Assembly (NCBI RefSeq): GCF_001484605.1
Contig: NZ_CP013747.1
Location: forward strand, 2,294,001 to 2,358,000
From: Pseudarthrobacter sulfonivorans
Lineage (GTDB): Bacteria; Actinomycetota; Actinomycetes; Actinomycetales; Micrococcaceae
DNA length: 64,000 nt
Reading direction: 5' to 3'
A model generated the notes under the pieces. It saw only the letters and a list, made by a program, of their open reading frames with translations. It was not told where the DNA came from and searched no databases. This document shows positions 1 through 64,000 of this stretch, in pieces (position 1 is the stretch's first letter; each line of letters opens with the position of its first letter). The position numbers and the translations under genes were made by a program.

Positions 1-181
1 GAACCCGATCCTGCGCAGGGCGCTGGCCGGGAACGGCCGGCCGCTGCCCCGGCGCGCCCGTAGGGGCCGGTGGGCGCTGCTGCGGACGGACGGGAGCGTT
101 CACCCGGGGTGCGGCCGCGGGCGGCGGCGTTCCGCCGGGGACATTGCTGCTCGGCTTGGGATATGAGTCGGGATTACTCAC
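1..181 (-). CDS. DUF3566 domain protein, N-terminal fragment (cut by window edge)
   Basis: The GTG start at 181-179 overlaps the gyrA stop codon as GTGA, so the two genes are translationally coupled. The visible 60 codons read [17 protein letters not shown] and continue as a Pro/Gln/Arg-rich disordered stretch without any stop. In Arthrobacter and relatives the gene directly after gyrA encodes a DUF3566 membrane protein with just such a proline-rich cytoplasmic N-terminus followed by transmembrane helices; the helices would lie outside this window. The family's function is not established. The assignment rests on gene position and N-terminal composition, because the DUF3566 domain itself is not visible. 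Confidence 0.7.
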
Positions 182-2856
182 TCGTTACCTCCGGTGTAGT
201 CTTCGTTCGGCTCAGCGTCGCCGGAGGCGTCCTCTGACTCAACAGCCGGTGATGTTTCTGCCGTTGTTGCTGACCCTGCGGATCCCTCGGGGGACCCGGC
301 CTCTTCAGCCAACGTTACGTCATCGTCCACGGATTCTTCGCCCTCGAGGCCGCGTTCGCTGTTCCTTGCCACTTCAATGATGCGGTCGTTCTTGTCCGGC
401 TTCGCGAAGATAACACCCATGGTGTCGCGGCCCTTGGCCGGTACGCCGGCCACGGATGAACGGACAACCTTGCCGCCTTCCATGACCACCAGGACCTCGT
501 CCTCTTCCTGGACAATCAGGGCGCCCACGAGGTGGCCCCGTTCTTCCTGGTACTTGCCCACCTTGATGCCCAGGCCGCCGCGGCCCTGCAGGCGGTATTC
601 CTCCACCGCGGTGCGCTTGGCGTACCCGCCCTCGGTGACCACAAAGACAAACGAACCGTCCGTAACGACGTCCGCCGCCAGCAGTTCATCGTCCTCGCGG
701 AACTTCATGCCCGTAACACCTGACGTGGCCCGGCCCATGGGACGCAGGGCATCGTCGGTGGCGGTGAAGCGGATGGACTGGCCCATGCGGGACACCAGCA
801 TGAGGTCATCCGTTTCGGAGACCAGCTGGGCGGAAACCAGCTCGTCCTCGTCACGCAGGTTGATCGCGATGACGCCGGCGGAACGGTTGGTGTCGTAGTC
901 CTCCAGCCGGGTCTTCTTGACCAGGCCCCGCTTGGTGGCCAGCACCAGGTAAGGGGCCTGCTGGTAGTCCGTGATGTCCAGGACCTGGGCGATGTGCTCG
1001 TCCGGCTGGAAGGCCATCAGGTTGGCAACGTGCTGGCCCTTGGCATCACGGCCGGCCTCCACCAGTTCGTACGCCTTCGCCCGGTAGACCCGGCCGAGGT
1101 TGGTGAAGAAAAGCAGCCAGTGGTGGGTGGTGGTCACGAAGAAGTGCTCCACCACGTCGTCGCCGCGGAGCTGGGCGCCCTTGATGCCCTTGCCGCCGCG
1201 CTGCTGCGACCGGTAGTTGTCGCTGCGCGTGCGCTTGACGTAGCCGCCGCGGGTAATGGTGACAACCATTTCCTCTTCGGGGATCAGGTCCTCCATGGAC
1301 ATGTCGCCGTCGAAGCCCATCAGGATCTTGGTGCGGCGGTCATCCCCATGCTTGGCCACAATCTCGCCCAGCTCGGTGCTGATGATTTCGCGCTGGCGTT
1401 CCTCAGAGGCAAGGATCGAGTTGTACTCGGCGATCAGGGCCTCGAGTTCGGAATGGCGGTCCTGGATCTTCTGGCGTTCCAGGGCTGCCAGGCGGCGCAG
1501 CTGCATGTCCAGGATGGCCCGGGCCTGCAGTTCGTCGATCTCCAGCAGCTGCATCAGGCCGTCGCGTGCGGCTTCGGTGGTGTTGGACGCACGGATGAGC
1601 GCAATGACTTCGTCCAGCGCGTCCAGTGCCTTCAGGAGGGCACGCAGGATGTGCGCCTCTTCCTCGGCCTTGCGCAGACGGTAGCGGGTACGTCGCGCAA
1701 TGACGTCCAGCTGGTGCGTTACCCAGTGGCGGATGAAGGCGTCCAGGCTCAGCGTGCGCGGAACCCCGTCCACGATGGCCAGCATGTTGGCAGAGAAGTT
1801 GCTCTGCAGGTCGGTGTGCTTGTAGAGGTTGTTCAGCACCACCTTGGCCACGGCGTCGCGCTTGAGCACAATGACCAGCCGCTGGCCGGTGCGGCCGGAG
1901 GTCTCGTCGCGGAGGTCCGCAATGCCGGAGATCTTCCCGTCCTTGACCAGTTCGGCGATTTTGATGGCCAGGTTGTCCGGGTTGGCCTGGTAGGGCAGTT
2001 CGGTGACAACCAGGCACGTGCGGCCCTGGAGTTCCTCGACATTGACCACGGCGCGCATGGTGACGGAGCCGCGGCCCGTCCGGTACGCGTCCTCAATGCC
2101 CCTGTGGCCAAGAATCGTTGCCCCTGTAGGGAAATCGGGTCCCTTGATACGGAGCAGCAGCTCTTCGAGCAGTTCCTCGCGGCTGGCCGTCGGATTGGCC
2201 AGGTACCACTGGACGCCGTCAGCTACTTCGCGGAGGTTGTGCGGCGGAATGTTGGTGGCCATGCCCACGGCAATGCCGGAGGAACCGTTGACCAGCAGGT
2301 TGGGGAAACGCGCCGGCAGGATGGTAGGTTCCTGGTTCTTGCCGTCGTAGTTGTCCTGGAAGTCGACGGTTTCCTCGTCGATGTCCCGGACCATCTCCAT
2401 GGCCAGCTGGGACATTTTCGTTTCGGTGTACCGCGGGGCGGCGGCACCGTCATTGCCCGGCGAACCGAAGTTGCCCTGGCCCAGGGCCAGCGGATAGCGC
2501 ATGGTCCAATCCTGGATCAGGCGGACCAGCGCATCGTAGATCGCGGTGTCGCCGTGGGGGTGGTACTGGCCCATGACCTCGCCCACCACACGGGCACACT
2601 TGTTGAAGGACCGTTCCGGCCGGTAACCGCCGTCGAACATCGCGTACAGCACGCGGCGGTGCACTGGCTTGAGGCCATCGCGCACGTCGGGAAGGGCACG
2701 GCCCACAATAACGGCCATGGCGTAGTCCAGGTACGAGCGCTGCATTTCCGTCTGCAGGTCCACCTGCTCCACACGGTCAACCAGCACGTCGCCTTCAAGA
2801 ACGGCTTCCGGAAGATCGGCGGATTCCGCCGGGTTCTCGGGTGTCTCGTCACTCAT
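178..2856 (-). CDS. gyrA: DNA gyrase subunit A
   Basis: This is the breakage-reunion subunit of type II topoisomerase, which introduces negative supercoils with GyrB. The 892-residue protein has the full-length layout: N-terminal winged-helix and tower domains with the catalytic tyrosine at about residue 143 (APRYTE), and a C-terminal beta-pinwheel carrying a GyrA box ([10 protein letters not shown]). The quinolone-resistance region reads [10 protein letters not shown] at about residues 99-108, with Thr at the position equivalent to E. coli Ser83. The last 60 or so residues are an acidic, low-complexity tail. The gene lies 59 bp after gyrB on the same strand and its stop overlaps the next start, so gyrB-gyrA-DUF3566 is probably one operon. 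Confidence 0.98.
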
Positions 2857-2915
2857 CGTTTATATTTTCCGTTTCAGGTATATGTCGGGTTTGGAATATC
2901 TACTCGGTGAACCGG

Positions 2916-5381
<2,466 letters not shown>

Positions 5382-5939
5382 CTAGCCGTAGGTATCGCGC
5401 GGCCCGCGGCCGTTGACGGTACGTCCGCCCTTGCGCCAGCTGGGTGCTGACGGTCCGAGCACCTGGATGCTGGTGACCACGCCATCGCCCAGTTCCGTGC
5501 GGAACTTCTCCAGCAGGCTGTTGCTCAGCAGGCGCAACTGCGTGGACCAAGCCGTCGAGTCGCAGCGCACATGAAGGGTGGTATCGGTGAAGCTCTCCGG
5601 GATGCAGTGCGCTGAAATCTCCGGGCCCACCAGCGTGGCCCACTCTGCCATGACCGAGCCCACCGCTACCGGAGAGCTCCAGCCACGTTCGGCCACAAGG
5701 CGTCCCACCACTTTGCCGAGCCCCAGCGGATCACGGCCGGTGGAATGGAACTGGCTGAAACCCCGGGTATCCCGGATCCCACCCTTTGTCTTGGCGGCGC
5801 CGGCCTTGGGGGGTGCCTTCCGGCGGATTTCGCCGCGTGCGGCCGCGGCCTCACGCATGCGGTTCAGCGCAGCCTGCGGCGCGTCGATGTTGTCAGGATC
5901 CCGGCCGGGCTGCAGCCCGCCCTTTTCATCCTTATTCAT
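5382..5939 (-). CDS. DUF721 / DciA-like protein
   Basis: This 185-residue protein has a disordered basic N-terminal half rich in Ala, Lys and Arg, then a DUF721 domain from about residue 70 (GLGKVVGRLVAERGWSSPVA, then VGPEISAHCIPESF and LHVRCDSTAWSTQLRLLS). Members of this family include DciA, which helps load the replicative helicase DnaB in bacteria that lack DnaC. The gene sits between recF and gyrB, overlapping the end of recF by 8 bp, its usual place in actinobacteria. A helicase-loading role in this organism is inferred from the family and was not read from catalytic residues. Confidence 0.85.
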   Translation of the reverse strand: MNKDEKGGLQPGRDPDNIDAPQAALNRMREAAAARGEIRRKAPPKAGAAKTKGGIRDTRGFSQFHSTGRDPLGLGKVVGRLVAERGWSSPVAVGSVMAEWATLVGPEISAHCIPESFTDTTLHVRCDSTAWSTQLRLLSNSLLEKFRTELGDGVVTSIQVLGPSAPSWRKGGRTVNGRGPRDTYG

Positions 5940-7134
5940 CGATTCCTCCCGGGATGACCTTCACCCGCCGGCCGGAGAGCTCCTCCGGGATATCGGCGTC
6001 GACGGCGGCGGTCACCAGGACCTGTTCCGCGCCGGAGACTATTGCCGCCAGTTTACGCCGGCGCCCCACATCCAGCTCGGCGAAAACGTCGTCGAGGATG
6101 AGGATCGGGGCGGACCCGCCGGTCCTCGCATCATCGAGCATGACGTAATAGGAGGCAAGCCGGAGGGAGAGGCACATCGACCAGGTTTCGCCGTGCGAGG
6201 CGTACCCCTTGGCGGGCGCTTCGCCGAGGATCAGTTCGAGCTCATCCCGGTGCGGCCCCACCAGGGAAATTCCGCGCTCAAGTTCCTTGCGGCGGGAGGC
6301 CGCAAAGGCCTGGACATAGCGGCCGGTGAGGTCCTCAACGGTGAGGTCCCGCAGATCTTCGGCAGCGCCGGACCCATCCGTCAACGAACCGCCACCGGCA
6401 CCCGGTGCCGCGCCGCCGTCGTCGTCCATCAGGTTTTGGAGGGTGGACCGGTAGACGGCGTTGGCGTCCTTGGACCCATCCGTGAGCTGGGCATACGCCT
6501 TGGCCAGGTGCGGGCTTATCAGTTCCACCAGTTCCAGCCGCGCGTGCAGCAGCTCGGCGCCCGCCCGGGCCATGTGCTGGTCCCAGACATCGAGGGTGGC
6601 CTCGTGCCCGGCAGTGAATTTTCCGGCCCGGGCGGATTTGAGCAGGGCGTTGCGCTGCTTCAGGACACGGTCATAGTCCGTGCGCGTCGCCGAATGCCGG
6701 GGCATCAGGCTGACAAGCAGCTCGTCGAGGAACCGGCGGCGATTGGACGGATCTCCCTTGACGAGCGCCAGGTCCTCGGGGGCGAAAAGCACCGTCTGGC
6801 AGATTCCCAGGAGATCCCTGGCGCGGACGGGATTGCTGCGATTGATCCGCCCCCGGTTGGCGCGGCTGGCGTTGATCTCAAGTTCCAGGACCGTGGTCTG
6901 CCCGCCGCGGACCAGGCGGGCCCGGACCAGCGCGCGGTCCGTGCCGAACCGCAGCAGCGGGGCGTCGGAGCTGACCCGGTGCGAGCTGAGGGTGGCCAGG
7001 TACCCGATGGCCTCCATGAGGTTGGTTTTGCCGATGCCGTTTGCCCCGACGAGCACAGTGACCCCCGGTTCGAGGGGAAGGTCAACCTGGGCGTAGCTGC
7101 GGAAATCAGTGAGCGAAAGGTGTTCTAGGTACAC
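5932..7134 (-). CDS. recF: DNA replication and repair protein RecF
   Basis: RecF is an SMC-like ATPase that loads RecA at gapped DNA with RecO and RecR. The 400-residue protein begins MYLEHLSLTDFRSYAQ from a GTG codon. It has a Walker A motif near residue 33 (GANGIGKTNL), an ABC-type signature region near the end of the middle domain (SHGETWSMCLSLRLASYY), and a Walker B motif (ILILDDVFAELD) near residue 345. Its position after dnaN and gnd is the usual actinobacterial order. A glycine-rich insertion around residues 240-255 (AAPGAGGGS) falls in a variable region of the family. Confidence 0.96.
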   Translation of the reverse strand: MYLEHLSLTDFRSYAQVDLPLEPGVTVLVGANGIGKTNLMEAIGYLATLSSHRVSSDAPLLRFGTDRALVRARLVRGGQTTVLELEINASRANRGRINRSNPVRARDLLGICQTVLFAPEDLALVKGDPSNRRRFLDELLVSLMPRHSATRTDYDRVLKQRNALLKSARAGKFTAGHEATLDVWDQHMARAGAELLHARLELVELISPHLAKAYAQLTDGSKDANAVYRSTLQNLMDDDGGAAPGAGGGSLTDGSGAAEDLRDLTVEDLTGRYVQAFAASRRKELERGISLVGPHRDELELILGEAPAKGYASHGETWSMCLSLRLASYYVMLDDARTGGSAPILILDDVFAELDVGRRRKLAAIVSGAEQVLVTAAVDADIPEELSGRRVKVIPGGIDE

Positions 7135-7179
7135 GCGGTGTTCGACAATTCTCGGAACCTGCGGGTCCCGGGGTGGATG

Positions 7180-8064
7180 TTACTTGGCGGGACGGGTGGC
7201 ATGCCCGCCGAACTGGTGGCGCAGCGCTGAAACCATCTTCATGGCGGGCGAGTTTTCCTCGCGGGAGGAGAAGCGCGCGAAGAGTGCAGCCGTGATGGCC
7301 GGTGCCGGGACAGCGTTGGCTATGGCTTCCTCAACGGTCCAGCGGCCTTCGCCCGAGTCTTCGACATAGTCATCGATGGATTCCAGTCCCGGGTCCTCGT
7401 CCAGCGCCTTGACCATGAGGTCCAGGAGCCAGGAGCGGACTACGGTGCCCTTTTGCCAAGCGCGGAACGTACCGGGCAGGTCGTCAACAATGTCCTTGGC
7501 AGCTAGCAGTTCGTAGCCTTCGGCGTAAGCCTGCATCAGGCCGTATTCGATGCCGTTGTGGACCATCTTGGCGTAGTGGCCCGCACCGATTCCGCCGACG
7601 TGGACAAAGCTGTCCGCCCGCTTGCCTTCGGGACGGAGCACATCAAAAACCGGCAGTGCCCGCTCAATATCGGCGGCGTCGCCACCAGCCATGAGCCCGT
7701 ACCCGTTCTGGAGGCCCCACACTCCGCCGGAAACACCGCAGTCGGCGAAACGGATCCCCTTCTCAGCCAGAGCGACACCATGTTTTTGGTCGTCGGTGAA
7801 GCGGGAGTTGCCGCCGTCGATCACCAGGTCGCCGGCGTCGAGCTTGTCCCGGAGTTCGGTGACGACGGCATCGGTGATGTCGCCTGACGGGACCATGACC
7901 CAGATCAGCCGCGGGGCCGGAACCGCCGCAATGAGCTCATCCACGGAGGCAACATCGGTGACCTCGGGGTTGCGGTCAAAGCCGGTGACCTCAATGCCGC
8001 CCTTGCGCAGGCGTTCGCGCATGTTGAAACCCATCTTGCCAAGGCCGATCAGTCCAATATGCAC
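7180..8064 (-). CDS. gnd: 6-phosphogluconate dehydrogenase, short decarboxylating type
   Basis: This enzyme oxidises and decarboxylates 6-phosphogluconate to ribulose 5-phosphate in the pentose phosphate pathway. The 294-residue length marks the short class, compared with about 470 residues for the E. coli enzyme. Visible motifs are the Rossmann GLGKMG at residues 7-12, the catalytic-region DGGNSRFTDD near residue 98, and GAGHYAKMVHNGIEYG with the catalytic Lys near residue 165. The residue after the second beta strand is Asp (GFDRNP), which usually goes with NAD+ rather than NADP+; that is an inference from sequence alone. It lies between dnaN and recF, as in many actinobacteria. Confidence 0.93.
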   Translation of the reverse strand: MHIGLIGLGKMGFNMRERLRKGGIEVTGFDRNPEVTDVASVDELIAAVPAPRLIWVMVPSGDITDAVVTELRDKLDAGDLVIDGGNSRFTDDQKHGVALAEKGIRFADCGVSGGVWGLQNGYGLMAGGDAADIERALPVFDVLRPEGKRADSFVHVGGIGAGHYAKMVHNGIEYGLMQAYAEGYELLAAKDIVDDLPGTFRAWQKGTVVRSWLLDLMVKALDEDPGLESIDDYVEDSGEGRWTVEEAIANAVPAPAITAALFARFSSREENSPAMKMVSALRHQFGGHATRPAK

Positions 8065-8166
8065 GTGGGTCTCTTTTCTGCGCGGGGTTGGCTGTTGCTG
8101 AACGGGTCAGCCGAACTAGGTCGCACTAAGTGTCGTCATGAGCGCCCATAACGACGTTTCTGCTAC

Positions 8167-9291
8167 CTAGTTGGGAAGGCGGACGGGCATGACCAGGTAA
8201 CGGTAGTCGTCCTGGTCCTCACCGTCGGCGTCTGCCTGGGCCGTGATCATCGCGGGTTTCGGCGCCGTGGTGAAGGAGAACCTGACGTACTTCGTTTCGA
8301 TGACGCTCAGGCCCTCCACCAGGTAGTGCGGGTTGAAGGCGACGGTGATGTCGTCTCCGGAGAGCTGGGCTTCGAGTTCTTCGGAGGCCTGGGCATCTTC
8401 GCCGGTGCCGGCGTCCAGGTGCAGCAGTCCTTCGGTGAAGGCGAGGCGAACCGGTGTGTTGCGTTCGGCCACCAGCGACACACGGCGGACGGCTTCCACA
8501 AGTTCCTGCGTCTGGACAGTTGCGTGGATGGGCGTGGAATCCGGGAACAGCGAGCGGATCTTGGGGTAATCGCCATCCACGAGCAGCGACGTGGTGGTGC
8601 GGCCGCCGCTTTCGAAACCGATCAGGCGGCTGTCATCGTCAGCAAGGGCGAGGTTGATGTCGCCGCTGTTGCCAAGGGTCTTAGCCACTTCGTTGAGGGT
8701 TTTTGCCTTGACCAGCGCACTGGTGGAAATTCCCGGCGTGGTGGGCTTCCACGGTACTTCGCGCATGGCCAGACGGTAGCGGTCGGTGGCCAGAAGCGTG
8801 ATGAGGTCGTCCTCGATCTCCATCCGAACGCCGGTCAGGATGGGGAGCGTGTCATCCTTACTGGCCGCAATGATCACCTGGGACACAGCCTGGGCGAATG
8901 CATCACCCGGGACGGTGCCGCTGATGGCGGGCAACGCAGGCAGCGGCGGGTATTCGGCCTCGGGCATGGTGGCCAGATGGAAGCTACTGCGGCGGCAGGT
9001 CAGCGTCACTTTGTTGCCATCGGTCTCCACGACCACCGGAGCGGAAGGAAGGCTTCGACAAATGTCTGCGAGGAGGCGTCCGGAAACGAGGATGGTTCCC
9101 TCGGCGGTGATGTCCGCGGGGATGTCCAGCCGTGCGGAGGTCTCGTAGTCAAAGCTCGAGAGGCTGACCGTGCCGGCTTCAGCCTTCAGGAGCAGGCCCG
9201 ACAGCACTGGAACCGGCGGCCGCGGAGACAACGACCGGGCTGTCCAGGTGACGGCTTCTGCCAGGACGTCCCGTTCGACTCTGAACTTCAC
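8167..9291 (-). CDS. dnaN: DNA polymerase III sliding clamp, beta subunit
   Basis: DnaN is the ring-shaped processivity clamp of the replicative polymerase. The three clamp domains are present and the protein ends YRYLVMPVRLPN, which matches the conserved C-terminal MPVR segment near the protein-binding pocket. The frame is open to 9387, but the family N-terminus is MKFRVERDVLAEAVTW, encoded from the GTG at 9291-9289. This gives 374 residues, the expected size. It faces away from oriC and is the first gene of the dnaN-gnd-recF-dciA run. Confidence 0.97.
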   Translation of the reverse strand: MKFRVERDVLAEAVTWTARSLSPRPPVPVLSGLLLKAEAGTVSLSSFDYETSARLDIPADITAEGTILVSGRLLADICRSLPSAPVVVETDGNKVTLTCRRSSFHLATMPEAEYPPLPALPAISGTVPGDAFAQAVSQVIIAASKDDTLPILTGVRMEIEDDLITLLATDRYRLAMREVPWKPTTPGISTSALVKAKTLNEVAKTLGNSGDINLALADDDSRLIGFESGGRTTTSLLVDGDYPKIRSLFPDSTPIHATVQTQELVEAVRRVSLVAERNTPVRLAFTEGLLHLDAGTGEDAQASEELEAQLSGDDITVAFNPHYLVEGLSVIETKYVRFSFTTAPKPAMITAQADADGEDQDDYRYLVMPVRLPN

Positions 9292-9819
9292 GGAAGGGTG
9301 CCGCCTTTCATTGCTGCTGCCTTGTCTGAACCGGAAACTCCCACAGGGAGCCCAAAAGTAGTGGCGCCCCAACAACGGAACCTGCATGGTTCATCGAGTG
9401 CTGAACCACAAAGAAACCCGAGGATGGGAGCGCTGCTGACAGCTTAGCCGCAAGACTGCTGATTAACCCATCCCCGGTCAGGACGCCTGGGGTCCGGAGG
9501 CCCTTGGGCCTGGGCCGGTTCGGGGTGCGGATCGAGATTGTTATTTGAGGGAAATCAATTTCTTGGGATTAGTAGTGTTAATAACTGCTGTGGATACTGT
9601 GGATAACTCGATCCGGCCGCAGGATCCAGCGGTTAAGCCCTGTTCATGGATTGTGGGTGACGCAGGTTTTAAACAGGCTGTGGATGGGGATAACAATTTT
9701 TGGGTTTTCGCTGATCCACAGGCGGCTTAAGGGTTTTAAGCCCATTAAGCTCGGTTGTCCCCTTAAGTATCCACAGGGTTATCCACATGCACCTGTTAAT
9801 AAGGTATAGAGGCGACGGC
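9292..9819. other. oriC: chromosomal replication origin (oriC) between dnaA and dnaN
   Basis: This 528-bp gap holds a cluster of DnaA boxes. Perfect matches to TTATCCACA or its complement are at 9598-9606 and 9779-9787. Near matches are at 9589-9597 (TGTGGATAC), 9679-9687 (TGTGGATGG), 9712-9720 (TGATCCACA) and 9767-9775 (GTATCCACA). The last two sites on the dnaA side start exactly 12 bp apart. A stretch with many T and A bases (about 9541-9585 and 9691-9710) is a candidate unwinding element. Gene context and boxes together make this the origin. The end next to dnaN also carries the dnaN promoter and leader. Confidence 0.93.
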
Positions 9820-11241
9820 TCAGGAGTTGCGCTGCTGCTGCTTGATCCTGTTGGTGAGTTCGGTGACCTGGTTGTAGATCACACGACGCTCAGCCATCAG
9901 CTCACGGATTTTGCGGTCCGCGTGGATCACCGTGGTGTGGTCGCGGCCGCCGAGTTCCTGGCCGATCTTCGGCAGGGACATGTCCGTGAGCTCGCGGCAG
10001 AGGTACATGGCGATCTGCCGGGCGGTCACCAGCGTGCGGGTCCGGGACTTGCTGCAGAGTTCCTCCATGGTGAGCTTGAAGTACTCCGCCGTCTGGATCA
10101 GGATCTGGCTCGACGTGATTTCCTGGGCGCCGTCGTCCGTGATGAGGTCCTTCAGGACCATCTCAGCCAACGCAACATCGACCGGCTGGCGGTTCAGGCT
10201 GGCGAATGCCGTCACCCGGATCAGTGCGCCTTCGAGTTCGCGGATATTGCTGGAGATCTTGGAAGCGATGTATTCCAGGGCATCGTCCGGGGCGGAGAGG
10301 CCTTCGCTGAGGGCCTTCTTCCGCAGGATGGCGATGCGAGTCTCGAGCTCGGGCGGCTGGATATCGGTGAGGAGGCCCCACTCGAAGCGGGACTTCATCC
10401 GGTCCTCAAAACCTGCCAGCTGCTTGGGCGGCAGATCCGAGGTGATGACCACCTGTTTGTTGTTGTTGTGCAGGGAGTTGAACGTGTGGAAGAACTCCTC
10501 CAGCGTCCGGTCCTTGCCGGCCAGGAACTGGATGTCATCGATCAGCAGCACGTCCACGTTGCGGTACGTGGTCTTGAAGCTGGCGCCTTCGTCATCGCGG
10601 ATGGAGTTGATGAAGTCGTTGGTGAACTCTTCGGAGTTCACGTACCGGACCCGGATTCCGCTGTACAGACGGCGGGCATAGTGGCCGATCGCGTGCAGGA
10701 GGTGGGTCTTGCCCAGCCCGGAATCACCGTAGATGAACAGCGGGTTGTAGGCCTTGGCGGGCGCTTCGGCCACGGCCACGGCAGCTGCATGGGCAAAGCG
10801 GTTGGACGAACCGATCACAAAGGTATCGAAGACGTACTTGGGGTTCAGCCGGCCGAACTCGTGGGAAGTGCTCGGCAGCATCGGCTGCGGCTTCTGTTCG
10901 ATCAGCTGGTCCGGCGAGTAGGAAGGTTCGACGACGGGTTCCGGCTCCGTGTGGAGCGGCACCAGATCGGTGTCCACGTCGATCGCGCAGCGGATGTCCT
11001 CGGAGAAAACGTTATGCAGGGCGTCATCCAGGGCGTCCTTGACCTGGGTCTGAAGGACTTCACGGGTCAGTTCGTTCGGAACGGCCACCAGGAGGGTGGA
11101 TCCGATCAGGCCCTGGGCCTGCGCCAGGATGACAAAGCCCCGCTGCCGTGGAGATACGCGGTCGTCCTGCTCGAGCAGGCTCACAACCCGACGCCAGGAA
11201 CTTCCGACAGTATTGGCGTGGTTGGCTTCGTCTACTGTCAT
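9820..11241 (-). CDS. dnaA: chromosomal replication initiator protein DnaA
   Basis: DnaA binds 9-bp boxes, oligomerises with ATP and opens oriC. The 473-residue protein shows domain I at the N-terminus, a variable linker at about residues 95-130, the AAA+ domain with Walker A (GDSGLGKTH, residues 172-180) and Walker B (LLIDDIQFL), and the C-terminal box-binding helix-turn-helix ([15 protein letters not shown]). The in-frame TTG one codon upstream was rejected: the ATG at 11241 has GAGGA eight bases before it. The gene diverges from rpmH and runs toward oriC, so its promoter region at 11242-11710 contains its own candidate binding sites. Confidence 0.98.
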
Positions 11242-11710
11242 CAATCAGTTCCTCAAAACTTGCGTACCTGCATTACGTGCAGCCCCAAGTCCCGAACCAG
11301 GATGCTGGTTCAGCTTCATCCACAGGGTTATGCACAGTCCGTGGATAATCGGCTACTGAGCCACTCTAGGGGAACAAAAGGCCAGAAGATAGCTGGGAAG
11401 TAGCTTGTGGATAATTACACCGTTGTGGTTCGAAAACAGGCCTTGTGAGCCACTTCATCCACAGGCTGTGGGGCCAGGTTAACCACAGCCGGGGACAGGG
11501 ACGCAGGGGTACCCCGGTTTGACTCTGGCAGGCATTTTGCCCTAACGTTGTGAAGTCCTTTGTGTACGCTTTTTAGCCCCTTCTGAATCTCTCTGACGCA
11601 CCGCGTTGGAGCAGCCGGGGGAAGCGTGCATATACAAAACTTAGCGTCGGCCAGTTCTTCCCCTTTTACTGATCGGGTGGGCGCACCTTTGATCCACTGG
11701 AGTAACTAAC
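11242..11710. promoter_or_regulatory. dnaA/rpmH divergent control region with DnaA boxes
   Basis: This 469-bp gap separates the divergent dnaA and rpmH genes. DnaA-box-like 9-mers are at 11316-11324 (TCATCCACA), 11328-11336 (TTATGCACA), 11340-11348 (CGTGGATAA), 11406-11414 (TGTGGATAA, perfect) and 11455-11463 (TCATCCACA). The first three start exactly 12 bp apart. Such boxes fit autoregulation of dnaA or an accessory part of the origin. No gene was found here. Confidence 0.8.
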
Positions 11711-11848
11711 GTGAGCAAGCGGACTTTTCAGCCGAATAACCGCCGTCGAGCCAAGAAGCACGGCTTCCGCCTTCGTATGCGTACCCGTGCCGGCCGTGCC
11801 ATCCTGGCAGCCCGTCGTGGCAAGGGCCGCACCGAACTGTCGGCCTAG
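11711..11848 (+). CDS. rpmH: 50S ribosomal protein L34
   Basis: This 45-codon gene starts at GTG 11711 and reads [20 protein letters not shown], then a second basic half ending GKGRTELSA. That is the complete, highly conserved L34 sequence, with the invariant [11 protein letters not shown] start. It is the first gene of the rpmH-rnpA-yidD-yidC run found beside dnaA in most bacteria. The protein is highly basic and packs against 23S rRNA in the large subunit. Confidence 0.98.
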
Positions 11849-11889
11849 ATAACTGACTCGTCGGTTTAACTTTTCTTTGCGAGTTTAAG

Positions 11890-12300
11890 GTGCTGGCCAC
11901 CCGTAACCGTTTGAGGACTGCAACCGATTTTTCAACAACCGTACGTTCCGGTGTCCGCAATGGACGCCGGAACGTAGTGTTATATGCGGCAGCTATTGCT
12001 GCCGACGAACCCAGCCGGATCGGGTTCATCGTTTCCAAAGGTGTCGGGAACGCTGTGGTCAGGAACCTCGTTAAGAGGAGACTGAGAGAAGCCGGTGCTG
12101 CCTCGCTGCGGGAGTACGGTACCGGGTTCGCCATAGTGGTCCGGGCGCTGCCTGCGTCCGCTGCCGCCAGCTGGGATCAACTGCTGGCGGACTACAACGC
12201 CGCACTGGAATCAACCATGAGCCGGTTGGGCAGCCGCCTTCCGCGGGCTGCTGTAAACGGTTCAACCGGTACAACACAGGAAGGGACACAGCGTGCGTAA
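11890..12300 (+). CDS. rnpA: ribonuclease P protein component
   Basis: RnpA is the basic protein subunit of RNase P, which trims the 5' ends of pre-tRNAs together with the RnpB RNA. The 136-residue protein starts MLATRNRLRTATDFSTTVRSG from GTG 11890 and contains the family signature region RIGFIVSKGVGNAVVRNLVKRRLREA (the RNR motif) near residues 40-65. It follows rpmH by 41 bp and its last codons overlap the start of yidD by 8 bp, so the operon continues. The C-terminal 20 residues are variable. Confidence 0.96.
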   Translation: MLATRNRLRTATDFSTTVRSGVRNGRRNVVLYAAAIAADEPSRIGFIVSKGVGNAVVRNLVKRRLREAGAASLREYGTGFAIVVRALPASAAASWDQLLADYNAALESTMSRLGSRLPRAAVNGSTGTTQEGTQRA

Positions 12301-12688
12301 GGTAACTGCCGCCGTCGTCCACTACCTTCATCCTGTTGCTGCCGCCGTAGGTACCTTCCTCTGGAACCTGCCCAGAAACATTCTTATTCTGCTGCTGATG
12401 GCCTACCGCAAGGTGATTTCTCCCTTGTATGGCCAGGTCTGCCGTTTCTTTCCTTCCTGCTCGGCGTACGCCCTTGAGGCGATCACTGTCCACGGGGCAG
12501 TGAAGGGCAGCTGGCTTGCGGCCCGTCGCCTTTTGCGCTGCCATCCGTGGAATGCCGGCGGTGTGGACCATGTCCCCGCCGGCCACCGCCACTGGCCCGA
12601 TCACCGGACCCCCACAATTGTTGTGCTGAACAACCCGGACAAGTACCTGGCTGCTCAGACTGATGGAGAAGGCCGCCTTGCGGCCTGA
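12293..12688 (+). CDS. yidD: membrane protein insertion efficiency factor YidD
   Basis: YidD is a small membrane-associated protein that helps YidC insert membrane proteins. The core of this 131-residue protein is the conserved segment AYRKVISPLYGQVCRFFPSC and then SAYALEAITVHGAVKGSWLA, with RRLLRCHPWNAGGVDHVP, near residues 40-95. The start is GTG 12293, inside the last codons of rnpA, which suggests translational coupling. Both ends extend beyond the roughly 80-residue core, as in other actinobacteria. Confidence 0.94.
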   Translation: MRKVTAAVVHYLHPVAAAVGTFLWNLPRNILILLLMAYRKVISPLYGQVCRFFPSCSAYALEAITVHGAVKGSWLAARRLLRCHPWNAGGVDHVPAGHRHWPDHRTPTIVVLNNPDKYLAAQTDGEGRLAA

Positions 12689-12704
12689 CGAATAGGGATA
12701 TCGT

Positions 12705-13685
12705 ATGGACTTCTTTGAAACAATCATGTTTCCGTTCAAGTGGCTGGTTTCCATCATCATGGTGGGCTTCCACGAGGGCCTGAGCAGCATCGGGCTGCCT
12801 GAGGCCTCAGGCTGGACGTGGACGCTGTCCATCATCGGGCTGGTGCTGGTGATCCGGGCCGCCCTGATCCCCGTATTCGTCAAGCAGATCAAGGCGCAGC
12901 GTGGCATGCAGCTGCTGCAGCCGGACCTGAAGAAACTCCAGGACAAGTACAAGGGCAAGACCGACCAGCTCTCCCGCCAGGCAATGGCGCAGGAACAGAT
13001 GGCCATGTACAAGAAGCACGGAACCAACCCGTTCTCTGCCTGCTTGCCCATGCTGATCCAGATGCCGTTCTTCTTTGCGCTGTTCCAGGTTCTGTCCGGC
13101 ATCAGCACCGCCCGTGACCAGGAAAAGGGCATCGGGGCCATGAGCCACGAACAGGTTGTCCAGTTCGACGAGTCGAGCATTTTTGGTGCTCCGCTGTCGG
13201 CAACCCTGCTGCACGGAACGCCTGAGGGCGGCAACGTGGTGGCCGTGTGGACGCTGTCGATCGTGATGATCCTGGCCATGACGGCCTCGCAGTTCATCAC
13301 GCAGAAGCAGATCATGGCCAAGAACATGTCCGAAGAGGCCATGGCCAGCCCGTTCATGCGCCAGCAGAAAATGATGCTCTACATCCTACCGATCGTATTC
13401 GGCGTCGGTGGCATCAACTTCCCCATCGGTGTCCTCATTTACTGGACCACCACCAACCTCTGGACCATGGCGCAGCAGTTCTTCGTTATCCGCCGCATGC
13501 CGACGCCGGGTTCCCCCGCCGCCAAGGCACTCGCTGAGCGCCGGGCTGCCAAGGGCCTGCCGGTCCTGCCCATTCTGGGCGGGAAGAAGGCCGACGCCGA
13601 AGCGGAGGCAGCTGCCGCAGCTGCGGTCATCGAACAAAAGGGACAGCGCGTCCAGCCCCAGCGTAAGAACAGGAAGAAAAAGTAA
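12705..13685 (+). CDS. yidC: membrane protein insertase YidC
   Basis: YidC/Oxa1 inserts and folds inner-membrane proteins, alone or with SecYEG. The 326-residue protein is the short form without the large periplasmic domain of E. coli. It has five probable membrane segments: near residue 10-25, 35-55 (LSIIGLVLVIRAALIPVF, with the conserved Arg in the groove), 110-130 (LPMLIQMPFFFALFQVL), 180-200 and 225-260. The C-terminus is Ala- and Lys-rich and ends in a basic tail (RKNRKKK), which often contacts ribosomes. Its stop overlaps the next start as TAATG. Confidence 0.96.
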   Translation: MDFFETIMFPFKWLVSIIMVGFHEGLSSIGLPEASGWTWTLSIIGLVLVIRAALIPVFVKQIKAQRGMQLLQPDLKKLQDKYKGKTDQLSRQAMAQEQMAMYKKHGTNPFSACLPMLIQMPFFFALFQVLSGISTARDQEKGIGAMSHEQVVQFDESSIFGAPLSATLLHGTPEGGNVVAVWTLSIVMILAMTASQFITQKQIMAKNMSEEAMASPFMRQQKMMLYILPIVFGVGGINFPIGVLIYWTTTNLWTMAQQFFVIRRMPTPGSPAAKALAERRAAKGLPVLPILGGKKADAEAEAAAAAAVIEQKGQRVQPQRKNRKKK

Positions 13686-14251
13686 TGTCAGCCGAAAGCA
13701 CCGAACACGCCCTTTCCGACGAGGTCATTGACGATCAGGACGAAGCCTCGACGGACGCCGATGCTTCGCCCAAGGGATCCGCTGCCAGCCGCCTCGAAGA
13801 GGAAGGCGACGTTGCTGCCGATTACCTGGAGGAACTCCTTGATATCGCTGACATCGACGGCGATATTGACATTGAAGTCCGGAACGGCCGCACTTACATT
13901 TCCATCGTTGCCGAGGATGAAACCGATGGTCTCGACAGCCTCGTAGGCGAAGACGGCGAAGTCCTCGAAGCCCTTCAGGAACTGACCCGGCTCTCTGTTC
14001 TCTCCGCAACGGAGAACCGCTCACGCCTGGTCCTGGACATCAACGGCTACCGTCAGCAGCGCGCCGGCCACCTCCAGAAGATCGCCGAGGACGCCGCAGC
14101 TTCGGTCAAGGAGTCCGGCAAAGCCGTGGCACTGGAGCCGATGAGTGCCTACGAACGCAAAATCGTTCATGACGCCGTCGCTGACCTGGGACTCGTCAGC
14201 GAGTCCGAGGGCGAAGGCGCCGGGCGTCACATCGTAGTGTCCGCAGACTAG
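13685..14251 (+). CDS. Jag/KhpB-like KH and R3H domain RNA-binding protein
   Basis: This 188-residue protein has an acidic, disordered first 40 residues. A KH-type domain follows (YLEELLDIADIDGDIDIEV, then LVGEDGEVLEALQELTRL, a GEDG variant of the GXXG loop), and then a C-terminal R3H domain (YERKIVHDAVADLGL with the Arg-x3-His pair). It lacks the N-terminal Jag_N domain of firmicute Jag. The family binds RNA and is almost always placed between yidC and rsmG. It starts inside the yidC stop codon (TAATG). Confidence 0.92.
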   Translation: MSAESTEHALSDEVIDDQDEASTDADASPKGSAASRLEEEGDVAADYLEELLDIADIDGDIDIEVRNGRTYISIVAEDETDGLDSLVGEDGEVLEALQELTRLSVLSATENRSRLVLDINGYRQQRAGHLQKIAEDAAASVKESGKAVALEPMSAYERKIVHDAVADLGLVSESEGEGAGRHIVVSAD

Positions 14252-14271
14252 AGAATGCTGAACCGCTAATC

Positions 14272-14922
14272 ATGGTTGACATCACGGCAGCAGAATTGCT
14301 GGCGGCCGAGAAGATTTTCGGTGACCGCCTGGACCTGGCCAAACGCTACGTGGAGCACCTGGCCACGTCCGGAACCGAACGCGGGCTGATCGGGCCGCGC
14401 GAAATCCCACGGCTGTGGAGCAGGCACGTCCTTAACTGTGCCGTTATCGAAAGCGAGATCGCGCACGGCAGCCATGTTGCCGACGTCGGAAGCGGAGCCG
14501 GACTTCCCGGACTTTGCCTCGCCATCGCGCGTCCGGACCTCCAGCTGACACTGATCGAGCCGCTGGAACGCCGGGTGATCTGGCTCCAGGAAGTGGTAGA
14601 CGATCTCGGCCTGACAAACGTCACGGTGATGCGGACCCGCGCGGAGCTTGCGGTTGGCATGGTGGAAGCTGATGTTGTGACTGCCCGGGCTGTTTCCGCG
14701 CTGAGCAACCTCGCCGGCCTGACGATCCCATTGCTCGCCGGCAAGGGCGAAGTTGTGGCCATTAAGGGACGCAGCGCAGGCGAGGAAATCGAAAAAGCAG
14801 CGAAGGTCATCCGGAAACTCGGTGGCGTCCAGACCTCTGTAGTGACTGTCGGTGAAAACCTCCTGGAGGAACCCACCACGGTGGTACGGATCGTCGTTAA
14901 CAAGTCCCGAAAGATCTCCTAG
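14272..14922 (+). CDS. rsmG: 16S rRNA (guanine-N7) methyltransferase RsmG
   Basis: RsmG (GidB) uses S-adenosylmethionine to methylate G527 of 16S rRNA; its loss gives low-level streptomycin resistance. The 216-residue protein carries the SAM-binding motif ADVGSGAGLPGLCLAIARPD near residues 68-87, the following acidic end LIEPLERR, and a conserved VTARAVSAL segment. It lies 20 bp after the R3H gene and upstream of parA, its normal place. Confidence 0.96.
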   Translation: MVDITAAELLAAEKIFGDRLDLAKRYVEHLATSGTERGLIGPREIPRLWSRHVLNCAVIESEIAHGSHVADVGSGAGLPGLCLAIARPDLQLTLIEPLERRVIWLQEVVDDLGLTNVTVMRTRAELAVGMVEADVVTARAVSALSNLAGLTIPLLAGKGEVVAIKGRSAGEEIEKAAKVIRKLGGVQTSVVTVGENLLEEPTTVVRIVVNKSRKIS

Positions 14923-14938
14923 TCCTGGCCCGGTAGCC

Positions 14939-14966
14939 TTGGTCTGCAGGGCGAAGCGGTTAGGCT
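14939..14966 (+). promoter_or_regulatory. candidate parAB promoter
   Basis: TTGGTC at 14939-14944 and TAGGCT at 14961-14966 are separated by 16 bp, fitting a vegetative actinobacterial promoter. It lies between the rsmG stop and parA. The call rests on sequence only. Confidence 0.4.
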
Positions 14967-15008
14967 AGACAACGGCAGCAAAAGCCGAACGAGAGTGAGT
15001 GTGTCCCA

Positions 15009-16082
15009 GTGACCAGTAGCGAAGCCTCCACACAACGGATACCCCCGTTTGTGTCTTTGGGGTCAGCACGATCAGTTGCTGGCATGGGCATGGGTTCCGC
15101 GCCCGGACGAGGGGAAAGTCACCCTAATCCGGTTGCGGAAATGGCAATTCTTGCCTCTGTTTCACGTGAAACAACAACGGGTGGCAGGATCAACGTCATG
15201 GACACCATGGACGATTCCAGTCCTATCGCCCGGGAACTCGCGCACGAGACCAGGCGCCGCGAACGGCTGGTTGGCCGGAAACTTCCCAAGCCGGAGAAGA
15301 CCCGTATCTTCACGGTGTCCAACCAAAAAGGCGGCGTGGGCAAGACCACCACCACCGTGAACATCGCTGCTGCCCTGGCCGCAGCCGGCCTGAACGTCCT
15401 GGTCATTGACATCGATCCCCAGGGCAACGCCTCCACCGCCCTCGGCGTCGAGCACCATGCCGATGTGGACAGCATCTACGACGTCCTCATCAACGATTTC
15501 CCTCTTGCTGACGTCGTGGCCCCCTGCCCGGACATCAGCAACCTGATCTGTGCTCCTGCCACCATTCACCTGGCGGGCGCGGAGATTGAGCTTGTTTCGC
15601 TTGTGGCCCGTGAACAGCGGCTCCGCCGGGCGATCGATGTCTATGCCAAGACCCGGGCAAAGAACGGCGAAGAACGCCTCGATTACATCTTCATTGACTG
15701 CCCGCCCAGCCTCGGGTTGCTCACGGTTAATGCCTTCTGTGCTGCCGGTGAGGTCCTTATCCCCATCCAGTGTGAGTACTATGCACTGGAAGGCCTCAGT
15801 CAGCTCCTCAAGAACATTGAGATGATCCAGAAGCACCTGAATGAGGATCTGGTGGTCTCCACTATTCTCCTCACGATGTATGACGGACGGACCAATCTTG
15901 CAGCCCAGGTGGCAGCGGAAGTTCGCCTCCACTTCCCCGAGCAGGTCCTTGGTGCTGTAGTCCCCCGCTCCGTGCGGATTTCAGAAGCTCCGAGCTACCA
16001 GCAAACCGTCATGACGTACGATCCTTCCTCCAGTGGAGCCCTGTCTTACCTGGAAGCCGCAGCCGAAATCGCTGAACGCTAG
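15009..16082 (+). CDS. parA: chromosome partitioning ATPase ParA
   Basis: ParA is a deviant Walker ATPase that moves ParB-parS complexes apart. The motif KGGVGKTTTTVNIAAAL falls at residues 107-123 of the longest reading, followed by the Walker A' region VIDIDPQGNASTALG and the Walker B region FIDCPPSLGLLT. The start is uncertain. GTG 15009 gives 357 residues and has only a weak GAGAG upstream. ATG 15198 (MDTMDDSSPIAREL, residue 64) has AGGA eight bases before it and would give 294 residues. A parS site lies between the two starts and, in this frame, encodes VSRET. I recall the same VSRET in annotated Streptomyces ParA N-termini, so the longer reading is kept. Confidence 0.95.
   Translation: MTSSEASTQRIPPFVSLGSARSVAGMGMGSAPGRGESHPNPVAEMAILASVSRETTTGGRINVMDTMDDSSPIARELAHETRRRERLVGRKLPKPEKTRIFTVSNQKGGVGKTTTTVNIAAALAAAGLNVLVIDIDPQGNASTALGVEHHADVDSIYDVLINDFPLADVVAPCPDISNLICAPATIHLAGAEIELVSLVAREQRLRRAIDVYAKTRAKNGEERLDYIFIDCPPSLGLLTVNAFCAAGEVLIPIQCEYYALEGLSQLLKNIEMIQKHLNEDLVVSTILLTMYDGRTNLAAQVAAEVRLHFPEQVLGAVVPRSVRISEAPSYQQTVMTYDPSSSGALSYLEAAAEIAER
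15158..15173. other. parS: parS site (in the 5' part of parA)
   Basis: The sequence TGTTTCACGTGAAACA is a perfect 16-bp match to the bacterial parS consensus bound by ParB. It lies inside the longest parA reading frame but upstream of the alternative start at 15198. Confidence 0.95.
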
Positions 16083-16148
16083 AATCTTCAAGAACTGCAA
16101 CAACCGGAGTCCGGCAAGGTCTGGCTCTTCCATCGGAGGGATTTATCC

Positions 16149-17456
16149 ATGAGCGAAAAGCGACGTGGCCTAGGCCGCGGTCTTGGCGCACTCATTCCAA
16201 GTTCCGCCGGTAGTGCATCGGGCAACGGCGGCGCTGTGTCGCGGCCTGTGGATCTCTTCTTCCCTGAAGGCCGTAAGAAAGTCGCGTCCCCTGACGACGC
16301 TTCAGGGAATGGTGGGGCAGCTTCAGATGCTTCATCTTCCGAGTCGGTTGCTTCCGAGTCGGTTGCGCCGGCTCAGGCCAACGACGCTTCGGTAACGAAG
16401 GAAGCAGCCGCGCCGAGAACGGCCTCCCCTGCGAATCCGCCGGCCAAGGCAGCAGACAAGCTGCCGGCCGCAAAAGCTCCCGCCAAGGCTCCTGCGAAAG
16501 CTCCTGTAAAGGGCGGTGCAGCTACATCGACGGTGGACGGTTCGCCCACGCCAGGTGAAGACGCGACTAGCGAGTCTGTGTCCGAGGCGCCTGAATCCCA
16601 GAGCAGCATGCCGGATAACGGTGTTGACCTCGTGGAAGTCCCGGGCGTGCGTTTTGCCGAGATTCCGGTCACCGACATCCATCCGAACCGTAAGCAGCCC
16701 CGCTCAGTCTTCGATGACGATGACATGGCGGAGCTCATCCACTCCGTCCGCGAAATCGGCGTCCTCCAGCCAATTGTGGTTCGTACTTCAACCGAAGAAG
16801 GTGGAGAACCGTATGAGCTGGTGATGGGTGAGCGTCGCTGGAGGGCAGTACAGGCGGCCGGGATGGCGACCATCCCTGCCATCGTCCGGGACACTACTGA
16901 TGATGACCTCCTCAGGGATGCACTGCTGGAGAACCTGCATCGCAGCCAGTTGAACCCGCTCGAAGAGGCAGCGGCCTACCAGCAGCTGCTTGAAGACTTC
17001 GGAACCACTCACGAGCAACTTGCGGACCGCATTGGCCGTTCACGTCCGCAGGTTTCGAACACGCTGCGTCTCCTCAAACTTCCGCCCCTGGTTCAGCGTC
17101 GTGTGGCGGCCAGCGTTATTTCCGCTGGCCACGCGCGCGCGCTGCTCGCCCTGCCGGATGCGGCAGCCATGGAACGCCTCGCCCAGAAGATCGTGGCTGA
17201 AGGCATGTCTGTTCGGGCAACCGAAGAGGCCGTCACTCTCTATCAGGATCCTGCGAAGCCTGCCAAGAACAACATCCCTCGTCCGGGAGCCCGCCATGAG
17301 CGCCTGGACTATCTGGCATCCTCGTTGTCAGACCGTTTAGACACCAACGTCAAGATTTCCCTGGGTGTCCGCAAGGGGCGTGTCAGCATTGAATTCGCCA
17401 GTGTTGAAGACCTGAACCGCATCATGGAAGTTCTTGCGCCAGGATCTGAGAACTAG
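16149..17456 (+). CDS. parB: chromosome partitioning protein ParB
   Basis: ParB binds parS, spreads along DNA as a CTP-dependent clamp and recruits SMC. The 435-residue protein has an unusually long, Ala/Ser/Pro-rich N-terminal arm (residues 20-155, with [13 protein letters not shown] repeats). The clamp domain follows ([32 protein letters not shown] is the CTP-contacting box), then the helix-turn-helix ([20 protein letters not shown] near residues 290-310), and a C-terminal dimerisation region. The start ATG 16149 has GGAGG 10 bp upstream. It lies 66 bp after parA and ends just before a parS-containing palindrome. Confidence 0.97.
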
Positions 17457-17473
17457 CGTTCTCTGTTCAAAGA

Positions 17474-17503
17474 AAGGGCCTGTTTCACGTGAAACAGGCC
17501 CTT
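17474..17503 (+). terminator. parB terminator palindrome containing a parS site
   Basis: A perfect 30-bp palindrome with 15-bp arms (AAGGGCCTGTTTCAC and its complement) begins 18 bp after the parB stop and is followed by CTTT. Its central 16 bp, 17481-17496, is an exact parS. As RNA it would form a strong hairpin able to end parAB transcription; as DNA it is a ParB site. Confidence 0.85.
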
Positions 17504-18216
17504 CTTTCGTCTGTATCGACGCCATCTTTGCACTCCGGAGCTAATACTGGCGTGGACATCGTTGTTGTGACGCGCCCCGGGATCGAGCCCGCGGTTCGCG
17601 TGGCGTACCATTCTGGGCCCGGTGGAATAGTTCCGTTGTGGACGCGAGTTTGGCACTGTCTGCTGCCTTGGACTCCCTTAAAGACTGGACTCCTCTAACG
17701 ACTGGCGTCTCTGCTTGTGTCCCCGCGGCAGCGGTGGACTTCTGTGGCTTCGGGTTTGCTGACGCACTGGAGGTGGGCACTGAGAGCGATGGGGATGGCG
17801 GTGCCGCGAACTCTCGAGACGGCGATCAGGCAGGAGTGGAGGATTCGACGGATCGCTGGACACCTCGATGCGACTCGTGATGTTGCGCACCCAATGGGTT
17901 CCATTGCTCCGAAGTAGTGAAGATTGCGTCGATTCGCATAATTTCCAATCAGTCGGTGCTGTGCTCATCCTGCCAAGCGGCGGGAACACCGTGTTCGATG
18001 CTCTTGCCCCGGTCTGTGCCAGGGAGCTGGTGCGCAGCGCACGTACGCGTGCAGGTGCTGGTCTCAGCCTGCGGCTGGCTCGTTGACTACGGGGATGCGC
18101 CAGGGTGGACGTCTCCCCCGGAGCTGTCGCCAGATAGTATTCTGACCTTCAATCTGGTTCGGCAACATCCGGGTTCGGCAACGTCTGGTTCAGATGGGAA
18201 GTCGCCTCGCGGTTGC

Positions 18217-18232
18217 TGTTTCACGTGAAACA
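18217..18232. other. parS: parS site
   Basis: Perfect 16-bp TGTTTCACGTGAAACA, in the gene-poor region downstream of parB. Confidence 0.93.
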
Positions 18233-18505
18233 TCAACAGGGTAGGTGCCGGATGTAGGCGACTGTGCCATCGAGAACAAACATGAAGTTGGTATGGTCTA
18301 AAGCTCTCGGCGCGTGATGTCGCCAGCGCGCCACCTGATCTGCGGCTGCGGCTGCGGTGAAGTGAATTCGGTTTGCAGCATCCGGGGGGCTTCGTCCGCA
18401 GCCAAAGCCGGGCAGAACCACTCCAACAGAAGCAGGTCATCAAGCTTCGTGAGGATAGCCGGGATTGCTGAGCAAACGCGGCCTGCGCCCAGTCGTTCTC
18501 CAAAT

Positions 18506-18521
18506 GGTTTCACGTGAAACA
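18506..18521. other. parS: parS site (one outer mismatch)
   Basis: GGTTTCACGTGAAACA; the 14-bp core GTTTCACGTGAAAC is intact and only the first outer base differs from the consensus. Confidence 0.9.
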
Positions 18522-19074
18522 TCGTGACGAGTCCAGCGCACTGTGCCCGGCATCTCTCCATGGCCCCGACACCCGACGCCCTCACGGCGTCGGCAAGCGG
18601 GCTGCGACGCAGATTGTAAACATGCAGCCCAGGCGCCCTCCCATCTCGATCGCCGTGGGAACAGAGACAATTCACAGACCTTGGGAGTTGACGGCATAGA
18701 GCCTACGATGTCCTCTTCACGCCTTGAGGATGATGCCGCCCCCAATCCCCCGCCGGCAGTGACGGCCCGCGACTGGCGACAACATGCTGACCCAGCGCAT
18801 GCCCGCCTATGTCTCGGGGACCTTGGCAAACCGTCCGGAGGGTTCGTATCCAGTGGAGAGCCATGGCATGAGTCAAGCTTATCCGTCCGCCGTGGCCCAA
18901 CCCTGACGCCTGAGTTCCATCCGCCGGGCCGTTAGCCTGAACGGATAGCTTCCTGGCACATCCGAGGACCCTTGAGCTGGCAGCCAGTGTCGATGCCCGA
19001 GACCGAGGCACCTCAGAATGATCGGGCTAGGGTCGGGCTGCTGGCCGCACGCCGGCGCATAGGTAGCATCGGCT

Positions 19075-19114
<40 letters not shown>

Positions 19115-19192
19115 TACGACCTCGCCCCCGGGGCCTTTCGTCAAACAGTCTTCTGTGGAGATGGGAAGTCGACGGAATCGAATCTGCAGGGT

Positions 19193-19308
19193 GCCTCGAT
19201 ACACACGAGTCTCAGGAGGGCGCCTTGATACATACGAGTCTCAGGAGGGCGCCTTGATACATACGAGTCTCAGGAGGGCGCCTTGATACATACGAGTCTC
19301 AGGAGGGC
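19193..19308. repeat. four tandem copies of a 29-bp repeat
   Basis: Units start at 19193, 19222, 19251 and 19280, with a broken fifth start at 19309. The unit begins GCCTTGATACATACGAGTCT and ends CAGGAGGGC. Copies two to four are identical; the first differs at two positions (GCCTCGATACACA). There is no spacer between units, so it is not a CRISPR. Function unknown. Confidence 0.95.
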
Positions 19309-19812
19309 GCCTCGATCCCCTGGCTTGGCCAATAGGGTCGCCAACTGCCGCATCCGGAACCACCATTGGGCAGGGACTGCGACACTCCAAGACGTCACAG
19401 CATGTCGCTGAGTAGCTCGCCATAGTGCGTCCCTGGACCAGCTCCGTGACTTGGCTTCGCCCCTCTAGGACGTGACCGCGGGATGCACAGAATAGGCCCA
19501 GTCTTGGAGTGTCCGGGAGGACAAGGAATTGGTCGAAGCCGAGTCCTCTTGCTGTGCAGCAGATCGAGACAGACCGGACTGTTCGGAAAGGTTCGGAGCC
19601 GATCGGGAAGCGACCACACGTGCAACCACGTCTGATCATGGCCCGGCGGAAGGTGAATCAGCTTGCCAGGCGGACGGCAGCCTGGTTTACGGGAAAGAGA
19701 ATGCCCGAAAGATTATGATTCCTCGGCCCACTCTTCATCATCGTGTGCGGCAAACTTGCCACAACAACAGATGGAACCAAGACAGCCTTGGGCCCATAGG
19801 TGTGAACTGCCC

Positions 19813-19857
19813 GGTGGATATCGCGGTGGATATCGCTGTGGATAACTTTGTGGATAG
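19813..19857 (+). repeat. array of four DnaA-box-like 9-mers at 12-bp pitch (array 1)
   Basis: GGTGGATAT at 19813, GGTGGATAT at 19825, TGTGGATAA at 19837 and TGTGGATAG at 19849 are all in the same orientation and start exactly 12 bp apart. The third is a perfect DnaA box (complement of TTATCCACA); the others differ by one or two end bases. The same 3-bp spacing between boxes occurs in oriC and upstream of dnaA. I infer DnaA binding. Confidence 0.8.
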
Positions 19858-19952
19858 ATTGCTTGGTGGCAGGCATCACGAAGAGATTTGGCCCACACCA
19901 GCGGATCCTGCAACGCGCGGTCCGCACGAGCATTGCTTAGCGTCTGCAGTCC

Positions 19953-19968
19953 CGTTTCACGTGAAACA
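19953..19968. other. parS: parS site (one outer mismatch)
   Basis: CGTTTCACGTGAAACA with an intact 14-bp core. It is 95 bp after DnaA-box array 1. Confidence 0.9.
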
Positions 19969-20159
19969 TTACCAAGGCCGATCCTGACTCTCTTTTGGGA
20001 CGGAAAGCGACTTCAATAGTTGGATTTCCGGCGATATTTCCAGTCCTACGTGAGCATGCGCTTCGTCCGTGGTAGTTGTCCTGGGAGCAACGCCGGCTTG
20101 AGGGTATCGGCTGATCTAAAGAACGGCACTAGGGGTACTGCATCCACGATTTGCAGGCC

Positions 20160-20205
20160 GGTGGATAAGCCTGTGGATATCGGTGTGGATAACATTTGGG
20201 GATAA
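20160..20205 (+). repeat. array of DnaA-box-like 9-mers at 12-bp pitch (array 2)
   Basis: GGTGGATAA at 20160, TGTGGATAT at 20172 and TGTGGATAA at 20184 start exactly 12 bp apart; a fourth, degenerate TGGGGATAA begins at 20197. The third unit is a perfect DnaA box. Orientation and spacing match array 1, which begins 347 bp upstream, with a parS between them. Confidence 0.8.
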
Positions 20206-20526
20206 CTTCGAAGTCGGTGGACATCAACGCGATGGAACCCTCCAGTCGAACCGAACAGTCACACTTCGGATGGATACGATTCCGTCATCCGCTGACATTT
20301 GTCACCTGCTCTAGGTCTTTGGGGTGGAGTTGGTCGGGCACCTAGGGCGCCGCCGTTCGAACAGGAAAGTCGGCATTGGCCAGCTGATTCATGACCTGGC
20401 CTAGCAGGCGTTCGCGGCCGGTGCCTGGTGCCTTGCTCAGACGAGCATCCTATCGGCACATGCGGAGGCGTGTCGCTCCGGTCGGGATCTGCAGTGCGGA
20501 CTGACATGTTGACGACCGAGCAGGCG

Positions 20527-20581
20527 GCTCTGGTACCGTCCTTGGCTGATGATCGAGCAAGGGTGCTCTGGTACCGTCCTT
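20527..20581. repeat. 17-bp direct repeat pair
   Basis: GCTCTGGTACCGTCCTT occurs at 20527-20543 and again at 20565-20581, with start points 38 bp apart, in the gene-poor region. No function is evident. Confidence 0.8.
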
Positions 20582-21023
20582 CGCCGACTGGACGGCAGCC
20601 GTAGCGATCTTGCCAACAGAGATGTGCGTGGCGGCGAAGCCACGGGTCCTAGTTGGGCCACGGGCAGATACACGGAGATCACCTTCCTCCAGTCCAGGGT
20701 CAGGCTGTCGATCCCCCACTGGCGCAGTAGACAGCAGGGCTTGGGCGAGGGCTCAACCGTCACGCAAGCGTGCATAGGGCCCTGTGGCAAGATTGGGGCT
20801 TGGCAGTGCAGAGAATACCTGCGGTGAGGAGAATATGCCTCGTGTGCCTGGGCTGTGTACGGGTGGTCCGGGTGTGTACGTATTGTCGGTCGTGGCGCAA
20901 CGAGCTTGACGTGGGGTTGCGGCCATCTCGCAGTTGGCCTCAGGGGATAGCATCCAGTACATGCGAAGCCGGCGTCCTTAGCATCCCATTCCGGGAAGGC
21001 TTGGACGGAGTTTTCGGTCAGTT

Positions 21024-21039
21024 CGTTTCACGTGAAACA
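21024..21039. other. parS: parS site (one outer mismatch)
   Basis: CGTTTCACGTGAAACA, intact 14-bp core, 63 bp from the next site. Confidence 0.9.
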
Positions 21040-21086
21040 GTACGCTCGAGCTCTTGCCATCCACGAAGCCGTCGCCGGGGACGGAC

Positions 21087-21102
21087 TGTTTCACGTGAAA
21101 CA
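21087..21102. other. parS: parS site
   Basis: Perfect TGTTTCACGTGAAACA, closely paired with the site at 21024. Confidence 0.93.
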
Positions 21103-22288
21103 ATCCGGCCCGGAATAAGATCCGTGTCCTCGTGCCGTCTTTGCCGGCCCGGCCCATGGCGCCCAGGAGGTCTCCTGGTATGGCCCGTCTCCTGGTATGG
21201 CCCCGCTGAGACGAGCACGGCGTTGTCAAGGGATGAGGCCGCAACAGGTGTGTGTCGAGACCGTCGTTGGGTGCGGTCGGGGCCAATATCGGGCCTGGAC
21301 AATCTCCGCATGTGCTTCGTCTTCGGGCCATCGGCATCAATGGACACCTCGCACAATACGACGATGATCCCGAATGGACCCACCAGCGGCGAGCACAGGC
21401 CGAATGCGCGACGCGGGGCCTCTCCGTGCGGTTCCCGAATCACCATCCGAGGCTGGAGGTATCGGCGGACGGGCTTTGTGAGTCTCCAGGCCCACGGTCC
21501 CGAATTCGTCCGCAGGCAACTTGTCGGTGCTGGCGGGTCCCAGCGCTGTGTGAGTGTGCTCCCGGGGGCCGCTGAAATCTTGAGTTGCCCGCTGCCGTGT
21601 CGTCGACATGCGGTGGACAAGACTGAACTGTGGCAACTGGTCAGGCTGCCACTGAACTGGATACCGTCGTGGCAGATTACCGACATGCTGCGGTTTGGCG
21701 ATGAGGCTTGGGCGCATTTCTGACCTAGCAGTCATTTACGAGGGGCCAGAGCGATTTGCTGTCGGGGATCTATTCCAATTGCTCGGATCCTAGCGTTATA
21801 TCAGTCACCTGGCGTCGCCGGCGTTCCTTGGATTCCTCCGACCAGCGCCGTCTCTCCCGACGCACGCCGTCTCCCCCGACCACCGGCGTTGACTCTGACC
21901 AACCCTTGGAACCCCGATCTTCTAAGGCGTCACCCGATCTTCTAGGCGTCAACTGGGAGAATCGGAGTTTGATTCAGACCATGGACGCCCAGCGAGACTG
22001 GAACGCTGGCCTGGTCAGGGTGCTTACGGTAGTCCGATGCTCCGGTTCCATGTTGTCCCCCGCGAGGTGAAAAGGGGCGTGAAGGCCACTAAGCCACCTA
22101 ATCCAATTGGCATTCGCTGCTCAGAGTTCGATCCAATGTCTGAGTGCGCCGCGGCTATTCTCCTCAGGGAATGGACGGGACGCATTACGTGCTTCATCGC
22201 GTGAACCCGATCCATGAGGCCTGGCTCGAGTTGCCGTCGGGCAGGCCAGTACGAGCTGGAGGGAGCAGACTCATGCAGGCTTGGGCAG

Positions 22289-22304
22289 TGTTTCACGTGA
22301 AACA
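22289..22304. other. parS: parS site
   Basis: Perfect TGTTTCACGTGAAACA. Confidence 0.93.
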
Positions 22305-22542
22305 AAGCGCGGGGTACGCATCAGTGCGCAGAGTATGATCGTCGCGAAAGTGGGATCCTGGGTTGATTGCTTACCGTCGTGAGTCGAACTGAATTCAAGT
22401 ATGTCGAACTGAATCGCTGCGGCATTGTCGTGCGGCAAGGGCACTCGGATGTAAGGATCAGCATGCACCGACGCCGAAGAAGTTTTTGCCCGTCCGGCGA
22501 GCGTGGCCACGCCGTACGCGGCTTGGCTTGACGAATCGTCGA

Positions 22543-22558
22543 TGTTTCACGTGAGTCC
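22543..22558. other. degenerate parS (half site)
   Basis: TGTTTCACGTGAGTCC keeps the left half and centre but has lost the right arm. It lies 34 bp before an intact site, so it may be a decayed duplicate. ParB affinity is doubtful. Confidence 0.6.
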
Positions 22559-22576
22559 ATGTCTCTCGAGCGCCAA

Positions 22577-22592
22577 TGTTTCACGTGAAACA
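22577..22592. other. parS: parS site
   Basis: Perfect TGTTTCACGTGAAACA. The preceding CGCCAA is shared with the site at 22810, suggesting that the two arose by duplication. Confidence 0.93.
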
Positions 22593-22809
22593 GAGCACTC
22601 GGGTTCGCGTAGGCGGGCATTAGAAGTCCCGTAGCGAGCTGGAATCTGGAAACACCTTGTCTACTGTCGGCGAACCTATGCCTTCTTGCCGCGGCCCGGC
22701 GGCCGAAGCCAACGAAGACCGTACATCCTGCGAAGTGTCTCGCATTGTCGTACGCTTTCCCTCACGGGCGCGAGGCCAGACGTACGAGGCTCTGCATCTC
22801 GATCGCCAA

Positions 22810-22825
22810 TGTTTCACGTGAAACA
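22810..22825. other. parS: parS site
   Basis: Perfect TGTTTCACGTGAAACA, the last site before trxA. Confidence 0.93.
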
Positions 22826-23103
22826 AGAATCCGAATCCGGAAAGGCGAACTCCAGGATGGCGGCGGGGACGTCTGACTGGAATTTGCAGCCCACTAGCCC
22901 TCATAGGTAAGACCCTCAATCCCTGCACTGGGTCTCCAGAAGCGACTCTGAGCAATCACTGAAGTTAAGAAACAAATGAAGGTTGATGCAATGTGCTTGT
23001 GCGTCGACGGGCTCGGTCTTAAAGACGCGTGGCCACCGCTTCATGGAAGCAGTGGCCACAGGCCGGTGTCACTGGTCATATGGGACAGAAGTCCCCTACC
23101 TGA

Positions 23104-23430
23104 TTAGGACAGGACGTCCGCAAATTCCTTTTCGAAGAACTGCTTCGGCCTTGCGCCGATAACAGTGCTCTTCACCTGGCCGTCCTGGAAGAGGTAAACG
23201 GCGGGGATGGACGTGATTCCGTACTCGGCGGCGATGGCGGGGTTGTCGTCGACGTTGAGCTTGACGACATTAACTTTCTCGCTGTATTCCACCGAGATCT
23301 CGTCGAGGATGGGTCCCAGCTTGCGGCAGGGGCCGCACCATTCAGCCCAGAAGTCCACAATTACCGGCTTGTCGGCGGACAGTACGTCCGCAGCAAAACT
23401 TGCATCTGTTACGTCTTTAGCGTTGCTCAT
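23104..23430 (-). CDS. trxA: thioredoxin
   Basis: This small redox protein reduces disulfides of cytoplasmic proteins. Its active site reads WAEWCGPCRKLGP near residue 30, and the cis-Pro loop is GITSIPAVYLF. The open frame extends to 23568, but the ATG at 23430 (MSNAKDVTDASFAADVLS) gives 108 residues, the normal thioredoxin length; it has AGAGAGA-type purine bases upstream. It lies 37 bp downstream of trxB on the same strand, so both are probably transcribed from the promoter upstream of trxB. Confidence 0.96.
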   Translation of the reverse strand: MSNAKDVTDASFAADVLSADKPVIVDFWAEWCGPCRKLGPILDEISVEYSEKVNVVKLNVDDNPAIAAEYGITSIPAVYLFQDGQVKSTVIGARPKQFFEKEFADVLS

Positions 23431-23467
23431 AACCTTGTCTCTCTCTTCGAACGGCGGGTACGCGAGA

Positions 23468-24424
23468 TTACGCGTGAAGGTCTGCGAGGTAGTGTTCCAC
23501 GTCGATCGCGGCAACACATCCGGAACCGGAGGCCGTGATTGCCTGACGGTAGGTGGGATCAACGACATCGCCGGCGGCGAAGACGCCAGGGATGCTGGTC
23601 TTGGAACTCCGGCCCTCGACGGCGATGGTACCGGCCGCCGTCATCTCCAGGGAGTCCTTGACCAGGTCGGTGCGGGGGTCGTTTCCGATGGCGACGAAGA
23701 CGCCGGTGACGGCGAGGTCGGACACGGTGCCGTCCTGCAGGTTCTTGATCTTGAGCCCGGTGACTTTGTCCGCTCCGATGACGTCGTCAACGGAACTGTT
23801 CCAGATGAACGAAATCTTGTCGTGGGCCAGGGCACGGTCCGCCATGATCTTGGAAGCTTTGAGTGTGTCGCGGCGGTGCACAACGGTGACGGACTTGGCG
23901 AACTTGGTCAGGAAGAGGGCTTCTTCCATGGCCGAGTCTCCTCCGCCGATGACCGCAATGTCCTGGTCCTTGAAAAAGAAACCATCGCAGGTTGCACACC
24001 AGCTGACGCCGTGGCCGGAGAGGCGCTTTTCGTTCGGGAGGCCCAGCTCACGGTAAGCGGATCCGGTGGACAGGATGATCGCCCGCGCACGGAAGGTCTC
24101 GCCGGTACCGATGGTGACAGTCTTAATGTCGCCGTCGAGGTCCAGTGCTGTGACGTCCTCGAACTGGATTTCCGTTCCGAACCGGGCTGCCTGCTTCTCG
24201 AAGTTCTCCATGAGGTCCGGCCCCATGATCCCTTCGGGGAAGCCAGGGTAGTTTTCGACGTCGGTGGTGTTCATCAGTTCGCCGCCGGCGGTAACTGATC
24301 CGGCCAGAAGCAAGGGCTTCAGGTTGGCGCGCGCCGTGTAGACAGCGGCCGTGTACCCGGCCGGGCCCGAGCCGACGATGATGACATCACGTACTTCGGA
24401 CGCGGTGTTTTCTGCGTTGCTCAC
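23468..24424 (-). CDS. trxB: thioredoxin reductase
   Basis: This FAD- and NADPH-dependent enzyme reduces thioredoxin. The protein shows an N-terminal FAD motif (GSGPAGYTAAVYTARA), the redox-active CATC (SWCATCDGFFFKDQD near residue 145), the NADPH motif GGGDSAMEEA, and the C-terminal FAD motif GVFAAGDVVDPTYRQA. The frame is open to 24556, but the family start is GTG 24424 (VSNAENTASEVRDVIIVG), giving 318 residues with AGAGG 12 bases upstream. It heads the trxB-trxA unit. Confidence 0.96.
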   Translation of the reverse strand: MSNAENTASEVRDVIIVGSGPAGYTAAVYTARANLKPLLLAGSVTAGGELMNTTDVENYPGFPEGIMGPDLMENFEKQAARFGTEIQFEDVTALDLDGDIKTVTIGTGETFRARAIILSTGSAYRELGLPNEKRLSGHGVSWCATCDGFFFKDQDIAVIGGGDSAMEEALFLTKFAKSVTVVHRRDTLKASKIMADRALAHDKISFIWNSSVDDVIGADKVTGLKIKNLQDGTVSDLAVTGVFVAIGNDPRTDLVKDSLEMTAAGTIAVEGRSSKTSIPGVFAAGDVVDPTYRQAITASGSGCVAAIDVEHYLADLHA

Positions 24425-24483
24425 TGAACGGTGAACCTCTTCCTTAGTCGATGCGCCGGCTTTTGCGGCCGGCCACATGGCAC

Positions 24484-24509
24484 AACTGAATCTAGGTGGT
24501 GAATATTCC
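24484..24509 (-). promoter_or_regulatory. SigR/SigH-type promoter of trxB-trxA
   Basis: On the minus strand GGAAT (24509-24505) is followed by exactly 18 bases and then GTT (24486-24484), 60 bp before the trxB start. GGAAT-N18-GTT is the established promoter consensus of the thiol-stress ECF sigma factor SigR of Streptomyces (SigH in mycobacteria), whose regulon includes trxBA. Oxidative induction is therefore likely here. Confidence 0.85.
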
Positions 24510-24596
24510 GGGCGCCGCGCGAACGGAGGAACCATCAGCGGCCATAACCCCGTCACGTGGACGGGACGCCCTACCAGATTACCGTCTGAAAACAGC

Positions 24597-24650
24597 TGAG
24601 CCGCGTCTGTTACTGCGGAGCAATGCTCCGGGCAGAACAGCCGCGGCTCA
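24597..24650 (-). terminator. hairpin terminator after the MurJ-partner gene
   Basis: A long stem pairs TGAGCCGCG at 24597-24605 with CGCGGCTCA at 24642-24650. It continues inward with CTGTT and AACAG after one mismatch and closes with a GGAGC-AAT-GCTCC tip. On the minus strand a TTTT run follows shortly after. It separates the gene at 24674 from the trxB promoter. Confidence 0.7.
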
Positions 24651-24673
24651 ACGGGAACGACGCAGGTGTGGTC

Positions 24674-26242
24674 CTACTGGATCTTGATCTCCGCCAGGCG
24701 GATGCCAAAGCCATAGCGGGTCTTCGGGGCAGCCAGCTTGGGAAGCGTCTTGATGGACACGATCACGTACTGTGCCTCCACCGGCTCGGCCAGTGGCATG
24801 GTCAGATCTGTTGACGTGAAGCTGTTGGTCCCCACCAGTTTGGCTCCGTCCAGTGACGGCCGGTCATTGGTGAAGACACTGAGATTGCCGCCCGAGGCTC
24901 CGAGCTGAGTCAGGGTGATGGATGAAACCTTCGCCGGATTCTTCAGCTTGACGAACAAGGGCACGCCATCGGTTGCGAGGCCGCCCCAGCCCTCGGTGGC
25001 AAATTCCATGTCTGACCAGTAGCTGGCTGCGTTGCCGTCAAAAGCCTTCACAAGATCCACGTCGTAGGTGCCTGCGAAGTCAAAATCCCCCTGGCGGGTG
25101 ATGCTGTCGATGGCAGGCGGTGCCGCCGGCGCTGCGGAGCTCGGGTTGGGTGAAGGCGACCCGGTGTTTGGCTGGGTGGAGCCCGTCGACGTGGAGGATG
25201 GGGCCGCCTGAGGACCCGTTTTGAATAGACTGCCCAGGTTGGTGACCGCAAAGACCAGCCCGGCAATCAGCACCACGGCAAGCAGCCCGCCCACCAGCCA
25301 GCGCATCGAGCGGGGCTCACGCTCGGGCTCGTCGTCATCGTAATAGTCATCCGTCCCGCCGGAAGGCGGTACTGCGGCCGCCGGAGACACTTTCCGGGCA
25401 AGCGACGGGAAGGCGCCCGCGGCGCCCGCGGCGCGATCGGAGCGTTCCGGCGCTCGGGAGATCACGGGTTCGTCGTAGGCTGCGTCCTGGGAGCCGTTGG
25501 AATAGTCGTCCTCAGACCACAGGGAGACCTTGGGCGAATCGGATCCCGCACCTGCCTTGGGCTCGGCCGGTCCGGAAACTGGCCGGTTCTCCGCAGCCTG
25601 CACCGGTTGCGGCGCAGTGACGTGCTGATGTGCGGCAGTGGCGCCAGCAGCGGCGGCCCCTGCTCCAACGGCTCCGGCCTTGGCAGGCCCCGACGCCGGA
25701 CGGACCGCCGGGCGGAGCGGCGGACGGGCCGGAACAACCGGGGGTACAAGCGGTGGAGCAACCGGTGCGGCCGACCGGCGTGGGTCAACCTGGCTGTGGT
25801 GGTTGTCCGAATAGTTGATATATCCGGCGTCGACGTTCTCTTCGTCGTCGTACGGTTCCGGTTCGTGTGAACGCACCTGGCCGAAAATTTCGCTGCCCAG
25901 GGTATCCGTGAAGAACGGCTCGACGTAAGGCGCGTCGGAGGCAACCACGAGGTCCAACAGGTCTGCCGCGGACGTGTGGTTGGTGATGAGGTACGTGGTG
26001 GCCTCAGTGACCCCAAGGTCCAGGACCTGGACGTTGCCCGGGCGCTCACCGGTAGCCACCTCGCGGGCGCTCTGGGCCACCTGTTCGGTGTTGTCCGGGC
26101 CGGCGACCAGAATGCTGACCGGTCGGTTGAGAACCTGGTCCACCCCGTCCAGCACCAGATCCTGGTCGTGTGAGGTCAATACCGTGGCTGTGACCTTGTA
26201 GCGGCCGCCGAGTACTGATCCAACGTCGATCGGGTGGGACAC
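24674..26242 (-). CDS. MurJ-associated membrane protein with pseudokinase-like N-terminus and discoidin-like C-terminus
   Basis: The N-terminal 110 residues look like a degenerate protein-kinase N-lobe (VGSVLGGRYKVTATVL, then VLNRPVSILVAG), with no kinase catalytic loop. A Pro/Ala-rich linker follows to about residue 320. Then come one membrane helix (WLVGGLLAVVLIAGLVFAV, near 330-350), a Ser/Thr/Pro linker, and an extracytoplasmic beta domain (FDGNAASYWSDMEF, then FGIRLAEIKIQ) resembling F5/8-type carbohydrate-binding folds. In mycobacteria such pseudokinase and sugar-binding-like parts are fused to MurJ; here they form a separate gene 180 bp downstream of murJ. A role in regulating lipid II flipping is inferred from that parallel. 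AGGAGG precedes the ATG. Confidence 0.75.
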   Translation of the reverse strand: MSHPIDVGSVLGGRYKVTATVLTSHDQDLVLDGVDQVLNRPVSILVAGPDNTEQVAQSAREVATGERPGNVQVLDLGVTEATTYLITNHTSAADLLDLVVASDAPYVEPFFTDTLGSEIFGQVRSHEPEPYDDEENVDAGYINYSDNHHSQVDPRRSAAPVAPPLVPPVVPARPPLRPAVRPASGPAKAGAVGAGAAAAGATAAHQHVTAPQPVQAAENRPVSGPAEPKAGAGSDSPKVSLWSEDDYSNGSQDAAYDEPVISRAPERSDRAAGAAGAFPSLARKVSPAAAVPPSGGTDDYYDDDEPEREPRSMRWLVGGLLAVVLIAGLVFAVTNLGSLFKTGPQAAPSSTSTGSTQPNTGSPSPNPSSAAPAAPPAIDSITRQGDFDFAGTYDVDLVKAFDGNAASYWSDMEFATEGWGGLATDGVPLFVKLKNPAKVSSITLTQLGASGGNLSVFTNDRPSLDGAKLVGTNSFTSTDLTMPLAEPVEAQYVIVSIKTLPKLAAPKTRYGFGIRLAEIKIQ

Positions 26243-26423
26243 GTGTTCCTCCTAGACTGTCCGGGAATGCCGGCGTAGATGATGCCACCGCCGGTCAGAA
26301 ACCGGCCAAAAGCCAGCCGGCGAGCCGGTCTGCGCTTGCCTGCAACTACCCCTGTTCACTGTCGATCCTAGCCGATCGGCTATGGCCGCCGTGGCCGACA
26401 GGCAACCAAAAACCGCGAGAAGA

Positions 26424-28538
26424 TCACTTTTTTCGAGGCCGGCGGGGCCTGAAATGGGGGTTCTGTCCGGCCTGGCCCTGGAACGTGCGCCGGCCGGGAA
26501 GGGGAATCTCGTCGCGCAGCAGCCCGCCCCGCGCTGTGCCGGGCACGTCCTCTGCGGGAAGGTATCCCGCGGCGGTTTCAGTGCCTCCGTTAGCCACTGC
26601 TTCAGTTTCCCCTTGTGCGCCGTCAGCTGGCGCCGTAGGCGCTGCCTGTTGTTCCGGTACGGGTCCTGCGCGGAAGGAGGCGGCGTCGAATTCGCCGGAA
26701 ATCCGGGGAATCAGGCCGGTGTCCACCGCGACCGTGGCGCGTTCCGGCGTCGGACGTTCCGTTCCGGAAACGTCGGCACCCGCAGCCGACGACGGCGTTC
26801 CCCCGCCGCCGGACGGTCCCGTGCCGCGTCCCAGCCGTCCCAACAGGGGGCGCATGAGGTCCCGGAGTTCGGCGACGTGGAAGACCTTCAGCAGGAAGAC
26901 ATAGGCAACCAGCATGATGGGTCCGACGACGATAACGGTCACCAGGGCGGCGAGCCGGTCCTTCCAGGCGAAGCCGCCGGCGCTGTAGCTGCCCATCAGC
27001 CACAGGGCCCCGGCGCCCGCGATCGCAGAACCGAGCGCCGCATAACCCATCCGGATATACGAGTTGGCGATCCGCGGCCCGTCGAGGTGGCCCAGGAGCC
27101 GGCGCAGGAAGAAGGCGCTGATCACCACGGAGAGGATGTTGCCGATCATGTAGAGGATGGCGATCGCGTAGATGACCTGGCCCACGGGCAGGAACTGGAT
27201 GGCGAAGGCGCCGGCCACATAAACAACTGCCAGGAGGAGCTGGATGTAGAAGGGCGTCCGCGCGTCCTCGTTGGCATAAAACACCCGGGACATCATGAAG
27301 TTGGCACTCATGAACGGGGTGCTCAGGGCAAGGATGGTCAACGTCTGCGCCAGCATCACGCCGTCCTGCTTTTCCCCGCCGGAGAAGAACATGCCCAGCG
27401 GCCCTGCCAGCGCGAACAGGGCAAGGGCGCCAAAAACAGTGGCCACGGCCATGGTGCGGAGGCCATGGGACAGCGCGTCACGCAGCTCGGCCTTGTTGCC
27501 GTCCTGCGAGGCACGGGTCATCCGGTTGAAAAGGACCGTCGCCAGGGACAACGCAATGATCGAGTGCGGCAGCAGATAAAGCTGGCTGGCCACTTCCAGC
27601 ACGGCGTTTCCGGGCAGGAAGTCGGCGGCGGGGTCCCCCGCCTGTTCGAGGCGGAGGCGTTCGGCGCCGGGGATGGTGGCGATCCGCATGACGTAGAGGA
27701 AGGCAAGCTGCCCGACGGCGGCGGTCAGCAGCGTCCATACGCTCAGTTTTGCTGCCTGCCCCAGTCCCACGCCGCGCCAGCCGAACCGGGGACGGAGGCC
27801 CAGTTTCAGCCGGAAGACCGGAATGAGCAGGATGGCCGTCTGGGCCACCACGCCGATTGTGGAGAAGCCCGCCACAAAGAGCGTCTGCGAGGGACCCCAG
27901 TTGTCCAGGGTGTGCGAATTGATCTCGTTGGCGCCGTAAATCCAGATGAACATCCCCAGGCCGCCGATGGCCACGAGGTTGTTCAGGATGGGCGCCCACA
28001 TGGCCGGGCCGAAGGCGCCGTTGGCGTTGAGTACCTGCGTGAGGAGGGCGTAGAGGCCGTAGAAGAAGATCTGCGGCAGGCACCAGAAGGCGAACGCGAT
28101 GGCCAGCGATTTTTGCTGGGGCGAATATCCCTGCGTGGTCAGGTCGATGATCAGGGGCGCCGCCAGCGTGACCAGGGCGGTGAGGCCCAGCAGCAGGAGT
28201 ACAGCGAGCGTCAGCAGCCGGCTGATGTAGTCCGCTCCCCTGTCCGGCGCCTTGCTGGCCTTGATGATCTGCGGGACAAGCACGGCGTTGAACACGCCGC
28301 CTGCCACCAGCAGGAAGATCAGGTTGGGCAGGTTGTTGGCGTTGATGAACGTGTCGTTGACAGTGGAGCTCAGCCCCAGGGCAGCTCCCAGCATCCACGT
28401 TTTGCCGAAGCCCAGGAACCGGGATACCAGGGTGCCTGCAGCCATAATGGCGCTGGACCGGGTTTCACTCGAGGTTTCGCTCGGGGCGGCGCGGCCTGGT
28501 TTATCGGAGGGGGGATTGGTAGCTGACATCGAGTTCAT
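26424..28538 (-). CDS. murJ: lipid II flippase MurJ (MviN)
   Basis: MurJ moves lipid II across the cytoplasmic membrane for peptidoglycan synthesis. The protein has about 14 hydrophobic segments between residues 35 and 560, opening with the family-typical AAGTLVSRFLGFGKTWMLGAALG. A hydrophilic Gly/Pro/Thr-rich cytoplasmic tail of roughly 140 residues follows and ends in a basic cluster (RPRRPRKK). The frame begins at a TTG (28568); I chose ATG 28538 (MNSMSATNPPSDK), preceded by GGTGAG, giving 704 residues. ATG 28529 is also possible. It lies upstream of, and in the same direction as, the pseudokinase-like partner gene. Confidence 0.93.
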   Translation of the reverse strand: MNSMSATNPPSDKPGRAAPSETSSETRSSAIMAAGTLVSRFLGFGKTWMLGAALGLSSTVNDTFINANNLPNLIFLLVAGGVFNAVLVPQIIKASKAPDRGADYISRLLTLAVLLLLGLTALVTLAAPLIIDLTTQGYSPQQKSLAIAFAFWCLPQIFFYGLYALLTQVLNANGAFGPAMWAPILNNLVAIGGLGMFIWIYGANEINSHTLDNWGPSQTLFVAGFSTIGVVAQTAILLIPVFRLKLGLRPRFGWRGVGLGQAAKLSVWTLLTAAVGQLAFLYVMRIATIPGAERLRLEQAGDPAADFLPGNAVLEVASQLYLLPHSIIALSLATVLFNRMTRASQDGNKAELRDALSHGLRTMAVATVFGALALFALAGPLGMFFSGGEKQDGVMLAQTLTILALSTPFMSANFMMSRVFYANEDARTPFYIQLLLAVVYVAGAFAIQFLPVGQVIYAIAILYMIGNILSVVISAFFLRRLLGHLDGPRIANSYIRMGYAALGSAIAGAGALWLMGSYSAGGFAWKDRLAALVTVIVVGPIMLVAYVFLLKVFHVAELRDLMRPLLGRLGRGTGPSGGGGTPSSAAGADVSGTERPTPERATVAVDTGLIPRISGEFDAASFRAGPVPEQQAAPTAPADGAQGETEAVANGGTETAAGYLPAEDVPGTARGGLLRDEIPLPGRRTFQGQAGQNPHFRPRRPRKK

Positions 28539-28621
28539 CGTCTCACCCGGATGCTGTTTGTATCGCAACGGACAGGCTGTATGCCGGAGCAGGCATACAT
28601 GCGGCTCCGGCGGACGCAGCC

Positions 28622-29170
28622 TTAAAGGTGTTCGGGCAGGACGTCCCGGGCCAGATCCGCGATGCGGCGCTCATTGGGGAACGAAAGCTTCCGTGCGAGT
28701 TCCTTGATGGGGACCCAGGCGACGTCCACGGCTTCGTGGTCCGGATCGTTTTCGATAGTGAGTTCGCCGCCGGTGGCGCGCAGCAGATAGTGGTGCACGG
28801 TCTTGTGCACGCGGTGCCCGCTGACAGTGAACCAGTAGTCGATGCTGCCCAGCGGCGCCAGGATGTCGCCCTCGATGCCAGTTTCCTCGGCAATCTCGCG
28901 GACTGCTGCCTGCTCGTTGTCTTCTTTGCCTTCAGGATGGCCCTTGGGCAGGCACCACTCCAGCCGTCCGCCCCTGTTAAGGCGGGCGATGATGGCAACC
29001 CTTAGTTCGCCGTCGGACGTGTCCACCACAACGCCGCCGGCGGAAATTTCCTCCACCGTAGGCAGCGAGGCCGGGGCCGAGTGCAAGACAGGCGCGACGT
29101 GGGCACCAATTGCCGACGGCAACGGTGCGTTTGTCCTCCTGCCGGGAGCGCTCGGTACGGGATGGGCCAT
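28622..29170 (-). CDS. NUDIX hydrolase
   Basis: The protein has a complete Nudix box at about residues 76-98: GHPEGKEDNEQAAVREIAEE and then TG, matching Gx5Ex7REUxEExGU. This motif binds the metal that cleaves nucleoside-diphosphate-linked substrates. The preceding SAGGVVVDTSDGELRVAIIAR strand is also typical. The specific substrate cannot be read from the sequence. ATG 29170 (MAHPVPSAPGRR) gives 182 residues; the longer frame upstream overlaps the divergent CCA gene and was rejected. It is divergently oriented to cca, a pairing seen in many actinobacteria. Confidence 0.9.
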   Translation of the reverse strand: MAHPVPSAPGRRTNAPLPSAIGAHVAPVLHSAPASLPTVEEISAGGVVVDTSDGELRVAIIARLNRGGRLEWCLPKGHPEGKEDNEQAAVREIAEETGIEGDILAPLGSIDYWFTVSGHRVHKTVHHYLLRATGGELTIENDPDHEAVDVAWVPIKELARKLSFPNERRIADLARDVLPEHL

Positions 29171-29329
29171 GGAGTCCACTCTAACGACTCTTGTCCGATC
29201 ATGATGACCGGAACATGACATCAAAGTGGACTGCGTATGACGCACTTTGAGGGGCTGCAGGCGAATAGGAGCGATCTTGAGGAGATTTTGGCCTGCCAAG
29301 CCGCAGGTTTCTGACAAGCTTAAGTAACT

Positions 29330-30838
29330 ATGGCGCACGCACATCACAAGATTGATTCCAACACCGTCGATTTCCAGGTGGACCCGGTGGTCCTGGAGCT
29401 CGGGCAGCGCTTTGTCGACGCCGGCCACGAGCTGTCCCTGGTGGGCGGTCCGGTAAGGGATCTTTTCCTGGGACGCACGTCGCCGGATCTGGACTTCACA
29501 ACCGACGCCAGCCCGGACCAGACAGTTGCCCTGATCAAGAAATGGGCGGACAACTTCTGGGAGATCGGCCGTGCGTTCGGGACGATCGGCATGCGGAAAG
29601 CCGGCTTCCAGATCGAGATCACCACTTACCGCGCCGAGGCCTACGATCCGGAGTCGCGCAAACCCGCGGTGGCATTCGGCACGTCACTCACGGACGATCT
29701 CCTGCGCCGCGACTTCACCATCAACGCCATGGCGCTGCGGCTGCCCTCCCTTGAACTTATTGATCCGTTCGGCGGCGTCCGGGACCTCAGCGCCTCTGTC
29801 CTGGCGACGCCCGGTTCACCCGAGGCCTCCTTCTCCGATGATCCCCTCCGAATGATGCGCGCCGCCCGGTTCGCATCGCAGCTGGGTATTTCCGTGCACG
29901 ATGACGTGCGGCTGGCCATGACCCAGATGGCCGAGCGGATCAAGATCATCTCGGCTGAACGGGTCCGTGATGAGTTGGTCAAGCTCATCTGCGGTGCGAA
30001 CCCCCGGGTCGGTGTGGACCTGCTGGTGGACACCGGCCTCGCCGAGTTTGTGCTGCCTGAAGTGTCCGCGCTCCGGCTGGAATCCGACGAGCACCACCGC
30101 CACAAGGACGTCTACCAGCACTCCCTTCAGGTTTTGGAACAGGCCGCCGCCCTGGAAACGGATGCCGACGGCGCCGTGCCGGCCCCCGATTTTGTGCTGC
30201 GGTTCGCAGCGCTGATGCACGACGTCGGCAAGCCGGCTACGCGGCGTTTCGAACCGGGCGGCGCGGTCAGCTTCCGCCACCACGACATGGTGGGATCCAA
30301 GCTCACGGCCAAGCGGATGAAGACCCTCCGCTTCGACAACGACACTATTAAGGCGGTGGCCCGGCTGGTGGAGCTGCACATGCGTTTCTACGGTTACGGT
30401 GATGCGGGGTGGAGCGACTCGGCCGTCCGCCGCTACGTCACAGATGCTGGCCCGCTGCTGGAGCGGCTGCACCGGCTGACCCGCTCGGACGTCACCACGC
30501 GCAACCAGCGGAAGGCTGAGCGTCTCGCCTTCGCTTACGACGACCTGGAAGACCGGATCGCCGTATTGCGCGAGCAGGAGTCCCTGGACGCGGTCCGGCC
30601 CGATCTGGACGGCGCCAAGATCATGTCCATCCTGAACCTCAAACCTGGTCCCGTGGTGGGCCGTGCCTACAAGTTCCTGCTCGAGGAACGGATGGAACAC
30701 GGACCGCTGCAACCGGACGACGCCGAAGCGAGGCTGCTCGCCTGGTGGTCAGAGCAGCCCGAGGCAGCACCCCCGGTTCCGGAAGCAGAAGAGTCTCCCG
30801 CCGCCGTCGAACTTTCCCCGAACGAGGAGTCCAAATGA
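29330..30838 (+). CDS. CCA tRNA nucleotidyltransferase
   Basis: This enzyme adds or repairs the 3' CCA end of tRNAs. The N-terminal nucleotidyltransferase domain carries LVGGPVRDLFLGRTSPDLDF (with the metal-binding DLD-type pair) at about residues 35-55, then RRDFTINAMAL, and a middle ERVRDELVKL neck helix. An HD domain follows (LMHDVGKPATRRF near residue 297), and the C-terminus of about 30 residues is acidic. Actinobacteria generally do not encode CCA in all tRNA genes, so the enzyme is essential in many. Its stop overlaps the next start as ATGA. Confidence 0.93.
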   Translation: MAHAHHKIDSNTVDFQVDPVVLELGQRFVDAGHELSLVGGPVRDLFLGRTSPDLDFTTDASPDQTVALIKKWADNFWEIGRAFGTIGMRKAGFQIEITTYRAEAYDPESRKPAVAFGTSLTDDLLRRDFTINAMALRLPSLELIDPFGGVRDLSASVLATPGSPEASFSDDPLRMMRAARFASQLGISVHDDVRLAMTQMAERIKIISAERVRDELVKLICGANPRVGVDLLVDTGLAEFVLPEVSALRLESDEHHRHKDVYQHSLQVLEQAAALETDADGAVPAPDFVLRFAALMHDVGKPATRRFEPGGAVSFRHHDMVGSKLTAKRMKTLRFDNDTIKAVARLVELHMRFYGYGDAGWSDSAVRRYVTDAGPLLERLHRLTRSDVTTRNQRKAERLAFAYDDLEDRIAVLREQESLDAVRPDLDGAKIMSILNLKPGPVVGRAYKFLLEERMEHGPLQPDDAEARLLAWWSEQPEAAPPVPEAEESPAAVELSPNEESK

Positions 30839-31419
30839 ATAACCCGATGACCGCGCCCCGCCCCCAGCTCTGGATCCTGCGCCACGGCGAGACCGAGTGG
30901 TCCAAGAGCGGGCAATACACCGGGCTCACCGACCTGCCCCTGACCGTGGAAGGCGAGCAGCAGGCCGTGGAGGCCCGGAAGGTGCTGGACCAGGTGGACT
31001 TCGACCTGGTCCTGACGTCTCCGCTGCGCCGCGCCCGGCGGACCGCGGAGCTGGCTGGTTACCCTGACGCGCAGCATGAGCCGCTGGCGGTGGAATGGAA
31101 CTACGGCGACTATGAGGGCATCAGTTCGGACCTGATCCGCAAGGACAACCCGGATTACCTGATCTGGACCCATGGTGTGCCCAACGGCGAGACCCTGGAC
31201 GAAGTGGCAGCCCGCGCCGACAAGATTGTGGCCAGCGTGCTTGAATCCGGCCTGGACAACGTTCTGATCGTGGCGCACGGGCACTTCTCCCGGATCCTCA
31301 CCGCGCGTTGGCTGGAACTGCCGCCTGCCGAGGGCCGCCATTTCATCCTGGGAACCGCGAAAGTCTGCACGCTCGGCTGGGATAAGCGGACCCCGGCCAT
31401 TGTCCGCTGGGGACTCTAA
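30835..31419 (+). CDS. histidine phosphatase family protein
   Basis: The protein opens with LWILRHGETEWSKSGQYTGLTDLPLT near residue 12. The RHGET motif holds the phosphorylated His of the phosphoglycerate mutase-like superfamily; the second catalytic His is in LIVAHGHFSRIL near residue 145. The start ATG 30835 lies inside the stop of cca (ATGA), so the two genes are co-translated; an upstream frame extension to 30745 was dropped. At 194 residues this is a simple single-domain phosphatase. The substrate is unknown; sugar phosphates are common for such proteins. Confidence 0.9.
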   Translation: MNNPMTAPRPQLWILRHGETEWSKSGQYTGLTDLPLTVEGEQQAVEARKVLDQVDFDLVLTSPLRRARRTAELAGYPDAQHEPLAVEWNYGDYEGISSDLIRKDNPDYLIWTHGVPNGETLDEVAARADKIVASVLESGLDNVLIVAHGHFSRILTARWLELPPAEGRHFILGTAKVCTLGWDKRTPAIVRWGL

Positions 31420-31588
31420 TGGCGCATTCATAAACTTTCTTGAAAAACTTTGCGAATTAAGTGGCGCATTGCCGCATTCGTAGGGTAATTTTATTCCTGA
31501 CCCCAGAGCGTCTTTGCCGGGGTCGCGGCGCGCGTTGCCAGGCCAGTCAGCCGAGGTAGCGGCATAACGGAAAAGGAGGTTGGGAAAA

Positions 31589-31684
31589 ATGATTACTTTG
31601 ACTAGCGGATGGAAGATGACCATCACCGCGAACCCGGCCTCTGATGCTTTTGCGCGCCGTCTTAACGGAGTCCCTGCCTCCTAG
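31589..31684 (+). CDS. possible 31-residue small protein or leader peptide
   Basis: ATG 31589 follows AAAAGGAGGTTGGG, an excellent ribosome binding site with 8-bp spacing. It opens a 31-codon frame reading MITLTSGWKMTITANPAS, then DAFARRLNGVPAS and TAG. It is too short for any domain assignment. A GACCCC/GGGGTC hairpin lies 65 bp upstream at 31499-31524. It could be a true small protein or a regulatory leader for the next small gene. Only the start signal supports it. Confidence 0.4.
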   Translation: MITLTSGWKMTITANPASDAFARRLNGVPAS

Positions 31685-32036
31685 CCTTCCCGCAACTGAT
31701 CCCGTCCACGCGGCGGCGTCACTTGCAATGAGGTATATCCAGGCCACCTCCTTCTCGGATGGCTCGCGCTAGTGGCTCGCCTCAGGCGACGCCTGCTGGA
31801 AGTCTCCTGTCGGCATAGCTTCAGGGCTGGTCCGCGCGGCGCCGCAGCATCCCCATAGTTCGGAACTCAAGCTTCTTTGTTGGGGCCTGCACTGCCGCTG
31901 CAACTGGGTCCTTCTTCGCATTCGCGAACAATTCATAACCACCGGGCATTTCCCTGCCTAATTATGCCGTTATTGCTCCGACATTAAATGGCTTTATTTG
32001 TCATGCCCAATTACACGCCGAAAGGAGGTGACCACC
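31685..32036 (+). promoter_or_regulatory. intergenic leader with candidate anti-Shine-Dalgarno element
   Basis: This 352-bp gap lies between two small ORFs. At 31745-31753 it contains CACCTCCTT, the exact complement of AAGGAGGTG at 32022-32030 (the ribosome binding site of the next ORF), and it can also pair over 8 bases with AAGGAGGT at 31573-31580 (the site of the preceding ORF). A small CAGGC-GAC-GCCTG hairpin lies at 31783-31795. No gene was found. Confidence 0.4.
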
Positions 32037-32198
32037 ATGATCAAACGAATCAAGAACGCACTATTCTTCCTGCGGAAGCCTGTCCGGGATGACCGGCCCG
32101 TCCGGGATGCGCGCCGGGAATTCAACGGGCAGCTGCTGGAACGGCAACGCGAAGACGTTTTCGTCCTGTTGCACCAGCAGATGGGCGGCATGAACTGA
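32037..32198 (+). CDS. small basic hypothetical protein (53 aa)
   Basis: ATG 32037 follows AAAGGAGGTGACCACC, a near-complete match to the 3' end of 16S rRNA, so efficient translation is likely. The product starts MIKRIKNALFFLRKPVRDD, has a charged middle rich in Arg and Asp, and ends VLLHQQMGGMN. I see no membrane segment beyond the short NALFFL stretch and no known motif. It is followed after 61 bp by the GT87-like gene. Function unknown. Confidence 0.65.
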   Translation: MIKRIKNALFFLRKPVRDDRPVRDARREFNGQLLERQREDVFVLLHQQMGGMN

Positions 32199-32259
32199 GG
32201 CGGGGCCCGAGTATGGAGTCCACGGTCCGGCAGCGCACGTCCCGGGTAAGCTCTCAGAC

Positions 32260-33726
32260 ATGCAGGAGACGAAGCCACCGGCGCACCCACGGCGCGCCCG
32301 CTTGGTTGTTCCGAGCCGCAGCGACCTGCTGCTGAAGAACTTCACGGAACTGATCGGCGGGCCGATGGGTGCCCGGTCGGCGCCCGGCCTCGTCTCCCCC
32401 GGCGTTTTTACCGTGGAACGTGTCCTGATCATCTTGACCGTCGTGGCGGCGCTGGCCGGCCTCGCCATCAAGGGCTACTGCCGGGCCAACGGCTGGGCGA
32501 GCCCCGGCCAGTTCTATTCCACGTGCTATTCCGACTTCCCGGAATTCTTCCGCAACCGCGGCCTGGGGGACGGCACGTTCCCGGTCCTGAGCCCGGGATC
32601 TCTCTTTGAAGACCCGGTCCTGATGGGACTCATTGCCGGGGTGACTGCCTGGATGGTCCCGGGCCAGGGCATCAGCGACGCGCGGATTCTTGGCTACTTC
32701 GACGTTAATGCCACTCTGGTTGCAGCCGTCTGGATTGTCACCGTGCTGGCTACGGCCCGGATGTCACAGCGGCGCCCCTGGGATGCGGCCATGGTGGCGC
32801 TGGCACCTGGCATCGTGCTGGCCGGAACCATCAACTGGGACATGTGGGCCGTGGCATTGTTGGCGCTGGGGATGCTGTGTTTTTCGCGGGAAAGGCTGGT
32901 CCTCGCCGGCACCCTGATTGGCCTCGCCACAGCGACGAAGCCCTATGCCGCCCTGGTTCTCGGAGCCGTCCTCCTGCTGGCCCTGCGGACCGGGCGGATC
33001 CGCGGTTTCCTGGTCACTGCGGGCGCCAGCGCAGCGGCCTGGCTGGCCATTAACGTGCCTGTTGCGGTGGCCAATCCGTCCGGCTGGGGGTACTTCTTCA
33101 GGTTCACCGAGACGAGGGAAGCCGGCTACGGGTCCCTATGGTTCGCCTACAACCTGGTGGCCCGGCGGCTGCGCTGGCCGGTGCTGGATCCCGCAACCAT
33201 CAACTGGCTGGCGCTGGCCGTGTTCCTGCTGGCCTGCACCATGATTGCCGCGGTGGCGCTGACAGCAGCACGCCGGCCGCGGCTGGCCCAGTTGGCATTC
33301 CTCATCGTGGGTGCTTTTGTCCTGACCAGCAAGGTCTATTCGCCGCAGCATGTCCTGTGGCTCATCCCGCTGTTGGCGCTGGCCCGGCCGCGGTGGCGGG
33401 ATTTTCTTATTTGGCAGGGCGTTGAAGGCCTGCACTGGGCAGCCGTCTGGATGTACCTGGGCCAGGTGGCCAGCCAGGGCCCGACCCAGCACAATATTGA
33501 CATGCCCTACTACGTCCTGGCCGTGGCAGCACATATGCTTGCAACGGCATATTTGATGTTCCGGGTTGTATGGGACATCCACGATCCGGACTACGATCCC
33601 GTCCGCCGCCATCACCTCGATGATCCACAGGGAGGGCCGTTCGACGGACTCCCGGACTGGTTGCGGTTCAGCCCCCGCCATCCCTCGCATGCGGTGCTCC
33701 CTTGGCGGGCGAAACACCATGCCTGA
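32260..33726 (+). CDS. polytopic membrane protein, GT87/DUF2029-like glycosyltransferase
   Basis: This 488-residue protein has about ten hydrophobic segments, beginning at residue 52 (VERVLIILTVVAALAGLAI) and ending near 440. Between them is an extracytoplasmic loop with FYSTCYSDFPEFF, and later NWDMWAVALLALG and KVYSPQHVLWLIPL. This layout and the acidic loop residues resemble GT87/DUF2029 polyprenyl-phosphate-mannose-dependent glycosyltransferases, including the mycobacterial Rv0051-like group. Acceptor and donor are unknown. A TAAGCT seven bases before the ATG suggests a leaderless mRNA. Its last 8 bp overlap the oxidoreductase gene. Confidence 0.7.
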   Translation: MQETKPPAHPRRARLVVPSRSDLLLKNFTELIGGPMGARSAPGLVSPGVFTVERVLIILTVVAALAGLAIKGYCRANGWASPGQFYSTCYSDFPEFFRNRGLGDGTFPVLSPGSLFEDPVLMGLIAGVTAWMVPGQGISDARILGYFDVNATLVAAVWIVTVLATARMSQRRPWDAAMVALAPGIVLAGTINWDMWAVALLALGMLCFSRERLVLAGTLIGLATATKPYAALVLGAVLLLALRTGRIRGFLVTAGASAAAWLAINVPVAVANPSGWGYFFRFTETREAGYGSLWFAYNLVARRLRWPVLDPATINWLALAVFLLACTMIAAVALTAARRPRLAQLAFLIVGAFVLTSKVYSPQHVLWLIPLLALARPRWRDFLIWQGVEGLHWAAVWMYLGQVASQGPTQHNIDMPYYVLAVAAHMLATAYLMFRVVWDIHDPDYDPVRRHHLDDPQGGPFDGLPDWLRFSPRHPSHAVLPWRAKHHA

Positions 33727-35158
33727 CGTCGCCGTCGTCGGGTCCGGACCCAACGGGCTGGCTGCAGCCGCCGTAATGGCCCGCGCCGGCCTCTCCGTCG
33801 AAGTCCACGAGGCGGCAGACACCATCGGAGGCGGCACCCGCACCGCCGAACTGATGCAGCCGGGGCACCTCCATGACATCTGCTCGGCCGTGCACCCCAT
33901 GGCGCTGGCATCACCCTTCTTCCGCGACTTCGAGTTGGCCCGCCGGATAGACCTGGTGGTCCCGGAGCTTTCGTTCGGATCACCGCTCGACGGCGGACGG
34001 GCGGCCCTCGGATATCACAGCCTCGAACGGACTGTCCAAGGCCTGGGCCGGGACGGCGACGCCTACCGCAGGCTTCTTGGCCCGCTGGTTGACCGCATTG
34101 ACGGCGTGATGGATCTGACGCAGCACCAGCTGCTGAGGATCCCCCGGGATCCCCTGGCGGCGGCGCTTTTCGGGCTGCGGACACTGGAGCAGGGATCGCG
34201 GCTGTGGAACGCGGGGTTCCACGAGGACCTTGCGCCTGCGCTGCTCAGCGGCGTGGCCGCCCATGCGGTTTCGCAGCTGCCCTCGCTGGCCTCTGCAGGC
34301 GCCGGGCTCATGCTCACCGCACTGGCCCACGCCCAAGGCTGGCCGATTCCGCTGGGCGGATCGGCCTCCATTGCGGCCGCGCTGGAGGCCGACATCCGTG
34401 CCCACGGCGGGGTGATCCGGACGGGGGCGACGATCGAGAGCCTCCAACAACTCCGCGGCGCGCGGGCCACTCTGCTGGACGTGGCCCCACGGGACCTGCT
34501 GAACATTGCAGGCGACAGCCTCCCGGCCAAGTATCGGCAAGCCCTGGAGGCGTTCCGCTATGGGAATGGTTCCTGCAAAGTGGACTTCATCCTGTCCGGA
34601 CCCGTTCCGTGGGCAGCAAAGGAACTGGGGGACGCCGGAACGGTGCACGTCGGCGGCACGCGTGCTGAACTGGCCCGTGCCGAGAACGAAGTATCCGCCG
34701 GGAAACACCCGGAACGCCCTTACGTCCTGGTGGCCCAGCCATCACGGTTCGACACGGGCCGGGCGCCAGCCGGCCGGCAGATCCTGTGGGCATACTGCCA
34801 TGTGCCTGCCGGATCAACCCGCGACATGGGCGAGGCCGTCACCGCGCAGCTGGAGCGCTTCGCGCCCGGGTTCCGGGATGTGGTGATGCAGACCCGGGTG
34901 ACCACTGCGGCGGAACTGGCCAGCTACAACCGGAACTACGTGGGCGGGGACTTCAGTGCCGGCATCATGGATGTGCGCGGACTTATCCAGCGCCCCGTCG
35001 TCTCCCGCGTTCCATGGCGGACGCCCGTGCCCGGCGTGTATCTCTGTTCCTCCTCTACGCCGCCCGGCCCCGGCGTAACGGGCATGCCAGGGTTCTTCGC
35101 CGCGAAACATGCCCTGAAAGACAGGTTTGGTCTTGGGGTCCCTTCGCTCGGCCTCTGA
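33719..35158 (+). CDS. FAD-dependent oxidoreductase, phytoene desaturase-like
   Basis: The N-terminus MPDVAVVGSGPNGLAAAAVM is a classic dinucleotide-binding GxGxxG fold, followed by EVHEAADTIGGGTRT, the arrangement of the phytoene desaturase/monoamine oxidase superfamily. The C-terminal FAD segment appears as PGVYLCSSSTPPGPGVTGMPG. The start ATG 33719 overlaps the preceding gene by 8 bp, giving 479 residues; a longer frame from 33566 is antisense-like and was dropped. No other carotenoid genes are nearby, so the substrate is open. Confidence 0.85.
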   Translation: MPDVAVVGSGPNGLAAAAVMARAGLSVEVHEAADTIGGGTRTAELMQPGHLHDICSAVHPMALASPFFRDFELARRIDLVVPELSFGSPLDGGRAALGYHSLERTVQGLGRDGDAYRRLLGPLVDRIDGVMDLTQHQLLRIPRDPLAAALFGLRTLEQGSRLWNAGFHEDLAPALLSGVAAHAVSQLPSLASAGAGLMLTALAHAQGWPIPLGGSASIAAALEADIRAHGGVIRTGATIESLQQLRGARATLLDVAPRDLLNIAGDSLPAKYRQALEAFRYGNGSCKVDFILSGPVPWAAKELGDAGTVHVGGTRAELARAENEVSAGKHPERPYVLVAQPSRFDTGRAPAGRQILWAYCHVPAGSTRDMGEAVTAQLERFAPGFRDVVMQTRVTTAAELASYNRNYVGGDFSAGIMDVRGLIQRPVVSRVPWRTPVPGVYLCSSSTPPGPGVTGMPGFFAAKHALKDRFGLGVPSLGL

Positions 35159-35175
35159 ACCCCGCCTCTATGCCG

Positions 35176-35228
35176 GCGCGAAAGGACACTTAAGCCCCTG
35201 ACAGCGGTCCTCAAGTGTCCTTTCGCGC
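35176..35228. terminator. hairpin with perfect 16-bp arms
   Basis: GCGCGAAAGGACACTT at 35176-35191 is the exact complement of 35213-35228, with a 21-base loop. A third, imperfect copy of the right arm (ACTGTCCGTTCGCGC) follows near 35243-35257. It could be a terminator for the oxidoreductase gene or part of a dispersed intergenic repeat family. Confidence 0.65.
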
Positions 35229-35307
35229 ACAGCGGTAGGGCCTCAACTGTCCGTTCGCGCGGAATGGGTGACAGCAGGCGCGTTCCAAATCGGGGCATAA
35301 TAGCGCC

Positions 35308-37302
35308 GTGGGGAACTCAAAGAAACTATCGCTTGCCATAGCTGGACTCATCCTCGGCGCCTCCTTGGTTGCCTGCGACGACGGCAGAGGGGGTGCCGAA
35401 AGCGCGGCCAAGCAGTTTGCGTCCGCTCTTTCCACGCTCGACGTCGGCTCGGTCGCCTTTGATGGCAAGGATTCCGGGGTGGCCAAACAACAGGTCCAGG
35501 ACGTTTTCAAGGCCCTGGAGCCGGACAAGCCCACAGTGGCGGCCGGCGAGCTCACCCTGGACGGCGACACTGCAACCGTTCCGCTGGACTACACCTGGAA
35601 AATCGGCACCGGCGAGTGGAAATACACGGTCTCCGCAGAGTTCACGAAGTCAGGGGATAACTGGCTGGCGGTCTGGAACCCGGCAGCCCTGGTCCCCGGA
35701 CTCGCCGACAACGAAATCCTGAGCAAGGGCACCCAGTCGCCGCAACGCGCCGACATCCTGGGCGCGGATGACGCGAAGCTGGTCACGTACCGTCCCGTGG
35801 TCAACGTGGGGATCGACAGACTGCTACTGGGATCCGCGGACGCCGCCGCATCAGCCACCAAACTGGCCGAACTGGTGGGTGTGGATCCCGCCGCCTACGC
35901 CCAACAGGTTGCGGCCTCCGGTGCCGAGGCGTTCGTCCGGGCCATCACTCTCCGTGATGAGGGCCGCACCGTCACGGACGCGCAGATCACGGCCATTCCC
36001 GGTGCCCGCGCCATCCCGGAAGCCCAGCCGCTGGCACCCAGCCGCACGTTCGCAAGGGCAGTCCTCGGCACCGTCGGCGAGGCCACGGCCGAGCAGATCG
36101 AGGCGTCCGGCGGCGTCCTGACCGCCGGCGACGTGACTGGCATCGGCGGGCTCCAGCAGCAGTACGACGCGCAACTCCGCGGCACCGACGCCGTGGTGAT
36201 CCGTGCGCAGCTGGCCGACCTGACCCGCGAACAGATCCAGGCCGCCGGAACGGATCCCCGCAGGGTGGTCTTCGAGATGGCCCCGACCCCGGGCACGCCA
36301 CTGAAAACCACCGTTGATCCGAACCTCCAGTCACTCGCCGAGAGCACCCTTGCCGGTGTAGGCCCGGCGTCGGCCATCGTGGCGCTCCGCCCCTCCACGG
36401 GGGCCGTTCTCGCCGCGGCCTCAGGCCCGGGAAGCAACGGCTACAACACCGCCATGCTGGGCCAGTACGCGCCCGGGTCAACCTTCAAGATCGTCGATTC
36501 GCTTGCCATGCTCCGCAACGGCCTGACGCCCGATTCGAAGGTGGAATGCACACCCACCCTTACCGTGGACGGCCGGACGTTCAAGAACGCGGAAGGTTAC
36601 CCGGAAACGTCGCTGGGGTCCGTGGCACTCCGCGATGCCTTTGCCCACTCGTGCAACACGGCGTTCATCGCTGCGCGCGACACTGTCACGCAGGCCCAGC
36701 TGGAGGCTGCCGCCGTCGCCATGGGCGTGGCGGTGGAGGCCCCCGCGCTGGGCGCCGCGGCATTCCTCGGGTCCGTTCCGGGCGAGGCTGCGGGCACCGA
36801 ACATGCCGCCTCGATGATCGGCCAGGGCAAGGTGCTCCTGTCCCCGCTGGCAGCGGCCATCATGGCCGGTTCCGTGGGCAAGGGATCCCCCGTCTCACCG
36901 CAGCTGGTCCTGAACCCCGACGCCGGGGCTGCCGCGGCAGACACCTCCGGCGGGACGACGGCGGAAGGCGCGTCGCCGTCGTCGACCGTTACGCCGGAAG
37001 CACCGGCCAAGGCGTCCGGCCAGCCCATCACTGCCGCCGAGGCCGCGGCGCTGTCCGACATGATGCGGGCGGTAGTCACGTCCGGCCACGCGGGCTTCCT
37101 GACGACAGTTCCCGGCGCGCCGGTGGGCGCCAAGACCGGCACGGCGGAGTTCGGCAAGGAGAACCCGCCCAAGACGCACGCCTGGATTGTGGCCGTCCAC
37201 GGTGACCTGGCCGTGGCCGTGTTTGTCGAGGACGGCGGACTCGGAGCCACCACGTCGGGTCCGCTGCTCAAGCAGTTCCTGACCGCCGCCGCCGCCGGCT
37301 AG
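35308..37302 (+). CDS. penicillin-binding lipoprotein (transpeptidase)
   Basis: The protein opens with a signal peptide and a lipobox (SLVAC, Cys 23), so it should be anchored to the outer face of the membrane. An NTF2-like MecA_N-type domain (about residues 30-150) and a dimerisation region follow. The transpeptidase domain has all three serine-enzyme motifs: STFK at 391-394, SCN at 448-450 and KTG at 609-611. It is predicted to crosslink peptidoglycan. Near residues 540-570 there is an Ala/Ser/Thr-rich insertion. The GTG start lies six bases after CATAAT, which suggests a leaderless transcript. At 664 residues it is full length. Confidence 0.9.
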   Translation: MGNSKKLSLAIAGLILGASLVACDDGRGGAESAAKQFASALSTLDVGSVAFDGKDSGVAKQQVQDVFKALEPDKPTVAAGELTLDGDTATVPLDYTWKIGTGEWKYTVSAEFTKSGDNWLAVWNPAALVPGLADNEILSKGTQSPQRADILGADDAKLVTYRPVVNVGIDRLLLGSADAAASATKLAELVGVDPAAYAQQVAASGAEAFVRAITLRDEGRTVTDAQITAIPGARAIPEAQPLAPSRTFARAVLGTVGEATAEQIEASGGVLTAGDVTGIGGLQQQYDAQLRGTDAVVIRAQLADLTREQIQAAGTDPRRVVFEMAPTPGTPLKTTVDPNLQSLAESTLAGVGPASAIVALRPSTGAVLAAASGPGSNGYNTAMLGQYAPGSTFKIVDSLAMLRNGLTPDSKVECTPTLTVDGRTFKNAEGYPETSLGSVALRDAFAHSCNTAFIAARDTVTQAQLEAAAVAMGVAVEAPALGAAAFLGSVPGEAAGTEHAASMIGQGKVLLSPLAAAIMAGSVGKGSPVSPQLVLNPDAGAAAADTSGGTTAEGASPSSTVTPEAPAKASGQPITAAEAAALSDMMRAVVTSGHAGFLTTVPGAPVGAKTGTAEFGKENPPKTHAWIVAVHGDLAVAVFVEDGGLGATTSGPLLKQFLTAAAAG

Positions 37303-37312
37303 CGCCCCCGAC

Positions 37313-37369
37313 TTTTTGTCCAGATAATGCGCGCAGAACTGCCTCGAAGGCATATTATCTGGACAAAAA
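37313..37369. terminator. hairpin with perfect 16-bp arms
   Basis: TTTTTGTCCAGATAAT at 37313-37328 is the exact complement of 37354-37369, around a 25-base loop whose ends (GC and GCAT) can partly pair. It starts 11 bp after the stop of the penicillin-binding protein gene. The T-rich and A-rich outer ends suit bidirectional termination. Confidence 0.7.
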
Positions 37370-37402
37370 CCCGGGTCGGGCGGGCGTGGGAAGATTGTTG
37401 GC

Positions 37403-39085
37403 GTGGCCCACATAGACATTTCCGGTATTGACTACTTCCTCTCCGATGGCACGCAGCTGCTCAACGGCGTGACTTTCAAGGTCCCGGACGGTACCAAAAC
37501 CGCCCTGATCGGCCCCAACGGCACGGGCAAGACCACGCTCTTCCGGATCATTTCCGGCGACCTCGTACCGGACGAAGGCGTGATCGGTCGCTCCGGAAAC
37601 ATGGGCATCATGCGCCAGTTCGTGGGCCAGGTCCGGGACGATTCCACGGTCCGAGATCTGCTGGTGTCCGCCGCTCCGCCGGCCCTGGCCGCCGCGGCCA
37701 GGGAGGTGGACGAGGCCGAGCTCGCGATGGTGGAGCACGACGACGAGCCCAGCCAGATGCGGTACGCGCAGGCCATCGTGGACTGGGGAGATGCCGGCGG
37801 TTATGACGTGGAGACTGTCTGGGACGAGGTCTGCATGGCCGCCCTGGGACTGCCCTTTGACCGCGCACAGCACCGCCCGGCGTCGAGCCTTTCCGGCGGC
37901 GAGCAGAAGCGGCTGGTGCTGGAGGCCCTGTTCGCGGGACCTGACCAACTCCTGCTCCTGGACGAACCGGACAACTACCTCGATGTGCCTGGCAAGCGCT
38001 GGCTGGAGGACAAGCTCAACGAGTCCAAAAAGACTGTCTTCTTCATCAGCCACGACCGCGAGCTGCTCAACAATGCCGCCGGCCGCATCGTGACCCTCGA
38101 GCCGGGCATCAACGGCGCAGGTGCCTGGGTGCACGGCGGCGGCTTCGGCTCCTACGTCGACGCCCGCGCCGACCGGAACGCCCGCTTCGAAGAGCTCCGC
38201 AAGCGCTGGGACGAGGAGCACGTGAAGCTCAAAGAACTCGTCAACATGTACAAGAACAAGGCGGCATTCCGCTCCGATATGGCCAACCGCTACCAGGCCG
38301 CCCAGACGCGCCTGGCCAAGTTCCTCGAGGCCGGCCCGCCGGAAGCATTGCCGATCGAGCAGAACGTGCGCATGCGCCTGAAGGGCGGCCGGACCGCCAA
38401 ACGGGCCGTTGTGGCTGAGAAACTGGAACTGACCGGGCTGATGAAGCCGTTCTCCACCGAGGTGTGGTTCGGGGACCGCGTGGGTGTGCTCGGCTCCAAC
38501 GGCTCCGGCAAGAGTCACTTCCTGCGCCTGCTGGCCACGGGCGGGACGGACCCGGAACGGGAGCACGTCCCCGTGTCCGACGTCGATATTGCCGAAGTGC
38601 CGCACGAGGGGACCGTGAAACTCGGCGCCCGTATCCGCCCCGGTTTCTTCGCCCAGACCCACGTCCGGCCCGACCTCCTGGGTAAGACCCTGCTGGAGAT
38701 CCTGCACCGCGGCGACGAGCACCGGTCCGGCCTGGGCCGCGAGGCAGCCGCCGGCGCATTGGACGGTTACGGCCTGGCGTCGCAGTCGGAGCAGAAGTAC
38801 GACTCCCTCTCCGGCGGCCAGCAGGCACGGTTCCAGATCCTGCTGCTGCAGCTCTCCGGCGCCACACTCCTACTGCTGGATGAGCCCACGGACAACCTGG
38901 ACCTTCATTCGGCCGAGGCACTGGAAAAAGCCATTGACCATTTCGAGGGAACCGTCTTGGCAGTCACCCACGACCGCTGGTTCGCCCGCACCTTCGACCG
39001 GTTCTTGGTGTTCGGTTCCGACGGCCGCGTCTACGAATCCGCCGAGCCCGTGTGGGACGAAAAGCGGGTTCAGCGCGCCCGCTGA
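37403..39085 (+). CDS. ABC-F family ATP-binding protein
   Basis: Two ABC ATPase domains lie in one 560-residue chain with no membrane segment: the first has GPNGTGKTTLF and LSGGEQKRLVLEAL, the second GSNGSGKSHFLRL, LSGGQQARFQILLL and LLLLDEPTDNLD. The linker near residues 250-330 is charged and helical, as in ABC-F proteins, which act on ribosomes as translation factors or antibiotic-protection proteins rather than as transporters. The second Walker A has KS-H in place of the usual KS-T/S-L. Which ABC-F subgroup it belongs to cannot be decided by eye. Start GTG 37403. Confidence 0.9.
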   Translation: MAHIDISGIDYFLSDGTQLLNGVTFKVPDGTKTALIGPNGTGKTTLFRIISGDLVPDEGVIGRSGNMGIMRQFVGQVRDDSTVRDLLVSAAPPALAAAAREVDEAELAMVEHDDEPSQMRYAQAIVDWGDAGGYDVETVWDEVCMAALGLPFDRAQHRPASSLSGGEQKRLVLEALFAGPDQLLLLDEPDNYLDVPGKRWLEDKLNESKKTVFFISHDRELLNNAAGRIVTLEPGINGAGAWVHGGGFGSYVDARADRNARFEELRKRWDEEHVKLKELVNMYKNKAAFRSDMANRYQAAQTRLAKFLEAGPPEALPIEQNVRMRLKGGRTAKRAVVAEKLELTGLMKPFSTEVWFGDRVGVLGSNGSGKSHFLRLLATGGTDPEREHVPVSDVDIAEVPHEGTVKLGARIRPGFFAQTHVRPDLLGKTLLEILHRGDEHRSGLGREAAAGALDGYGLASQSEQKYDSLSGGQQARFQILLLQLSGATLLLLDEPTDNLDLHSAEALEKAIDHFEGTVLAVTHDRWFARTFDRFLVFGSDGRVYESAEPVWDEKRVQRAR

Positions 39086-39097
39086 GCATCGGACGGC

Positions 39098-39130
39098 GCT
39101 CATATGATCAAAAATTGCTATCATATGAGC
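39098..39130. promoter_or_regulatory. inverted-repeat operator at the DeoR gene start
   Basis: GCTCATATGAT at 39098-39108 and ATCATATGAGC at 39120-39130 form a perfect 11-bp inverted repeat with an 11-base centre. The right arm contains the candidate start ATG at 39125. The left arm contains TATGAT, a possible -10 box. This is the expected shape of an autoregulatory operator. Confidence 0.75.
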
Positions 39131-39904
39131 ATGAAGACTGAAGAGCGGCACCGCCTGATCGGGGAGCTGCTTCGCCACCAGGCCGAGATCTCGGTGGAAG
39201 AGCTGACCCAGGCGTGCGACGCATCGGGCGCCACCATCCGCCGCGACCTCGAGCTGCTCGCATCGCATGGTGTGCTGCGCAGGGTTCATGGCGGTGCCAG
39301 GAGCCTGATTGCCGGCGGCGAAAACCCGGGCTACGGCCAGCGCGAACTCGAAGACCAGGCCGTGAAGGCCAGGATCGCCGTCGCCGTTGCAGGCCTGCTG
39401 GGAGATCGCGAACTCGTGTGGCTGGACAGCGGCACCACAGCCACGGAAATTGCCCGCGTCCTCCGCGGGCGCGAACTGACGCTGATGCCCATGTCCATGC
39501 GCGCCCTGACGACGGTCACCGACGACGACCCGCATGCCGGCCAGCGTCCCGCCCTGCTGCTCCCCGGCGGAAGCCTGGTTCCCGGCGAGCTCTCCTTCCG
39601 CGGCCCGCTCGCGGAAGCCAACATCCGGTCCCTGCGCTTCGACACGGCGGTGGTCACGCCCTGCGCCCTGAACCTCAGGGACGGTCTCCTGGCCCATGAT
39701 CTGGAAGACGCCGCAGTGAAGCGGGCCGGACTCGAATCCGCGGCGCGGGTGATTGTTGCCTGCGCCGGCGCCAAATGGAATGCCACCGCGATGGCCCTGG
39801 TTGCCCCCTTGGACGCAGTGAACGTGATAGTTACGGACAAAGACCTGAGTGCGGACGAACTCGCACACCTCAACAAGCTCTCGGTGGAAGTAGTCAAAGC
39901 ATGA
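39125..39904 (+). CDS. DeoR family transcriptional regulator
   Basis: The N-terminal winged helix-turn-helix (ERHRLIGELLRHQAEISVEE, then CDASGATIRRDLELLASHGVLRRVHGG) is the DeoR signature. The rest is the DeoR C-terminal sugar-phosphate sensor domain with the LDSGTTATEIARVL motif and a KWNATAMALVAPL end. Start ATG 39125 gives 259 residues; ATG 39131 is equally possible. The gene overlaps the MFS transporter start by 4 bp, so it probably controls its own operon, responding to a sugar phosphate or related effector that the sequence does not reveal. Confidence 0.92.
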   Translation: MSMKTEERHRLIGELLRHQAEISVEELTQACDASGATIRRDLELLASHGVLRRVHGGARSLIAGGENPGYGQRELEDQAVKARIAVAVAGLLGDRELVWLDSGTTATEIARVLRGRELTLMPMSMRALTTVTDDDPHAGQRPALLLPGGSLVPGELSFRGPLAEANIRSLRFDTAVVTPCALNLRDGLLAHDLEDAAVKRAGLESAARVIVACAGAKWNATAMALVAPLDAVNVIVTDKDLSADELAHLNKLSVEVVKA

Positions 39905-41142
39905 GCATCAACACCAGCACGACGGCCGGACCGTCCCTCAGGGCAGCCGCCGCAGCCACTTTTGTGGTCTTCGGGATCAACGGCTTTGTCTTTGCCAGCT
40001 GGGCCGCCAGGATCCCCGCCGTCACCGAGACGCTGCACCTGACCTCCGGCCAGATGGGCACGCTGCTGCTGTGCATCGCCGTCGGCTCCCTGCTCGCCCT
40101 TCCGACGGCGGGACTTGTGGTGGGGAAGATCGGCACCGCCAATGCCGTGCGCACAGGCGGTCTGCTGTCAGCCCTGGCCGGGGTGGGCATTGCCCTTTCC
40201 CTGTCGGCGGAATCTATCCCGGGCACTGCCGTTTCCCTGTTCTTCTTCGGCATTGGCGTCGGGCTGTGGGACGTTTCCCAGAATATTGAAGGTGCCGACG
40301 TCGAGCACAAGCTTCGGCGCACCATCATGCCGCAGTTCCATGCGGCCTTCAGCGGCGGGGCCTTTGTGGGGGCACTGATCGGTGCGGGCCTCTCAACACT
40401 CGGTATTGGCCTGCCGTTGCACCTGCTGGTCATCGCCGCTGTAGTAGTGGTGGTAGCCCTCGTGGCGCCCCGCTATTTCCTCCCCCACGCGGCCCAGGCC
40501 GCTCCGGTCGAGGGTGAACCGACGGCCGTGAAGGGGCCATCGGCCTGGCGTGACGGCCGCACCCTGCTGATCGGCGTTGTGGTCCTGGGTGCAACCCTCA
40601 CCGAAGGCGCCGGAAACGACTGGATCGCCAAGGCCACTGTTGACGGCCTGGGCAGTTCGGAATCCACCGGTGCCCTGATGTTCGCCTTGTTTGTCCTGGC
40701 GATGACGGCGATGCGGCTCTTTGGCGGCCGCGTGATCGACATCTACGGCCGCGTCGTAGTGCTCCGGGCCAGCATGGCCGCGGCCACCGCGGGTCTGTGC
40801 CTGTTTGTGCTCGCGGGGAACATCTGGCTGGCCGGGGTTGGTGCTGCGCTGTGGGGCGTGGGCTCCGCGCTGGCCTTCCCCATGGGAATGTCAGCGGCGG
40901 CCGACGATCCGAAGCATGCAGCGGCGCGGGTCTCGGTTGTATCCACTTTGGGGTATGTTTCGTTCCTCGCCGGCCCGCCGTTGCTGGGCTACCTGGGCGA
41001 CCTCACGGGAATCCACCTGGCGCTCCTCGCGATCCTCGCCCCGATCCTGGTGGCACTGCTCCTCGCCGGCGCCGCGAGGCCATTGGCCTCCAAGTCCCAG
41101 CCCTCCAAGCCCCAGTCCTCCGCGCCCCAGTCCTCCAAGTAG
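39901..41142 (+). CDS. MFS transporter
   Basis: This 413-residue protein has about 12 hydrophobic segments and the MFS layout of two six-helix halves separated by a hydrophilic loop near residues 198-215 (HAAQAAPVEGEPTAVKG). Conserved bits include FASWAARIPAVTETLHLT at the first loop, typical of the MFS subgroup containing YbjJ-like proteins. Its ATG overlaps the DeoR stop (ATGA), so the two genes form one unit. The Ser/Pro/Gln-rich C-terminus contains short tandem repeats (SKPQSSAPQSSK). Substrate unknown; a sugar or sugar derivative would fit the regulator. Confidence 0.88.
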   Translation: MSINTSTTAGPSLRAAAAATFVVFGINGFVFASWAARIPAVTETLHLTSGQMGTLLLCIAVGSLLALPTAGLVVGKIGTANAVRTGGLLSALAGVGIALSLSAESIPGTAVSLFFFGIGVGLWDVSQNIEGADVEHKLRRTIMPQFHAAFSGGAFVGALIGAGLSTLGIGLPLHLLVIAAVVVVVALVAPRYFLPHAAQAAPVEGEPTAVKGPSAWRDGRTLLIGVVVLGATLTEGAGNDWIAKATVDGLGSSESTGALMFALFVLAMTAMRLFGGRVIDIYGRVVVLRASMAAATAGLCLFVLAGNIWLAGVGAALWGVGSALAFPMGMSAAADDPKHAAARVSVVSTLGYVSFLAGPPLLGYLGDLTGIHLALLAILAPILVALLLAGAARPLASKSQPSKPQSSAPQSSK

Positions 41143-41171
41143 GGGAACCCCACCGGTATTAGGGTGGGGAG

Positions 41172-42668
41172 ATGTACAGAGTGTGGCGCAATGGACCGGG
41201 CTGGATCAGCCGCTTTGACCGGCACCTGGTCCGCGGCGTGTCGTCGTTCCCGGGTGGAAACCACGATGAGTTTTTCCGGCGCCTCTCCGCCTCCGCCACC
41301 CACGGCAAACTGTGGATCGGGGCAGCGGCGATCATGGCCGCCTTCCCCGGCAAACCCCGCCGGGCCGCCCTGCACGGGCTGATCGCCCAAGCGGTGGCAT
41401 CGGCGGTGACCAACGTGGTGTTCAAGACCCTGTTGCCGCGGGCACGCCCGCTCCCTGAGCATCTGCCGGTTTTCCGGTTCGTCCATCCGCAGCCCACCAG
41501 TTCGTCCATGCCATCGGGGCATTCGGCCTCAGCTATCGCCTTCGCGCTCGGCGCCGGCCTGGTCAAGCCGGTTGTCGGTGCGGCACTTGCGCCGGCGGCG
41601 CTGGGGGTGGCCTATTCCCGCGTCCACACGGGGGCCCACTGGCCATCGGATGTGTTCTTCGGTTCGGCGATCGGCGCAGGGGCGGCGCTGGTGACCCGTA
41701 AGTGGTGGCCCGTCCGCCCACCGTTTCCCGGAGTATCGCGCACCGCAACCCAGGCCCCGGAGCTGCCGGCCGGTGAAGGTCTCAGCATCGTGGTGAATAC
41801 GCTCGGCGGCTCCTTCACGGAACAAACGGCAGGCGCACTCCAGGAAGTATTCCCCAAGGCGTATATAAAAACGGTCGAGCTGGGAGAGAGCCTGGAAGAG
41901 GCCATCCAGGCCACCGCTTCCCACCCGCGCACCCGTGCCCTGGGCGTGTGGGGCGGCGACGGTACTGTTGGCACCGCCGCCGCAGCCGCCGTCGAACATT
42001 CCCTTCCCCTGCTGGTGCTCCCGGGCGGGACGCTCAACCACTTCGCGCGGGACACGGGGACTGCCAACCTCAAGGACGCTGTGGCAGCCGCGGCCGCTGG
42101 TGAAGCCGCGCGGGCCGACGTCGGCCTTGTGACCGTGGAGCGCGGGCTGGCGGGCAACCCGGAAACGGCTGACCTGGTCATGCTGAACACGGCCAGCATC
42201 GGCCTCTACCCCAACCTGGTCCGGCGCAGGGAGCAGCTGCAGCCGGCCCTCGGCAAACCGCTGGCCGGCGTGGTGGCAATGTTCCGGACCTTCGCCGCGG
42301 GAACACCCACCACCCTGACCGTGGACGGTGTCCGGCACAAACTCTGGATCGCGTACATCGGACGCGGGCGCTACTACCCCCGGGACCACGCGCCCCTGTC
42401 GCGGCCCGTGCTGGACGACGGCGTCCTGGATGTCCGCATGATCACCGCCGACGAATCCTTTGCCCGGCTCCGGCTCCTGTGGTCGGTGCTGACCGGCACG
42501 GTGGCGACCTCCCGGATCACCCATCTGCGGGAGGCTACCGAGGTCCGGATTGAGTCGGAGGGCTCCCCCCTGGCACTGGCGGTCGACGGCGAGGCGCTGG
42601 CGGGCGTGCGCAGCGTCCGGATCCGGGTGGAACCGCGTGCCTTGACCTACTACTCGCCCCGCACCTAA
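41172..42668 (+). CDS. PAP2 phosphatase fused to diacylglycerol-kinase-type lipid kinase
   Basis: The first half is a PAP2 acid phosphatase domain with its three motifs: KTLLPRARP near residue 83, MPSGHSAS near 116, and SRVHTGAHWPSDV near 150. The second half, from about residue 200, is a DAGK catalytic domain with WGGDGTVGTAA near residue 258 and LPGGTLNHFARDTG near 286. One protein therefore contains both a lipid phosphate phosphatase and a lipid kinase. Such fusions are known in actinobacteria; their lipid substrate is mostly unproven. TAGGGT lies six bases before the ATG, suggesting leaderless translation. 498 residues. Confidence 0.9.
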   Translation: MYRVWRNGPGWISRFDRHLVRGVSSFPGGNHDEFFRRLSASATHGKLWIGAAAIMAAFPGKPRRAALHGLIAQAVASAVTNVVFKTLLPRARPLPEHLPVFRFVHPQPTSSSMPSGHSASAIAFALGAGLVKPVVGAALAPAALGVAYSRVHTGAHWPSDVFFGSAIGAGAALVTRKWWPVRPPFPGVSRTATQAPELPAGEGLSIVVNTLGGSFTEQTAGALQEVFPKAYIKTVELGESLEEAIQATASHPRTRALGVWGGDGTVGTAAAAAVEHSLPLLVLPGGTLNHFARDTGTANLKDAVAAAAAGEAARADVGLVTVERGLAGNPETADLVMLNTASIGLYPNLVRRREQLQPALGKPLAGVVAMFRTFAAGTPTTLTVDGVRHKLWIAYIGRGRYYPRDHAPLSRPVLDDGVLDVRMITADESFARLRLLWSVLTGTVATSRITHLREATEVRIESEGSPLALAVDGEALAGVRSVRIRVEPRALTYYSPRT

Positions 42669-42843
42669 GGCTGCTGCGCCCCCTGAGGGGACCCCTGATC
42701 ATCCGTGCGGACTACCCTGATTCGACCCTGAATCATCCCTGAGACAGGCGAAATCCGGCCGAGCCGTCGGTAGCGTGGAGCGTACACACGAAAACTTCCC
42801 CGCATCCCGCAGCCACCAGGCTGCTGTTCTAAGGAACATTTCC

Positions 42844-43806
42844 ATGATTGAGGCAACAGGCCTGTCAAAGGTCTACGGCAGCAAAACGGCGGTTGACGGC
42901 GTCAGCTTCACCGTCAAAGCAGGGCAGGTAACGGGCTTCCTGGGCCCGAACGGTGCCGGCAAATCCACCACCATGCGCATGATCATGGGACTGGACCGGC
43001 CGACGTCGGGCACGGTCACCGTCAACGGCCTGCACTACGCCGATCACAAGGCCCCCCTGCACCAGGTGGGTGCGCTGCTGGACGCCAAAGCAGTCCACAC
43101 CAGCCGCAGCGCCTACAACCACCTGCGGGCCATGGCGGCGACGCACAACATTCCCACGTCCCGGGTGCATGAAGTCATCGAAATGACCGGCCTGGAGGCA
43201 GTGGCCCGGAAGAAGGCAGGCGGCTTCTCGCTGGGCATGGGGCAGCGCCTGGGCATTGCCAACGCGCTCCTTGGCGACCCGCAGACCCTGATCCTGGACG
43301 AGCCGGTCAACGGCCTCGATCCGGAAGGTGTGTTGTGGGTCCGCAACCTGGTCCGCTACCTCGCCGGGCAGGGCAAGACCGTCTTCCTGTCCTCACACCT
43401 CATGAGCGAAATGGCCCAGACGGCAGACCACCTGATTGTGATCGGCCGCGGCAAAATCATCGCGGACGCCCCCGTGCAGGACATCATTGCGGGCACCCGT
43501 CAGGTCAAGACCCTGGTCCGCACGTCCGCAGCCACCCAGCTGTCCGCCCTGCTGTCCGGCGATGGCGTGACCGTGGACCAGGGCCAGCCCGAAACCCTGG
43601 AAGTGACAGGCCTGGACGCACGCCAGATCGCCCAGGTGGCACTGGACAACCGGGTTCTCGTCTACGAACTCACCCCGCAGCAGTCGTCTCTGGAAGACGC
43701 CTACTTCGATCTCACCAAGGACGAAGTGGAATACCACTCACACCTGACCGGTGGACCCTCCGGCGAGTTCGCCCGGGAAACCGCCCCGGCAACGGCAGGA
43801 AAGTAA
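42844..43806 (+). CDS. ABC transporter ATP-binding protein
   Basis: This is a single ABC domain: Walker A GPNGAGKSTTMRMI near residue 39, signature FSLGMGQRLGIANAL near 130, and Walker B TLILDEPVNGLDPEG near 150. A C-terminal extension of about 90 residues follows, typical of drug- or bacitracin-type exporters of the DrrA/CcmA class. ATG 42844 (MIEATGLSKVYGSK) has AAGGA eight bases upstream; the longer frame from 42775 was dropped. It is followed 5 bp later by its permease, then by a two-component system. Confidence 0.94.
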   Translation: MIEATGLSKVYGSKTAVDGVSFTVKAGQVTGFLGPNGAGKSTTMRMIMGLDRPTSGTVTVNGLHYADHKAPLHQVGALLDAKAVHTSRSAYNHLRAMAATHNIPTSRVHEVIEMTGLEAVARKKAGGFSLGMGQRLGIANALLGDPQTLILDEPVNGLDPEGVLWVRNLVRYLAGQGKTVFLSSHLMSEMAQTADHLIVIGRGKIIADAPVQDIIAGTRQVKTLVRTSAATQLSALLSGDGVTVDQGQPETLEVTGLDARQIAQVALDNRVLVYELTPQQSSLEDAYFDLTKDEVEYHSHLTGGPSGEFARETAPATAGK

Positions 43807-43811
43807 GGACG

Positions 43812-44708
43812 ATGACCACCATGACTGAAACCCAAACTTCCCGGGTCCGCTCCACCGCTGGTACCAAGGGCGTGACCTTCGCCGGTGTGCTGCGGTCCGA
43901 ATGGATCAAGCTGTTCTCCCTGATGTCCACCCGCATCCTGCTGCTCCTGACCCTGGTCGCGATTGTCGGCGTCGGGGCCCTTGCCGTCCTGATCCGATTC
44001 ACGTTCCTGGACGAAATGACCAGGCAGGCGCGGGACCAGGGCCAGACCCTGACGCCGGAAATGATGGCGCAGTCCTTCCCGCCGGGCTCGGGCTTCGACC
44101 TGTACAACCTGCCCAACGCCGGCCTGCAGATCGGCATCCTGGTGCTGGGCTCGCTGGCCGTCCTGTTCATCTCCTCCGAATACGCCACGGGGATGATCCG
44201 CTCCACCATGAACGCCGTCCCGCGCCGCACGCCGGCCTTTGTGGCCAAGGCAATCCTGCTCGCCGTGATCTCCTACGTCATCACCACCATCGCTGCTGTT
44301 GCCACCTTCCTGATCGCCATGCCGGTGTTCCAAGGGCTGGGCTTCGACCTGGACTGGTCCACGGAAGGCGTGCTGTACAGCGTCTTCACGGGCGGCCTCT
44401 ACGTGGCCGGTGTGGCCTTGATCGGCCTGTCGCTCGGCGCACTGCTGCGCAACTCCGCCGGCGGCATCACAGTCCTGGTGGGCTTGTTCTTTGTCCTGTC
44501 CATCGCGGCCAGCTTTATGACGTTCATACCCGGCGACTTCTGGAAGTACGTGCCCCAGTACCTCCCCAGCGATGCCGGCGGACGGTTCCTCTCCATTGGC
44601 CACATCGACGGCATCATCGATCCCTGGCATGGCGGCCTGATATTCCTGGGCTACGTTCTGCTGTTCCTGGTACCGGCCATGATTGTGCTTAAGAAACGCG
44701 ACGTCTAG
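43812..44708 (+). CDS. ABC transporter permease
   Basis: This 298-residue membrane protein with about six hydrophobic segments (for example STRILLLLTLVAIVGVGALA near residue 40 and FLGYVLLFLVPAMIVL at the end) belongs to the ABC-2 type permeases. It begins MTTMTETQTSRVRSTAG at ATG 43812, with AAGGA upstream, 5 bp after the ATP-binding gene. The pair probably exports a hydrophobic compound or antibiotic, and it lies directly upstream of a sensor kinase and response regulator that may control it. Confidence 0.92.
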   Translation: MTTMTETQTSRVRSTAGTKGVTFAGVLRSEWIKLFSLMSTRILLLLTLVAIVGVGALAVLIRFTFLDEMTRQARDQGQTLTPEMMAQSFPPGSGFDLYNLPNAGLQIGILVLGSLAVLFISSEYATGMIRSTMNAVPRRTPAFVAKAILLAVISYVITTIAAVATFLIAMPVFQGLGFDLDWSTEGVLYSVFTGGLYVAGVALIGLSLGALLRNSAGGITVLVGLFFVLSIAASFMTFIPGDFWKYVPQYLPSDAGGRFLSIGHIDGIIDPWHGGLIFLGYVLLFLVPAMIVLKKRDV

Positions 44709-44728
44709 GCGGACACTAGGCTCTAAGC

Positions 44729-46093
44729 ATGAATGAAGCGGCTCTCGTCAGGGACGCGCCGGCCAGCCAGGCCGACGCGTCCCTTGCCGAAATCACGGCC
44801 AAGCGCCGCGGGCTGCTCCGGCGCTACCTTTACCAGCACCCCCGGGTGATGGACGGTGTGGTGGTGTTCAGCTACGCGCTGCTGGTGGCGCCGACCGTGG
44901 TGGACTCGGTCATGTCCGGCGCCTGGCTGGCGGCGGCGCTCCTCTTCGTGGTCGCCGGGGCCCTGTTCTTCCGGCGCTCCCACTCCGTGGCGTTGGCTGC
45001 CTTCGTCGCGGTGATGGAAGTAGCGGTCACGCTGCTGCACCCGTGGGGCTCAAATGTCTCGGCGGGCCTGTGGTTCTCGCTGTATGCCGTGGCCGTGGTG
45101 CACACGCGCCGGTTCGCGCTGGTGGCCATGGCCGCCGCCACGGCGCCGCTGGCCCTGCTGTACCTGCTGGCCGCCGTTGGTCCCATGGAGAATTCCTTCG
45201 TCCACGATGCCGGCGGCAATCCCGGCGACTTCCACCTCCTGACCAGCATCGCCACCGGCGCCACAATCGCCCTGTCCAACGTCATCGCCACCGGGATCGG
45301 CATCTCGGTGCGGCAGCGGCGGGAACATGAGCAGGAGATCGCCGCCTGGGCGGCGCGGACGGCCAGCCTGGCGTCCGTCAACGAACGCAACCGGATCGCC
45401 CGCGAAATGCACGACGTCGTGGCGCACTCACTGACGGTGATGGTCAGCCTCTCCGATGGCGCCGCCGTCGTGGTCCGGAAAAGCCCCGACCGCGCCGGCG
45501 AAGTGCTGGGCGAACTGTCGCGGACGGGCCGGACCGCCCTGGCGGACATGCGGCGAGTCCTGGGCGTACTCCGGGACGACGCCGGCGGCACGGCGCCACG
45601 GCTGCCGCTCGCTTCGGGCGACAGCCTGGCGAAGCTCCTGGAGGGCTTCCGCACCGCGGGCCTGCCGCTGCACTACTCGCACACCGGCCCGGCGCTGCCC
45701 GACGACGCGGCCTTCCAGCTGACGGTCTACAGGATTGTGCAGGAGTCACTGACCAATGTGCTCCGCTACGGCCGGTCGCTGGGACGCGTGGACGTGGGCA
45801 TCGTCCGGGCCGGCTCCACGGTCACCATTGAAGTGCTCGACGACGGCGCGGGAGTCCCGGGCCCGGGCACCTCCGATGGCGGCGGGCCGGGTTCAGGACT
45901 CCCAGGCTCCGGCGTCGGGCCCGGTTCCGGCCAGGGGCTGGCGGGGATGGCCGAGCGGGCGCGCATCTACGCAGGCACTGTGGTGGCCGGGCGGCGCGGC
46001 CGCGGCTGGCGCGTGTGTGCCGTCCTGACCTGGCCGGCCGACGAGCCCGCGGAAGCCCCACAACCGTCCACCCCGACTGCAAGGCACACGTGA
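44729..46093 (+). CDS. two-component sensor histidine kinase (NarL/DesK class)
   Basis: The N-terminal 200 residues contain about five membrane segments. A HisKA_3 domain follows with NRIAREMHDVVAHSLTVMV near residues 216-234, whose His is the phosphorylation site, and then an HATPase domain ending GQGLAGMAERARIYAGTV. In the C-terminus, near residues 378-400, a Gly/Pro/Ser-rich insertion (GPGTSDGGGPGSGLPGSG) interrupts the ATPase domain between the N and G boxes. TAGGCT six bases before the ATG suggests a leaderless mRNA. It overlaps its response regulator by 4 bp. Confidence 0.92.
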   Translation: MNEAALVRDAPASQADASLAEITAKRRGLLRRYLYQHPRVMDGVVVFSYALLVAPTVVDSVMSGAWLAAALLFVVAGALFFRRSHSVALAAFVAVMEVAVTLLHPWGSNVSAGLWFSLYAVAVVHTRRFALVAMAAATAPLALLYLLAAVGPMENSFVHDAGGNPGDFHLLTSIATGATIALSNVIATGIGISVRQRREHEQEIAAWAARTASLASVNERNRIAREMHDVVAHSLTVMVSLSDGAAVVVRKSPDRAGEVLGELSRTGRTALADMRRVLGVLRDDAGGTAPRLPLASGDSLAKLLEGFRTAGLPLHYSHTGPALPDDAAFQLTVYRIVQESLTNVLRYGRSLGRVDVGIVRAGSTVTIEVLDDGAGVPGPGTSDGGGPGSGLPGSGVGPGSGQGLAGMAERARIYAGTVVAGRRGRGWRVCAVLTWPADEPAEAPQPSTPTARHT

Positions 46094-46782
46094 CTGAAAC
46101 CCAACCCATAACCATCCTGCTGGTTGATGACCAGCCGCTGCTGAGGATGGGGTTCCGCCTTATCCTCGAGGGCGAGGAAGACCTGCATATTGTGGGCGAA
46201 GCCTCCGACGGTGCCGAGGCGGTCCGGCTGGTCCGCGACCTCAAACCCGACGTGGTGCTGATGGACGTCCGGATGCCCGTGCTGGACGGTATCGAGGCAA
46301 CCCGCGCCATCACCGCCTCCGGATCCTGCGCCCGGATCATCATCCTCACCACCTTCGATGTGGACGAATACGCCTTCGCCGGGCTCCAGGCAGGCGCGTC
46401 CGCGTTCCTCCTCAAGGACGTGGCGCCGTCGGATCTGGTCAATGCCGTCCGGGTGGTGGCCAGCGGGGATGCCGTGGTGGCCCCGCGTGTCACGCAGCGG
46501 CTGCTGGAGACCTATGTCCGCGGTGCAGCCGTGCCGGCCCCCTCCACCGCGCCGCGGGATTCGCTGCTCGAAGACCTCACGCCGCGCGAAACAGAAATGC
46601 TCGAAGCCATGGCGGAGGGCCTCTCCAATGCCGAGATCGCGCACCGGTATTTCCTCTCCGAGGCAACGGTGAAGACCCACGTCCGCCGGATCCTGACCAA
46701 GCTTCACCTGCGCGACCGGGTCCAGGCAGTTGTTTACGCCTACGAGACAGGCCTGGTGGTCCCCAGCAATCCGGATTACTGA
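46090..46782 (+). CDS. LuxR/NarL-family response regulator
   Basis: The receiver domain opens ITILLVDDQPLLRMGFRLIL; the phosphorylated Asp is in DVVLMDVRMPVLDG near residue 57. The C-terminal LuxR helix-turn-helix reads LTPRETEMLEAMAEGLSNAE and ATVKTHVRRILTKLHLRDR. The start is GTG 46090 inside the stop of the kinase gene (GTGA overlap), giving 230 residues; upstream codons in the frame belong to the kinase. It probably regulates the ABC exporter just upstream of the kinase. Confidence 0.94.
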   Translation: MTETQPITILLVDDQPLLRMGFRLILEGEEDLHIVGEASDGAEAVRLVRDLKPDVVLMDVRMPVLDGIEATRAITASGSCARIIILTTFDVDEYAFAGLQAGASAFLLKDVAPSDLVNAVRVVASGDAVVAPRVTQRLLETYVRGAAVPAPSTAPRDSLLEDLTPRETEMLEAMAEGLSNAEIAHRYFLSEATVKTHVRRILTKLHLRDRVQAVVYAYETGLVVPSNPDY

Positions 46783-46822
46783 CGCTGGCGCGGACGACTG
46801 ACGCTGGCGCGGCCTACTGACG
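46778..46822. repeat. 19-bp tandem repeat at the response regulator stop
   Basis: ACTGACGCTGGCGCGG recurs with a 19-bp period at 46778 and 46797, and a partial third copy (ACTGACG) begins at 46816. The first copy overlaps the stop codon. No function is evident. Confidence 0.7.
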
Positions 46823-46882
46823 CACAGGTTCCGCACAGGAAGGGCCTATGCAGGGGATAGGCGGGGCGCGTTGGATGGAGCC

Positions 46883-47776
46883 ATGAGCAACCACCTTCCC
46901 CACCCCAACCACGACCGCGGCCTTGAGTTTGATCTGTCCACCATGATCAGCCGCCGTTCCCTCGGAATGTTCCTCGGCGCCGGCGGTGCGGCAGCCGCTT
47001 TGGCAGCGTGCACCCCCGGCGGGTCAGGCACCACAGCCAGCACGTCGACGTCGGCCGCCACGGAGAGTGCCACAGCCACCGCCAGTGCGGCCACCACGAC
47101 GGCGACACCCACCGCCAGCCCCACGCTTACCCGGGCGATCGCGGAGTGCGGTGTGGAGATCCCCGAGGAAACAGCAGGTCCCTACCCCGGTGACGGCTCG
47201 AACGGCCCCAACGTCCTGGCAGCCTCCGGGGTAGTGCGGCAGGACATCACCTCAAGCTTCGGAACCGGGTCTGCTTCGGCTGAAGGCGTGCCGCTGACGT
47301 TCACCCTGACGCTGCTGGACAACGCCAACGGCTGCGTCCCGCTGGCAGGTGCGGCCGTGTACGCCTGGCACTGCGACCGGGACGGCAGGTACTCCATGTA
47401 CGATTCCGGACTGGCAAACGAAAACTACCTCCGCGGCGTCCAGGAGGCGGACGTCAATGGCCAGGTCACCTTCACCTCCATCTTCCCCGGAGCCTATTCC
47501 GGGCGCTGGCCGCATATCCACTTCGAGGTGTTCGAGTCCATGAGCAACGCCACGGCTGCCGGACAGGTGCTGGCGGTATCGCAGATCGCGCTGACCAAGG
47601 CCGCCTGCGACGACGTCTACGCCACGCCCGGCTACGAAGCCAGCGTCGCGAACATGAAGCGGACCACCCTGCAGTCGGACAACGTCTTCAGGAATGACGG
47701 CGGCATCTACCAGCTGGCAACCATGACCGGATCGGCTTCGGCCGGCTACACCGCGGGGCTCAACGTGACCATCTAG
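46883..47776 (+). CDS. intradiol dioxygenase-like exported protein
   Basis: The N-terminus combines a twin-arginine-type motif (ISRRSLGMFLGAGG) with a lipobox (LAAC near residue 37), so export and lipid anchoring are likely. After a Thr/Ser/Ala-rich linker, the catalytic fold carries the four expected iron ligands of protocatechuate/catechol dioxygenases: Tyr in ETAGPY, Tyr in GRYSMYD, and two His in RWPHIHFEVF. Secreted members of this group are known, but their substrates are mostly unproven. The ATG at 46883 has GGAG five bases upstream; 297 residues. Confidence 0.88.
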   Translation: MSNHLPHPNHDRGLEFDLSTMISRRSLGMFLGAGGAAAALAACTPGGSGTTASTSTSAATESATATASAATTTATPTASPTLTRAIAECGVEIPEETAGPYPGDGSNGPNVLAASGVVRQDITSSFGTGSASAEGVPLTFTLTLLDNANGCVPLAGAAVYAWHCDRDGRYSMYDSGLANENYLRGVQEADVNGQVTFTSIFPGAYSGRWPHIHFEVFESMSNATAAGQVLAVSQIALTKAACDDVYATPGYEASVANMKRTTLQSDNVFRNDGGIYQLATMTGSASAGYTAGLNVTI

Positions 47777-47786
47777 ACTCGGAACC

Positions 47787-49112
47787 ATGCCTTCACGCTC
47801 CAGTGCCGCCGCCTCCAGTGCCAGTGACCACATCCAGGACCTGGGCGCGTATGTCAGCGCATCGCCGTCGAGCTTCCATGCCGTCCACGAGGCCGCCCGC
47901 CGGCTGGATGAAGCCGGGTTCACCGGCCTGGACGAGCGTGAGCCCTGGGCCGGCGGGGCCGGTTCGTTCTACCTGGTCCGCGACGGCGCGCTGATCGCCT
48001 GGGTGGTCCCGGAAGACGCCGGACCCACCACCGGGTTCAACATCCTTGGCGCGCACACGGACTCCCCGTCCTTCAAGCTCAAGCCCAAGCCCACCACGGG
48101 AGCCTTCGGCTGGCTGCAGGCCGGCGTGGAGGTCTACGGCGGGCCGCTGCTCAACTCCTGGCTGGACCGCGAACTTCGGCTGGCGGGCCGGCTGGTCATG
48201 CTGGACGGCACAGAGCACCTCACCGCCACCGGGCCGATGCTCCGCTTCCCGCAGCTGGCCATCCACCTTGACCGTGCCGTGAACGACGGCCTCACCCTGG
48301 ACAAGCAGCGGCACATGAACCCCGTGTGGGGCCTGGGGGACCCCGCCGATTTTGACCTGCTGGCGGTTTTGGCGTCCCACGTGCCCGGCGCTTCCGTTGA
48401 TCCGGCCAGGATCGGCGGGTACGACGTCGTTATTGCAGACACGCAGGCACCTGGGGTTTTCGGGGCCAACAGTGAGTTCTTCGCTTCCGGGCGACTGGAC
48501 AACCTTTCCGCGACGCACGCCGGGCTGGCGGCGCTGATCGCGCATTCTTCAGCTGCGTCTGGCGGCGCGGCAGGTGGGCCGATCGCCGTCCTCGCGGCGT
48601 TCGACCACGAGGAAATCGGCTCCAACTCCCGTTCCGGCGCGTGCGGGCCCGTCCTCGAAGACGTCCTCGTGCGGATCTCCGACGGACTCGGCGCCACGGT
48701 GAGCCAACGGCGGCAGGCGCTGGCGGCGTCGTTCTGCGTTTCCGCGGACGCCGGCCACGCCGTCCACCCCAACTACCCGGAGCGGCACGATCCGGCCAAC
48801 CACCCGGTCCTGAACGGCGGCCCGCTGCTCAAGATCAACGCCAACCAGCGGTACGCGACCGATGCCACCGGCGCGGCTTTCTGGGCCAGGCTGTGCGGGG
48901 AGGCGAAGGTGCCGTACCAGGAATTTGTGTCCAACAACGTGATGCCCTGCGGCTCCACCATCGGCCCCCTGACCGCCACGCGCCTGGGGATCCGGACTGT
49001 CGACGTCGGCGTGCCCCTGCTCTCGATGCACTCCGCACGTGAGCTCTGCGGCGTGGCGGACCCGCACCGGCTGGCAACGGTCACGGAGCTTTTCTTCCGG
49101 ACTGCGATGTAG
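47787..49112 (+). CDS. M18 family aminopeptidase
   Basis: This zinc aminopeptidase removes N-terminal, mainly acidic or neutral, residues from peptides in the cytoplasm. Visible signature segments are GAHTDSPSFKLKPKPT near residue 90 (first zinc His and Asp), AAFDHEEIGSNS near residue 270 (the catalytic Glu pair), SADAGHAVHPNYPERHDP near 310, and the C-terminal SMHSARELCG with the last zinc His. At 441 residues it is a normal full-length member (apeB-like). TAGACT lies seven bases before the ATG, another leaderless-type start. Confidence 0.94.
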   Translation: MPSRSSAAASSASDHIQDLGAYVSASPSSFHAVHEAARRLDEAGFTGLDEREPWAGGAGSFYLVRDGALIAWVVPEDAGPTTGFNILGAHTDSPSFKLKPKPTTGAFGWLQAGVEVYGGPLLNSWLDRELRLAGRLVMLDGTEHLTATGPMLRFPQLAIHLDRAVNDGLTLDKQRHMNPVWGLGDPADFDLLAVLASHVPGASVDPARIGGYDVVIADTQAPGVFGANSEFFASGRLDNLSATHAGLAALIAHSSAASGGAAGGPIAVLAAFDHEEIGSNSRSGACGPVLEDVLVRISDGLGATVSQRRQALAASFCVSADAGHAVHPNYPERHDPANHPVLNGGPLLKINANQRYATDATGAAFWARLCGEAKVPYQEFVSNNVMPCGSTIGPLTATRLGIRTVDVGVPLLSMHSARELCGVADPHRLATVTELFFRTAM

Positions 49113-49598
49113 GCGTGGCCTGAACGCGGTCAGCCAATTCGGCTATCTGGCCGGAAGGGGCCTCCCAGCGTTCGGTCCGCCCGCTGGCGGATGTCGGCGG
49201 TGCTGCGTGGAAGGCGGGACACCTGACGCTACGGGCCATTTTCATCGGGGCTCCCGGGCACTTGGAAATCGTCAACCTGAAGTCCCTTATGCGCGCTAGC
49301 CCAGATACAGCGGTCAAATCCCTACAATATGGGCGGAATGAGAACCCTATACCTAACATTCGGACCGGCGGCCAAACCCCTGTACTTGGGTAGGAAACGT
49401 ATGTCCGGCGCTCAAAAGTGAGTACCTGCCACTGGTGACAGGCGCTTCAGGCCAGCCATAGGCTCATCTCTACGGCCAGAGTCGAAGGCTAAATGAGAGC
49501 TGGGGCCAGAGACCAGACCCATGACCGGATAAAGCGATAAATCTGCGCCCGACTTCTGAGTCGAGTGCGGAGTTGACTAAATCCGCAAGCGTCATGAA
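49113..49598. other. intergenic region upstream of the first glycosyltransferase pair
   Basis: This 486-bp gap precedes the first glycosyltransferase operon. From about 49500 on it is clearly homologous to 59374-59472 upstream of the second operon, including a nearly identical last 60 bp before the start. Further upstream the two diverge but share short pieces such as a TACCTAA motif (49350-49357). No gene was found; the promoter should lie here. Confidence 0.6.
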
Positions 49599-50462
49599 GT
49601 GGTGAGGTATTTGTCTATTTCAACCCAGCTCCCAATAACATTCCCGATGCTGGCCTTCGAAGCTCCGAGGGCGTCAGTCAGTGTCGTCATTCCCACGCTG
49701 AACGAGGCGAGGAATATCCCGTGGGTTCTTCGCCGGATTCCCTCGTATGTGGACGAGGTTGTCATCGTGGACGGCCGTTCCACGGACAACACGGTGGGGG
49801 TAGCCCGCGCTATCCGTGACAATCTTGTCATCGTCGATGAGCAGCGCAAGGGTAAGGGCGTGGCCCTCCGTTCGGGTTTTGCCGCAGCCTCGGGGGACAT
49901 CATTGTCATGCTGGATGCGGATGGCAGCATGGATCCCCAGGAGATCGGCTGGTTCGTTGCCCCGCTTCAGCACGATTTCGACTTCGTCAAGGGCTCGCGC
50001 CATGTCACGGGCGGAGGATCCGAAGACCTGACCCGGCTGAGGAAGGCCGGCAACCGCGCTCTGACCGGATTGGCCAATGCGGTCCTGCATAGCAACTACT
50101 CTGACCTTTGCTATGGATATATTGCGTTTCGGAGGGAATGCCTGGAGATCCTTCAGCTGGAATCGGACGGCTTTGAAATTGAGACCGAGCTGATTGTCCG
50201 GGCGGCAAAGGCCGGTCTGCGCATTGCCGAAGTCCCCAGCCTGGAGCTGGACCGGATCTCCGGCGCGTCGAACCTGCAGACGTTCCGTGATGGCTGGCGG
50301 GTACTGGGAACGCTGGCGCGCGAATGCACCATGTGGGAGGCGCCCACCGCAGGCGCCAGACCTGAAGCCCTCCGCCGGGTGAAATATACCTACGCAAATG
50401 TCAGCGTCCCGCGGACGCCTATGGATCCTCAAACGGTTCTCTCCCTGGTTCGGGGAGCGTAG
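49599..50462 (+). CDS. family 2 glycosyltransferase, DPM1-like (copy 1)
   Basis: This 287-residue GT-A fold protein has VVIPTLNEARNIPWVL near residue 27 and the metal-binding acidic cluster MLDADGSMDP near residue 104. KGSRHVTGGGSEDLTRLRKA matches dolichol-phosphate-mannose-synthase-like enzymes, which transfer sugars from nucleotide donors to polyprenyl phosphate. It has no membrane segment. Start GTG 49599 or 49602, or ATG 49647, cannot be separated by eye. The next gene starts 1 bp after the stop. A second, nearly identical copy is at 59473. Confidence 0.88.
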   Translation: MVRYLSISTQLPITFPMLAFEAPRASVSVVIPTLNEARNIPWVLRRIPSYVDEVVIVDGRSTDNTVGVARAIRDNLVIVDEQRKGKGVALRSGFAAASGDIIVMLDADGSMDPQEIGWFVAPLQHDFDFVKGSRHVTGGGSEDLTRLRKAGNRALTGLANAVLHSNYSDLCYGYIAFRRECLEILQLESDGFEIETELIVRAAKAGLRIAEVPSLELDRISGASNLQTFRDGWRVLGTLARECTMWEAPTAGARPEALRRVKYTYANVSVPRTPMDPQTVLSLVRGA

Positions 50463-50463
50463 C

Positions 50464-51462
50464 ATGCTGGATCGTGGTGCACGCCCGAGCGTAACGATCG
50501 TCATTTGTGCTTATACCGAAAGGCGTTGGGACCGGTTGCTGGACGTCATAGAGTCCGTCCGGGCCCAATCAGTTGCACCCCAGGAGGTCCTGGTGGTGAT
50601 TGACCATAACGCGGGCCTCTACGAGCGGCTCACCGAAATTGTGGATGACGTGACGGTGGTGGAGAGCAGCGGTCCACGCGGGTTGTCCGGAGCGCGGAAC
50701 ACCGGCGTCTTACTTGCCGACTCGGACATTGTGGCCTTCCTCGACGACGACGCCGAGGCAGCCCCGGACTGGCTTCAACGGCTGCTTGCCCTTTATGACG
50801 ATCCTGATGTCCTGGCCGTCGGCGGCCGCGTGGAACCGGTGTGGGAAACAGGCCGTCCGGGCTACTTCGGTGAAGAGCTCGACTGGATCGTAGGATGCAG
50901 CCACCGCGGAATGCCCAAGGTGGCCTCCGAGGTCCGGAACGTCATCGGCGCAAACATGTCCTTCAGGCTCGAAGTCCTCCGCCAGGTTGGCGGCTTCAAC
51001 CTTTCGCTGGGGCGCCAGGGCACTTTGCCCCTTGGCTGCGAGGAGACCGAGATCTGCATCCGTTCGAAGATAGGCTCACCCGGATCGCGGATCGTCTACG
51101 AACCCGCGGCTTTGGTCCGTCACCATGTGCCGGCGGACAGGGGGACATTGCGCTACATGCTGTCGCGTTCTTGGTCCGAGGGTATCTCCAAAGCCCAGGT
51201 CAGCCGGGTGGTAGGCCAAAAGCGGGCTCTCGGCCCTGAGCGGCGATACGTGCGCAGCGTACTGCCGCGGGCCGTTTTTTCCGGGATTCGTGATTGGGGC
51301 CGGGGCGACAACCCGCAGGGGCTGGGCCGGGCGGGAGCCGTCATCGCAGTCCTGGCTTGGACGGCCGCCGGGTACGTACGCGGACGCCGGCTAGCGCACG
51401 TGGAGGGCCGCCCGCTGTCCGGGACCGTCATTGCGCGCGCACCGTGGAGCGAGGTCCAGTGA
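50464..51462 (+). CDS. family 2 glycosyltransferase (copy 1)
   Basis: A GT-A domain opens SVTIVICAYTERRWDRLLDV. GLSGARNTGVLLADSDIVAF is followed by the acidic LDDDAEAAPDW metal-binding motif near residue 95. The following IGANMSFRLEVLRQVGGFN and EETEICIR parts are typical of GT2 enzymes. The C-terminal 100 residues are variable, with a hydrophobic patch (AGAVIAVLAWTAAGYVRG) that may touch the membrane. ATG 50464 has GGGGAG upstream and gives 332 residues. Its stop overlaps the start of a truncated third frame. Sugar specificity unknown. Confidence 0.87.
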   Translation: MLDRGARPSVTIVICAYTERRWDRLLDVIESVRAQSVAPQEVLVVIDHNAGLYERLTEIVDDVTVVESSGPRGLSGARNTGVLLADSDIVAFLDDDAEAAPDWLQRLLALYDDPDVLAVGGRVEPVWETGRPGYFGEELDWIVGCSHRGMPKVASEVRNVIGANMSFRLEVLRQVGGFNLSLGRQGTLPLGCEETEICIRSKIGSPGSRIVYEPAALVRHHVPADRGTLRYMLSRSWSEGISKAQVSRVVGQKRALGPERRYVRSVLPRAVFSGIRDWGRGDNPQGLGRAGAVIAVLAWTAAGYVRGRRLAHVEGRPLSGTVIARAPWSEVQ

Positions 51463-51545
51463 GCGAACGTGTCGATGAAACGGCTTGCCCGCAACACGTG
51501 AGCAGCAGCCGTGCTTTGGGCCAGCCCCCGCGGTTATGCCGATAA
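51459..51545 (+). pseudogene. truncated start of a third operon gene (copy 1)
   Basis: A GTG overlaps the preceding stop (GTGA) and encodes VSERVDETACPQHV and 14 more residues before a stop. The same coupled start and the same VSERVDE beginning follow the second operon copy at 61333, after which the two diverge. This suggests that both copies retain only the first codons of a lost third gene. Confidence 0.5.
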
Positions 51546-51641
51546 TTCCAGGCTCTCCACCCCATCTGACCTGTGACGACGCATAAAGGTCCGCATAACG
51601 CGAACATCGGCATAAACAGGCGAGAAGTGCGGCCTATCAAA

Positions 51642-51683
51642 TTCCTGAACCTTGTGTCGCAGGTTCGAATCCTGCGACGGGCG
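51642..51683 (+). other. 3' fragment of a tRNA gene, probably tRNA-Arg(CCU)
   Basis: The T-arm is perfect: GCAGG (51659-51663), loop TTCGAAT, CCTGC (51671-51675), followed by acceptor strand GACGGGC. Counting back, the anticodon loop reads TTCCTGA with anticodon CCT (51644-51646) and the 3' anticodon stem ACCTT. The 5' half is missing: the bases before the loop (ATCAA) do not pair with ACCTT. Such 3' tRNA remnants commonly mark attachment sites of integrated elements. Confidence 0.6.
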
Positions 51684-51689
51684 CGTCGC

Positions 51690-51739
51690 TAAACGTGGCC
51701 GGGACCTCATCCCTAGGGATGGGGTCCCGGCCATGTTTA
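51690..51739. terminator. 50-bp near-perfect palindrome after the phytase gene
   Basis: A long inverted repeat with arms starting TAAACGTGGCCGGGACC is centred on CCCTAGGG and has few mismatches. It lies 18 bp beyond the stop of the phytase gene. An identical copy is at 55234-55283 in the same position after the second modular gene. It is probably a strong bidirectional terminator. Confidence 0.8.
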
Positions 51740-51757
51740 GTGCTCTTCCTGCCTGAC

Positions 51758-54700
51758 CTAGCTCAGGGTGAGGATGAGCTTGGGTGCGAAGGTGCTGCCG
51801 GTCTCCTTGGAGTTGAGGTCCAGGCCGTCGCTGCTGCTGGTGTCCATTCCCAGGGAGAGCTGTTGGCCGAGCTCGCCGGTCAGTCCGCTGACCGTCAGCG
51901 GAATGTTGTAGTTGGTGTTGGTGGTTGTCGGGCCGAGGGTGCCGATGCTGGTGCCGAGCGCCGGGCGGAGGCTGTACGTTATCCCAGTCTCGGTCCAGCT
52001 GTCATCGGCGACCAGCTTGATGTTCTGCGTGCCCGTTGACCCGCTCCCAGCGCTGCGCAGCTGCAACGTTGCACTCTGGATGGTCCTGCCCGCATACGCT
52101 GACAGGTCGAACTTCAGGTACGTGATCTCCACCGGGCTGTTGTCCACACCCAGCAAGGTACTTGTGCCATTGTTCGTCCCCGGCGCCGCGCTCGTCACAT
52201 AGCTGTCAGCGGTGGCCGTGAGCGTGACGGTTTCCGGCGTGCCGCCACCCGCGGGAGCCGTGGTGAAGGTCCAGGTCCTGTCCGTCGCCAGCGCGTTGCC
52301 GGCAACATCCTTCACCCCAGCGGAGCCGCTCTCGATCGTGGCCGTGTACGTCGTGTTTGCGGCCAGGTCAGCATTCGGGTTCAACGTCGCAACGTTGCCC
52401 GCGCTGCTGTACGTCACAGCGGCCGGCACCGGAGTTGCCCCCGGCCCCGTCAACGTGAACGTGCTCGAGGTGACCGTCGAGGCATTCATCGCCTCCGAGA
52501 ACGTCCCCGTCACATTCGCTGTCACTGCCACACCAGTTGCCAGGTCAGTCGGAGAGGTTCCCGTCACGGTCGGAGCCGTCGTATCACCGCCACCACCGCC
52601 ACCGCTCAGGGTGAGGATGAGCTTGGGTGCGAAGGTGCTGCCGGTCTCCTTGGAGTTGAGGTCCAGGCCGTCGCTGCTGCTGGTGTCCATTCCCAGGGAG
52701 AGCTGTTGGCCGAGCTCGCTGGTCAGTCCGCTGACCGTCAGCGGAATGTTGTAGTTGGTGTTGGTGGTTGTCGGGCCGAGGGTGCCGATGCTGGTGCCGA
52801 GCGCCGGGCGGAGGCTGTACGTTATCCCAGTCTCGGTCCAGCTGTCATCGGCGACCAGCTTGATGTTCTGCGTGCCCGTTGACCCGCTCCCGGCGCTGCG
52901 CAGCTGCAACGTTGCACTCTGGATGGTCCTGCCCGCATACGCTGACAGGTCGAACTTCAGGTACGTGATCTCCACCGGGCTGTTGTCCACACCCAGCAAG
53001 GTACTTGTGCCATTGTTCGTCCCCGGCGCCGCGCTCGTCACATAGCTGTCAGCGGTGGCCGTGAGCGTGACGGTCTCGGGCGTGCCGCCGCCCGCGGGAG
53101 CCGTGGTGAAGGTCCAGGTCCTGTCCGTCGCCAGCGCGTTGCCGGCAACATCCTTCACCCCATTGGGGCCGCTCTCGATCGTGGCCGTGTACGTCGTGTT
53201 TGCGGTCAGGTCAGCATTCGGGTTCAACGTCGCAATGTTGCCCGCGCTGCTGTACGTCACAGCGGCCGGCACCGGCGTCGTCCCCGGCCCCGTCAACGTG
53301 AACGTGCTCGAGGTGACCGTCGAGGCGTCCATCGCCTCGGAGAACGACCCCGTCACATTCGCCGTCACCGCCACACCAGTCGCACCAGCAGCCGGAGACG
53401 TACCCGTCACCGTCGGAGCCGTCGTATCGCTGGGGCCGACGCTCCAGAGATGCGTCGCTGCTGTCGCGTCGGTGTTTCCGGCTGCGTCGGTGCCCCAGAC
53501 ACCGAATGTGTGGGATCCGATCGACAACCCGGTGTAGGTCTGGGGCGAGGTGCATGCGACGCGCGACGCACCATCCAGGCTGCACTGGAATGTCGAATTG
53601 GCTTCACTCGAGGTGAATGCGAAGGAGGCGCTGGTCGACGTCGATGTCGCAGGTGGTCCCGACGTGATCGTCGTCTCCGGGGGCGTGGTGTCCCCCTCCG
53701 GAGGCGTCGTGTCCACGGTCCACGTATAGCTGGCGGGGGTCGGGTCATCGCCGTTCTGGTCAGAGGCACGAACCTGGAAGGTATGCGCGCCATCGAGCAG
53801 TCCAGGGTACGACACCGGACTGGTGCAGTTGACGAATGCTGCCGAGTCGAGCGAGCAGGCGAAGGTCGCGCTGGTCGATGTCGAGGTGAAGCTGAACTGA
53901 GCCGTTGTGGAGTTCGTCGGGTTAGCCGGCTTGCCCGTGATCGTGGTGTCAGGCGGATCGGGGGTGGTGGTCCCAGCCCCGATTTTGCGCGGGTCGTAGG
54001 CCGCATCGACGAGCAAAGCCGGTGCGTAGGCGGCAGCGATGGACTGCCATGGCACCACCTTGAAGTTCTGGCGCTGCCCGTTGTCGTTGCCGTGGTCCTG
54101 TGTGACGAAGAAGCCCTGGGGGAAAGGCCCACCGACGCCGAAGTTGGTGACGTCTATTCCGTCCATGCCGGTGACAGCGTCGATCCCGTTCCCGGCCGGG
54201 ATGGCGAAGGCTCCCAGCGGCCGGTTGTCGTCGCGGGCATAGACGTGGAATCGGTTGGAGCCCTGGCTCGCGGCCAGCAGGTAACCGGCGCCACCGCTAC
54301 CGTAGTAGATGCTGATGCCCTTGATGTCCTGGACGATGTCGCCGCCATTCTCGATCGTGTTGACAACTTTCGTCCCGACGGTCGAGTCCCCGGGCTCGGC
54401 GCCGTAGCGCCAGATTCCGCCGATGTCCTCCTGTGCAAGGTAGAGCCGCTTCATCTCATCATCGGCCACCAGGCCCTCGGTGTGGGCCGGGCCGCTCACC
54501 GTCCAGCTGCGAACGAGCCGGCCGGTAACTGATCCGGTGGAGCCGTCAAGTTCCCACTGCTCGACCTTGCCGATATCGGTGACATAGGCGAAGTACTTAC
54601 CGGTCTCCGGGGAGTGGTAGAAGGAGAACCCGCGGGGCGTGCCGATGTTGGCAGTGGGCGCGAAGCTGCCGACCTTAGTCAGCGAGCGATCCGACTCGTT

Positions 54701-55084
54701 GACCTTGTAGAAGTCAAGGCTCCGTGCCCGGTTCGAGGCACCGACCAAGCCGACGCGGCTGCTGCCGAGGGGGAAGTTGTAGCGGACATCAACATTGTTC
54801 ATCCGTCCGTCGGGGTAGTAGAACAACTCCCGTCCAGACAGGTCGTAGACGACAAGACCGTGCCCATCCGTGCTCTTGTCCGTGCCGATGATGGTGCTCT
54901 TCGACGGGTCGGTGGGATGGATCCAGATGGCTGGGTCGTCCGCAGCATCCCCTGATCCGTGTATCGGGGCAGTTTCGACCGTTGCGCTCACCTGCAATAC
55001 GGCCGCACTCGCGACCGGAGCGGCGAGCCCCACAAGTAGTCCAGCCACCGTCAAGGGGGTGAGGATTCTGATGACCATACGCAT
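51758..55084 (-). CDS. secreted modular protein: beta-propeller phytase with Ig-like, Big_5 and DNRLRE modules
   Basis: A signal peptide (ILTPLTVAGLLVGLAAPVAS) is followed by a beta-propeller phytase domain, about residues 35-370: SGDAADDPAIWIHPTDPSKS, GTPRGFSFYH, EGLVADDEMKRLYLAQED and DIKGISIYYG. It should release phosphate from phytate outside the cell. Then come two short Ig-like domains with a Cys pair (FACSLDSAAFVNC; FQCSLDGASRVAC), and Big_5, DNRLRE-type, Big_5 and DNRLRE-type modules to the C-terminus. The two DNRLRE modules are almost identical at DNA level, 843 bp apart. No LPxTG anchor is seen. ATG 55084 has AGAGAGG upstream; 1108 residues. Confidence 0.85.
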   Translation of the reverse strand: MRMVIRILTPLTVAGLLVGLAAPVASAAVLQVSATVETAPIHGSGDAADDPAIWIHPTDPSKSTIIGTDKSTDGHGLVVYDLSGRELFYYPDGRMNNVDVRYNFPLGSSRVGLVGASNRARSLDFYKVNESDRSLTKVGSFAPTANIGTPRGFSFYHSPETGKYFAYVTDIGKVEQWELDGSTGSVTGRLVRSWTVSGPAHTEGLVADDEMKRLYLAQEDIGGIWRYGAEPGDSTVGTKVVNTIENGGDIVQDIKGISIYYGSGGAGYLLAASQGSNRFHVYARDDNRPLGAFAIPAGNGIDAVTGMDGIDVTNFGVGGPFPQGFFVTQDHGNDNGQRQNFKVVPWQSIAAAYAPALLVDAAYDPRKIGAGTTTPDPPDTTITGKPANPTNSTTAQFSFTSTSTSATFACSLDSAAFVNCTSPVSYPGLLDGAHTFQVRASDQNGDDPTPASYTWTVDTTPPEGDTTPPETTITSGPPATSTSTSASFAFTSSEANSTFQCSLDGASRVACTSPQTYTGLSIGSHTFGVWGTDAAGNTDATAATHLWSVGPSDTTAPTVTGTSPAAGATGVAVTANVTGSFSEAMDASTVTSSTFTLTGPGTTPVPAAVTYSSAGNIATLNPNADLTANTTYTATIESGPNGVKDVAGNALATDRTWTFTTAPAGGGTPETVTLTATADSYVTSAAPGTNNGTSTLLGVDNSPVEITYLKFDLSAYAGRTIQSATLQLRSAGSGSTGTQNIKLVADDSWTETGITYSLRPALGTSIGTLGPTTTNTNYNIPLTVSGLTSELGQQLSLGMDTSSSDGLDLNSKETGSTFAPKLILTLSGGGGGGDTTAPTVTGTSPTDLATGVAVTANVTGTFSEAMNASTVTSSTFTLTGPGATPVPAAVTYSSAGNVATLNPNADLAANTTYTATIESGSAGVKDVAGNALATDRTWTFTTAPAGGGTPETVTLTATADSYVTSAAPGTNNGTSTLLGVDNSPVEITYLKFDLSAYAGRTIQSATLQLRSAGSGSTGTQNIKLVADDSWTETGITYSLRPALGTSIGTLGPTTTNTNYNIPLTVSGLTGELGQQLSLGMDTSSSDGLDLNSKETGSTFAPKLILTLS
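51762..52245 (-). repeat. DNRLRE-type module repeat, copy 1 of 4
   Basis: A roughly 484-bp coding module (SYVTSAAPGTNNGTSTLLG at its start, FAPKLILTLS at its end). It recurs at 52605-53088, 55306-55789 and 56494-56977 with very few base changes. In this family such modules are extracellular and probably bind polysaccharide or cell wall. Confidence 0.85.
52605..53088 (-). repeat. DNRLRE-type module repeat, copy 2 of 4
   Basis: Internal copy in the phytase protein, followed by a glycine linker (GGGGGG) and a Big_5 module. Confidence 0.85.
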
Positions 55085-55233
55085 GGTGACCTCTCTGTCA
55101 TCTGGTAGAAAGTCCCGGGAAACCGGGCTTGAAAAAGGGAGATGTGCATGCGGATGTGCGCAATGACGTTCAACGGGTGACGGATGAATCTACGGTCACC
55201 CCGCGGAGTGAACTCACGTACTGCGACCTTGGC

Positions 55234-55283
55234 TAAACGTGGCCGGGACCTCATCCCTAGGGATGGGGTCCCGGCCATGTTTA
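55234..55283. terminator. 50-bp near-perfect palindrome after the second modular gene
   Basis: Identical to the palindrome at 51690-51739 and placed the same distance (18 bp) beyond the stop codon. Identity between the two loci begins at GCTAAACG and runs on into the coding modules at a constant offset of 3544 bp. Confidence 0.8.
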
Positions 55284-55301
55284 GTGCTCTTCCTGCCTGA
55301 C

Positions 55302-58300
55302 CTAGCTCAGGGTGAGGATGAGCTTGGGTGCGAAGGTGCTGCCGGTCTCCTTGGAGTTGAGGTCCAGGCCGTCGCTGCTGCTGGTGTCCATTCCCAGGGA
55401 GAGCTGTTGGCCGAGCTCGCCGGTCAGTCCGCTGACCGTCAGCGGAATGTTGTAGTTGGTGTTGGTGGTTGTCGGGCCGAGGGTGCCGATGCTGGTGCCG
55501 AGCGCCGGGCGGAGGCTGTACGTTATCCCAGTCTCGGTCCAGCTGTCATCGGCGACCAGCTTGATGTTCTGCGTGCCCGTTGACCCGCTCCCAGCGCTGC
55601 GCAGCTGCAACGTTGCACTCTGGATGGTCCTGCCCGCATACGCTGACAGGTCGAACTTCAGGTACGTGATCTCCACCGGGCTGTTGTCCACACCCAGCAA
55701 GGTACTTGTGCCATTGTTCGTCCCCGGCGCCGCGCTCGTCACATAGCTGTCAGCGGTGGCCGTGAGCGTGACGGTCTCGGGCGTGCCGCCGCCCGCGGAA
55801 GCCGTGGTGAAGGTCCAGGTCCTGTCCGTCGCCAGCGCGTTGCCGGCAACATCCTTCACCCCAGCGGAGCCGCTCTCGATCGTGGCCGTGTACGTCGTGT
55901 TTGCGGCCAGGTCAGCAGTCGGGTTCAACGTCGCAATGTTGCCCGCGCTGCTGTACGTCACAGCGGCCGGCACCGGCGTCGTCCCCGGCCCCGTCAACGT
56001 GAACGTGCTCGAGGTGACCGTCGAGGCGTCCATCGCCTCGGAGAACGTCCCCGTCACATTCGCCGTCACCGCCACACCAGTCGCACCAGCAGCCGGAGAC
56101 GTACCCGTCACCGTCGGAGCCGTCGTATCACCGCCACCCGCGGGAGCCGTGGTGAAGGTCCAGGTCCTGTCCGTCGCCAGCGCGTTGCCGGCAACATCCT
56201 TCACCCCATTGGGGCCGCTCTCGATCGTCGCCGTGTACGTCGTGTTTGCGGTCAGGTCAGCATTCGGGTTCAACGTCGCAATGTTGCCCGCGCTGCTGTA
56301 CGTCACAGCGGCCGGCACCGGCGTCGTCCCCGGCCCCGTCAACGTGAACGTGCTCGAGGTGACCGTCGAGGCATTCATCGCCTCCGAGAACGACCCCGTC
56401 ACATTCGCCGTCACCGCCACACCAGTCGCACCAGCAGCCGGAGACGTACCCGTCACGGTCGGAGCCGTCGTATCACCGCCACCACCGCCACCGCTCAGGG
56501 TGAGGATGAGCTTGGGTGCGAAGGTGCTGCCGGCCTCCTTGGAGTTGAGGTCCAGGCCGTCGCCGCTGCTGGTGTCCATTCCCAGGGAGAGCTGTTGGCC
56601 GAGCTCGCTGGTCAGTCCGCTGACCGTCAGCGGAATGTTGTAGTTGGTGTTGGTGGTTGTCGGGCCGAGGGTGCCGATGCTGGTGCCGAGCGCCGGGCGG
56701 AGGCTGTACGTTATCCCAGTCTCGGTCCAGCTGTCATCGGCGACCAGCTTGATGTTCTGCGTGCCCGTTGACCCGCTCCCGGCGCTGCGCAGCTGCAACG
56801 TTGCACTCTGGATGGTCCTGCCCGCATACGCTGACAGGTCGAACTTCAGGTACGTGATCTCCACCGGGCTGTTGTCCACACCCAGCAAGGTACTTGTGCC
56901 ATTGTTCGTCCCCGGCGCCGCGCTCGTCACATAGCTGTCAGCGGTGGCCGTGAGCGTGACGGTTTCCGGCGTGCCGCCGCCTGCGGAAGCCGTGGTGAAG
57001 GTCCAGGTCCTGTCCGTCGCCAGCGCGTTGCCGGCAACATCCTTCACCCCAGCGGAGCCGCTCTCGATCGTGGCCGTGTACGTCGTGTTTGCGGTCAGGT
57101 CAGCATTCGGGTTCAACGTCGCAACGTTGCCCGCGCTGCTGTACGTCACAGCGGCCGGCACCGGAGTTGCCCCCGGCCCCGTCAACGTGAACGTGCTCGA
57201 GGTGACGGTCGAGGCATTCATCGCCTCCGAGAACGTCCCCGTCACATTCGCTGTCACTGCCACACCAGTTGCCAGGTCAGTCGGAGAGGTTCCCGTCACG
57301 GTCGGAGGCGTAGTATCGCCGCCACCCGCGGGAGCCGTGGTGAAGGTCCAGGTCTTGTCCGTCGCCAGCGCGTTGCCGGCAACATCCTTCACCCCATTGG
57401 GGCCGCTCTCGATCGTCGCCGTGTACGTCGTGTTTGCGGTCAGGTCAGCATTCGGGTTCAACGTCGCAATGTTGCCCGCGCTGCTGTACGTCACAGCTGC
57501 CTGCACCGTCCCCGTCGGCCCCGTCAACGTGAACGTGCTCGAGGTGACCGTCGAGGCATTCATCGCCTCCGAGAACGTCCCCGTCACATTCGCCGTCACT
57601 GCCACACCAGTCGCCCCATCAGTCGGAGACGTACCCGTCACCGTCGGAGCCGTAGTATCACCACCACCACCGCTGGGGTCGTAAGAGTGCCAGTACCGGT
57701 TTGTGGCGTTCACATCGGCGAGCAACAGCAGACCGCTGTTGGCCGTGCCCCACGCCGCACTGTTGAGGTTCTGCTTCGTTGACGTCACGTTGTGGACATA
57801 CTGGTCCGCGTCCACGATACGAGCCGTCTTCGCGGAGGTGAAGCTGATGTTGTTCAGCGGCGAGGACTTCTCGTAGATCGCACCCCCCGAGGTGGTGCAG
57901 ACACCAGCGTTCGTCGTGCCACTCGGCTTCGGATAGGTGGCGAAGGTACGCAGCCTCTGCGTGCTCTCATCAATCAGGACGATCACGCGGTTCGGGCACT
58001 CCGAGACAGGCGCGATCGTGTGCGCCGACCAGGTCGTGCCATTCAATGCCAGCAGCTGGATCAGCGGCTGCGGCGCCGACGTGAAGGACGTCTTGACGGC
58101 GGCGAAAACCCGATCACCCGAGGAGTCCAGCCACTTCAAGTTCATATGGTCATCGCTGCTGCCCTGCCCCGACACCACCGCCACAGGAGTGGTCCAGCCG
58201 GTGTTCGGGGCTCCGCCGACACTGTCGGCACGGTGGCTCCAGTACATGCCGTCGGTGGAGCCACCGACCTGCCGGCTCCACATCACACCCATCTTGCCGG

Positions 58301-59069
58301 GTCCGAACGCGATCAGAGCCGACGTGTCGTCCACAGACACGTTGCTCAATGACGCAGGATGCTGGAACGGCGTCCCCCACGTCTTGCCATCCGTGCCGGT
58401 GGCGTTCAGATAAATCCGGTTCCCCTGCTGCCACGTGGCCCACACCCGACCCGTCGAGTCCTTATCGATGGTCAGGGCCTCAACGCGGTAGTTGTTGATG
58501 TTTGTAGGACTCTGCGCCAGCAGCGAGTACGTCTTTGTACTCGAGCTGTAACTGTAACGCCGCATCGTCGTCGGGAAGCCCGCCTCAGCCGGCACACCGT
58601 CGTTGACGAACCGATAGCTCGCCACAAACAACGTCGTCCCGTCCCACAACACGTCATGATGAGTGTTCGCCCGCGGGTCCGTCGCCACACCCGTATCGAC
58701 CCACGAACTCGACGCGGCATTGAACCGGAAGATATGAAAATCCGAGCTGGCAGTGTCCCACAGGTTCCCCCACCAGAGCCCGTCGTTGAACCACAACCCG
58801 CTCGTCGCCCGCTTCGAGCCCGTCGGCGTCCCCGTCCCCGAATGCGACGGACCCTCAACCCCAACATCACCCGGAGCAGCCGACGCCGCAACCGGCACCA
58901 CCAGAACACCACCCAGCGCAAGCAGCAGCGCTGTCAGCAGTGCATGGAGCCGCAGATTCCGCGACGCGCGTAGACGAAGACCAGCCGAGCGACCACCTCC
59001 CCGCCTTACGCATAGGGTGCTAAGGGCGAGTGCCTGGCTTAGCCACTTGACGGGCCTATTTATCTTCAT
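55302..59069 (-). CDS. secreted modular protein: propeller-like head with four Big_5 and two DNRLRE modules
   Basis: ATG 59069 (MKINRPVKWLSQALAL) has AGGAG upstream and gives 1255 residues. A long basic N-region precedes a signal-type hydrophobic stretch (LHALLTALLLALGGVLVVPV, then AASAA). The head, about residues 70-470, has repeated Trp-rich strands (GLWFNDGLWWGNLWD, ANTHHDVLWDGTTLFVAS, VWATWQQGNRIYL) resembling sialidase/BNR-like propellers, but I cannot assign an enzyme. After a GGGG linker come Big_5, Big_5, DNRLRE-type, Big_5, Big_5 and DNRLRE-type modules. The C-terminal part is nearly identical to that of the phytase gene downstream. Confidence 0.75.
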   Translation of the reverse strand: MKINRPVKWLSQALALSTLCVRRGGGRSAGLRLRASRNLRLHALLTALLLALGGVLVVPVAASAAPGDVGVEGPSHSGTGTPTGSKRATSGLWFNDGLWWGNLWDTASSDFHIFRFNAASSSWVDTGVATDPRANTHHDVLWDGTTLFVASYRFVNDGVPAEAGFPTTMRRYSYSSSTKTYSLLAQSPTNINNYRVEALTIDKDSTGRVWATWQQGNRIYLNATGTDGKTWGTPFQHPASLSNVSVDDTSALIAFGPGKMGVMWSRQVGGSTDGMYWSHRADSVGGAPNTGWTTPVAVVSGQGSSDDHMNLKWLDSSGDRVFAAVKTSFTSAPQPLIQLLALNGTTWSAHTIAPVSECPNRVIVLIDESTQRLRTFATYPKPSGTTNAGVCTTSGGAIYEKSSPLNNISFTSAKTARIVDADQYVHNVTSTKQNLNSAAWGTANSGLLLLADVNATNRYWHSYDPSGGGGDTTAPTVTGTSPTDGATGVAVTANVTGTFSEAMNASTVTSSTFTLTGPTGTVQAAVTYSSAGNIATLNPNADLTANTTYTATIESGPNGVKDVAGNALATDKTWTFTTAPAGGGDTTPPTVTGTSPTDLATGVAVTANVTGTFSEAMNASTVTSSTFTLTGPGATPVPAAVTYSSAGNVATLNPNADLTANTTYTATIESGSAGVKDVAGNALATDRTWTFTTASAGGGTPETVTLTATADSYVTSAAPGTNNGTSTLLGVDNSPVEITYLKFDLSAYAGRTIQSATLQLRSAGSGSTGTQNIKLVADDSWTETGITYSLRPALGTSIGTLGPTTTNTNYNIPLTVSGLTSELGQQLSLGMDTSSGDGLDLNSKEAGSTFAPKLILTLSGGGGGGDTTAPTVTGTSPAAGATGVAVTANVTGSFSEAMNASTVTSSTFTLTGPGTTPVPAAVTYSSAGNIATLNPNADLTANTTYTATIESGPNGVKDVAGNALATDRTWTFTTAPAGGGDTTAPTVTGTSPAAGATGVAVTANVTGTFSEAMDASTVTSSTFTLTGPGTTPVPAAVTYSSAGNIATLNPTADLAANTTYTATIESGSAGVKDVAGNALATDRTWTFTTASAGGGTPETVTLTATADSYVTSAAPGTNNGTSTLLGVDNSPVEITYLKFDLSAYAGRTIQSATLQLRSAGSGSTGTQNIKLVADDSWTETGITYSLRPALGTSIGTLGPTTTNTNYNIPLTVSGLTGELGQQLSLGMDTSSSDGLDLNSKETGSTFAPKLILTLS
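55306..55789 (-). repeat. DNRLRE-type module repeat, copy 3 of 4
   Basis: C-terminal module of the second modular protein; matches the first copy at an offset of 3544 bp. Confidence 0.85.
56494..56977 (-). repeat. DNRLRE-type module repeat, copy 4 of 4
   Basis: Internal module of the second modular protein, 1188 bp from copy 3. The longer spacing than in the phytase gene reflects an extra Big_5 module between the copies. Confidence 0.85.
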
Positions 59070-59472
59070 GGCTGATCTCCTGGGTTCTTGGATGTCACGC
59101 CTGAGCTCCGTGTATGCGTCGACAGAAACGACGGCAGAAGCCCTAGGCACCCAGCGTAGGAGCGCCCAATGAGGCCGCACAATGACAGCCCTGTACCTAA
59201 TAATTACTGTGTTCCTAATACCCCATACCTAAAGAATTCACCCGTTGGTAAATCCCTGTACTTACGAACGGCCAGCGGGAGTGCTCTTAAAAGCGAGTAC
59301 TGACTACTCGTGATAGCTCATGGAGCGCCACGTAGGCTCTTTGCACGGCCAGAGTCAATGGCAATGAATGAGAGCTGGGCCAGAGACCAGACCCATGACC
59401 GGATGAAGCGCTAGTGCCGCGCCCGACTTCCGAGCCGAGTGCGGAGTTGACTAAATCCGCAAGCGTCATGAA
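59070..59472. promoter_or_regulatory. divergent control region before the second glycosyltransferase operon
   Basis: This 403-bp gap separates the modular gene (minus) from the second glycosyltransferase operon (plus). It contains three similar direct motifs, TACCTAAT at 59194, TTCCTAAT at 59212 and TACCTAAA at 59226, in an AT-rich patch. The last 100 bp match the region before the first operon. No gene was found. Confidence 0.5.
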
Positions 59473-60345
59473 GTGGTGAGGCATTTGTCTATTTCAACCC
59501 AGCTCCCAATAACATTCCCGATGCTGGCCTTCGAAGCTCCGAGGGCGTCAGTCAGTGTCGTCATTCCCACGCTGAACGAGGCGAGGAATATCCCGTGGGT
59601 TCTTCGCCGGATTCCCTCGTATGTGGACGAGGTTGTCATCGTGGACGGCCGTTCCACGGACAACACGGTGGGGGTAGCCCGCGCTATCCGTGACAACCTT
59701 GTCATCGTCGATGAGCAGCGCAAGGGTAAGGGCGTGGCCCTCCGCTCGGGTTTTGCCGCAGCCTCAGGGGACATCATTGTCATGCTGGATGCGGATGGCA
59801 GCATGGATCCCCAGGAGATCGGCTGGTTCGTTGCCCCGCTTCAGCACGATTTCGACTTCGTCAAGGGCTCGCGCCATGTCACGGGCGGAGGATCCGAAGA
59901 CCTGACCCGGCTGAGGAAGGCCGGCAACCGCGCTCTGACCGGATTGGCCAATGCGGTCCTGCATAGCAACTACTCTGACCTTTGCTATGGATATATTGCG
60001 TTTCGGAGGGAATGCCTGGAGATCCTTCAGCTGGAATCGGACGGCTTTGAAATTGAGACCGAGCTGATTGTCCGGGCGGCAAAGGCCGGTCTGCGCATTG
60101 CCGAAGTCCCCAGCCTGGAGCTGGACCGGATCTCCGGCGCGTCGAACCTGCAGACGTTCCGTGATGGCTGGCGGGTACTGGGAACGCTGGCGCGCGAATG
60201 CACCATGTGGGAGGCGCCCACCGCAGGCGCCAGACCTGAAGCCCTCCGCCGGGTGAAATACACCTACGCAAATGTCAGCGTCCCGCGGACGCCTATGGAT
60301 CCCCAAACGGTTCTCTCCGCGGCTCGGGGAGGCCAGCATGTTTAG
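59473..60345 (+). CDS. family 2 glycosyltransferase, DPM1-like (copy 2)
   Basis: This is almost the same protein as the one at 49599: same VVIPTLNEARNIPWVL start region, same DADG motif, and only a few silent or conservative changes (for example VRHL in place of VRYL at the start). It is 290 residues because the end differs (SAARGGQHV in place of SLVRGA), so that here the stop overlaps the next gene by 8 bp instead of lying 1 bp before it. The function is as for copy 1: sugar transfer to a lipid carrier is likely, specificity unknown. Confidence 0.88.
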   Translation: MVRHLSISTQLPITFPMLAFEAPRASVSVVIPTLNEARNIPWVLRRIPSYVDEVVIVDGRSTDNTVGVARAIRDNLVIVDEQRKGKGVALRSGFAAASGDIIVMLDADGSMDPQEIGWFVAPLQHDFDFVKGSRHVTGGGSEDLTRLRKAGNRALTGLANAVLHSNYSDLCYGYIAFRRECLEILQLESDGFEIETELIVRAAKAGLRIAEVPSLELDRISGASNLQTFRDGWRVLGTLARECTMWEAPTAGARPEALRRVKYTYANVSVPRTPMDPQTVLSAARGGQHV

Positions 60346-61336
60346 CCTTAACCCGCCGCCGACGGCCTCTATTGTCATTTGTACCTACACCGCGAAGCGT
60401 TGGGACCTGCTACTGGATGTCATCGAGTCCGTCCGGGCCCAAACGGTCGCGCCCCAGGAGGTCCTGGTGGTGATTGACCACAACGAGGCTCTGTATGAGC
60501 GGCTCATCGAGATCGTGGACAACGTGACAGTAGTCGAGAGCTCCGGCCCCCCGGGGCTCTCAGGCGCACGAAATACCGGGGTGGGCCTGGCAGATTCCGA
60601 CGTAGTGGCTTTCTTGGACGACGATGCCGAAGCCGCGCCGGACTGGCTGGAGCGCCTGCTTGCCCTTTATGACGATCCTGATGTCCTGGCCGTCGGCGGC
60701 CGCGTGGAACCGGTGTGGGAAACGGGCCGTCCGGGCTACTTCGGTGAAGAGCTCGACTGGATCGTAGGATGCAGCCACCGCGGAATGCCCAAGGTGGCCT
60801 CCGAGGTCCGGAACGTCATCGGCGCAAACATGTCCTTCAGGCTCGAAGTCCTCCGCCAGGTTGGCGGCTTCAATGTCTCCCTCGGCCGGCAGGGCACGAA
60901 ACCGCTCGGGTGCGAGGAGACCGAAATTTGCATCCGCTCCAAGATGGGCGCGCCTGGGTCACGGATCGTCTACGAGCCGGCCGCTCTGGTTCGTCACCAC
61001 GTCCCTGCCGACAGGGGAACCATCCCCTACATGTTGTCGCGTTCCTGGTCCGAAGGTATCTCCAAAGCCCAGGTCAGCCAGATCGTTGGCCACAAGCGGG
61101 CACTCGGCCCTGAGCGGCGATACGTGCGCAGCGTACTGCCGCGGGCCGTTTTTTCCGGGATTCGTGACTGGGGCCGGGGATCAAACCCCCAGGGCTTGGG
61201 CCGCGCTGGTGCGGTGATGGCCGTTCTGGCGTGCACTGCCGCTGGCTATCTGCGAGGGCGCCGGATCGCGCATATCGAGGGCCGCGCATCGGCCGGGACA
61301 GCGCTCATAGGCACACCATGGAGGGAGGTCCAGTGA
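60338..61336 (+). CDS. family 2 glycosyltransferase (copy 2)
   Basis: ATG 60338 (MFSLNPPPTASIVICTYTAK) has GGGGAGG upstream and gives 332 residues, like its partner at 50464. The first 100 residues differ at many positions from copy 1; the central part (LLALYDDPDVLAVGGRVEPV onward, about 70 residues) is identical; then the sequences diverge again. The catalytic LDDDAEAAPDW is preserved. The mix of identity and divergence suggests the two enzymes may act on different sugars while exchanging their central segments by recombination. Confidence 0.87.
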   Translation: MFSLNPPPTASIVICTYTAKRWDLLLDVIESVRAQTVAPQEVLVVIDHNEALYERLIEIVDNVTVVESSGPPGLSGARNTGVGLADSDVVAFLDDDAEAAPDWLERLLALYDDPDVLAVGGRVEPVWETGRPGYFGEELDWIVGCSHRGMPKVASEVRNVIGANMSFRLEVLRQVGGFNVSLGRQGTKPLGCEETEICIRSKMGAPGSRIVYEPAALVRHHVPADRGTIPYMLSRSWSEGISKAQVSQIVGHKRALGPERRYVRSVLPRAVFSGIRDWGRGSNPQGLGRAGAVMAVLACTAAGYLRGRRIAHIEGRASAGTALIGTPWREVQ

Positions 61337-61452
61337 GCGAACGCGTCGACGAACTTAGCCCGGTCGAGGACCGGGCTGCACTGAAGCTGGCCCCCGCCAT
61401 GGAGTGCGCCTTGCCGCCGGAGTGCTTTCCCTGCCTCATTCCTGATCGATAG
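61333..61452 (+). pseudogene. truncated start of a third operon gene (copy 2)
   Basis: GTG 61333 overlaps the preceding stop (GTGA). The 39-residue frame reads VSERVDELSPVEDRAALKLA and then a short Cys/Pro-rich end, and overlaps the 3' end of the convergent acetyltransferase gene. The VSERVDE start is shared with 51459. It may be translated but is probably a remnant. Confidence 0.45.
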
Positions 61453-62071
61453 GGTGGGCTGGGACGCCGACCCATGTTTCGCCGTCGGGTACGTTGCTCA
61501 ACACTGCCGCCCCATTTCCAACGGTCGCGTAGGACCCCACTGAAGTCCGTGCACGTACGCTGGAATTCAGTCCCAGGTAGGCCGCCCGGCCGATCCGGAC
61601 TCCGCCGCCCAGCGACACACCGGCCGCGAACGTCGCGAAGTCCGCCACGTCGTCGTCGTGCGTGAAAGTCACGGACGGCATGGCCACAACATGCGCCCCA
61701 AGCGTGACCGAAGCCGTCAGCGTCACATTCCGCAGCATGATGCTGCCCCGGCCGATCCGGCAACCCTCGGGGCACTCCACGGTGGGGTCGATCGCTGTGG
61801 CGTACCGGGCATCGCGCACGCCCTGGACCGCCAGCCGTTCCACAACGGTTTCCCGGGATTTTCCCGAGGCCAGGCATACCAGCACCAGTGCGTGCGTGAA
61901 CTTGGAGGCGTCGTCAATGGTCCCCAGCACCGGCGCGCCGTCCACGGTGACGCCTGCCATTTCCTTATCGTCGTCGAGCAGCCCGACGACGTCGTACTGC
62001 CCGCTGGCGCGGACCATGGTCAGGACCTCCCGGGCCAGCCCGCTTGCTGCGATCAGCACGAGTTCGCTCAC
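61436..62071 (-). CDS. NeuD/PglD-like sugar acetyltransferase
   Basis: An N-terminal Rossmann-like domain (ELVLIAASGLAREVLTMVRA, then VVGLLDDDKEMAGVTVDG) is followed by left-handed beta-helix hexapeptide repeats (GRGSIMLRNVTLTASVTLGA, GVSLGGGVRIGRAAYLG), the layout of NeuD/PglD acyltransferases that acetylate nucleotide amino sugars or sialic acids. THDDDVADFATFAAGV carries the usual catalytic His region. GTG 62071 lies within the stop of the aminotransferase gene (GTGA); 211 residues. The pair would act in sequence on an amino sugar, if the aminotransferase is active. Confidence 0.85.
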   Translation of the reverse strand: MSELVLIAASGLAREVLTMVRASGQYDVVGLLDDDKEMAGVTVDGAPVLGTIDDASKFTHALVLVCLASGKSRETVVERLAVQGVRDARYATAIDPTVECPEGCRIGRGSIMLRNVTLTASVTLGAHVVAMPSVTFTHDDDVADFATFAAGVSLGGGVRIGRAAYLGLNSSVRARTSVGSYATVGNGAAVLSNVPDGETWVGVPAHPIDQE

Positions 62072-63231
62072 CGGCGTACACCGGCGGCCGCCCGTACGCT
62101 GTTCATGACCCGGTTCAGGCCCACGTTGTCTAGGCCGTGGAAAATCGGGAGAACCAGGGTTCGGTCCGTCAGCCGTTCGGTGTTCTGGAGCCCTGCGTTG
62201 CCAGTTTCGCGCCACCGGTAGGCAGGCTGCCGGTGAGCCGCCATGGCGCCGCGGCGCGCCGAAATTCCGGCATCGGCCAGGCGGGCCAGGAGCTCTTCGC
62301 GGTCAATGGCGAAATCCGGGAGGACTTCGACCCAAAAGGACTGGAAGTTGGCCGTCCCGTATGGTGGGTCGGTCACAAACCGCAGACCAGCCAGGCCGGA
62401 AAGCCCTGCCTCATACTTCGCGGCGATCTCCCGGCGGCGAGCCACTATCTCGCCCAGCCGGCCCAGCTGCACGATGCCGACGGTGGCCTGCAGATCCGTC
62501 ATCTGGTAGTCGAAGCCGACCTCGACGTACACCTCCGGCGCGGCAATGCGGGATCCGCGACGGTCCGCCGCCGGCACGTTCAGGGAGTGGCCGCGGAGGC
62601 TCCGGGCCCGTGCCGCCCAGTCCGCCCGGTGGGTTGTCAGCATGCCGCCCTCGCCAGTGGTCAGCACATTGTCCTGGTGGAACGACCACACGGAAATGTC
62701 GGCCCCCGAGCCCACGGGCCTGCCCTTGTATTCCGAGCCAACCGCGCAGCCGGCGTCTTCGATCACAGTGATTTCGTGACGGTCGCACAGCTCGCGGACG
62801 GGGTCCAGGTCAACGGGCACGCCAGCCTGGTCCACCACGATCACGGCCCGCGTATCCAGGGTCAATGCCGCCCGGACCGTGGCCGCAGTCACGGTTCCGG
62901 TGGCGGGGTCCACGTCGCAGAAAACCGGCCGTGCCCCGATATACGTCACCGCATTCGCCGTGGCGATGAAGGCCAGCGACGGCACCACCACGTCATCGCC
63001 GGGACCGATGCCGGCCACTATCAGCGCCAAGTGCAGTGCGGTGGTACTGCTGGAGGTTGCGACAGCGTGGCGCACTTCTTGAGAGGCGCTGAACCTCGCT
63101 TCGAACTCCCTGACCTTGGGCCCTTGCGAGAGCAGACCGGAGGCCAGGACGTCCGCCACGGCTCGGGCTTCTTTGTCGCCGAGCCAGGGTTCCATGACGT
63201 TGATGCGGGCAAGGACGGTTTCCGCAGTCAC
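62068..63231 (-). CDS. DegT/DnrJ/EryC1/StrS-family sugar aminotransferase homologue lacking the PLP lysine
   Basis: This 387-residue fold-type I PLP family protein opens MEPWLGDKEARAVADVL near residue 13, with ATSSSTTALHLAL for phosphate binding and VIEDAGCAVGSEYKG with the PLP-ring Asp near 159. The usual SFHxxKxLTTGEGG motif reads SFHQDNVLTTGEGG, so residue 188, where the Schiff-base Lys is expected, is Asn (codon AAT at 62670-62668). All surrounding family residues are kept. It may be inactive as a transaminase, do lysine-independent chemistry like ColD-type dehydratases (which use His), or reflect a sequencing error. GTG start. It is coupled to the acetyltransferase. Confidence 0.88.
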   Translation of the reverse strand: MTAETVLARINVMEPWLGDKEARAVADVLASGLLSQGPKVREFEARFSASQEVRHAVATSSSTTALHLALIVAGIGPGDDVVVPSLAFIATANAVTYIGARPVFCDVDPATGTVTAATVRAALTLDTRAVIVVDQAGVPVDLDPVRELCDRHEITVIEDAGCAVGSEYKGRPVGSGADISVWSFHQDNVLTTGEGGMLTTHRADWAARARSLRGHSLNVPAADRRGSRIAAPEVYVEVGFDYQMTDLQATVGIVQLGRLGEIVARRREIAAKYEAGLSGLAGLRFVTDPPYGTANFQSFWVEVLPDFAIDREELLARLADAGISARRGAMAAHRQPAYRWRETGNAGLQNTERLTDRTLVLPIFHGLDNVGLNRVMNSVRAAAGVRR

Positions 63232-63473
63232 CGTGCACCGGCCTTCCTGGTGGCCGTTCTCATGTCCGAGTCCTTCCCACGTGCAGCTCCGGGATGTGCA
63301 TTGCCTATTGCAAAATTAGTCCGTTCCGTCCCGTTCCGGTGCGGAACGGAGGCGGTACTGCGGGCGCTGACCGGGAACAATGCGGGAACTGCGGGTACCT
63401 GCAACGCGGGCGCCTCAGCCGGGGGCGCGGCGGCGGGAGGCACCCCATCCGGGCACGCCGCCCGGCTACTGTC

Positions 63474-64000
63474 CTAGACGGCAGGAAGGACGAACGGCTC
63501 CTTAGCCAGGGCGGCTTCCTTGCCGGCCGCAAGGGCCGTTAGCTGGGCTCGTGATTCGACTCCGAGCTTCCTGTAAATCGCAGTCAGGCGCACCTCCACG
63601 GTACGGACGGACACATAGAGGGTGGCCGCGATTTCCTTGTTCCGCATTCCGCGGGCCACCATTCGGGCCAGCACGCGTTCGTGGTCTGCAAGCATCAGCA
63701 TCGCCGGATTGTCGGGCGTGCCGGCTCGTTCCACCCGCTCGTCGAGCAGCAGCGAGTCCACGTGCTGGGCCCAGGCATGGGCACCCGCTTCGTCGAACAT
63801 CACTTTGGCACGAAGCAGACCGTCCCGGGCGCTCCGAAGGCGGCCGAAGGCGTTGAGGCGTTCGGAGTAGCAGAGCAGTGTCCTGGCGCGTTCCAGCAGG
63901 GACTCCTGGGCGTTCCTGCCTGCAAGTGCATCATTGAACATCTGGAGGGACTGTTCGCCGTCAGCCAGCATCGCCCGGCTCCGGGCAACCGCCATCATGA
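63474..64000 (-). CDS. LuxR-type regulator, C-terminal part (cut by window edge)
   Basis: The C-terminal 65 residues form a LuxR helix-turn-helix: LMLADHERVLARMVARGMRN, KEIAATLYVSVRTVEVRLTA, IYRKLGVESRAQL. The preceding 100 residues are Ala/Leu/Arg-rich helices (SLLERARTLLCYSERLNAFG, LRSARDGLLRAKVMFDEAGA) like the TPR-type repeats of large LAL regulators. The frame is open to the window end, so the true protein is probably much longer, with an ATPase domain outside this window. Confidence 0.8.
   Translation of the reverse strand, partial: MMAVARSRAMLADGEQSLQMFNDALAGRNAQESLLERARTLLCYSERLNAFGRLRSARDGLLRAKVMFDEAGAHAWAQHVDSLLLDERVERAGTPDNPAMLMLADHERVLARMVARGMRNKEIAATLYVSVRTVEVRLTAIYRKLGVESRAQLTALAAGKEAALAKEPFVLPAV

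Follow-up and report, generated by a model that had tools for sequence, protein, structure and literature searches.

What would two short rows of DnaA-box-like 9-mers do in the centromere zone of a bacterial chromosome, close to the origin but outside it? The question is raised by the window, a stretch of 64,000 nucleotides from Pseudarthrobacter sulfonivorans that was analyzed as a whole and in which two such rows lie between parB and trxA.

Genomic setting

The window corresponds to the origin region of an Arthrobacter-type actinobacterium, with genes in the order gyrA, gyrB, a DciA-family gene, recF, gnd, dnaN, oriC, dnaA, oriC, yidC, jag, rsmG, parA, parB, a gap, trxA and trxB (recF, gnd, jag and rsmG are named by domain and place). 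The dnaA gene (9820..11244, minus strand; Pfam Bac_DnaA and Bac_DnaA_C) encodes a DNA-binding domain matched almost end to end (positions 3-69 of 69 in Pfam). On one side of it, the dnaN-dnaA interval (9387..9820) carries six boxes within one mismatch and one 12-bp pair (9767/9779); on the other, the interval between dnaA and rpmH, the latter named by place, carries six more (11244..11700). Downstream of parA/soj (15009..16082, plus strand; Pfam AAA_31) and parB (16149..17456, plus strand; Pfam ParB_N, HTH_ParB and ParB_C) comes a 5.6-kb gap with no recognized gene (17457..23103), bordered on the right by trxA (23104..23568, minus strand; Pfam Thioredoxin), after which lies trxB (23468-24556, minus strand; Pfam Pyr_redox_2).

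Nine parS sites start inside the gap, at 17481, 18217, 18506, 19953, 21024, 21087, 22289, 22577 and 22810, which bears out the initial annotation in placing the rows of boxes inside a parS zone. A perfect parS, the tenth in the region, sits inside parA (15158-15173). The gap also holds tandem repeats, a 29-bp unit present 4.4 times (19188-19316) and AGGC present 9.8 times (19076-19114). An RNA element was considered and rejected, as the window has no Rfam match at gathering thresholds.

Two phased arrays of putative DnaA boxes

Array 1 comprises four boxes on the plus strand: GGTGGATAT at 19813..19821; GGTGGATAT again at 19825..19833, a recurrent variant adjoining the perfect box; the perfect box TGTGGATAA at 19837..19845; and TGTGGATAG at 19849..19857. 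The perfect box, used as the anchor, is near-invariant in a logo centered on the best box, partly by construction. Array 2 reads, on the same strand, GGTGGATAA at 20160..20168, TGTGGATAT at 20172..20180, the perfect TGTGGATAA at 20184..20192 and TGGGGATAA at 20197..20205. Altogether, eight putative DnaA boxes on the plus strand fall within 393 bp. The claims of one perfect box per array (starting at 19837 and 20184) and of a parS between the arrays (CGTTTCACGTGAAACA, 19953..19968, one mismatch to the 16-mer) were correct, and the stated 10 kb from oriC agrees with the distance of about 8-10 kb to the two oriC intergenic regions. The claim of an exact 12-bp pitch in one orientation holds for seven boxes but not for the last box of array 2: the steps are 12, 12 and 12 bp in array 1, and 12, 12 and 13 bp in array 2.

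The box rules (one or two mismatches) were set in this analysis, and controls were handled identically. Within one mismatch of TTATCCACA, the window holds 28 sites, oriC included, compared with 4.9 expected from shuffles. The gap contains five 12-bp box pairs, all on the plus strand, and on the minus strand the rule used finds no boxes at all; 2000 dinucleotide shuffles of the gap yielded no such pair. Searched across the whole genome, the pattern KGTGGATANNNNKGTGGATA occurs five times at the arrays, once at oriC and nowhere else. Ten of the 42 perfect boxes of the genome lie within 27 kb around oriC, a stretch picked after viewing the list.

Occurrence in relatives

Arrays were sought genome-wide in the window's own genome and, in relatives, in detail in the parB-trxA gap. 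The same-genus sample comprised 80 genomes of 149 with a parB match (150 searched), namely G001-G084 minus G048, G053, G073 and G081, where parB was partial or at a contig end; the family sample comprised 40 genomes outside the genus, from 195 with a parB match (197 searched). A set of 80 named loci overlaps the genome set (L011 and L162, for example, are one strain), and the two sets are not independent; nor are the counts within them, since the genomes are related. Among same-genus genomes the gap is long (about 4-9 kb) and shows rapid sequence turnover, with several parS kept.

Persistence of the 12-bp pitch in the gaps of relatives had been set beforehand as a test, and the pitch is kept: the 80 same-genus gaps contain 262 box pairs 12 bp apart in the same orientation and 0 in opposite orientation. 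Under a looser rule, two same-orientation arrays 250-520 bp apart are present in 78 of the 80 genomes. The two exceptions are L100, which meets a contig end, and L162, a strain identical to L011, in which the arrays lie about 1.9 kb apart. The DNA parting them in L162 bears an ORF with an integrase core domain and amounts to a natural test of spacing. A stricter rule finds at least one 12-bp pair in 76 of 80, the misses including L118 and L133 (stretch too short, later extended) and L127 (weaker boxes).

Outside the genus, two arrays occur in nine of ten genomes of genus g7, which stands beside Sinomonas on the ParB tree, and in all three of genus g19, but in none of 27 genomes of other family genera, for which seven stretches ended before trx and three gaps were shorter than 500 bp. 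Among the named loci, 24 of 80 have two arrays and 25 at least one; the other 55 have none, five of their stretches ending before trx and twelve of their gaps being shorter than 500 bp. Since some stretches ended early and some gaps were this short, each count of absence applies to the stretch seen. Reverse-complemented and reversed controls gave no two-array match throughout.

The 25 named carriers, set apart by outcome, belong to Arthrobacter, Pseudarthrobacter and Paenarthrobacter, with 71-94% best-segment ParB identity, and include one Sinomonas at 63%; A. koreensis, A. gandavensis, A. pullicola and further named Arthrobacter have no arrays in the gap. G032 and G047, whose parB-trxB distances reach 13.6 and 16.8 kb, keep both arrays and the inner parS near the trx side. 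On the ParB tree, which was built quickly from 98 rows and has long branches, the presence of at least one array requires three changes, a distribution compatible with one gain followed by losses. A genome-wide search for 12-bp pairs in 36 family genomes gave hits in 11 of them; seven fall in genera without arrays, five of them 5-8 kb upstream of parB, on the oriC side, one 2.2 Mb away and one unplaced. Given their absence from all 27 other-genus gaps and from 55 of the 80 named loci, the arrays answer no general need.

Spacing and register are kept where sequence is lost

Distances such as that from array 1 to the inner parS were measured with boxes sought near expected places, which biases their SDs low and is why we added a count free of any distance limit, with a strict array defined as two or more boxes exactly 12 bp apart. 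By this definition, 59 of the 80 gaps hold two arrays, ten hold three, nine hold one and two hold none. The 79 neighboring pairs of strict arrays lie, start to start, within 60 bp in ten cases (sub-arrays), at 61-249 bp in none, at 250-450 bp in 68 and farther apart in one, the L162 insertion.

The boxes downstream also keep register with array 1: for 258 boxes of 73 genomes the resultant is 0.61, and 5000 random registers give 0.29 at most. Measured from the array 1 anchor, the boxes of array 2 fall near 320, 332, 344-345 and 356-357 bp, then at about 367, 380 and 391 bp. The spacer (19858..20159 in the window) keeps its length and register but not its sequence: spacer identity is 49.7% over 150 random pairs, near the 47.7% of shuffles, and spacers do not align in a MAFFT alignment of the whole element. 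L100 and L162 were omitted beforehand from the lattice and spacer comparisons, as were L094, L096, L117 and L135, which the rule did not pair. When 57 sequences, the window included, were aligned on the inner parS without gaps, the box and parS columns stood out, and outside -160..+20 and +200..+290 the mean was 0.06 bits. The most widely shared words in the gaps of 77 relatives (415 kb; L100, L118 and L133 left out) derive from parS and the DnaA box, and nothing comparable was found among other motifs in these gaps or in the parS-anchored alignment. The word GCGGTGGCC is present in 36 of the 77 gaps.

As distance and register hold while the spacer is near random, length and register, rather than sequence, appear to be under selection. 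The parS zone of Arthrobacter-type Micrococcaceae and of two related genera thus carries a conserved pair of head-to-tail arrays of putative DnaA boxes that point from parB to trxA, with a 12-bp pitch and about 345 bp apart, each made of a strong box and weaker neighbors. The comparison supports the action of selection on these arrays.

Are the boxes DnaA sites?

The identification of the 9-mers as DnaA boxes gains support from oriC of the same genome, which has the same 9-mer and a 12-bp pair. Across genomes, the commonest box of the arrays (128 of 381) is also the commonest at oriC (126 of 508). We infer from these likenesses that DnaA binds the arrays. A strong box flanked by weaker ones is also what would be expected of an oligomer seeded at the strong box. 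In a passage on Thermotoga, ATP-DnaA is described as pairing most readily where direct boxes have 2 bp between them (PMC10316083), whereas the gap between array boxes here is 3 bp.

The boxes might instead be bound by another protein, or form a fast-evolving tandem repeat without function. The neighbor boxes are often GGTGGATAT, which makes up 45 of the 381 array boxes and is outside the 14 commonest variants of the 508 oriC boxes (56 genomes), and further tandem repeats exist in the gap. We nevertheless regard either possibility as very improbable, given the commonest box that arrays and oriC share and, against a functionless repeat, a register that survives although the DNA around it is scrambled, something for which neutral drift does not account.

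Relation of the arrays to parS

With up to one mismatch allowed in the 14-mer core, 65 of the 78 same-genus genomes with two arrays have a parS between the two. Twelve of the other 13 have a parS 43-88 bp upstream and one has none within 200 bp, and no parS lies between the arrays in any of the nine Sinomonas-like (g7) genomes with two arrays. The box lattice is alike in 61 genomes with an inner parS and in the 13 with an intact parS upstream or missing, L150 being counted in the latter group though it keeps a decayed parS inside. The inner parS is therefore not a defining part of the element. Its reading as a fixed part of the core was ruled out by the genomes that have parS elsewhere with array spacing unchanged.

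A parS inside or within 200 bp of the arrays is found in 77 of 78 same-genus genomes, compared with 62.6 expected from parS density, in 3/3 genomes of g19 (2.3 expected) and in five of nine Sinomonas-like genomes (7.2 expected). From array 1 to the inner parS the median distance is 116 bp with an SD of 6.4 (56 genomes), a value biased low because the search for boxes covered 40-200 bp upstream and resolved ties towards 117; in the same number of genomes, the SD is 384 bp from one parS to the next and 604 bp from the end of parB to the inner parS. The tie to one particular parS is loose, and the arrays sit in a parS-rich gap in all carriers seen. In L150, the upstream parS coexists with the decayed one (two mismatches in the 16-mer), 132 bp after the start of array 1, perhaps a transition state.

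A second cluster on the gyrA side

A further cluster, of 15 DnaA-like boxes (G000:C1:2287083-2288207; L207:7084-8208), lies about 15-17 kb from oriC in the direction of gyrA, about 5.8-6.9 kb left of the first base of the window; the genes around it encode a methyladenine glycosylase, a CMD-family protein and a rhomboid protein. A box cluster was present at about the same distance in all 16 same-genus genomes checked, with 5-16 boxes, and no parS within one core mismatch occurs in these cluster stretches. Inverted box pairs are frequent: over 17 stretches, the clusters with at least four boxes contain 27 pairs whose starts are 11 bp apart and 8 pairs whose starts are 10 bp apart, an arrangement that, as far as the pattern of boxes goes, is reminiscent of DARS. 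Three other-genus genomes gave clusters of 8 and 3 boxes, clusters of 5 and 4 boxes, and only 3 boxes, respectively; G209, an other-genus genome with gyrA-side clusters, lacks the arrays. With arrays and gyrA-side cluster both conserved, oriC is flanked by two clusters of different build. On the other side, about 14 kb beyond the right end of the window and about 67-69 kb from oriC, three perfect DnaA boxes lie within 460 bp (G000:C1:2372386-2372843).

A proposed DnaA platform beside oriC

We favor the reading that the core of the element is a bipartite platform for DnaA oligomers, most likely a datA-like site of DnaA sequestration or inactivation beside oriC; to this reading we give an even chance. 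Of the roles that the initial annotation suggested, DnaA titration and a meeting of DnaA and ParB/Soj signals are both plausible. DnaA, probably in its ATP form, would start from the perfect box of each array and assemble there into a short oligomer; the pair of oligomers would bridge or otherwise require a fixed length of DNA. As the element adjoins oriC, it doubles soon after initiation, and the sink would then draw DnaA off the new origins and prevent re-initiation. The centromere location may add a link to ParA/ParB, which the basic function would not need. Against a sink, plain titration would not require fixed spacing, and the gyrA-side cluster could act as the sink instead of the arrays.

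The main rival is a direct coupling to ParABS, which comes next in our ranking as a possible but rather doubtful reading. Array-bound DnaA would signal to the ParB-parS complex, or ParA/Soj would signal to DnaA at this place, which would hold segregation back until DnaA activity is right. The parallel is Caulobacter, where DnaA binds at parS and enables parS movement according to passages of two papers (PMC6399470, PMC4468827). The placement of the arrays among many parS in all carriers, the same-genus excess of nearby parS and the tight distance from array 1 to the inner parS (even if its SD is biased low) agree with such a coupling. They have to be set against the 12 genomes with the near parS upstream and the one with none within 200 bp, all with unchanged spacing, against the Sinomonas-like genus, where nearby parS fall below expectation, and against several genomes that retain several parS without arrays; the location of the arrays may also be mere inheritance. 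A more elaborate picture, which we consider unlikely, has two ATP-DnaA filaments at a fixed lattice distance looping within the centromere, measuring length and reporting the state of the initiator to ParABS/SMC; together with the gyrA-side cluster, they could form a push-pull pair flanking oriC, inactivating DnaA on one side and reactivating it on the other.

Roadblocks to ParB are the general background of another possibility, that DnaA oligomers flanking parS form a barrier or boundary limiting ParB clamp sliding or SMC movement. The inner parS of most same-genus genomes would suit such a barrier, but 13 of these 78 and the nine Sinomonas-like genomes have no inner parS, and the eight other parS of the window's gap lack such flanking, which leaves the barrier improbable. 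As for the second unwinding site that had been suggested, the phased boxes do resemble oriC, but nowhere does the element reach, over 50 bp, the AT-richness of the richest such stretch at oriC: AT content per 50 bp is 36-54% in the window's element and 37-51% in the mean of 56 genomes, compared with up to 68% at oriC, and the spacer sequence is not conserved. We reject a second origin or duplex-opening site, the least probable of all readings, since the element has no AT-rich stretch comparable to that of oriC. A DARS-like role, also suggested initially, does not fit either: all eight boxes lie on one strand, whereas DARS requires a head-to-head pair.

Comparison with known systems

The E. coli oriC lies near 84 min. 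The element resembles E. coli datA as a noncoding DnaA-box cluster outside oriC in which spacing matters; datA, as described in part of one paper, requires an IHF site along with spaced DnaA boxes and lies at 94.7 min (PMC10380432), whereas the arrays here are direct and 8-10 kb from oriC. DARS1 and DARS2 of E. coli are likewise noncoding DnaA-box clusters, but a passage of the same paper has DARS requiring head-to-head DnaA boxes I and II (PMC10380432), of which the arrays have none.

Closer in setting are the DnaA-box clusters near oriC of Bacillus subtilis and Streptomyces coelicolor, which repress untimely initiation and are likened to datA in passages of two papers (PMC10950094, PMC4585315). 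One passage of a review reports early initiation upon deletion of all six B. subtilis clusters, and another passage of the same review states that no cluster with a significant role has been identified in B. subtilis (PMC5295017). The likeness, as far as these passages describe the clusters, is that of non-origin DnaA boxes close to oriC in Gram-positives including an actinobacterium, and several boxes outside oriC but close by are also what is found here (8 boxes in 393 bp, 8-10 kb away). The difference is in the build: the present element consists of two phased head-to-tail arrays, set a fixed distance apart within the parS zone.

Caulobacter likewise has DnaA sites and parS together near the origin, and the putative boxes described here do fall within a parS region; here, however, they form two multi-box arrays whose inner parS is dispensable in evolution. 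At V. cholerae rctA/parS2, to which RctB binds, a parS is embedded among initiator sites, as one passage has it (PMC6399470), but the initiator is RctB, not DnaA, and the chromosome is the secondary one. We found no description of a paired-array element in the literature searched on DnaA boxes and parS in Arthrobacter and Micrococcaceae, which was judged in part by title.

The element offers small, sharp targets: two arrays, each about 45 bp long, and between them a spacer of about 300 bp that is free in sequence and fixed in length. Variants exist in nature among Arthrobacter-type soil bacteria: the parS may sit inside, sit upstream or be absent, and in one strain an insertion parts the arrays. 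The finding bears on how actinobacteria limit initiation, and on whether DnaA talks to the centromere outside Caulobacter.
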